30,055 nt of DNA. It comes from a virus. Made by a program: the position numbers and the translations under genes. The notes under the pieces were generated by a model, which was given only the letters and a program-made list of their open reading frames with translations, was not told where the DNA came from and ran no database searches. Location: positions 1 to 30,055 of the IMG/VR virus record IMGVR_UViG_3300009164_000242, one strand, 5' to 3'. Of this stretch, positions 1-30,055 are shown in pieces; within the stretch, counting starts at the first letter, position 1, and each line of letters starts with the position of its first letter.

Positions 1-566
1 AAATGGCAACATGGAAAGGTTGTCCAGCATTACTTGATGCATTTACTTCAGGATATGTTTTAAAAACACCTTGCGATATTGAATTTTTTATTAATGATGA
101 TTCACAAATAGATATAAAAATAGAAGACCCAAAGTATGATGATTTCTGTGAAATAAGACATCCTCTTTCGGGGTTTCCTTCACCCAAGGGGTATAGGAAA
201 GAATCCTTTGCTTGGATGTCAGACTGGGGAATACAAACACCAGAAGGCTACAGCTCTTTATATTTAACCCCGATGAATAGATTTGATCTTCCATTTATAA
301 ATACTTCTGGAATTATAGATACAGATAAAGTTTCCATGCCTGGCTCCCTGCCATTTTTTTTAATTGACGGGTGGCTAGGAATAATACCAGCAGGAACTCC
401 TTATGCACAAATTATTCCTTTTAAAAGAGAAAACTGGGAATCTAATTTACAGGTTGATAAAGCTGGAGATATATATGATAGAATTATAAAAACAAGAAAA
501 ATTTTTAGAAAGCCAAATGGCGGTATTTACAAAGATAAATTTTGGGAAAGAAGAGAGTATAAGTAA
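1..566 (+). CDS. DUF6065-like protein, 5'-truncated by the window edge
   Basis: The reading frame is open from the first base. The first Met in frame, at position 3, is probably internal: its neighbourhood (WKGCPALLDAF) aligns with residues about 60-70 of the paralogue at 3782-4510, so roughly 55 N-terminal residues lie outside the window. Shared landmarks with that paralogue are TPCDI, NRFDLPFI, then a Ser-x-Ile-Ile-Asp stretch, a PFF segment, and a GTPYAQIIPFKRE-type C-terminal block. The same skeleton is recognisable in the protein at 3094-3792, which resembles the DUF6065 family. No catalytic motif is evident and the biochemical role is unknown. The stop overlaps the next start by one base, so it is translated as part of the oxygenase operon. 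The family assignment rests on remembered similarity and on alignment by eye. Confidence 0.7.
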   Translation, partial: MATWKGCPALLDAFTSGYVLKTPCDIEFFINDDSQIDIKIEDPKYDDFCEIRHPLSGFPSPKGYRKESFAWMSDWGIQTPEGYSSLYLTPMNRFDLPFINTSGIIDTDKVSMPGSLPFFLIDGWLGIIPAGTPYAQIIPFKRENWESNLQVDKAGDIYDRIIKTRKIFRKPNGGIYKDKFWERREYK

Positions 567-1042
567 TGTATACACATATACCATCATCTTTACTTGAACC
601 TTATAAAGAAGTTCTTAAATCTTTAACAGAATGGGATTTATCAAAACAACCTGAGCTATGGTCAGAGCAAAGAATAGATGGCGAAATGATGTATAAAATT
701 CATAGGCACTCTGCTAGAATAGTAGAAGAAACAGGACTTTCTGTTCAGCAAATACTATATGACAATCATAATGTACCAGATAAAATTTTTCCATTTTATT
801 ATCAAATAATAAAAATAAATAATAGCTTAAAATCTATTGAATTAGATGAAAATACATTTTGCCAAACCTTTACGTTTTTAAATGGAGAGTTTGAAAATAG
901 TACATTTGTAATAAAAGATAAAGAAGAATATTATAAATTATTTACAGAAGATACATATGCTTTTGCAATTATCTGGAAAACATATGAAAATTCATTGACT
1001 CCCAAATGGTTTATTAGGCCATATTATAGGTTGTTCATGTGA
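566..1042 (+). CDS. Orphan 158-residue protein in the oxygenase operon
   Basis: This is a soluble-looking 158-residue protein rich in aromatic residues. No family was recognised. It has no signal peptide, no membrane segment and no HxD motif, so it is not one of the surrounding dioxygenases. A purine-rich AGAGAG stretch lies about ten bases before the ATG, and the gene abuts the preceding stop (TAATG). It ends in a GTGA overlap with the first full dioxygenase, so translation is probably coupled. Being sandwiched between a DUF6065-like gene and the dioxygenases suggests it belongs to the same functional module, but that is inference only. Confidence 0.75.
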   Translation: MYTHIPSSLLEPYKEVLKSLTEWDLSKQPELWSEQRIDGEMMYKIHRHSARIVEETGLSVQQILYDNHNVPDKIFPFYYQIIKINNSLKSIELDENTFCQTFTFLNGEFENSTFVIKDKEEYYKLFTEDTYAFAIIWKTYENSLTPKWFIRPYYRLFM

Positions 1043-1605
1043 TAAAAAATACACTTGCTCCAGGAATAACTATATATAAAATGGACCCCTCAGATATTTT
1101 AGAAAATTTATATAGACTAAATAATCTAGACTGGGCTTCGGAGTATGTAGTTGATGCAAATGATGGAAACAAAAGCTTGGATGATTCTTATAGAAACACA
1201 AAATCTATAGATATTCCAGTATTATGCAAACAGTCAGATAATGAAGAAATAAAATTTTTTTCAGATTTATTTAATGATAAATTCTCTGTTATAGAAAAAG
1301 ACTATGAAGAAGATTATTATATTAAGTTTAAGGTTCATCAGCCATACAAGATATTAAGATACGAACAAGGTGGAAAATTTGATTTGCATATAGATGATGC
1401 AGGTGCAACATTTAGACGAGCATCTACAGTTTTTTATTTAAATGATAATTACGAGGGTGGAGAAATTGAGTTTCCATCTTTTAATATTAAATATAAACCA
1501 GAAGCGGGGGACCTAATAATGTTTCCATCCTCATATGCATATAGACATAAGGTAAACCCAGTTATCTCTGGAGTAAGATATTCAATTGCAAGTTGGTTAA
1601 GATGA
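1039..1605 (+). CDS. 2OG-Fe(II) dioxygenase, prolyl-4-hydroxylase type (copy 1)
   Basis: This 188-residue protein has the double-stranded beta-helix core of the P4H-like 2-oxoglutarate/Fe(II) oxygenases. The iron ligands are H117-x-D119 and the distal H170, and R180 (in SGVRYSIASW) would bind the 2-oxoglutarate carboxylate. The family-wide signature YLNDNYEGGEIEF, seen in all seven copies here, lies at residues 133-145, and a KPEAGDLIMFPSS strand precedes the distal His. Such enzymes couple oxidative decarboxylation of 2-oxoglutarate to hydroxylation of a protein or small-molecule substrate. The start is GTG and overlaps the preceding stop as GTGA. The C-terminus overlaps the next gene as ATGA. 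The substrate is unknown. Confidence 0.9.
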   Translation: MIKNTLAPGITIYKMDPSDILENLYRLNNLDWASEYVVDANDGNKSLDDSYRNTKSIDIPVLCKQSDNEEIKFFSDLFNDKFSVIEKDYEEDYYIKFKVHQPYKILRYEQGGKFDLHIDDAGATFRRASTVFYLNDNYEGGEIEFPSFNIKYKPEAGDLIMFPSSYAYRHKVNPVISGVRYSIASWLR

Positions 1606-2363
1606 TAATAAATGATTTAAAAGCACCCAAATGCAGAATCATTAAAAACTTTATATCAAAAGAAGAGTGCGAATGGCTAATTAAATATTCAGAAAGTTCT
1701 GGTTTATGGTCAAAGCATAATAGGCAAAGGCAGACATTTAAAACTGAAGAAGACTATAAGTCAGCTGCAGAGCACTGGGACAATAGAAGAATAGAAATTA
1801 ATGAGCTATATCGAGAAGGTATGGAGAACTATAAAGATCTATTTAAGTTTGTAGTGCCTATTCAAGAAAGAATGGAAGATCAGGTAAAAAATTTCTTTAA
1901 TCCAGATTTTGAAATATATAGCGAGCTTTGGGAAATTGTAAAATGGTATTATCCTCATTTACAAGAGCCCCATGTAGACTTTATTGATCCAGACTTTGAT
2001 CTTTCTTCCATAGACATAAACGATGTTCCTGAACAATGTAAATATTTCTTTGATGAAAAGAATATATCTGAATATAAAAGGTTATTCACAAATAAGCTAT
2101 ATACATCTATGCTTTATTTAAATGATGACTTTGAAGGCGGAGAACTTTTTTTCCCTCAGCATAATGAGTTTTCAATTAAGCCAGAAGCTGGCATGCTGCT
2201 TATATTTAGTGGTGACATAAATACCATGCACGGAATTAGACAGATAAAATCTGGAAACCGATATACTCACACAACATTTTGGACAAAAGATCTTTACAAA
2301 TCAAGCCTTGTTGCTATAGATAAAAAACGAGGCAGGTTTATAAAAGATAAACTTATTGACTAA
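1602..2363 (+). CDS. 2OG-Fe(II) dioxygenase, prolyl-4-hydroxylase type (copy 2)
   Basis: A 253-residue protein when read from the ATG at 1602, which overlaps the previous stop as ATGA. A TTG three codons upstream is possible but less likely. Metal ligands are H124-x-D126 and H210, with R220 in SGNRYTHTTFW as the 2-oxoglutarate anchor. The shared signature YLNDDFEGGELFF is at 172-184. Compared with copy 1 it has a longer N-terminal helical part, and about 45 residues between the HxD and the next beta strand, enough to form a substrate lid. The gene is followed by the only sizeable gap in the operon (39 nt), which holds a promoter. Confidence 0.9.
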   Translation: MIINDLKAPKCRIIKNFISKEECEWLIKYSESSGLWSKHNRQRQTFKTEEDYKSAAEHWDNRRIEINELYREGMENYKDLFKFVVPIQERMEDQVKNFFNPDFEIYSELWEIVKWYYPHLQEPHVDFIDPDFDLSSIDINDVPEQCKYFFDEKNISEYKRLFTNKLYTSMLYLNDDFEGGELFFPQHNEFSIKPEAGMLLIFSGDINTMHGIRQIKSGNRYTHTTFWTKDLYKSSLVAIDKKRGRFIKDKLID

Positions 2364-2384
2364 AATGAAAGAATTATATATAAT
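2356..2384 (+). promoter_or_regulatory. Near-consensus sigma70 promoter inside the oxygenase operon
   Basis: TTGACT at 2356-2361 (five of six consensus bases) and a perfect TATAAT at 2379-2384 are separated by 17 bases. The -35 overlaps the stop codon of the preceding gene. Transcription would begin near 2391, right at the AGAGGAG ribosome site (2391-2397) of the gene starting at 2403, giving a leader of only about a dozen bases. It would re-initiate expression of the five downstream dioxygenases and two DUF6065-like genes. Confidence 0.75.
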
Positions 2385-2402
2385 AGAAATAGAGGAGACA
2401 AA

Positions 2403-3101
2403 ATGAATCAGCCAGAAATTTTAGCACCAGGTGTACTTGTTTATAGAAACACATTTACTGAAGATATGAATTTAATTAATAGACTAGAAGAATGTCTATC
2501 ATCAGATCTAAATGCAGAAGGAGTCGGATACTCAGATTCTCCTCACTCTACATACAAATGGAAACAAGCAACCACTGGGTATGCTAACAATGATCTAAAA
2601 TACAGAGATGCCTTTGATTTTAAAATTAAAAAGAATAATCAAAATGATGAAGGCAAAAGCCCAGATCAAATTAAATTAGAAAAGATTTGGGAAGAATCTA
2701 AAAATGCACAACTAGGTCCAGTAGAAGATTATAGACAAAAATTTAATGTTGCCCCACTTAAATACTGGGAATCATTTAATTTTGTAAAGTATGGACCAGG
2801 ACAACATTTTCAGGTTCATTCAGACCATGGATATTCGTATATTTGTGTCCTATCTTCTGTTGGCTACATCAACGATGATTACGAAGGCGGAGAACTATAT
2901 TTTGATAAATTTAATTTAAAGATTAAACCTAAAGCAGGAGATCTTTATCTGTTTCCATCATCTTATTTATTTTCACACGCATCTCTTCCAGTAACAAGCG
3001 GAACTAAATATTCAATTGTTACCATGCTTGATTACTTAGAAGCTCCACATACACCAGACTATAGAGAAATAGAAAAAAGGTATACCGAAGGCTATGCCTA
3101 A
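2403..3101 (+). CDS. 2OG-Fe(II) dioxygenase, prolyl-4-hydroxylase type (copy 3)
   Basis: A 232-residue protein with the HxD motif H139-S-D141, distal H192, and the shared signature YINDDYEGGELYF (155-167). The position that usually carries Arg for the 2-oxoglutarate carboxylate is Lys here (K202 in SGTKYSIVTM). Lys at this position is what animal collagen prolyl-4-hydroxylases use. An acidic/Lys-rich insert around residues 75-105 may form a substrate loop. The ATG has a strong AGAGGAG site six bases upstream and is the first gene after the internal promoter. Its last eight bases overlap the next start. Confidence 0.9.
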   Translation: MNQPEILAPGVLVYRNTFTEDMNLINRLEECLSSDLNAEGVGYSDSPHSTYKWKQATTGYANNDLKYRDAFDFKIKKNNQNDEGKSPDQIKLEKIWEESKNAQLGPVEDYRQKFNVAPLKYWESFNFVKYGPGQHFQVHSDHGYSYICVLSSVGYINDDYEGGELYFDKFNLKIKPKAGDLYLFPSSYLFSHASLPVTSGTKYSIVTMLDYLEAPHTPDYREIEKRYTEGYA

Positions 3102-3792
3102 AATAAATGTATATAAAACGGGACTTAATCCAGCAAAGATAGAACAGATATCCGTTAAAAGAGATTGGATGGATAAAACTGCAGACAGACATGCCTATAA
3201 TTGTTTTCCAGTAAGTCTATCTAATACTTTAGGGTGGGGAATATCTTTTCCAGAAGATATATCTTTTATTTGGGATGGTATTTCAGACAGCTCACCAGAT
3301 CACGTAAAGATACTTTCTGGAGAAAAGTATTGTAATTCAAATAGGTCTAATGGAACAGTTAGCTTTATAACAGGTTTAACATTTAAAACTGATGAAAATA
3401 TAACAACATTAATAATGCCACCTCCTAATTATTTTATTGACGGAGCTCAGTCATTTACAACACTATTATCAACATCATTTTTTTCAGGAGAAATACCTTG
3501 TGTTTGGAGAATTACGTCTCCAGGGAAAGTTATAACCATAAAAGCAGGAACTCCTATTGCTAGTATAATTCCAATATCTTTATCAGAATTAAATGAGTTT
3601 GAAATAGATCTATACGATGGATCGGGATACGTAGGTTCACCATTTGATGGACGAAGATATGGGATGACAGTTGATAAAATTAATGCGGCTGGAAACTGGA
3701 CAGGGTTTTATAGAAACGCTACAGATCATGAAGGAAATAAAATTGGAAAGCACGAAACTAAAACATTAAGGTTGAGAACTAATGACAAATAA
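3094..3792 (+). CDS. DUF6065 family protein
   Basis: This 232-residue protein has the pattern remembered for DUF6065: a CFPVSLSNTLGWGISFP segment near residues 37-53, a DISFIWDG strand, then PPPNYFIDGAQSF and a KAGTPIASIIPIS block near residue 150. No enzyme motif is visible and the function of this family is unknown. The start overlaps the preceding dioxygenase by 8 nt, and the end overlaps the following DUF6065-like gene by 11 nt, so all three are probably co-translated. Family name is from memory, without a profile search. Confidence 0.75.
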   Translation: MPKINVYKTGLNPAKIEQISVKRDWMDKTADRHAYNCFPVSLSNTLGWGISFPEDISFIWDGISDSSPDHVKILSGEKYCNSNRSNGTVSFITGLTFKTDENITTLIMPPPNYFIDGAQSFTTLLSTSFFSGEIPCVWRITSPGKVITIKAGTPIASIIPISLSELNEFEIDLYDGSGYVGSPFDGRRYGMTVDKINAAGNWTGFYRNATDHEGNKIGKHETKTLRLRTNDK

Positions 3793-4510
3793 AATTACAT
3801 TTCATTCTAATAGACTATATAATATTATAAGCGAAGAATATTACCCTAAGCCAACAAAAACCCTAACGCCAGATTGGTTTAAGCAAGCAGACAAATTTGA
3901 ATTAAATAAACAAACTGGAGAGTACTGGCCAAACGCAGAAGGTGGTTTTGTAAGAAGCTTTAAATCTTGCCCAGGACTTCTTGATATTTTTATTACAGGA
4001 TATTTTTATGTAACTCCATGCGATATTGTTTTTAGTAAGCTAGACAATGGAGACATGATAGCAACAACAGAGCCAGGCTATGAAGACTTTGTTGGAGCAA
4101 GGGCCCCTATGAATGAATTTCCAGTTCCACATGGCTACAAAGATCGTCATTTCCACTGGTATCCAAATTGGGCCCCAGAGGTTCCAGATGGCTATAGCGT
4201 TTTATATGTTAATCCAATTAATAGATTTGATTTACCGTTTATAACCACCTCTGCTATAATAGATAATGACAAGATGAATACTCCAGGACTGATACCGTTT
4301 TTTTTGCGAGATGATTTTGAAGGAAAGATTCCAAAGGGGACTCCTTATTTGCAGCTCATTCCGTACAAAAGAGAAGATTGGAAAATGGAGCCAAAATTTC
4401 ATGACATGGCTTCTTTACAAGAAAGACATAATGCACAAGCAAAAAAGTTTAGAACAAAAGACGGCGGGGCTTATAAACAAACCGTTAGATCTCTTAAGAA
4501 ATATGAATAG
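3782..4510 (+). CDS. DUF6065-like protein, full-length paralogue of the gene at the window start
   Basis: A 242-residue protein clearly paralogous to the truncated protein at 1-566: shared CPGLLDIF-type segment, TPCDI, NRFDLPFI, SAIIDNDKMNTPG and GTPYLQLIPYKRE. By secondary-structure pattern it also aligns with the DUF6065-like neighbour at 3094-3792: strand, NPINRF against PPPNYF, TTSAII against FTTLLS, and KGTPYLQLIP against KAGTPIASIIP. Residues 1-60 are an extra N-terminal region containing the Trp-rich TPDWFKQ segment. It has no membrane segment. The function is unknown. Interleaving of this family with hydroxylases suggests a partner or specificity role, which is inference. Confidence 0.8.
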   Translation: MTNKITFHSNRLYNIISEEYYPKPTKTLTPDWFKQADKFELNKQTGEYWPNAEGGFVRSFKSCPGLLDIFITGYFYVTPCDIVFSKLDNGDMIATTEPGYEDFVGARAPMNEFPVPHGYKDRHFHWYPNWAPEVPDGYSVLYVNPINRFDLPFITTSAIIDNDKMNTPGLIPFFLRDDFEGKIPKGTPYLQLIPYKREDWKMEPKFHDMASLQERHNAQAKKFRTKDGGAYKQTVRSLKKYE

Positions 4511-4518
4511 GTAAACAA

Positions 4519-5196
4519 ATGGAATATACTAAAAGAGCACGATATGCAAGAGAAACAATCACCCCATCAGGGTATTTTGGAAACTCTCCCGATAATGTTG
4601 TTGAGCTAGAGGATATGGTTACTGTAGAAGAGCAACAGTATCTTCTTGATTTTGCAAAAAATAATACAGTCTGGGATGTTACAGAATCACAATGGAATGA
4701 AAATGGCAATATAATTTATGACCACAGGGTATGGGAAAATAGAGTTGCAACTCAAAATACTCTTTTAAAAGCAGACCCAACAGGAGAAGTTGTTGCTATT
4801 CTTAATCGTGTAATTGAAAGAATGACCCCCCACATTAGAGAAAAATTTCAGGTTGAGGTAAAGCCAACAGATGCCGCAATTGTTCGCTGGCCAGTAGGAG
4901 CTATGCAATTCCCACATGCCGATAAAGAATTACATGAGGGTCCAGATGCTGGAACACCAAATGAATTTCCTTGGTATGACTTAGGAACCGTATTTTATTT
5001 AAATGACGATTACGAAGGAGGAGAGTTGTTTTTCCCACTTCAAAATATTAAATTTAAACCTAAACCAAGAGCGGCTTATTTCTTCCCTGGAGATAAAAAC
5101 TATATTCACGGGGTTACAAAAGTTACAAATGGGACTAGATATACTGCCCCATTTTTCTGGACAATAACAAAGTTAGGGTTAGAAGATGACAAATAA
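4519..5196 (+). CDS. 2OG-Fe(II) dioxygenase, prolyl-4-hydroxylase type (copy 4)
   Basis: A 225-residue protein with H133-x-D135, distal H197 and R207 (in NGTRYTAPFFW). The signature YLNDDYEGGELFF is at 160-172. About 20 residues lie between the HxD motif and the next core strand, including a GPDAGTP loop. It starts 8 nt after the preceding stop with only a weak AGGT site, so translation may depend on coupling. The end overlaps the next start by 11 nt, in the same sequence context as the overlap at 3782. Confidence 0.9.
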   Translation: MEYTKRARYARETITPSGYFGNSPDNVVELEDMVTVEEQQYLLDFAKNNTVWDVTESQWNENGNIIYDHRVWENRVATQNTLLKADPTGEVVAILNRVIERMTPHIREKFQVEVKPTDAAIVRWPVGAMQFPHADKELHEGPDAGTPNEFPWYDLGTVFYLNDDYEGGELFFPLQNIKFKPKPRAAYFFPGDKNYIHGVTKVTNGTRYTAPFFWTITKLGLEDDK

Positions 5197-5974
5197 GTAT
5201 GAGTATACATCATTTGAATTACTTCCAAATGTAAGAATTTATCAGGGCTTATTGCCAGACGCAGACAATCTTTATGACATCATGAAGCGTTCAGAGAAAA
5301 CATCTGAAGGTAAATATTATTTAAGGACTTGGGATCAATGGTCCATCTTTGGAACATATTCTCAACAAAAACATGATGATAATGAGCCCAGAGAATTTGG
5401 ACCGATGTATGATGAAGAAAAGCATTTATCTGATAGAGTTTATGAGGCATATAATACTGCAATTGAAGATTATGTAAATACTTACAATGTAGTGATGCCT
5501 CCAACATCCAAGCTTATGACATCTTCATTTTCTAAATACAATACAAATATTGATACAATGAAAAATGAAATGACAATGCAGTATCACACAGATTATATTA
5601 TTTCTGAAAGAGATATGCCAGGTCCAAAATTCCTTTTAACATGCACAACCTATATAAATGATGATTACGAAGGTGGAGATATTGAGTTTGTTATAGACGA
5701 TCAATATTACCCATATAAACCTAAAGCGGGAGACATCCTTGTATTCCCATCTACAGAGCCATATTTTCATGGAGTCAGAGTTATTAAAAATGGAGAAAAG
5801 TTTTTTATTAGAAACTTTATTCAACACTACTTTGATGGAACAAAAGAGTGGCTTGATAACCAGAGACATTTCGGCGCATATAGATGGTCAAAAATGGAAT
5901 GGGATAGAATTGAAAAAGAAAATCCAAAAAATATGAGATACTCAAAGAGAAAGCATTTAGGGTATGAATCATGA
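5186..5974 (+). CDS. 2OG-Fe(II) dioxygenase, prolyl-4-hydroxylase type (copy 5)
   Basis: A 262-residue protein, the longest of the seven copies. Ligands are H134-T-D136 and H195. The shared signature reads YINDDYEGGDIEF (156-168). The carboxylate-anchoring position appears to be K205 in NGEKFFIRNF. It has an extended C-terminal tail of about 50 residues after the core, rich in Trp, Arg and Lys (residues about 218-262), which could bind a partner or substrate. ATGA overlap joins it to the next gene. Confidence 0.88.
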   Translation: MTNKYEYTSFELLPNVRIYQGLLPDADNLYDIMKRSEKTSEGKYYLRTWDQWSIFGTYSQQKHDDNEPREFGPMYDEEKHLSDRVYEAYNTAIEDYVNTYNVVMPPTSKLMTSSFSKYNTNIDTMKNEMTMQYHTDYIISERDMPGPKFLLTCTTYINDDYEGGDIEFVIDDQYYPYKPKAGDILVFPSTEPYFHGVRVIKNGEKFFIRNFIQHYFDGTKEWLDNQRHFGAYRWSKMEWDRIEKENPKNMRYSKRKHLGYES

Positions 5975-6669
5975 GCAATCCAAAAATTAGAGATGAATTT
6001 TTTTTAGTAGAAAATTTTATTGATGCAGAAACTTGTCAAGCTGTAATTAAATACTTTGACTATTTAGTTGATAATAAAGTTTTAAAATGGAATGAAATTT
6101 CTTTTTATGGTTCACAGGCTATGGGATATTGGCCATCTGATGACAGGCTTAAATTGTTTGGCTTATCACCAAATTTTTTTGGAGAACTAAAAGAAAAAAT
6201 AAAAACAAAAACAGAAGAACTTTTGGGATTTGAAGTTAATGAAGTTAGTTATCATGCACAAAGATGGATTGAAGGTGCATTTGCGGACTATCACTCAGAC
6301 AATTCAGATCATGATGGAAATCCAACTGCTTTTGAAAAAAGTAAATACGCCGTATTTATTTATTTAAATGATGATTTTGAAGGCGGGCACTTAAAGTTTA
6401 AAGATGGCAGTATTGATGTTAAACCCGAGATAGGTCTAGCTGCATTCTTTGCGGGAGGCCACACTAGAGAGCATATGGTAACTACAGTAAAAGGTGGAAT
6501 AAGATATACCATAGGTTCATTTTGGGATGACGCTAGTTGTGTTTATACAGATGAGCAAAAAAAAGCTTGGGAAGATGAGCTTAAGCAAGTTAGAGCAGAA
6601 CAAGAAGAGCTTTATAAAAAATGGGCAACTCCAGAAGGTAAGCCAGTAATGCCAAAGGGTAGAGAATGA
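5971..6669 (+). CDS. 2OG-Fe(II) dioxygenase, prolyl-4-hydroxylase type (copy 6)
   Basis: A 232-residue protein with H108-S-D110, distal H168 and R178 (GGIRYTIGSFW). The signature YLNDDFEGGHLKF is at 131-143. Another His (H164) sits four residues before the assigned distal ligand and could be the true ligand. The C-terminal 40 residues are a charged, probably helical tail (KKAWEDELKQVRAEQEEL). ATGA overlaps join it to both neighbours, so it is in the middle of a translationally coupled string. Confidence 0.88.
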   Translation: MSNPKIRDEFFLVENFIDAETCQAVIKYFDYLVDNKVLKWNEISFYGSQAMGYWPSDDRLKLFGLSPNFFGELKEKIKTKTEELLGFEVNEVSYHAQRWIEGAFADYHSDNSDHDGNPTAFEKSKYAVFIYLNDDFEGGHLKFKDGSIDVKPEIGLAAFFAGGHTREHMVTTVKGGIRYTIGSFWDDASCVYTDEQKKAWEDELKQVRAEQEELYKKWATPEGKPVMPKGRE

Positions 6670-7280
6670 TAATAAAAGAAAAGTTAGCAGAAAACTTATA
6701 TTATTATAAAAAAGTTATTAAAGATCCAACTGCTTTAATTGCAAAAATAGAATTACTAGATGGAAAGATTGCAAACAATTCTAGTTTAAGTAATTGGTCT
6801 CCATGGGTTTCAAGTACCAGAGAAGATGACGTCTTTGGTGAGTTCAAAGCTGGTGGTTACAGAATTGGATATGATTTATCAGAAGACAAAGAATCATTTT
6901 TAATTATTGCAGAAATTCATGATGCAATTTTACAATGTATTGAAGATTATTCTTTTACAACTCAAAAAGATCTAGGATATCTCCCAGACGAGATTACAAT
7001 CAGAAAGTATCACGCTGGCGGAAAGATGGGACCACATATTGATTGTGAAGAAGATGACGATGAAGCTAGATTAACTGCTTCTCTTGTTCTATACCTTAAT
7101 GACGATTTTGAGGGTGGAGATGTAATATTTAGAGAACAAGGTATTACAATGAAACCAGAACCAGGAAGTCTTTTGATTTTTCCATCAGTAAAACCATATT
7201 ACCATGAGTCTACTGAGATAATTTCTGGATTTAAGTATATGTGCCCAGCATTTATGTTCAAAAGAAGTAAATTAAATTAA
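6666..7280 (+). CDS. 2OG-Fe(II) dioxygenase, prolyl-4-hydroxylase type (copy 7)
   Basis: A 204-residue compact protein with H124-I-D126, distal H180 and K190 (SGFKYMCPAF) at the carboxylate-anchor position. The signature YLNDDFEGGDVIF is at 143-155. An acidic run (EEDDDE) follows the HxD motif directly. It is the last gene of the oxygenase string and ends 19 nt before the collagen-like fibre gene, which makes that fibre the nearest candidate substrate. Confidence 0.9.
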   Translation: MIIKEKLAENLYYYKKVIKDPTALIAKIELLDGKIANNSSLSNWSPWVSSTREDDVFGEFKAGGYRIGYDLSEDKESFLIIAEIHDAILQCIEDYSFTTQKDLGYLPDEITIRKYHAGGKMGPHIDCEEDDDEARLTASLVLYLNDDFEGGDVIFREQGITMKPEPGSLLIFPSVKPYYHESTEIISGFKYMCPAFMFKRSKLN

Positions 7281-7285
7281 TAGGT

Positions 7286-7294
7286 GGTATAATT
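7286..7294 (+). promoter_or_regulatory. Extended -10 promoter (TGGTATAAT) just upstream of the fibre start
   Basis: A perfect TATAAT (7289-7294) is preceded by the TGn extension. There is no recognisable -35, which extended -10 promoters can tolerate. The start codon A is at 7300, five bases after the -10, so the transcript would start at or next to the ATG and be leaderless. The AGGTGG at 7283-7288 could instead act as a ribosome site on read-through mRNA from the oxygenase operon. Both uses are possible. Confidence 0.55.
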
Positions 7295-7299
7295 AAAAA

Positions 7300-8541
7300 A
7301 TGGCTACAACAGGAATTAATGGATGGCGTTTCCCAAGTTACTCTGACTCACCAGATGTACCTAGAGACCTAGGTTTATTGGCAGCAGACATATCTGCTTG
7401 GGTGTCTACAAACCCAGATCTAAAAGGCGCAACAGGCGCAACAGGACCAAGAGGTTACAGCATACTTAATGGGTTAACTAGCCCAGCATCTAATGTGGGT
7501 GTTGACGGAGATTTCTATATCAACACAATAAGCAATTCAATATTTGGACCAAAAACTGCAGGAGCTTGGGGAAATGGAACAAGCTTAGGTGGCAATAGTG
7601 TTTTGAATGGAACCGTAGATCCAGTTTCTGCAAATGGATCTAATGGAGATTTTTATATAAATACAACATCCAAAACTATATTTGGACCAAAAACAAACGG
7701 TTCCTGGCCTTCAGGAACTTCCATAGTTGGACCACAAGGAACACAGGGATCAACTGGAACAACTGGAGCAAAGGGAGATGCAGCAGCAACCATATTAGTT
7801 AATTCTACAACAACTAGCGCTCCAGGTACAAATGCAATAGTTACAAACTCAGGAACATCTTCAGATGTTAAATTAGATTTTACTATTCCAAGAGGAGCAG
7901 ATGGAGCACCAGGCGCACCAGGTGCAGCAGGCGCAAAAGGAGATGCAGGTGCACCAGGAGCAACACCAAGCCTGGACCCTATTTCAACAAGAATATCTCT
8001 TACAATGCCAAACACTTCTACAACTGGAGTTAACTCGAACTGGTATCCCCTTTCAACAGGTCTTTATGATTTAGGAAAAGATGCAACAAGTGGATCTGCA
8101 AGATATTGGAAAAATATTTATTCAAATGGAACTGTCTATGCGGCATCAGTTGTTGCTTCAGGAAATATGTTTATTCAAACATCAACAATTGTTTCATCTG
8201 ATAGAACTTTAAAAAATACAATTGAAGAGTCTAATCTAGGACTTAATTTTATTAATTCATTAAAGCCAGTTAGCTATAAATATAATGTAGGCGGAATAAA
8301 CTATACTGCTGATGATGATGGCAATCAGGTTGAAACAATAGTTCCAGGAACAAGAACTCATTACGGACTAATTGCACAAGAAGTAAAAGAAGCTTTAGAA
8401 GAAGCGGGAGTACAAGACTTTGGCGGATGGGTTGAAAAAGAAGATTCCACACAAGCCCTTAGATATGAAGAGTTTATTTCTCCATTAATTAAAGCCGTAC
8501 AAGAACTTTCAGCGAGAGTAAAAGCACTAGAAGAGGCGTAA
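7300..8541 (+). CDS. Collagen-like tail fibre with C-terminal S74 intramolecular chaperone
   Basis: This 413-residue protein begins with a short N-terminal domain (1-40), probably for virion attachment. Collagen-type Gly-x-y patches follow at about 42-51, 145-160 and 199-222. Two near-identical modules lie between them (54-97 and 100-143, GDFYIN..S..IFGPKT). Residues 245-290 contain the LYDLGK...RYWKNIYSNGTVYA pattern common just before fibre chaperones. Residues 298-413 match the peptidase S74/endosialidase-type chaperone: SSDRTLK (S300-D301, the expected self-cleavage dyad), SLKPVSYKY, HYGLIAQEVKEAL and a C-terminal helix. The family trimerises fibres and cleaves itself off. The protein is likely a receptor-binding or side fibre. 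Its Gly-Ala-Pro and Gly-Ala-Lys triplets are potential hydroxylation sites. Confidence 0.88.
   Translation: MATTGINGWRFPSYSDSPDVPRDLGLLAADISAWVSTNPDLKGATGATGPRGYSILNGLTSPASNVGVDGDFYINTISNSIFGPKTAGAWGNGTSLGGNSVLNGTVDPVSANGSNGDFYINTTSKTIFGPKTNGSWPSGTSIVGPQGTQGSTGTTGAKGDAAATILVNSTTTSAPGTNAIVTNSGTSSDVKLDFTIPRGADGAPGAPGAAGAKGDAGAPGATPSLDPISTRISLTMPNTSTTGVNSNWYPLSTGLYDLGKDATSGSARYWKNIYSNGTVYAASVVASGNMFIQTSTIVSSDRTLKNTIEESNLGLNFINSLKPVSYKYNVGGINYTADDDGNQVETIVPGTRTHYGLIAQEVKEALEEAGVQDFGGWVEKEDSTQALRYEEFISPLIKAVQELSARVKALEEA
7459..7728 (+). repeat. Two tandem 44-residue modules in the fibre gene
   Basis: Residues 54-97 and 100-143 of the fibre repeat the same unit: S-[IV]-LNG...P.S..G..GDFYIN..S..IFGPKT.G.W..GTS. 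Copies start at about 7459 and 7597, two residues apart in the protein. This GDFYIN...GPKT unit is commonly seen in phage tail fibres. The tandem copies suggest internal duplication, which could change fibre length. Confidence 0.8.
7894..7965 (+). repeat. Collagen-like Gly-x-y tract of the fibre
   Basis: Eight consecutive triplets: GAD, GAP, GAP, GAA, GAK, GDA, GAP, GAT. The y position carries three prolines and one lysine, the positions hydroxylated in collagens. Further short tracts at about 7423-7452 and 7732-7779 add GAT, GPR, GTQ and GAK triplets. Confidence 0.85.
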
Positions 8542-8544
8542 GAC

Positions 8545-10347
8545 ATGTCCTATAAGTATACAGTCTTACAAGATAAGCCAAGCTCTTTTTATTTATTAGA
8601 TGAAGTAAGATCTGGAACAGTTGGCTCTTATGACAGCATGAGATCAACTTTTTTAACATATGCTGATCTTCGAGACCGTGGAGTTTCATATTCCGCTTTA
8701 AGCGGATTACCAGTATACGACTATTCAGGTAATGCCTATGACGGATATGCTATAAATGCATCTTCAAGCGAACTAATGCCTTTAATCGCAGGCGGAGTCA
8801 GAGGAACAAAAGTCTTATCAGATACAAGAATAAACTTCAACGTACCTGGAATTGCTAACTCATATTATTCAGACAATTCATTTTGCATAGAAGCCTGGGT
8901 GCTATTGCCAGACTATAGTTCTGATGAAGTATGCATTGTTGGAGATTCAGGAAACGCAATAGGATTATTTTATAAAAACGGAAACCTTATATTTAAAGCT
9001 GGACCTAATTTAGTTCAATATAAAGTTAGCAATACAGAATCAATATATGTAGTAGGGCAATTTTCTACAAATCAAATTTCATTATATATAAATGGTTTCA
9101 TTGTTAATTCAAAAAGTTTAGACAAATATAAATTTAATAACACGTCTGTTAATTTTCAATCTGGACCATCGGCAAATAGTTTTATTATAGACTCTGTAGG
9201 TTTTTATAAATTTAACTTATCTGATTCTCAAATAATTAAACATTATAAAAATGGAATAAAAGAAATTAATTATTCTCAAATTGTTAATAATGATGGCGGA
9301 TATCTATTTAGCATGAATACAGCAATGATGAAGCCATCTATGAGCTACTCATATCCTAGATCAAAGTCCTGGAAAAATTTTATAAATGAAAATATTAAGT
9401 TATCTGTAGATGAAGCCTATCTTTATTTTGATAGTTCTTTGAGTGGAAGTTTTACATTTACAGATTCAATTATTATTCCAGAAACTTTAGGAATAACTAG
9501 TTCTCAAATTTATTGGGATTCAGATACAGATGGCATATCAATAAGAGCTAGCATTGACGGCACCAACTGGGTAAGCTGTATTAATGGTTCACCCATTCCA
9601 TTCTTTAATAAAAATGATAATCAAATAGGGTCTATTTTATATCTACAGGTAACAATGTCATCATCAGATACCTCTAAGTATTTGCCTATTCTTAAATCTA
9701 TTACAATAGATTTTTTTAAGAATAAAAATTTTTATTGTGACAACTTTGGGTATTATATATCTTCAAATTATGATTACTCTTTGCCAAGATCAAATAGCAC
9801 AATATTATCTTATAATAAAAACAATGGATTAAAGATGTATAGTGGGCATGGGTTTACAATTAATTCAGATTTGTCTACCAGAACAATAGAACTTATATTT
9901 ACTCCAGACGGATCACAAAATGTATTATTTTCAGCACCATCCAAAATATATGAATGGGATAATTTGGGAGCCATCACTAAAACTGGAGTATCCTCAATAT
10001 ACGTAAATGGCATAAATAGAACATCTGCAACTAATATATCAGAATTCTTTTCAAACAGTCTACCCCACTATGTTGTTATAGTTTTATCTACTGCAGCATC
10101 AACAAGCCTCAAGTTTAATCAAAATCAAACCGACAGCAAGTCTGGTGGTAAAAATATGTATAACAATTTAAGCATATATCCAACAGCCTTTACAGAGTAT
10201 GACGTGGCCAGACATTATCAGCTATACACAGACAACATAGTAAATTCAATATCAGACAGCCTTGTTTCTGTATCTGAGTCAACCTCTGGTACAGATTCTA
10301 CCGCCTACCTATTACTTTCTGTAGAGCCACAAGCAATATCTATATAA
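8545..10347 (+). CDS. Phage adhesion protein with two LamG/ConA-like domains
   Basis: This 600-residue protein has a first jelly-roll domain at about residues 108-235. It shows the LamG_3 pattern: SFCIEAWVLLP, a GLFYKNGNLIF strand, ISLYINGFIV, and the closing IDSVGFYKFNLSDSQIIKHY. A second, more divergent domain lies at about 440-570 (RTIELIFTPDG ... SIYVNGINR ... HYVVIVLS ... NLSIYPTAFTEYDVARHYQLY). The region between is beta-rich. Such domains bind glycans or other surface ligands, so this is probably a receptor-binding or decoration protein. An AGAGG site precedes the ATG, three bases after the fibre stop. It has no visible S74 chaperone of its own. Confidence 0.78.
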   Translation: MSYKYTVLQDKPSSFYLLDEVRSGTVGSYDSMRSTFLTYADLRDRGVSYSALSGLPVYDYSGNAYDGYAINASSSELMPLIAGGVRGTKVLSDTRINFNVPGIANSYYSDNSFCIEAWVLLPDYSSDEVCIVGDSGNAIGLFYKNGNLIFKAGPNLVQYKVSNTESIYVVGQFSTNQISLYINGFIVNSKSLDKYKFNNTSVNFQSGPSANSFIIDSVGFYKFNLSDSQIIKHYKNGIKEINYSQIVNNDGGYLFSMNTAMMKPSMSYSYPRSKSWKNFINENIKLSVDEAYLYFDSSLSGSFTFTDSIIIPETLGITSSQIYWDSDTDGISIRASIDGTNWVSCINGSPIPFFNKNDNQIGSILYLQVTMSSSDTSKYLPILKSITIDFFKNKNFYCDNFGYYISSNYDYSLPRSNSTILSYNKNNGLKMYSGHGFTINSDLSTRTIELIFTPDGSQNVLFSAPSKIYEWDNLGAITKTGVSSIYVNGINRTSATNISEFFSNSLPHYVVIVLSTAASTSLKFNQNQTDSKSGGKNMYNNLSIYPTAFTEYDVARHYQLYTDNIVNSISDSLVSVSESTSGTDSTAYLLLSVEPQAISI

Positions 10348-10370
10348 TTTTGTCATAGTGTTGACAAAAT
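10347..10370. promoter_or_regulatory. Perfect 9-bp palindrome (ATTTTGTCA / TGACAAAAT), operator or weak terminator
   Basis: The arms 10347-10355 and 10362-10370 are exactly complementary around a 6-base centre. It begins in the stop codon of the LamG gene and ends one base before the -35 of the next promoter. There is no U-tract and the stem is AT-rich, so a regulator-binding operator fits at least as well as a terminator. Confidence 0.5.
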
Positions 10371-10371
10371 C

Positions 10372-10400
10372 TGGACTTTAGTTAGCAGTAATGGTATCAT
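10372..10400 (+). promoter_or_regulatory. Putative promoter for the portal operon
   Basis: TGGACT (10372-10377), 17 bases, then TATCAT (10395-10400) with a TGG extension. Transcription would start around 10407-10409, matching the ATG at 10409 and giving an essentially leaderless mRNA. The consensus TTGACA at 10361-10366 has no acceptable -10 at standard spacing and is read here as part of the palindrome. Confidence 0.45.
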
Positions 10401-10408
10401 TAAGTACT

Positions 10409-10747
10409 ATGGATATTTTAAATAAGAATACTAGAATCATTGAAGAGACCACGCTTGGCATTTATGTGTGGGAGATGCCTGACGGTAGATGGATTGGAGA
10501 TGACGATGGTAATTTTCTTTCGGTCACGGCAAAAAAAGGCAATAGATCCAAGATCGATGCTTTGGCTAGAGAAGTTCGCTCATATGGTATATATGAGGGT
10601 AATCCCAAGTTCCTTTCAGGACGCAGAAAAATTGATGATGAAGAATTTGAACACCAAAACGAAAGATTAAAATGGGGCTTAACACCAGACCCACTAGATA
10701 TTGGTGTTTATAAAGATTCAATGCTTAGAAATGGAGCAGTTCAATGA
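10409..10747 (+). CDS. Small orphan protein preceding the portal
   Basis: A 112-residue protein read from the ATG at 10409. An in-frame ATG at 10391 would add six residues, but it lies across the proposed -10 extension and neither start has a ribosome site. The first half contains a compact beta-type segment (TLGIYVWEMPDGRWIGDDDGNF). The second half is charged and probably helical (SKIDALAREVRSYGI, KIDDEEFEHQNERLKWG). No family was recognised. It ends in an ATGA overlap with the portal gene, so it is expressed with head genes. A packaging or portal-assembly accessory role is possible but unproven. Confidence 0.7.
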   Translation: MDILNKNTRIIEETTLGIYVWEMPDGRWIGDDDGNFLSVTAKKGNRSKIDALAREVRSYGIYEGNPKFLSGRRKIDDEEFEHQNERLKWGLTPDPLDIGVYKDSMLRNGAVQ

Positions 10748-12336
10748 CAAAAAGATTAGAGTCAATAGAAGATGAAATTGATAGTGTCAACACTATTGAT
10801 ATATCCAATACAGCCGATTGGTTCTCATTTAAAAAATCTGAAGAACATGATGACCCATTTAACCTTGGGCTAGAAGATATTAAAAAGCTTAGAGGACTTG
10901 GAACAAATTTTAAGCGTAAATTAAATAGAGATTTTTCTAAAGCTTTTGTAGGAACAAGCGGAGTCGGAACACAGCAAAATTTATTACAACAGGCTATTAG
11001 CGGATATGCATTATTTGATCTTGTAGAGCCAACATATAATTTAGAATACCTTTCAAAAATTTACGAAGTTTCAACATATAACTATGCCGCTATAAACGCA
11101 AAGGTTTCAAATATTGTTGGTCTAGGATATATGTTTACAGAAACATCAAAAGCAAAAGATGCAATGGATGCTATTACAGACCAAAAGCAATTAGATAGAG
11201 CACGTACAAAGATTGATAGAATAAAAACTCAGCTTGATAAATGGCTTGATGATTGTAATGAGGAAGAGTCTTTTACAGAGACCCTTATAAAAGCCTACAC
11301 AGACCTTGAGGCGACTGGAAATGGATACATTGAAATAGGACGTACAACAGCAGGTGACATAGGCTACATCGGCCATATACCAGCTAAAACAATGCGTGTG
11401 CGTAGATTCCGTGATGGCTTTATTCAATTGCTTTACGGCAAGGCTGTCTTCTTTAGAAATTTTGGAGATTTAGAAACTCCAAGCCCAATTGCAGGACAAG
11501 AAGATCGTCCAAATGAAATTATTCATTTGAAGAAATATACACCGATGAATAATTATTACGGTGTTCCTGATATTATTGCAGCGCAGCAAGCTTTAGCTGG
11601 AAATGAATTTGCTGGAAGATATAACCTTGACTACTTTGAAAACAAGGCGGTCCCAAGATATATTATTACGGTTAAGGGAGCAAAGCTTTCACCAGAATCA
11701 GAAAGAAAGCTTCTGGAGTTTTTCCAGGTTGGATTAAAGGGTAAGAATCACAGATCATTATATATTCCTCTTCCAGCAGATACACCAGACTCAAAGACTG
11801 AATTTAAAATGGAACCAATTGAGGCAGGCGAACAAGAGTCTTCATTCAATATTTATCGTAAGTCTAATAGAGATGAAATTCTTTTAGCGCATCGTGTCCC
11901 AATTAGCAAAATTGGTATTCCAGAAGGAATTAACCTTGCAGCAGCAAGAGATGCCGATAAGACATTTAAAGAGCAAGTTTGCCGTCCTTCACAAGATCGA
12001 CTTGAAAAGAAATTAAATTATTTAATTGCAGAAAAAACAGATGTCGTCCAATTAAAATTTAATGAACTCAGCCTTACAGATGAAGAAACTCAAAGCCGTA
12101 TTGATGAGATCTATTTGAGAATGCAGGTCATTACCCCTAACGAAGTTCGTATTAGAAAGAATATGACAACGGTTGAGGGTGGAGATGAAATGGTAGATTT
12201 AAAGCCTCAACAGGTAGCAGATCAACAGGCTAAATCCACAGGGAATAAAGCAAGAGACCAACAAAGATCCGCAAATGCTCCAGATAAAAGCGGAGAAGCA
12301 AGAAACCCAAAAGGTGATGGTCCTAAAGTCAAATAA
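10744..12336 (+). CDS. Phage portal protein
   Basis: This 530-residue protein has the PBSX/HK97-type portal pattern. It shows YNYAAINAKVSNIVGLGYMF near residue 120, a GNGYIEIGR strand and HIPAKTMRVRR in the wing/clip region. An EIIHLKKYTPMNNYYGVPDI motif then precedes the stem helices (AGNEFAGRYNLDYFENKAVPRYIITVKG). The crown segment contains LAHRVPISKIGIPEGINLAAARDADKTF. The C-terminal 40 residues are Gln/Lys-rich and disordered. Portals form the dodecameric DNA channel at one capsid vertex and dock terminase and the head-tail adaptor. The start overlaps the previous stop as ATGA. The usual upstream neighbour, terminase, is not in the window. Confidence 0.92.
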   Translation: MTKRLESIEDEIDSVNTIDISNTADWFSFKKSEEHDDPFNLGLEDIKKLRGLGTNFKRKLNRDFSKAFVGTSGVGTQQNLLQQAISGYALFDLVEPTYNLEYLSKIYEVSTYNYAAINAKVSNIVGLGYMFTETSKAKDAMDAITDQKQLDRARTKIDRIKTQLDKWLDDCNEEESFTETLIKAYTDLEATGNGYIEIGRTTAGDIGYIGHIPAKTMRVRRFRDGFIQLLYGKAVFFRNFGDLETPSPIAGQEDRPNEIIHLKKYTPMNNYYGVPDIIAAQQALAGNEFAGRYNLDYFENKAVPRYIITVKGAKLSPESERKLLEFFQVGLKGKNHRSLYIPLPADTPDSKTEFKMEPIEAGEQESSFNIYRKSNRDEILLAHRVPISKIGIPEGINLAAARDADKTFKEQVCRPSQDRLEKKLNYLIAEKTDVVQLKFNELSLTDEETQSRIDEIYLRMQVITPNEVRIRKNMTTVEGGDEMVDLKPQQVADQQAKSTGNKARDQQRSANAPDKSGEARNPKGDGPKVK

Positions 12337-12353
12337 GTTTAATCAACTGCTAT

Positions 12354-12382
12354 TTGCGTTAGAGTAGATAAACCTATAAAAT
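12354..12382 (+). promoter_or_regulatory. Putative promoter producing a leaderless protease/scaffold mRNA
   Basis: TTGCGT (12354-12359), 17 bases, then TAAAAT (12377-12382) within TATAAAAT. The start codon lies seven bases downstream of the -10, at the expected transcription start. No Shine-Dalgarno sequence is present before this ATG. Confidence 0.5.
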
Positions 12383-12389
12383 TAAGCAT

Positions 12390-13745
12390 ATGAACATCGA
12401 AAAGTCACACTGGTCAAGCGATGGTGAAAACCTTCATCTCTCCGTACCCTTTACTAAGGTTAATCGTGAGAATAGAACCGTGTCTGGATTTGCTACATTA
12501 GATAACGTAGATCAGACTGGCGACGTAGTAACAGCAGAAGCAAGCATTAAAGCTTTTGAGAATTTTAGAGGAAATCTCCGTGAGATGCATCAGTCAATTG
12601 CAGTTGGTAAAGTTGTTTCCTTTAAACCAGAAACATATTACGACCAAAAGACTCAAACATTTTATAATGGAGTTTATGTAACATCATACATTTCAAAGGG
12701 TGCACAAGATACTTGGGAAAAAGTTCTTGATGGTACCCTTTCTGGTTTTTCAATCGGCGGAAAGATTAAAGAATCAGATAATGAAGTTAATAAAGCAACA
12801 GGAGAAGCAGTAAGATTTATTAAAGATTATGACTTAGTAGAACTTTCAATTGTTGACTCTCCAGCAAACGAGCTTTGTAATATTTTTTCTATTGAAAAAG
12901 TAGGCGGCAAAATGGTTTACAAAGGACTTGCTACAGAAGTTGTAACTGAAAACATTTTTTATTGCGAAGAAAGCGATTCTGTATTTATGTCTACAGAAAA
13001 AACTTTTGATTCACCAGTATCAGGAAAGCCAGCCACGCTAATTGGTTGGGTTGAAAGTTCAGATATGAATAAGTCAAAAGAAATAAATAAGATTCTTGCT
13101 TCATTTAAGAAGTCAAGATTACCGTTGCCTGAAACACAATTAGCAAAACAGGCAAACGTAGAAGGAGGTAATAAAATGTCAGATACAAACATTGATAATG
13201 TTGTAGAAGCTCCAGTAGCTGAAGCAGCAGTCGTAGAAGCACCTGTCGAAGAAGCTGTTGAAGCTCCAGTAGCAGATGAAGCAAACGTCAATCTTTTTGA
13301 CAAATCATCAGAAGTTGCAGAAGTTGCAGCTGAAGATACCTCTGCCGACAACGTTGAAAAAGCAGCCGATACAGTAGAAGTTATGGTTGATGAACCTGAT
13401 TTTGCAAAAATGTTAGGCGATCTAAAAGGCTTTTTCTCCGAGACACTCACAAAGGCTACAGAGGCAAATGCTGCACAGGTAACAGAGATTAAAACATCTG
13501 TTGAATCTTTCAGCAAAAATGTCGATGCTAGAATTCTTGAGTTGGCAGAAAAGCACAGCGCACTTAGTGATGCTGTTGCTGAAATCAAGGGCACCATCGA
13601 TGGTGTTCAAAAGCGAGTAGATGCTGTAGAAGGCGAAACCGCAATTAAGAAGTCCTCTGACCTTGGCGGGTCTGAGGTATTTACCAAATCAAAATCAAAA
13701 TGGTCAGGAGCTTTCCTCGGTTCCGTAAATGAAATCTTTAACTAA
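12390..13745 (+). CDS. Prohead protease fused to capsid scaffold
   Basis: This 451-residue protein has an N-terminal domain (1-170) that matches XkdF/HK97-type prohead serine proteases. It contains FTKVNRENRTVSGFATLDN, the His motif REMHQ (H67), the Ser motif GTLSGFSIGG (S121), and YDLVELSIVDSPAN with E151 as a possible third catalytic residue. Residues about 263-340 are Ala/Glu/Val-rich low-complexity sequence, and 340-425 look like coiled coil. This is a scaffold/delta-like region ending in a basic tail (FTKSKSKWSG) that may contact the capsid protein. The protease normally degrades scaffold during maturation. The start has no ribosome site and sits right after a -10-like element. A strong internal start at 13176 would make the scaffold separately. 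Confidence 0.88.
   Translation: MNIEKSHWSSDGENLHLSVPFTKVNRENRTVSGFATLDNVDQTGDVVTAEASIKAFENFRGNLREMHQSIAVGKVVSFKPETYYDQKTQTFYNGVYVTSYISKGAQDTWEKVLDGTLSGFSIGGKIKESDNEVNKATGEAVRFIKDYDLVELSIVDSPANELCNIFSIEKVGGKMVYKGLATEVVTENIFYCEESDSVFMSTEKTFDSPVSGKPATLIGWVESSDMNKSKEINKILASFKKSRLPLPETQLAKQANVEGGNKMSDTNIDNVVEAPVAEAAVVEAPVEEAVEAPVADEANVNLFDKSSEVAEVAAEDTSADNVEKAADTVEVMVDEPDFAKMLGDLKGFFSETLTKATEANAAQVTEIKTSVESFSKNVDARILELAEKHSALSDAVAEIKGTIDGVQKRVDAVEGETAIKKSSDLGGSEVFTKSKSKWSGAFLGSVNEIFN
13162..13178 (+). promoter_or_regulatory. Strong internal ribosome site and ATG within the protease gene
   Basis: AAGGAGGT (13162-13169) lies seven bases before an in-frame ATG (13176). It is among the best ribosome sites in the window, whereas the gene's own start has none. 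Confidence 0.8.
13176..13745 (+). CDS. Scaffold protein from internal in-frame start
   Basis: Residues 263-451 of the protease fusion can be translated alone as a 189-residue protein starting MSDTNIDN. It contains only the acidic Ala/Val/Glu-rich segment, the coiled-coil part and the basic C-terminus, and no protease residues. Nested scaffold genes made this way are well known, for example lambda Nu3 inside C. The strong ribosome site and clean domain boundary support it. Excess free scaffold over protease would be expected during procapsid assembly. Not demonstrated experimentally. Confidence 0.72.
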   Translation: MSDTNIDNVVEAPVAEAAVVEAPVEEAVEAPVADEANVNLFDKSSEVAEVAAEDTSADNVEKAADTVEVMVDEPDFAKMLGDLKGFFSETLTKATEANAAQVTEIKTSVESFSKNVDARILELAEKHSALSDAVAEIKGTIDGVQKRVDAVEGETAIKKSSDLGGSEVFTKSKSKWSGAFLGSVNEIFN

Positions 13746-13766
13746 AATAAGGTAGGTGAAATAAAA

Positions 13767-14816
13767 ATGAGTAATGAATTATTAGAAAAGGCCGCAGCAG
13801 CTGGTGCAACAGTATCAACTGGTTTTGGCTCATCAACTGGTGGTTCAGGTGTACACGTTGCTTCAGAAAATGGCAATGGTGGTCTCCTTAACCCAGAACA
13901 ATCAGCACGATTCTTGGACTATATGTTCGATGCTACCGTAATTGGTAAAGTTGCACGTACTGTCCGTATGAAGGCTGACACAACAGAAATTGATCGTATG
14001 TCTATTGGTGAGAAGCTTGTAAAGCTTGCATCAGAAGGCGAGAACACAGGAGTTAACTCAGGTGTAACATTCTCAAAGATCTCTCTCACAACAAAGAAAC
14101 TCCGCATGGACTGGGAGCTTTCAACAGAATCTCTAGAAGATAACATCGAAGGTGCAGATCTTGAAGATCACATTGCACGTTTGATGGCAACACAGGCAGG
14201 TAACGACATTGAAGACGTAATCCTTAATGGTGATACATCACTTTCAGGAGATGCTCTTTACAAGTCATTTGATGGCGCAGTTAAGAAGGCAAAGACAAGC
14301 GGTCACGTAGTCGATGCAGCTGGTGCGGGAATTTCTCGTGCAGTATTTAACTCAGCTCTTAAGGCACTCCCACGTAAGTACAAGCAGCGTCGTACAGACC
14401 TTCGCTTCCTTGCAGGATCAAACTTGATCCAGGATTACCTATACTCTAACTCACAGAACATTCAGAACGTTACTCCACAGGATATTGCTTCAGGCATCAT
14501 TCGTGGTGATGTTCCAGTTCTTGGAGGTCCAGCAGGATATGTAGCTCCATACGCATTTGGTATTCCAATCGTTGAAGTTCCATTGCTTCCTGAGACACAG
14601 ACAGGTACATATGCTAGCCCATCAGGTTCACACGGAGACGTCCACTTGACATTCCCAAATAACGTTGTTATTGGTATCAAGCGTGATGTTACTGTTTACC
14701 GCTTCTTCTGGCCACGTAAGGACTCAATTGAGTACACAATGTATACTCGTGTTGGCGTTCAGATCGAGCAAGCAGACGCTTGGGTAGTTGTAAAGAACGT
14801 TAAGGTTGCTTCTTAA
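13767..14816 (+). CDS. Major capsid protein (HK97 fold)
   Basis: A 349-residue protein with the HK97-fold layout. It has a Gly/Ser-rich N-arm, LLNPEQSARFLDYMFDATVIGKVARTVRM in the N-terminal part, an E-loop/beta region (KLASEGENTG ... KLRMDWELSTESLEDNIEG), an A-domain helix (DHIARLMATQAGNDIEDVILNG), and C-terminal beta strands (RDVTVYRFFWPRKDSIEYTMYTRVG). The length suits a capsid protein without a large delta domain, consistent with a separate scaffold just upstream. An AGGTAGGTG ribosome site precedes the ATG. Its Arg codons are CGT/CGC, unlike the AGA used by most other genes here, as expected for very high expression. A strong terminator follows. Confidence 0.92.
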   Translation: MSNELLEKAAAAGATVSTGFGSSTGGSGVHVASENGNGGLLNPEQSARFLDYMFDATVIGKVARTVRMKADTTEIDRMSIGEKLVKLASEGENTGVNSGVTFSKISLTTKKLRMDWELSTESLEDNIEGADLEDHIARLMATQAGNDIEDVILNGDTSLSGDALYKSFDGAVKKAKTSGHVVDAAGAGISRAVFNSALKALPRKYKQRRTDLRFLAGSNLIQDYLYSNSQNIQNVTPQDIASGIIRGDVPVLGGPAGYVAPYAFGIPIVEVPLLPETQTGTYASPSGSHGDVHLTFPNNVVIGIKRDVTVYRFFWPRKDSIEYTMYTRVGVQIEQADAWVVVKNVKVAS

Positions 14817-14838
14817 TTAATTAAGAATTAAACTACCG

Positions 14839-14870
14839 AAAGGCCCCCAATTAATTTTGGGGGCTTTTCA
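14839..14870 (+). terminator. Rho-independent terminator after the capsid gene
   Basis: The stem pairs 14839-14850 with 14857-14868 (core CCCCCAA/TTGGGGG, one G-U pair) around a TTAATT loop, and ends in TTTT. Its 3' arm provides the -35 of the next promoter. Confidence 0.92.
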
Positions 14871-14893
14871 TTTTAATTTAACAATGCTATAAT
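14865..14893 (+). promoter_or_regulatory. Promoter for the connector genes, overlapping the terminator
   Basis: TTTTCA (14865-14870), 17 bases, TATAAT (14888-14893) with a TGC extension. Transcription would start near 14900, leaving a 23-base leader with an AGAGGAG-type ribosome site before the ATG at 14923. Confidence 0.72.
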
Positions 14894-14922
14894 TAAAGGA
14901 CCTAGAAAGAGGAGAAATAAAT

Positions 14923-15315
14923 ATGTCGTTTGACACATTAAAAGTAGCCGAATTAAAAGTAATTGCAACAGATTTTGCAGTTGATACAGAAAACTTAAAA
15001 AACAAAAAAGACATAATTGCAGCACTATCAGAAGAAGGCGTTACCTGGGATGTTTACCAGAGCACACTTGAAGCAATTGAAAAAGATACAGAAGAAATTG
15101 AAATTCTTCCAAAGTTTGATCCAAAGGCTCAGCCAGAAGATACAATCCTTGTTAGAATGACAAGAGAGAACATGAGATATGATATCCATGGTCACACCTT
15201 TACAAAGGATCATCCTTTTGTGGCAATGTCAGAAGAAGATGCTCAAACAATTTTTGATTCAGAGGAGGGTTTTCGTTTAGCGACACCAAAGGAAGTTCAA
15301 GACTTCTACAACTAA
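14923..15315 (+). CDS. Head-region protein with HeH/SAP-like N-terminus
   Basis: A 130-residue protein. Residues 5-40 (TLKVAELKVIATDF...NLKNKKDIIAAL) have the two-helix pattern of HeH/LEM/SAP-like modules found in small phage proteins. Residues 45-60 are a helical linker. The C-terminal half (ILVRMTRENMRYDIHGHTFTKDHPFVAM ... FRLATPKEVQDFY) looks like a small beta domain seen in phage proteins next to the capsid gene, of unknown function. It is first in the transcript from the 14865 promoter. It could be a minor head or decoration protein, but the position is the main argument. Confidence 0.75.
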   Translation: MSFDTLKVAELKVIATDFAVDTENLKNKKDIIAALSEEGVTWDVYQSTLEAIEKDTEEIEILPKFDPKAQPEDTILVRMTRENMRYDIHGHTFTKDHPFVAMSEEDAQTIFDSEEGFRLATPKEVQDFYN

Positions 15316-15331
15316 ACGTTAACATAAGTTA

Positions 15332-16309
15332 ATGGAAATATTAATAGGCACAAACTCACCAATAAGACATAGAGTATTTTGGAAAGGTGAATCTGCATAT
15401 GCAGACGATCTTCCAGAAGTACGCCTATATGATATTACAGAAGCTGCTGAAGATAATCCAGCAGTAACTCCAGGAACTCTTATATCCACTGGTACATCTG
15501 AGCAATCAGAAACTGACATTGGCGTATACAATTTTTATCCAGACCTTACAGTGACAAACTCTGCAAAAAAAATAATAGCAGAATGGTCATATGAAGTAGA
15601 CGGATCTCCAGTATTAAAAGAGCACGAAGTTTATATTGTTGTGCCCTACGTAGATATATCTCAAGCAGTAGATACCCTAGGTCTTGGTTCTGACTATAAT
15701 GATCCAAACCACAAAACATATCAAGAACTACTTGATGCAGAAAAATATGCACGTAAAGTAATTGAAAATTATACTCAGCAAAAGTTTTATTTATATGATG
15801 ATGTGAATGTTGTTTACGGAGCTGGAACAGATATACTTCCTCTTCCTAATAAAATAAAAGACATTCATGAAGTTTATGTAAATGATGTACTTGTTGTTGA
15901 TAATATTCACAATGTAAATAATTGGGGAATTCCAGTTCAAATTGCTGAAAGCGGATTCGGTATCAGAGTTAATCGTGCCAATATGCTTGATAATAGCGTA
16001 TACACTGCTAATGGAATGGTGCCTCCAACTATCAATGATTATGCGGGTGTATTTAACAAAGATGCTAGGTACAAAGTATCTGGTAAATATGGATGGGCTC
16101 AAATTCCAGACGAAGTTGAAATGGCAGCTATTGAATTAATGAGAGATTATTTTTCTAAAGATAAAGTTTGGAGAAATAAATATATAAAGAGCATATCTAC
16201 ATTTGATTGGAAGTTTGACTTTAACTCTGCAACATTTGCAGGAACAGGTAATAACTATGTAGATCAGTTATTGCTGCCTTATGTAATTAACAAAATGGTA
16301 TTGATATAA
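15332..16309 (+). CDS. Head-tail adaptor with an N-terminal beta-sandwich domain
   Basis: This 325-residue protein is much longer than typical gp6/gp15-type adaptors (about 100-150). Residues 1-110 look like an Ig/BppU-type beta-sandwich (NSPIRHRVFWKGE ... EVRLYDITEA ... IGVYNFYPDLTVTN ... EWSYEVDGSPVLKEHEVYIVVP). Residues 112-165 are the helical adaptor start (DISQAVDTLGL ... TYQELLDAEKYARKVIENYTQQKFYLY). A beta insertion follows (165-260), then the closing helix PDEVEMAAIELMRDYFSKDKVWR. Adaptors bind the portal after packaging. No ribosome site precedes the ATG; a TAACATAAGT motif sits there instead. The N-terminal domain may be surface-exposed. Confidence 0.75.
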   Translation: MEILIGTNSPIRHRVFWKGESAYADDLPEVRLYDITEAAEDNPAVTPGTLISTGTSEQSETDIGVYNFYPDLTVTNSAKKIIAEWSYEVDGSPVLKEHEVYIVVPYVDISQAVDTLGLGSDYNDPNHKTYQELLDAEKYARKVIENYTQQKFYLYDDVNVVYGAGTDILPLPNKIKDIHEVYVNDVLVVDNIHNVNNWGIPVQIAESGFGIRVNRANMLDNSVYTANGMVPPTINDYAGVFNKDARYKVSGKYGWAQIPDEVEMAAIELMRDYFSKDKVWRNKYIKSISTFDWKFDFNSATFAGTGNNYVDQLLLPYVINKMVLI

Positions 16310-16310
16310 A

Positions 16311-16736
16311 ATGAATAGTCTTGTTGACTCTATTTTAAATATGAAAATGGATGTATATATTCAGCAAGATATACAAGATCCAAACACTGGAGCTATGAAA
16401 AAAGAATGGATTTATTCTAGAACTGTTCCTTGTTATGCAAAAGGAATAATTACAAATTCTGCTACAAGATCTGCTGATAGACAAACAATGGGCAATAGCT
16501 ATGTTAATCAGCAAACAATTGAAATTAGAACTGAAGCTAGGGTAACTATAAGAGAAAAAGTTACAAACATTAGAGATTTATTTGACACACCAATTTGGAC
16601 TGAATTAAATTATCCAGTTGAAACTCCAACAGTATTTGAATTGGCAGGCAGCACACCAATCACCGACCCATTTGGCGGGATATTAGGCTATAACTCTTTG
16701 GCCCACAGATCGGAGAATCAGGTAATTGGACTCTAG
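16311..16736 (+). CDS. Head closure (stopper-like) protein
   Basis: A 141-residue protein beta-rich from residue 10 (MDVYIQQDIQDPNTGAMKKEW, YSRTVPCYAKGI, QQTIEIRTEARVTIREKVTNI). This length and layout fit the SPP1 gp16/HK97 head-tail joining group. It starts one base after the adaptor stop and is followed by neck- and tail-terminator-like genes, so position strongly supports the call. No residue-level motif confirms it. Confidence 0.6.
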   Translation: MNSLVDSILNMKMDVYIQQDIQDPNTGAMKKEWIYSRTVPCYAKGIITNSATRSADRQTMGNSYVNQQTIEIRTEARVTIREKVTNIRDLFDTPIWTELNYPVETPTVFELAGSTPITDPFGGILGYNSLAHRSENQVIGL

Positions 16737-17514
16737 TGTTGCACTATTACAAACTTCAAGCGGACTAGAAAAGCCTATGATGGGAACTCCGAAAGGTGTT
16801 CTAATGGATTCTTCTGTTGCACAGATATCAGCATTTTTATATTATCAAGCTCAAGTATTAGGAAAGCTTACTTCAAATTCTGCATTTAAAAATTTATTTA
16901 AAACAACTATATTTAATCAGATAGAAAAAGATTTTGGTGAGTTCATAGATTCATCTGCAAGAATTAAGCCAACAGCTCTTCATCATGTATACGAATGGAA
17001 TAAATCGGGACAAGAAACGGCTAGACTGTTTAAAATAAAAAGGCTTGATGCAGAAGGACTTTCATTTAGAGTAGGATACGATTTTAAATTATCTAAGACT
17101 GCAGTTCCATCTAAAAATAAAAAACAAAAGAAAAAGTATATATTTGAAAACAAAGCTTCTGTGATGGAAGCTGGAATGCCTGTCATAATCCGTCCAAGGT
17201 CCGCTGAGCGACTTGTATTTGAATTGAATGGTACAACAGTGTTCATGCCTAAAGGCTCCTCTGTGACCGTCAGAAGCCCTGGTGGACGTGCATCAAGTAA
17301 TCAATTTAGATTACATTATGGAAGATATTTTGGTGGGCAGCTAGTAAATAATTCAATTAAAGCATCAGGGTTTCAGCAGATATTTAATACAAAGATGTCA
17401 AAAGCTTTAAGCACACCAGCGGGAATTAGAAAAGTGCAATATAGCTTCACAGCTGGTAAAATAAGGTTAGAAGCAGACGCAGCATTACAACAGGCATTTG
17501 GAGGAGCATTATGA
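16726..17514 (+). CDS. Neck/tail-completion protein, HK97 gp10-like by position
   Basis: A 262-residue protein if started at TTG 16726 (GGAG ten bases upstream, 11-nt overlap with the previous gene). An in-frame ATG at 16804 has its own AAAGG site seven bases upstream and would give 236 residues. Curiously both begin with Met-Asp-Ser-Ser-Val-Ala. Helical N-terminal part (residues 31-75), then beta-rich sequence with a basic patch (SKNKKQKKK, 129-137). Its slot between head closure and tail terminator is where HK97 gp10-like proteins sit. No strong motif was recognised, so the name rests on gene order. Confidence 0.55.
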   Translation: MDSSVALLQTSSGLEKPMMGTPKGVLMDSSVAQISAFLYYQAQVLGKLTSNSAFKNLFKTTIFNQIEKDFGEFIDSSARIKPTALHHVYEWNKSGQETARLFKIKRLDAEGLSFRVGYDFKLSKTAVPSKNKKQKKKYIFENKASVMEAGMPVIIRPRSAERLVFELNGTTVFMPKGSSVTVRSPGGRASSNQFRLHYGRYFGGQLVNNSIKASGFQQIFNTKMSKALSTPAGIRKVQYSFTAGKIRLEADAALQQAFGGAL

Positions 17515-18020
17515 GCGTAGATTATAAAATAGACTCAATGTTTGAGTTACGCAAGTTCCTCTGGAACGAATTAAAAGAAAATAACATATTTGATCCAAAT
17601 GATTATTATAGCGATAATATCAGTATGGAAGTTGTTCCAATTATTCCAGTCCAGCAACAGCCAGAACTTAATCAATTTTTGAGCGGGAAAAAGCATATAG
17701 TCTATGACAAGATTGGAATGTCTTACGAGGATATCTGGATGATATGCTGTGAAAAAATATTATTTACTGTATATTCAACAGATATATCTGATATATATGA
17801 GATTAGAAACCTTATGACAGATCTATTTAGAAGAATGGATGAGTCTGCTAAAGATGTTGATCGGTTCCAGATAAGTCCAAAATTTAAATTCCATAGCATT
17901 CATATAGTTGAAATGTCCCCCACGACCCCTTCTGAAGAGCTTCAAGGCTTTTTATCAGCCGATATAATCCTTGAGGTTAAATACTCAAGATTTACAGGGC
18001 CAGATGGAAGATTCTTATAG
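17511..18020 (+). CDS. Tail terminator protein
   Basis: A 169-residue protein with an alpha/beta layout (FELRKFLWNELKENNIFDP ... MEVVPIIPVQQQP ... EDIWMICCEKILFTVYSTDISDIYEIRNLMTDLFRRMDES ... FHSIHIVEMSPTTPS ... SADIILEVKYSR). It resembles lambda gpU/SPP1 gp17-type terminators: long central strand, helix, then closing strands. It overlaps the preceding gene as ATGA with a GGAGGAG ribosome site, and precedes the tail tube gene, the canonical position. Terminators cap the tail tube and join it to the head. Confidence 0.65.
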   Translation: MSVDYKIDSMFELRKFLWNELKENNIFDPNDYYSDNISMEVVPIIPVQQQPELNQFLSGKKHIVYDKIGMSYEDIWMICCEKILFTVYSTDISDIYEIRNLMTDLFRRMDESAKDVDRFQISPKFKFHSIHIVEMSPTTPSEELQGFLSADIILEVKYSRFTGPDGRFL

Positions 18021-18021
18021 G

Positions 18022-18050
18022 TTGCCTTTTGATCGACTATACCGTAAAAT
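18022..18050 (+). promoter_or_regulatory. Putative promoter in the tail tube leader
   Basis: TTGCCT (18022-18027), 17 bases, TAAAAT (18045-18050). It lies in the 122-base untranslated region 18021-18142, the longest gap in the window. A second weaker possibility is TTGATT at 18080-18085 with the alternating TA tract at 18105-18114. The leader ends in a strong AGGAGGT ribosome site (18128-18134) before the ATG at 18143. Confidence 0.5.
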
Positions 18051-18142
18051 TGGTAATGAGGTAAAAAGCCTAGCCAGCTTTGATTAGATTTAAAACGTAA
18101 GTCAATATATATATATGTTTATTTAACAGGAGGTAGTACAAC

Positions 18143-18880
18143 ATGGCAAAGTTTAATAATGCTAAGAATATTCTTGTTGGAGCTTCACCGCTCTTTTTGT
18201 CTACTAAAGACATCACAACATCAGGATACGTAGAAAACATGGAGCCTGGTTCAGTTGCAGGTGTAGCTTTCGAAAACGAAACTACAACAGGAACACCAGC
18301 AGTTAAGACAGCAGGAAAGTCTTACACAGAAACTCTTAATTCAGATTCAACAAACAAATTCCGTAACGTAGGTTACACAAATAATGGTCTTCAGATTACT
18401 TACAACCCATCATACGGTTCAGTAACAGTAGATCAGCTTCTTGACACAGCAAAACTTTTCAAGGAGACAATGGAAGTTATGATCGCTACAGAAATGGCAG
18501 AAGGTACTCTTGAGAACATTCTTGCTGTATTTGGTCAGGGAACATCAACACTAAATGACTCAGGAACAGGTGCATCTGCAAAGCGCACACTTGGTCTTGA
18601 AGCAGGTGCTCTTGGACAAGCTCCAAATGAGCGTCAATTAGTTGCAGTCGGTGCAGCACCACAAGGTGGTAACGCAACAGCTGACGGTACACTTGGTTTA
18701 ATTACTGAGCGTGTATATTATGCACGTCGTGTTCTTTCTGTACAACAGTCACAGTTCTCTTTGGCTCGTAACGCAGCAACAACATTCCCAGTAACATTCC
18801 GTTTGCTTCCAGACGGTGCTAAGTCAGGTCAGGAATACGGACTAATTATTGACCGTGTTCTTTCAACACACTCAGCATAA
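18143..18880 (+). CDS. Major tail tube protein
   Basis: A 245-residue protein, beta-rich and Gly/Thr/Ala-rich as in siphovirus tube proteins. It has an N-terminal arm, a SYTETLNSDSTNKFRNVGYTNNGLQITYNPSYGSV segment, a helix (LLDTAKLFKETMEVMIATEMAEGTLENI), and terminal strands (RRVLSVQQSQFSLARNAATTFPVTFRLLP). The strong AGGAGGT ribosome site, its own long leader, a terminator directly after it, and exclusive use of CGT/CGC for Arg all indicate a very abundant product. It lies between the tail terminator and tail chaperone genes, as expected. Confidence 0.85.
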   Translation: MAKFNNAKNILVGASPLFLSTKDITTSGYVENMEPGSVAGVAFENETTTGTPAVKTAGKSYTETLNSDSTNKFRNVGYTNNGLQITYNPSYGSVTVDQLLDTAKLFKETMEVMIATEMAEGTLENILAVFGQGTSTLNDSGTGASAKRTLGLEAGALGQAPNERQLVAVGAAPQGGNATADGTLGLITERVYYARRVLSVQQSQFSLARNAATTFPVTFRLLPDGAKSGQEYGLIIDRVLSTHSA

Positions 18881-18895
18881 TTAATATAATTAATT

Positions 18896-18933
18896 AATAG
18901 ATTGCCCCCCAAGAAATTGGGGGGTTTTCTATT
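18896..18933 (+). terminator. Rho-independent terminator after the tail tube gene
   Basis: Perfect CCCCCCAA/TTGGGGGG stem (18905-18912 with 18917-18924), GAAA tetraloop, then TTTT. A second outer helix (AATAGA 18896-18901 with TCTATT 18928-18933) can extend it across a small internal loop. Confidence 0.93.
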
Positions 18934-18960
18934 GCTATGGTATTTTGAATATGATACAAT
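18932..18960 (+). promoter_or_regulatory. Promoter for the tail chaperone/tape measure genes, overlapping the terminator
   Basis: TTGCTA (18932-18937), 17 bases, TACAAT (18955-18960) with a TGA extension. It repeats the terminator-promoter arrangement found after the capsid gene. The expected start is near 18967, and the AGGAGG ribosome site is at 18978-18983. Confidence 0.65.
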
Positions 18961-18989
18961 AATTAAGACAGAATCCTAGGAGGATTAAA

Positions 18990-19322
18990 TTGGCAACTAC
19001 AGTATATGATGTTGAAGAAATTCAGCTACAAAATGGAGCTACAGTAAAGCTTAAGCCTTTAACAATTAAAGAGCTTCGCAAATTTATGGTAGCTATTGCA
19101 AAAACAGCAGAAGCAACAACAGAAGACGAAACACTTACAATTCTTATCGATGCGTGTGCAGTCGCATTAGAAAAGCAATTACCAGATTTGGTAAATGATA
19201 GAGACGCATTTGAAGATACACTTGACGTTCCAACAATCAATCGCATTCTTGAAGTATGCGGTGGAATTAAGATGGACGACCCAAACCTTCTAGCGGCAGC
19301 GGTTCTGGCTGGGCAGAACTAG
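18990..19322 (+). CDS. Tail assembly chaperone, short (gpG-like) form
   Basis: A 110-residue acidic helical protein (IQLQNGATVKLKPLTIKELRKFM ... LTILIDACAVALEKQL ... TINRILEVCGGIKMDDPN) with the typical layout of siphovirus tail chaperone N-domains. It starts at TTG with an excellent AGGAGG site six bases upstream. It is followed by an overlapping -1 frame and the tape measure gene, the diagnostic arrangement for the lambda G/GT type. The chaperone coats the tape measure protein and recruits tube subunits. Confidence 0.85.
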   Translation: MATTVYDVEEIQLQNGATVKLKPLTIKELRKFMVAIAKTAEATTEDETLTILIDACAVALEKQLPDLVNDRDAFEDTLDVPTINRILEVCGGIKMDDPNLLAAAVLAGQN

Positions 19323-19654
19323 ATCTAGCCGCTTTAGAGGGGGAAGTTTTTCTTCTAGGTAATTGGAAAAATTACGAAGAATTAGAAGACAATCTTTCAA
19401 TGCCAGAACTAGTCCAGACTTTTAAAGCAATGCAAAAGACTGAGTCGGAGAAAAGAAAATTCTTAGCTTCAATTCAAGGTGTTGATTTAGATGAAAGCAG
19501 TAATGAAAATGAGGGGGGATCATCCTTCGAAGATGTTAGAAGAAGAGCACTTGGTATAAATGCATCACAAGATGATGTTGTTTCACTACAAGGCTCATTT
19601 GCCAGCGAAGCTGGTTTTGGCATCGGGGCAGGTTTAGGATATTCTATAGAGTAA
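18990..19654 (+). CDS. Tail assembly chaperone, long (gpGT-like) frameshift product
   Basis: A -1 slip at 19280-19286 joins 99 residues of the short form to 122 residues of the -1 frame, giving a protein of about 221 residues. The junction runs through a Pro/Ser/Gly linker (PSSGSGSGW) into AELDLAALEGEVFLLGNWKNYEEL, SMPELVQTFKAM and KRKFLASIQGVDLD. The -1 part up to the ATG at 19400 has no start of its own, so the frame makes sense only as an extension. The long form binds the tape measure protein, while the short form binds tube subunits in the lambda model. It ends nine bases before the tape measure gene. Confidence 0.82.
19280..19286 (+). promoter_or_regulatory. -1 ribosomal frameshift slippery heptamer CCCAAAC
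   Basis: The heptamer is in the correct phase (C CCA AAC, Pro-Asn in frame 0). The -1 frame opens only at 19271 and frame 0 stops at 19322, so the slip must happen in this 50-base interval. It is the only X-XXY-YYZ heptamer I found there. Confidence 0.78.
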
Positions 19655-19663
19655 CATAAGTAT

Positions 19664-22600
19664 ATGGCCGAAAACAATTTAACGACCTACATTACCGCTA
19701 ATGCAGACTTTACGAGTTTAAGAACTCAACTAGCTGCAGTTACTGCCCAACTCGTAAAATTACAAGAAACAACAGTAGGAACTAACGCAAAGCTCGGTAA
19801 TCAAATTGCGGTAATGAACAAAGCCTTTTCCGAGACTTTGCGTTCCACTGGTCAGTTCTCAACACACTTTGTAACAATGAGTTCCGATGTTCAAAAGTTC
19901 GGAAAAAATTTAGATTCAGGTCAATTAAAGCTTAATCAATATTTTAAGGTATGGCAGAGTCATACAAAAAATACAGGCAATTTAATTAGAGATCTTGCAA
20001 AACAGCAGGTAATGCTTGAGCAGGCAATAGTACAGCCATTAGGTAAAAATGCACAAGGCATGATGCAATACAATGTTCAGGTTGCAAAAGGCTTAGATTT
20101 AATTAAAAATAAAACAGCATTAGCAAGACAAGAAGCATCTATCATGAACAAGGTTATGATGGATGGATCTAATCAATTAATTAACTGGGGTAAAAATACT
20201 CAGTGGGCAGGACGCCAGCTTACAGTTGGATTAACCGTACCGCTTGCAGCATTTGGAATGGCTGCACAAAAAGCATTTAGAGAAGCAGATGCAGAGCTTG
20301 TAAGACTTACAAAGGTGTATGGCGGACTATCACAAACATCTGCAGCAGAACTTGCTAAAGTTAGAAAAGATATTTCTGCAACAGCAAAAGAAATTGCTGG
20401 TTCATATGGAGTTGCTTATAAAGATACAATCTCCTTGGCTGCTGACTTGGCTGCAACTGGAAAACAAGGTAATGATTTAATTCAAGCAACGCAGCAAACA
20501 ACTAGACTTGCAGTGCTTGGTGAAGTAGATAGACAAGATGCAATGAAAGCAACTCTTGCTATTCAAAATGCATTTAAGCAAAATACAGAAGAACTTACGC
20601 AATCAATTGATTTTCTTAACGCAGTTGAAAACCAGACATCAACAAGCCTTGCAGATTTAACAGAAGCAATTCCAAAAGCTGGGCCAGTAGTAAAAGCTTT
20701 GGGCGGAGATGTAAAAGATTTAGCACTGTATCTTACAGCCATGAAAGAAGGTGGAGTTAATGCTGCAGAAGGTGCAAACGCAATTAAGTCTGCAATGGCA
20801 TCACTTATTAACCCAACTAAAGTTGCAACTGAGCAATTTGCAAGCTTAGGAATTGATCTTAAGGGTATTGTAAATAAAAATGCAGGAGATCTAACAGGAA
20901 CAATATTAGCACTTCAGTCTGCATTAGATAAACTCAATCCACTAGATAAATCAAGAGCAATTGAGCAGCTATTTGGTAAATTCCAGTTTGCTCGTATGTC
21001 AGCATTATTTGATAACTTAGGAAAATCTGGATCACAAACACTTCAAGTAATGGATCTAATGAAGGCTAGCGTATCTGACCTTGCAGCTATTTCAGATCGA
21101 GAAATGAAGATGATGACAGAGTCCGCATCTGGACAATTTAAGAGAGCCTATGCTTCAGTTCAAGCAGACCTTGCACAAGTAGGAAAACAATTTTTAATGA
21201 TTAGTACACAGGTATTGAAGGTTGTTGATGGAATTATAAAGTTCTTTGATAAGCTACCAGCTCCAATTAAAACAGCACTTAATTTCTTAGGCGGACTCAC
21301 AGCTGTGGCTGGCCCACTCATCATGTTAACTGGTGTACTTGGCAACTTTGTCGGTTATGTAATTAAAGGCGTATTCCATCTTAAATCATTAATTAAAGGT
21401 GGGCAAGGATTTAAACTATTAACTCCTGAAATTGTTGCAGCAATGGAAGCTGGTAAAGGTCTTCAGTCTACATTTTATAATGATGCAGAAGCAACAAATG
21501 TTTTAACTGCAGCGGTAGATACATTAACTCAATCATTTAACAATTTAGAAATGAAGGCAAATGCAGCTAAAGTTGCAATGAATCCAGCAATAAGCACAGT
21601 TGCAGGTAGTGTAATATCTGCAGGAACACCAGGCGGTAGAGTTGTAGATAAGAATAGCCCATTGATTGGAAAGCCTTATAGCCGACAAATGGCACATATG
21701 ATCCCAGCAGGAACACCGCAAATGGGAAGTATATTTGGTGTTGTACCAAATCCAGGTCCAGTAAATGTAAGAATTGGCAAAAACCCACAAGCATATATGG
21801 GCGAAGATCTTCCAAAGATTCCAGGAGCTACTTCTATAAACGGTACTTCAACTGGAGTCGTTGCTTCAGAAGCAGCCAAGTGGCATGCAATGACTGGTGC
21901 GCTTGCAATGCAATCAGAAGCAGAGATTAAAGTATTAAAAGCAGAAGTTGCAGCAACAGGAACAATTACAAAAGAATTAGCTCAATCTTATGAAGCTCTT
22001 CTTCCACAATTTACTACCATAACAGAGCTTGCCGCAGCTGAAAGCAAATCAATTGTTTCACAATTACAAGCAAGCAAGATTACTGTTGATGAAGCAAGAG
22101 CAAAAATTATTGCATTAAATACTGAAATTGAAGCAATGCTTGCACAGACTGCAACTCAAGTTGCAGGCACTATGGGAAGATCTATTAATTTAACTACAGT
22201 TCCATTGACTGGCCAACCAGCAGTTACCGCAACTGGAAAGTCTAATATGAAAGAGCTTTTCCATAAAGGACCTACAGCAAATCTAGTAGATAGAATTGCC
22301 GCAGCACTTGGTGGTGTTAGAACTTCTGGCGCTGGATATTCAATTCAAACTACAAAGCCAACAGGTTTAAATGCTGGAGGCCAAGTATACAATCCTTCTC
22401 GTGACGGCAACGTAGTTCCTGGAAGCACATCAATTAAATTTGATAATACTCCAGCAGTTCTACATGAAGGTGGATTCATATTAAATCAAGATGCATCAAA
22501 AAATAATCCAGATCTAGTAAGCGTTGCAAAAAATTCTCATAATTCAGGCGGTAAGGTAGTTCCAGCATTATTAACTCCAGGCGAAACTTATTTCCCGCCA

Positions 22601-25600
22601 GAGGTTGCACAGAACATGATGCCAACATTGGAGGATGCAAATAGTGGGTCTAGAATACAGCTAAGAACAATTGGCGGAAGAATTGTTAATGGCAAAAAGA
22701 ATTATGGCGTTAAAGTTAATGATGCAAGTATGATTGAAGAGTATACAAGATTCCATACAAGCAAAAACTGGAATGCCTATGCAAGAGCAGGCATGATTGC
22801 TAATGATGCTACAGCACTAACCACACTTGGAGTACCAAGAAAGCAAGCAATACAAGAAGCTACAGAATGGTTTGAAAGTAGATGGCAAAGAACCATTGAA
22901 TCAAATCATGGAGAATTTAGCCAAAAAATATTTGATGAGATTACTCAAGGTGATTATAAAGCAAAAAATGATGCTCTTAAGAAAAAGTATAGACTTAAGA
23001 AACCTTTATACAAAAAGGTCCCAAATACTGGATCTGGAAAACAGGGCCTAACAAGACAAGATTGGGCATACGGAGAAACATTAAGTCCAGAAATTAAAAC
23101 AGAACGTGATCTTATTTTAAAGGATATGTCTGATGATAAAAGATTTAGTAGAACAGCCGTAGAAAGAATTATTGGAGAGACAGCACTTCCTGGAACTGGA
23201 CCAAACCAAGGTGTTCATAGATCACACACATCTCCTGGAGCGGAAGCAAAGTTCTCTGGATTTGGATTTATTGGGCAGGCAACACTTCAGCCACATCACA
23301 TAAATGGCTTGGCAATGGAGTTAAGCAGATATGGTATTGCCCCTAACTCATTTTCTTTAGATGTTAATGAAAACAAAAAAATGCTTGATGAGTCTGCAAG
23401 AAAATTAGGATATTTGCATCGTGAAGATATGATTAAAAAAATTAGAAATGCAGAAACAGTTGCAGCAAGACCACCAGCAATGAGAACAACTAAGGGCTTA
23501 ACAACAATAGCAGCAAAAATGCTTGAGCTAAAACCTGCTGAGTTTACAAAGTGGATGGCTATGAGAAGTCGACCAGGGTCTTTTGCTAGCATTGCTTTGC
23601 GTAACGCTGGAGGCTTGATTGGCGGAGCAGTTCGCAGAGGCAAGCACAACTACGGAATAATGAATAGTAATGCTTTCATTGCAAAAAATCCAAATCTATT
23701 TAAGGCTGCAACAAAAGAACAAATGGGATGGAGAAACTGGGCAAAAGATGGAGTAGGTCCAGATTTGCAGCAAGCATTAGCGAAAAAATTTGAAGCTTAT
23801 CCAAATGGACAAATTCCAACACAATATAATCCTTTAAAGCCAGCTGGTAAATTTCCAATGCCACGCTCATACTATCAGGATATATTAAATGATGATCCGC
23901 TTCATGGCCCACTGCAAATTGGTAGATATCAATCACCAATGCATATTAGAAATCAGCTGCAGGGTGCACGTATTAGATACACTGGCACTGGCTATCATAA
24001 AGCAGATGCTGCTCCAGCATTTGCTTTAGGTAACATAGAATCAAGAGCTAAAACTGCATTGTTTAACTATATGCAGGGTGACTATGCTGCAATAAATGAT
24101 CCAGCAGTCCAAGCATACCTTTCAACTCTTAGAACTAAATTTACTGGAACTCTTCACCGTGGTGTCAGAAATGTAAATGATTTGCCTCCAGTTATTAAAG
24201 ATTTAATAAAGGCAGGAAGATGGAGCGACCTAGTAGGCAAAGAATTTATTATGCGTCGTGCTTCATGGAGTACAAATAAAGATACAGCAGAAGGCTTTGG
24301 CCAGCTGCAAATGGTTGCTACAGTTAAAAATAGAAATGCTGTGCCAGCATCACAAATTTTTCCAGATTTAACATTTCAGTCTGCTTCAGGTCCTGTTCAT
24401 GTAAATGAAAGTGAAGTTTACATGGGAGGTAAATTCCGTGTTATTGCTGCAGGCAAAAATAAATTAAAACTGCAGGCTGTTGTTGATGGAAAACGTGAAA
24501 ATGGCGGACCCGTAAATTCTGGTAAATCTTATTTGGTAGGAGAAAAAGGCCCAGAGCTTTTTGTTCCAAGAAATAGCGGTGGGATAATTCCAAACTATGC
24601 ACTTGGCGGTAGAGTACATTCTGGTAAAAATAATTACGGAGCACTAAGTACGCTTGCAATTATGGCAGCAGCTCAAATGGGATCTCAATTTGTAGGAAGT
24701 AAAATTGGTGGAACAGCTGGTGCTGGGATATCTAGCATAGGATCAATTCTTCCATTTATGATGATGGGACAACAGAGCGGCATGGGTGGAGGCTTTAGGT
24801 CAAAATTTGGAGCAAAAGCAAATACTCCAATAGGATTTAATACAAGGATGCCTCAAGGAATGGAAGGCCCATTGCTTGCAAATGGATCCGCTGGAATGTC
24901 AAAGTATGGAGCCGCAGTCACAAAAGCAGCGTCAAGTGCAAATATATTTAAATCTACACTCGGTAAAGCAGCGCTAGGACTAACAAGATTTAATTTAATT
25001 GCAACTGGAGTTGTTGCTGGACTTTGGGTACTTAAAAAAGCTTGGGATGCAAATCAAGAAAAGTTAAGAGTAAATGCAATTGGATACGGTCTAACAGCAG
25101 AAGCTGCTCAAAAGGCTGGATTAAGATTTAAAGATTTTAACTCTACATTAAAAGATTCTGCAGAAACAATTAAAGCAAATAGAGAAGCAAACAAGATGAT
25201 GTACGAGTCAATGGTTTCTTCTGGCACCCCGCTTAAATTAACTATAGCAGAATACAAAAAATTAAAAACAGAAGCTAAAACTGCATTTGCAGAACAAATA
25301 AAAGCAATAAATTCAACAAGCACTAGCAATCTTCCAGATTTAGCAAAAAGATTAAAGACTCAGCTTATGGGCGCAGGCCTAAGTGCTGAAGAAGCAACTA
25401 AAAAAATATATGCAATGTTTGCTGTATCTGAAAAAGCTTCTTCTGCATCTAGAGTAACAACTGCAAGCAAAGAATTTATGGCAATTAAAACAGCTGCTGA
25501 TGCAGCAGTTGTAGCTATTAATACTTATAATAAATCACGTAATGCAAGTAAGCAAGAAGCTGGAGCAGCATTTAATAATGCAGAAGCAGCTCTTACAACT

Positions 25601-27418
25601 ACAGTTGAAGATGCTAGAGCAAAAGCATTAGATGCTAGAAAGAAAGATAAAACTAAACCTTCGTATATATCTACACAAGAAGCTTCTGATATTCAGTATA
25701 AAGCTGAACAGCAGGCACTTGATGGAGTGATATCTAAGTTAAAAGAACAAGGTACTGTAACTGAAGCAACTTTAAATGAATTAAGAAAAACCAACCCGTT
25801 AATAGACGAGATTGCTGGAAAGCAAGATACAGTTCTCTCATTGTGGCAAAAAACTAGACTTGCGGTTCAGGGGTATACAGGAGATCTTAAGGGATTAAAT
25901 TCAGAACAAGCTGGAGCTCTATCCAAACTTTCTGATATCATAAGCAAGGGTGCATCTGATTCAATGCAATCAAATGGTGGATTATTAGATAAACAATACG
26001 ATAAGCTAAATAATCTTAAAGCTCTTCAAGAAAAATATTTAAAAGCTGCTAAAGGGCAATCAGTTCAGCAACAAATAAATTCAAGAGATGCAATTGCTGC
26101 ATTACAAAAACAAATAGATGCAAATAATAAACTTACTGATGCAAGACTAAAGGCTTTAGATGCAGCTAAATCTGAAGCTGACCTAGGAAATGAAATTGCT
26201 AAAGCAAAAGCAAAATATGATGCGGCTGTCGCCACTGGAAATTCAGCAGAAGCTCAACAAGCAAGTCTTGACGTCGCTGGGCTTCAAAAACAATTACAGT
26301 ATAATGCACAAAGAAAATCTATTGAAGATGCTAATACATTAAAGAATGCACCGCTACAGGCACAGATTGAAGCTTTGAATAAAAAAAATCAGACTTTATC
26401 TGACAACGCCGCACTAGCTGGAAGCAAGCTTGGAGACCTTTCAAAAGAAATTGATAAGAATGAAGGGCTCTACAAAACATTAAATACAAAGATAACAGAT
26501 TTTGCCGATCAAATGAAAACTCATAAAAATGATATGGCTAAATGGCAAGCTACTCCAGAGTATAAAGCATTGCTTACTGCTATCTCAGGTGCAGGTAAAG
26601 CAGCTGGCGTAGACATGACTAAATACTCTAAAGACCCTATGAAGGCTGGAAAGCAGATGTACGATGAAGTATCATCTGGAATTGAAGCTGCGCTATCAAA
26701 AGCTGGAATTGTTGCTAATAAAGATATTATTATTAATGGAGTTAAGATTGGCGACATTGCAGCCAAAGAAGCTGGAAAGAAAGGCGTATACGGACAGGCT
26801 GATTTAAAGAAAGATAATCAGGGGTATATGTCGCTTGATCAGCAAGCTAGAAATAGAATTATGGGCGATAAAGATCTTGTCGCACAATATGGTCTTGATA
26901 AAAAAGGTGCTAAATTTACATTTGATGGCGTCACATATTCTGTAGATATGGGATTCAACGGAGTAAATCCTAGATTGGTAGTTGCAAATTATGGGGCTAA
27001 CAAGCCAGTTAAAAAAGCATTAGGCGGATTAATAAAGGGACCAGGAACACCTACATCAGATTCTATATACATGCCTTCACTAGGTGCAGGTAGATTTGCA
27101 TCTGGTGCATATGTATCAACTGGAGAATATGTTGTAAATGCTGCAGCTGTAAATCAGCCAGGAATTTTAAATACATTAGATAGAATTAATAGCAAGAGTT
27201 ACTCTGTTCCAAAATCTGATTTCAGAGCAAATGTTTCAGATAGAGGCCCATCTGTTGGACCAACAGTAAATATTACAAATAATATTAGCGGATACGATGG
27301 AGATATTAATCAGCTATCAGATCTTGTTACCAGAAAAACAATTACTGCAATCAAGACAATTGATTCAATTAATGGTAAAATGGTTGGAAGCAACAAGAAT
27401 GTGAGCATTAGAACATGA
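19664..27418 (+). CDS. Tape measure protein with embedded effector cassettes
   Basis: A 2584-residue protein. Order: N-terminal coiled coil (1-130), TP901-type tape measure core (about 175-500: QAFREADAEL-like helix, SYGVAYKDTISLAADLAATG, SLADLTEAIPKAGPV), a hydrophobic segment (532-570), then spacer sequence with HEGGFILNQDAS and ALLTPGETYFPPE. Two inserted cassettes follow (1003-1646), bounded by GG-x(4)-GK-x-NYG motifs. The second cassette holds an ADP-ribosyltransferase-like domain. After it come SYLVGEKGPELFVP, hydrophobic segments (1661-1702, 1772-1795), long coiled coil (about 2050-2290), and the SGAYVSTGEYVVNAAAV tail motif. The family sets tail length, and in several phages is ejected into the cell envelope. 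No ribosome site precedes the ATG; a TAACATAAGT motif does. The end overlaps the next gene as ATGA. Confidence 0.93.
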   Translation: MAENNLTTYITANADFTSLRTQLAAVTAQLVKLQETTVGTNAKLGNQIAVMNKAFSETLRSTGQFSTHFVTMSSDVQKFGKNLDSGQLKLNQYFKVWQSHTKNTGNLIRDLAKQQVMLEQAIVQPLGKNAQGMMQYNVQVAKGLDLIKNKTALARQEASIMNKVMMDGSNQLINWGKNTQWAGRQLTVGLTVPLAAFGMAAQKAFREADAELVRLTKVYGGLSQTSAAELAKVRKDISATAKEIAGSYGVAYKDTISLAADLAATGKQGNDLIQATQQTTRLAVLGEVDRQDAMKATLAIQNAFKQNTEELTQSIDFLNAVENQTSTSLADLTEAIPKAGPVVKALGGDVKDLALYLTAMKEGGVNAAEGANAIKSAMASLINPTKVATEQFASLGIDLKGIVNKNAGDLTGTILALQSALDKLNPLDKSRAIEQLFGKFQFARMSALFDNLGKSGSQTLQVMDLMKASVSDLAAISDREMKMMTESASGQFKRAYASVQADLAQVGKQFLMISTQVLKVVDGIIKFFDKLPAPIKTALNFLGGLTAVAGPLIMLTGVLGNFVGYVIKGVFHLKSLIKGGQGFKLLTPEIVAAMEAGKGLQSTFYNDAEATNVLTAAVDTLTQSFNNLEMKANAAKVAMNPAISTVAGSVISAGTPGGRVVDKNSPLIGKPYSRQMAHMIPAGTPQMGSIFGVVPNPGPVNVRIGKNPQAYMGEDLPKIPGATSINGTSTGVVASEAAKWHAMTGALAMQSEAEIKVLKAEVAATGTITKELAQSYEALLPQFTTITELAAAESKSIVSQLQASKITVDEARAKIIALNTEIEAMLAQTATQVAGTMGRSINLTTVPLTGQPAVTATGKSNMKELFHKGPTANLVDRIAAALGGVRTSGAGYSIQTTKPTGLNAGGQVYNPSRDGNVVPGSTSIKFDNTPAVLHEGGFILNQDASKNNPDLVSVAKNSHNSGGKVVPALLTPGETYFPPEVAQNMMPTLEDANSGSRIQLRTIGGRIVNGKKNYGVKVNDASMIEEYTRFHTSKNWNAYARAGMIANDATALTTLGVPRKQAIQEATEWFESRWQRTIESNHGEFSQKIFDEITQGDYKAKNDALKKKYRLKKPLYKKVPNTGSGKQGLTRQDWAYGETLSPEIKTERDLILKDMSDDKRFSRTAVERIIGETALPGTGPNQGVHRSHTSPGAEAKFSGFGFIGQATLQPHHINGLAMELSRYGIAPNSFSLDVNENKKMLDESARKLGYLHREDMIKKIRNAETVAARPPAMRTTKGLTTIAAKMLELKPAEFTKWMAMRSRPGSFASIALRNAGGLIGGAVRRGKHNYGIMNSNAFIAKNPNLFKAATKEQMGWRNWAKDGVGPDLQQALAKKFEAYPNGQIPTQYNPLKPAGKFPMPRSYYQDILNDDPLHGPLQIGRYQSPMHIRNQLQGARIRYTGTGYHKADAAPAFALGNIESRAKTALFNYMQGDYAAINDPAVQAYLSTLRTKFTGTLHRGVRNVNDLPPVIKDLIKAGRWSDLVGKEFIMRRASWSTNKDTAEGFGQLQMVATVKNRNAVPASQIFPDLTFQSASGPVHVNESEVYMGGKFRVIAAGKNKLKLQAVVDGKRENGGPVNSGKSYLVGEKGPELFVPRNSGGIIPNYALGGRVHSGKNNYGALSTLAIMAAAQMGSQFVGSKIGGTAGAGISSIGSILPFMMMGQQSGMGGGFRSKFGAKANTPIGFNTRMPQGMEGPLLANGSAGMSKYGAAVTKAASSANIFKSTLGKAALGLTRFNLIATGVVAGLWVLKKAWDANQEKLRVNAIGYGLTAEAAQKAGLRFKDFNSTLKDSAETIKANREANKMMYESMVSSGTPLKLTIAEYKKLKTEAKTAFAEQIKAINSTSTSNLPDLAKRLKTQLMGAGLSAEEATKKIYAMFAVSEKASSASRVTTASKEFMAIKTAADAAVVAINTYNKSRNASKQEAGAAFNNAEAALTTTVEDARAKALDARKKDKTKPSYISTQEASDIQYKAEQQALDGVISKLKEQGTVTEATLNELRKTNPLIDEIAGKQDTVLSLWQKTRLAVQGYTGDLKGLNSEQAGALSKLSDIISKGASDSMQSNGGLLDKQYDKLNNLKALQEKYLKAAKGQSVQQQINSRDAIAALQKQIDANNKLTDARLKALDAAKSEADLGNEIAKAKAKYDAAVATGNSAEAQQASLDVAGLQKQLQYNAQRKSIEDANTLKNAPLQAQIEALNKKNQTLSDNAALAGSKLGDLSKEIDKNEGLYKTLNTKITDFADQMKTHKNDMAKWQATPEYKALLTAISGAGKAAGVDMTKYSKDPMKAGKQMYDEVSSGIEAALSKAGIVANKDIIINGVKIGDIAAKEAGKKGVYGQADLKKDNQGYMSLDQQARNRIMGDKDLVAQYGLDKKGAKFTFDGVTYSVDMGFNGVNPRLVVANYGANKPVKKALGGLIKGPGTPTSDSIYMPSLGAGRFASGAYVSTGEYVVNAAAVNQPGILNTLDRINSKSYSVPKSDFRANVSDRGPSVGPTVNITNNISGYDGDINQLSDLVTRKTITAIKTIDSINGKMVGSNKNVSIRT
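22670..23617 (+). other. Tape measure cassette 1: unknown His-rich domain
   Basis: Residues 1003-1318 of the tape measure protein. A helical first half (residues about 1020-1080, with TEWFESRWQRTIES) is followed by a segment with clustered histidines: H1185-R-S-H1188 and Q-P-H1211-H1212-I-N1214, then N1228 and H1252. This does not look like tape measure coiled coil. Metal binding or nuclease-like activity is conceivable, but no family was recognised. Confidence 0.5.
23618..24601 (+). other. Tape measure cassette 2: ADP-ribosyltransferase-like domain
   Basis: Residues 1319-1646. The catalytic part (about 1430-1600) has the three landmarks of arginine-type ADP-ribosyltransferases in order: R1499 in TLHRGVRN, the S-x-S-T motif S1534-W-S1536-T1537 in RRASWSTNKDTAEGF, and E1582-S-E1584 in NESEVYMGGKFRVIAA. 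Spacing (35 and 46 residues) and the F-x-V strand after E-x-E fit the PF03496-like exoenzyme fold. Enzymes of this class transfer ADP-ribose from NAD to protein arginine. Activity has not been tested. Confidence 0.75.
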
Positions 27419-27873
27419 CATTAACTTTACCAGTAGGATCAATTTTGTATTTTGATACATCTACAAACGATACCCCAGTCTGGACAAAAATAACTGAGCA
27501 TAATAGAGCACCAGTTTCTATTGACGCAACCAGACTTGAAAGAACTCAAAGAATGTCTAATGGATTACTTAGAAAAATATTTATTGCTGATAAAAAAACA
27601 ATAAGTACAAGCTGGAGCATGTTGCCTACAAATGATGCAACAACAGTAGATGGCGGATATGGCGCAGCATCTTTAAGATCTTTTTACTACGGAAAAGGAA
27701 CTGGAACATTTAAAGTTAAAGTTTCTTATAATGGAGTTTCGGCAAGAGATGAAATAATGACAATGTCATTTATATCTGCAAGTTTTACTGTTGTTAAAAG
27801 AAATGTAAAAGAAAAAAGCGCAGATGTTGCTCAAGAGTTTTGGGATGTTTCTATAAGCCTGGAAGAAGTATAA
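27415..27873 (+). CDS. Small tail protein after the tape measure
   Basis: A 152-residue beta-rich protein (LPVGSILYFDTST ... WTKITEHNRAPVSIDATRLERTQRMSNG ... KTISTSWSMLPTNDATTVDGGYGAASLRSFY ... FKVKVSYNG ... EFWDVSISLEEV). ATGA overlap with the tape measure gene and TAATG overlap with the next one. Position is that of the distal tail (Dit-like) or tail-tip minor protein, and the strand-rich profile agrees. No diagnostic motif was recognised. It may form a ring at the end of the tail tube. Confidence 0.6.
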   Translation: MTLTLPVGSILYFDTSTNDTPVWTKITEHNRAPVSIDATRLERTQRMSNGLLRKIFIADKKTISTSWSMLPTNDATTVDGGYGAASLRSFYYGKGTGTFKVKVSYNGVSARDEIMTMSFISASFTVVKRNVKEKSADVAQEFWDVSISLEEV

Positions 27874-30055
27874 TGTTATCTGCTTCAACTGCGACCCTAG
27901 ACGCACTAAATCAATCAACAACCTTATCAATGATAAATGGGTGCTGGTTGGAATATAATATGAACGATTTAATAGCAGGCGGAACAATTATGGGTCCAGG
28001 TGGAACTGCTACAAATCCAGCAGGATCATTGAACTATACAAATCCAACAGGAGCAAAGCCTTATGAAAAGCTGTTTCCAATTACAAGCATTATTGATCCA
28101 AGAAGACCAAAGTATGCTGGAGTTCAATATTTAATTTTAGGTGACCCAACCCTTGCAGCTAGAAAAGCTTCTGGTGTATTGAATGCCGCAAATTATAATT
28201 CTTCAAAATCTTTTTCAAATAGACTTTATTATCCAGGAGTAAAGACTGCTTATAAATATTGGGTTAGTCCACCAGCATCTGGAAATTCTTTGTCTAACTG
28301 TATACTTACATTAACTTATCCAAAAATAAATAATCTTTCAGCTGTATCCAATAAGATAACAGTTAAATTTGAAACGTCTCACGGTAAGCCAACTTCTTGG
28401 ACATTAAAAACTAAAGATCTTGCAGGAACAGAACAGCTTATTTATACAGGAACAACTTCTCCAGATAACGGCGTTGTTGATTTATACTACAGCGGCTCTG
28501 CTTGGTCTACAACAGAGTTTACATCACCAACTGCGGGTATTGATATTACAGGTTTAGTGCTTCAGGTTAATACTATATCAGAGTCGGGCGGGTACTTAGG
28601 AGTAATAGAAATATCTCCAAAGTATGTTATAGATGTATCAAACAGACTAGTATCATTTTCAATTAATAAAAACTCATCTGATCAAACAAATGGACTTATA
28701 CCAGTAGGAAATGTTACAGCAAATTCTATAAGCGTTTTGCTTAATGGATATGATAAGCTTTATGCACATCATGATAAAACAACTGGCTTTGATAAATCAA
28801 AACTTAATTTATACAATAACATTAAGATTAGACCTTTTGTAACTATTGGATCTGACAAAATAAAATTAGGAGTATTTTATATAGATAACTATAGTGTAAG
28901 CGAGTTTGGCGACATTGATATAACGGGATTAGATGGAGCAAAAGAATTGCAATATATTAAGCCTCCAGATATTGTCGCAAGCGAAATGTCATCTACTGCT
29001 TTAATTAGAAGACTTTTAGATTCAGTAGGCTTTACTAGCTATAATTTTAATTTAGCGGATAAAGATACTGCAAGCATAACGCCGCAATATTGGTACACAG
29101 ATAACACTCAAACAGTGTGGCAACATATTCAAGACATATGCAAAGATACTCAGATGGTAGCAACTTTTGATGAAAATGATATTCTTCAATTTTACCCAAG
29201 AGATTATATATTTGCAAAAGATAAATCAACTCAATTTAAATTTAGATATAATTCATATGGGTCTAACCTTGCAAACATATCGGACCTATCTATAGAAAAT
29301 GTTCCAACAATAAAATCTGTAAAAGTTGTTTACAGCCCACAGCTTGGCTCCGCATATTTAACTTCAGCTGAACCAATCTACAGATCATCCGTGTCTATGC
29401 TTGGGGCGGGCGCTCTTGTAGATACATTGCTGCCAGTAGCTCCTAGTGATACTAATTCTGCAGGAGAAGTATCTCCTAACGGAGTTGTTCATATTGAGCC
29501 AGTCGTCATTGAGGGAGCAGATAAACAAATATATTCATATACAGGATATTTAATAATAGATAAAGAAATTATTGAATTTGATGCTGTTGAATACTCATAC
29601 GTAAAGCTAGAGACTGCAACATATAACTCCTCATTAAAGAAGTATGTTGGACCAGCAGAAGTAAAATGGATGACATCTGATTCTGATATTTCTAAGTATC
29701 AAGGTCTTGCTGCGCCACAAACATTTGCAGCAACGGGAAGATATAGAATTAAAACAAGAAACGCTTTTGGAATAATAGCAAGCAATGACACAGCGGGATT
29801 AACTCATAATGCTGAGATTGCACCATTAAAGCAAGAGTGGTCTGGATATAAATGGGACTCGGTATCTGGTACATTTACGCCTAGCGAATATGTATTTCAA
29901 TTAACTAATTTAGTTCCAGATGCTACAAATAATTTATTAAACCCAATTTCAAGATCATTTATGACATTGACTGCACCAACTACAACAGCAGTTCCAAATG
30001 CAGATCCCGCACTTCCCCCTTCATATCCTTTAAATACAGTTTATTCAATTGCAAC
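27873..30055 (+). CDS. Large tail/baseplate hub-like protein, 3'-truncated by the window edge
   Basis: The frame is open from ATG 27873 (MLSASTATLDALNQ) to the last base, at least 727 codons. The first 350 residues are beta-rich, with strands such as VSNRLVSFSINKNSSD, and KLNLYNNIKIRPFVTIG and LGVFYIDNYSVSEFGDIDITGLDG resembling hub strands. Next comes a helical segment (STALIRRLLDSVGF ... TVWQHIQDICKDTQMVATFDENDILQFYPRDYIF), the pattern seen in siphovirus tail-associated or hub proteins with gp27-like folds. Another beta region follows with a SYTGYLIIDKEIIEFDAVEYSYV strand set. It starts by a TAATG overlap. It probably forms the tail tip and may carry further receptor-binding or lytic domains beyond the window. 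Confidence 0.7.
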   Translation, partial: MLSASTATLDALNQSTTLSMINGCWLEYNMNDLIAGGTIMGPGGTATNPAGSLNYTNPTGAKPYEKLFPITSIIDPRRPKYAGVQYLILGDPTLAARKASGVLNAANYNSSKSFSNRLYYPGVKTAYKYWVSPPASGNSLSNCILTLTYPKINNLSAVSNKITVKFETSHGKPTSWTLKTKDLAGTEQLIYTGTTSPDNGVVDLYYSGSAWSTTEFTSPTAGIDITGLVLQVNTISESGGYLGVIEISPKYVIDVSNRLVSFSINKNSSDQTNGLIPVGNVTANSISVLLNGYDKLYAHHDKTTGFDKSKLNLYNNIKIRPFVTIGSDKIKLGVFYIDNYSVSEFGDIDITGLDGAKELQYIKPPDIVASEMSSTALIRRLLDSVGFTSYNFNLADKDTASITPQYWYTDNTQTVWQHIQDICKDTQMVATFDENDILQFYPRDYIFAKDKSTQFKFRYNSYGSNLANISDLSIENVPTIKSVKVVYSPQLGSAYLTSAEPIYRSSVSMLGAGALVDTLLPVAPSDTNSAGEVSPNGVVHIEPVVIEGADKQIYSYTGYLIIDKEIIEFDAVEYSYVKLETATYNSSLKKYVGPAEVKWMTSDSDISKYQGLAAPQTFAATGRYRIKTRNAFGIIASNDTAGLTHNAEIAPLKQEWSGYKWDSVSGTFTPSEYVFQLTNLVPDATNNLLNPISRSFMTLTAPTTTAVPNADPALPPSYPLNTVYSIA

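Follow-up and report, generated by a model that had tools for sequence, protein, structure and literature searches.

A row of seven P4H-like 2OG-Fe(II) oxygenase genes in a phage contig, with a proline-repeat fibre tail as candidate substrate

Background

T4-like cyanophages have between one and five 2OG-Fe(II) oxygenase genes (PMC3037559) and S-SCSM1 has 24 2OG genes (PMC9602691), so the statement in a first-pass annotation of the DNA described here, that phages are known to carry single P4H-like genes, was an understatement. These cyanophage sets resemble the present locus in that one phage carries many divergent paralogues of PF13640 and related families (PMC9602691, PMC3037559), but they fall into four Pfam subfamilies and have been read as host-metabolism genes. 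2OG oxygenases are common in phages, but their use there has been described as cryptic (PMC9301287) and their function as uninvestigated (PMC9602691).

Outside the cyanophages, the chlorella virus PBCV-1 has a viral P4H, vCPH (PDB 5c5t), which is the best Foldseek match of one of the enzymes described below (OG4), although it is a single enzyme from a eukaryotic giant virus and shares only 17% identity. Eriksson et al. are said to have found in 1999 that the PBCV-1 P4H also hydroxylates virus-coded, non-collagen, proline-rich repeat peptides, and to our knowledge PBCV-1 lacks an enzyme array, DUF6065-like genes and the FFxPPG tail. The P4H of Bacillus anthracis (3itq, 5hv0, 5v7y) is a soluble bacterial enzyme of the same fold and family as those of the array, but its gene is cellular and its target differs, being elongation factor Tu according to the title of 5v7y. 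Many 2OG genes in one phage are a known feature; their arrangement as an array with a Pro-repeat fibre gene appears to be new.

The array and its surroundings

The window, that is the whole stretch analysed, comprises 30,055 bases in which the array is cut by the contig start; its source phage is a virus of actinobacteria, and a DNA-level search of the window against sequenced phages gave no match. PF13640 (2OG-FeII_Oxy_3) matches seven ORFs on the + strand, all above the curated cut-off (31.4-68 bits against 27; E 1.5e-18 to 3.8e-07), and a second profile search of the window found the family at seven places again. These ORFs, OG1 to OG7, are listed with their neighbours and with catalytic residues whose positions were taken from the alignment.

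3..566, + strand: DUF6065-like gene 'a' (PHROG 7084 type), 5' end lost at the contig start; phrog_7084 E 1.1e-28
566..1042, + strand: orphan ORF before OG1, 158 aa; present in the related genomes G021 (75%) and G001 (51%)
1039..1605, + strand: OG1, P4H-like 2OG-Fe(II) oxygenase, 188 aa, GTG start; PF13640 E 1.5e-18, triad, tree; H117/D119/H170/R180
1593..2363, + strand: OG2, P4H-like 2OG-Fe(II) oxygenase, 256 aa; PF13640 E 2.4e-08, tree; H127/D129/H213/R223
2403..3101, + strand: OG3, P4H-like 2OG-Fe(II) oxygenase, 232 aa; PF13640 E 4.8e-13; H139/D141/H192/K202
3094..3792, + strand: DUF6065 gene 'b' (PF19541); PF19541 E 2.5e-30
3782..4510, + strand: DUF6065-like gene 'c' (PHROG 7084 type); phrog_7084 E 1.3e-27
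4519..5196, + strand: OG4, P4H-like 2OG-Fe(II) oxygenase, 225 aa, core copy; PF13640 E 3.8e-07, tree, AlphaFold model; H133/D135/H197/R207
5186..5974, + strand: OG5, P4H-like 2OG-Fe(II) oxygenase, 262 aa, core copy; PF13640 E 5.1e-09, tree; H134/D136/H195/K205
5971..6669, + strand: OG6, P4H-like 2OG-Fe(II) oxygenase, 232 aa, core copy; PF13640 E 1.8e-09, tree; H108/D110/H168/R178
6666..7280, + strand: OG7, P4H-like 2OG-Fe(II) oxygenase, 204 aa, core position; PF13640 E 1.2e-10, tree; H124/D126/H180/K190
7300..8541, + strand: collagen-like GXY fibre with C-terminal Peptidase_S74 chaperone; PF13884 E 6e-14, PF01391 E 1.6e-05 (just below cut-off)
8545..10347, + strand: Laminin-G-like fibre protein, 600 aa; PF13385 E 2.6e-10

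The first-pass annotation placed seven translationally coupled copies in one operon. All seven are real, but the row is interrupted by two DUF6065-like ORFs between OG3 and OG4, and whilst most of the junctions are indeed overlaps of 4-13 bases, there is a 39-base gap between OG2 and OG3. Three interspersed DUF6065-like genes and the truncation of the array by the contig start had been overlooked. The orphan ORF has no Pfam match above cut-off and no PHROG match in profile searches, and its dN/dS is 0.09 against G021, the closest array relative, which has eight 2OG genes in its array. The Laminin-G-like fibre gene sits between the array and the portal in relatives.

Active sites, fold and orthology

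The HxD...H triad and the YxNDxxEGG signature, reported as intact from the first inspection, are present in 7 of 7 enzymes by alignment and PF13640 matches, as is an R or K at H+10, the distal basic 2OG-binding residue. The strong divergence of loops and tails was likewise borne out, with an HxD-to-YxND loop of 13-45 residues (longest, at 45 aa, in OG2), a C-terminal tail of 8 to nearly 60 residues and 24-34% identity of OG2-OG7 to OG1. Among array copies in relatives 73 of 80 satisfy a strict catalytic pattern and the rest fail it. OG4, the only copy modelled, gave an AlphaFold model with a pLDDT of 91 and a P4H-type double-stranded beta-helix fold, whose best matches in the PDB are, besides vCPH, the Bacillus anthracis P4H, human P3H1 and PHD2, and a profile of the array also found prolyl hydroxylases as its best PDB matches. 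From this fold and from the gene partner described below we predict that the array enzymes carry out peptidyl-prolyl hydroxylation.

A tree identifies the seven copies as position-specific orthologues, with positions kept across divergent relatives. Every array in the tree contains a single OG4 orthologue, OG5 and OG6 are further core copies and OG7 occupies a core position; orthologues of OG1 and OG2 are found in G021 and G001 only, among the genomes in the tree. Against true orthologues in close relatives dN/dS is 0.02-0.30 for the array copies, with dS saturated. The slowest to evolve is OG3 (89-94% identity to its orthologues in G021, G001 and G003; dN/dS 0.02), and OG7 evolves faster (58-75% identity). 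The earlier view that this is not a case of decaying duplicates is upheld, as the copies are intact, selectively maintained and conserved in their orthologous positions.

A Pro-repeat fibre gene beside the array in relatives

Just upstream of the array, relatives carry a gene for an fn3 protein whose tail is of the (FF[SA]PPG)n type. Of the 24 arrays with 1 kb or more of sequence on their upstream side, 23 have such a Pro-repeat ORF; in the exception, G023, the repeat is FTPFG, with a single proline, and no more than two P4H-like genes were detected in the array. The window's contig ends before this position and does not carry the gene, so that its presence in the source phage is predicted from the gene order shared with G021 and G001.

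The association was also tested in reverse, with viral DNA chosen by the FF[SA]PPxFF[SA]PP motif alone. A same-strand 2OG gene lies within 3 kb downstream of 66 of the 69 eligible ORFs, as compared with 1 of 51 collagen-like fibre genes in viral contigs, and 65 of the 69 have at least two 2OG genes within 5 kb. After dereplication at 70%, 2OG genes accompany 24 of 26 Pro-repeat clusters; at 50% identity there are five clusters, three of them with 2OG genes, which amounts to few independent events, and shared descent explains part of the association, since a single diverse phage family supplies most cases. A separate phage lineage without the capsid gene of the window's family has the same tail on a PASTA-like domain, again beside 2OG and DUF6065-like genes, and in some genomes a second gene of the fibre region codes for a matching tail. 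Gly is the commonest residue after PP (803 of about 1650 repeat units), which makes this an X-Pro-Gly context, the one recognised by collagen P4Hs. In the few regions checked in marine phages, where relatives of OG4 occur, the 2OG genes have no Pro-repeat gene as neighbour, so such a substrate is not common to all phage P4Hs; other 2OG genes elsewhere in the array-bearing genomes also stand without one.

A search of sequenced phages with the Pro-repeat protein of G021 gave no match. Many Pro-repeat proteins may end in a Hint or bacterial intein-like domain, for which the matches were all below cut-off (Intein_splicing E 1.7e-4, Hint E 1.6e-3, Hint_2 E 3.7e-3) and the PDB match was weak (BIL 2lwy, E 0.38), with a C...GD...HN pattern recognised by eye. 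Hydroxyproline glycosylation by a PF11397 GlcNAc-transferase, encoded upstream in G021, was considered; the gene is present in only 3 of 24 records and glycosylation was therefore dropped from the core model.

Proposed function and alternatives

A row of hydroxylase genes beside a Pro-repeat fibre gene in relatives points to chemical modification of the tail fibre by the phage itself, and we think it reasonably probable that the array is an in-phage prolyl-hydroxylation line for the Pro-repeat tails of a virion fibre. Each ORF codes for an Fe(II)/2-oxoglutarate oxygenase of the P4H type that would couple cleavage of O2 and 2-oxoglutarate to the hydroxylation of peptide proline, its likely substrate being a C-terminal tail of (FF[S/A]PPG)n type, in the fn3-domain fibre protein and, in some genomes, in the second fibre-region protein too. 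The paralogues may each specialise, whether on one of the two prolines of a PP pair, on particular repeat variants or on one of the two fibre proteins, and the dUTPase-fold DUF6065-like proteins are their probable partners. Hydroxylation could, more speculatively, stiffen or solubilise an aromatic, proline-rich tail and so influence adsorption to the actinobacterial host. The suggestion made at first reading, of a dedicated modification system that serves several substrates or acts at successive sites, is plausible, and the adjoining Pro-repeat tail in relatives gives it a candidate substrate. The number of enzymes, seven, exceeds the obvious need of two prolines per repeat.

The collagen-like GXY fibre encoded directly downstream would be the more familiar target, by analogy with collagen prolyl and lysyl hydroxylases, and its gene adjoins the array, its Pfam Collagen match falls just short of the cut-off, its GXY runs hold some Pro and Lys at the Y position (e.g. 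GAPGAPGAAGAKGDAGAPGAT) and the enzyme fold is nearest to collagen P4Hs. We nevertheless regard this as very unlikely. The Y position is often Thr instead of Pro in many GXY tracts (GATGATGATG), and the collagen-like gene was rejected as a constant partner since, apart from the outcome of the reverse test, 14 of 44 arrays keep their enzymes but lack it; among these collagen-less arrays, nine for which upstream sequence is available retain a Pro-repeat gene. Furthermore fibre and array recombine separately, as G001 has a closer fibre but a more distant array than G021, and this disagreement also leaves co-evolution of array and fibre alleles unsupported. It would seem unlikely, if rather less so, that the enzymes hydroxylate host proteins during infection, such as translation factors or surface proteins, with their place among fibre genes being incidental: P4H-like enzymes with non-collagen protein targets do exist (5v7y names a P4H interacting with and modifying elongation factor Tu in its title) and more 2OG genes are scattered in these genomes away from fibres, but the tight linkage to Pro-repeat fibre genes in two lineages and the conserved order of the array among virion genes speak against it.

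An action of the array enzymes and the DUF6065 proteins on nucleotides or DNA draws on the predicted dUTPase/dCTP-deaminase-like fold of DUF6065 type c, its occurrence near ribonucleotide reductase genes in haloviruses and cyanophage S-RIM4, the label of DNA endonucleases carried by PHROG 2297/274 and a weak PDB match to a Naegleria Tet-like dioxygenase (E 0.003). There is little chance of this in our view, as the great majority of profile and fold matches are peptidyl-prolyl hydroxylases, the IIDxD motif is lost in DUF6065 type b and, in an unsystematic look, no base-modification gene was noticed around the array. Also very unlikely is a metabolic role as 2-oxoglutarate drain or succinate supply, which is a published proposal for cyanophage 2OG enzymes (PMC3037559); bulk turnover of 2-oxoglutarate leaves unexplained both the position-specific paralogues under separate purifying selection and the constant pairing with a Pro-repeat gene.

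Prolyl hydroxylation of a fibre tail may be taken further, in a model that we regard as rather improbable, to a hydroxyproline-rich adhesive fibre tip. Here some five to nine dedicated prolyl hydroxylases, one per proline position, repeat variant or oxidation step, would act on shared FFxPPG tails fused to different fibre proteins, many with a Hint-like maturation domain, and the dUTPase-fold proteins would be non-nucleotide partners; bacterial viruses would then have their own counterpart of hydroxyproline-rich structural proteins. What the gene-partner test over a large viral collection provides is one defined and testable substrate, the proline-repeat fibre tail, and a count against the collagen-like neighbour. 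If hydroxylation of that tail is correct, phages maintain a post-translational hydroxylation system dedicated to their own fibres, a point relevant to how phages of uncultured actinobacteria adsorb.

DUF6065-like genes

The truncated DUF6065-like gene 'a' has an orthologue of 243 aa in G021. A search for DUF6065 in the literature collection covered found no paper, and the family now gains a predicted fold: a model of type c (pLDDT 91) has dUTPases and dCTP deaminase, almost without exception, as the top Foldseek matches shown, with modest TM-scores of 0.24-0.35 by query length, and is predicted to be dUTPase-like. Invariant in the type c alignment are D161 and D163 (IIDxD) and G186, T187, P188 and Q191 (GTPxxQ), which sit where dUTPases presumably have motif III and GDRIAQ. 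Type c resembles the trimeric dUTPase/dCTP deaminase superfamily in its predicted fold and possibly in these two motifs, and differs from it in its modest TM-scores and in that further dUTPase motifs were not recognised, whilst type b lacks the Asp residues of IIDxD in the corresponding alignment columns. The one match to DUF6065 in cellular genomes, L112, proved to be a phage-like fragment carrying this array too.

The 2OG gene array

In the relatives of the window, intact P4H-like enzymes that are maintained as separate orthologues lie constantly beside proline-repeat fibre tails. The seven such ORFs of the window (OG1-OG7, PF13640, 1039-7280, + strand) are themselves genuine and intact, as the first-pass annotation had held. 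In a tree of 106 2OG copies from relatives, a quick tree in which some forks are weak, each of the four 3'-most copies (OG4-OG7) groups with orthologues that occupy the corresponding place in the arrays of divergent genomes; several relatives have an orthologue of OG3, and OG1 and OG2 are confined to the window and the related genomes G021 and G001. Against true orthologues in G021, G001 and G003 the dN/dS of the window copies is 0.02-0.30, which with dS saturated is indicative only, and this range indicates that every copy is probably under purifying selection; wider comparisons of OG1, OG2 and OG3 matched paralogues, not orthologues. The window is closer to G001 in the fibre and closer to G021 in the array, so that the array and the downstream fibres recombine separately.

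The model of OG4 (pLDDT 91) matches the viral collagen prolyl hydroxylase of PBCV-1, Bacillus anthracis P4H, human P3H1 and PHD2. Known precedents are viral P4Hs, as in PBCV-1, and the multi-2OG gene sets of cyanophages; the literature searched contained no description of an array that combines DUF6065 with a Pro-repeat partner.

Each relative's record holds 3-12 PF13640 genes, part of them outside the array. P4H-like genes are dispersed beyond the fibre block in G003, G007, G014, G018, G021 and G024, with six in the stretch L089, and a DUF6065-like gene adjoins some of these.

A proline-repeat tail next to the array in relatives

The order in G021 is a glycosyltransferase, tail-fibre genes (one with an Mtd_N domain) and an fn3-Pro-repeat-Hint-like protein; then the array of one 2OG, a DUF6065-like, an orphan ORF, three 2OG, two DUF6065-like and four 2OG genes; then a collagen-like fibre, a Laminin-G fibre and portal. 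The protein preceding the array carries C-terminal tandem units such as FFSPPGFFAPPG, with 13 PP in G021, and units of FFPPFFPFFPP or PPFFPPHF type in other relatives. As the window contig starts within the first DUF6065-like gene, its Pro-repeat gene would be expected just beyond that contig start.

Among arrays with at least 1 kb of upstream sequence, 23/24 have a Pro-repeat ORF within about 1.3 kb; some of these genomes nearly duplicate one another. Only G023 departs from the pattern: the repeats of its fn3 protein are FTPFG, each unit having a single proline, and its P4H-like genes number two. Amid the fibre genes of this variant array (L362, G023:68000-85870) there are also an ORF resembling short-chain dehydrogenases and further ORFs that may be oxygenase-like. 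The collagen-like gene is absent from 14 of 44 arrays, and the Pro-repeat gene is retained in the nine collagen-less arrays that have upstream sequence.

From the opposite side, 120 viral stretches were chosen solely by DNA encoding FF[SA]PPxFF[SA]PP. Of the 69 motif ORFs followed by 3 kb or more of sequence, 66 have a same-strand 2OG gene within 3 kb downstream and 65 have at least two within 5 kb, whereas a collagen-like motif taken through the identical procedure was 2OG-positive in 1/51 (66/69 vs 1/51, Fisher p = 6e-29, uncorrected for kinship). When motif ORFs were clustered by the part preceding the repeats, 24 of 26 clusters were positive at 70% identity, and three of only five at 50%. 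On inspection the three negatives among the 69 ORFs look like a second Pro-repeat gene, found several kb farther upstream in some genomes.

The window's own phage family (portal 55-95% identity) holds 13 of the 15 motif loci with enough sequence. In contigs of 70-205 kb, in which no capsid of this family was detected, a PASTA-like domain (so labelled by resemblance to a weak PASTA match of the second Pro-repeat gene) is fused to an FFxPPG tail of the same kind, and 2OG genes and a DUF6065-like gene adjoin; the pairing is therefore present in at least two phage lineages, with differing N-terminal domains. These small proteins are in L137, L141, L143, L146, L162, L164 and L168, and some have a Cys-rich end.

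We infer that the proline-repeat tails are the substrate of the array enzymes and that the window's phage possesses such a tail; there may also be a division of labour among the enzymes.

In some genomes it is as if the tail were a module common to two fibre-region genes. A Hint/intein-like domain follows it in many relatives but not all, and some copies are without the initial Cys or terminal HN.

Second fibre-region genes with a C-terminal Pro-repeat tail of the type of the first gene
L090:429-2819, common end FGSRFIRSY
L359:4474-6897
L354:4252-4839
L108:2-2359
L135:7945-10629

Hint/intein-like domains right after the Pro-repeat tail
L092:12938-14254
L097:11948-13273
L101:4105-5409
L135:369-1652 and 7945-10629

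DUF6065-like proteins and glycosyltransferases

For the DUF6065/PHROG 7084 proteins of the window, the predicted fold is dUTPase/dCTP-deaminase-like.

DUF6065-like genes of the window
3-566, type a
3094-3792, type b
3782-4510, type c

The model of protein c (pLDDT 91) matches dCTP deaminase and dUTPases, and its profile matches to dUTPase are weak (E 0.8-2.3); IIDxD is retained in type c and gone from type b. Type c homologues adjoin tail and ribonucleotide reductase genes in haloarchaeal Hafunaviridae and follow the ribonucleotide reductase genes in cyanophage S-RIM4 (L109, L110 and L111 together cover these loci).

PF11397, to which the Skp1 hydroxyproline GlcNAc-transferase belongs, was found in 3/24 relatives.

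PF11397 GlcNAc-type glycosyltransferases
L092:18648-19829
G007:50738-51322, adjoining a scattered 2OG gene
G024:107053-107649

Phage family and host

The window is the entire IMG/VR record of 30,055 bases, probably a piece of a larger genome. The array is followed by a collagen-like/S74 fibre, a Laminin-G fibre, a small ORF, portal, prohead protease and major capsid, with a 2,584-aa ORF farther downstream at the tape-measure position. The capsid gene has relatives in hundreds of viral contigs. By protein the closest sequenced relatives are Streptomyces phages, of which Wakanda (Stanwilliamsviridae; 46% in the protease) was the only one examined; no 2OG or DUF6065 gene was found in its first 32 kb. 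Since five long relatives (97-120 kb) all encode WhiB, a pointer to actinobacterial hosts under a rule applied previously (PMC6802176), the hosts are probably actinobacteria.
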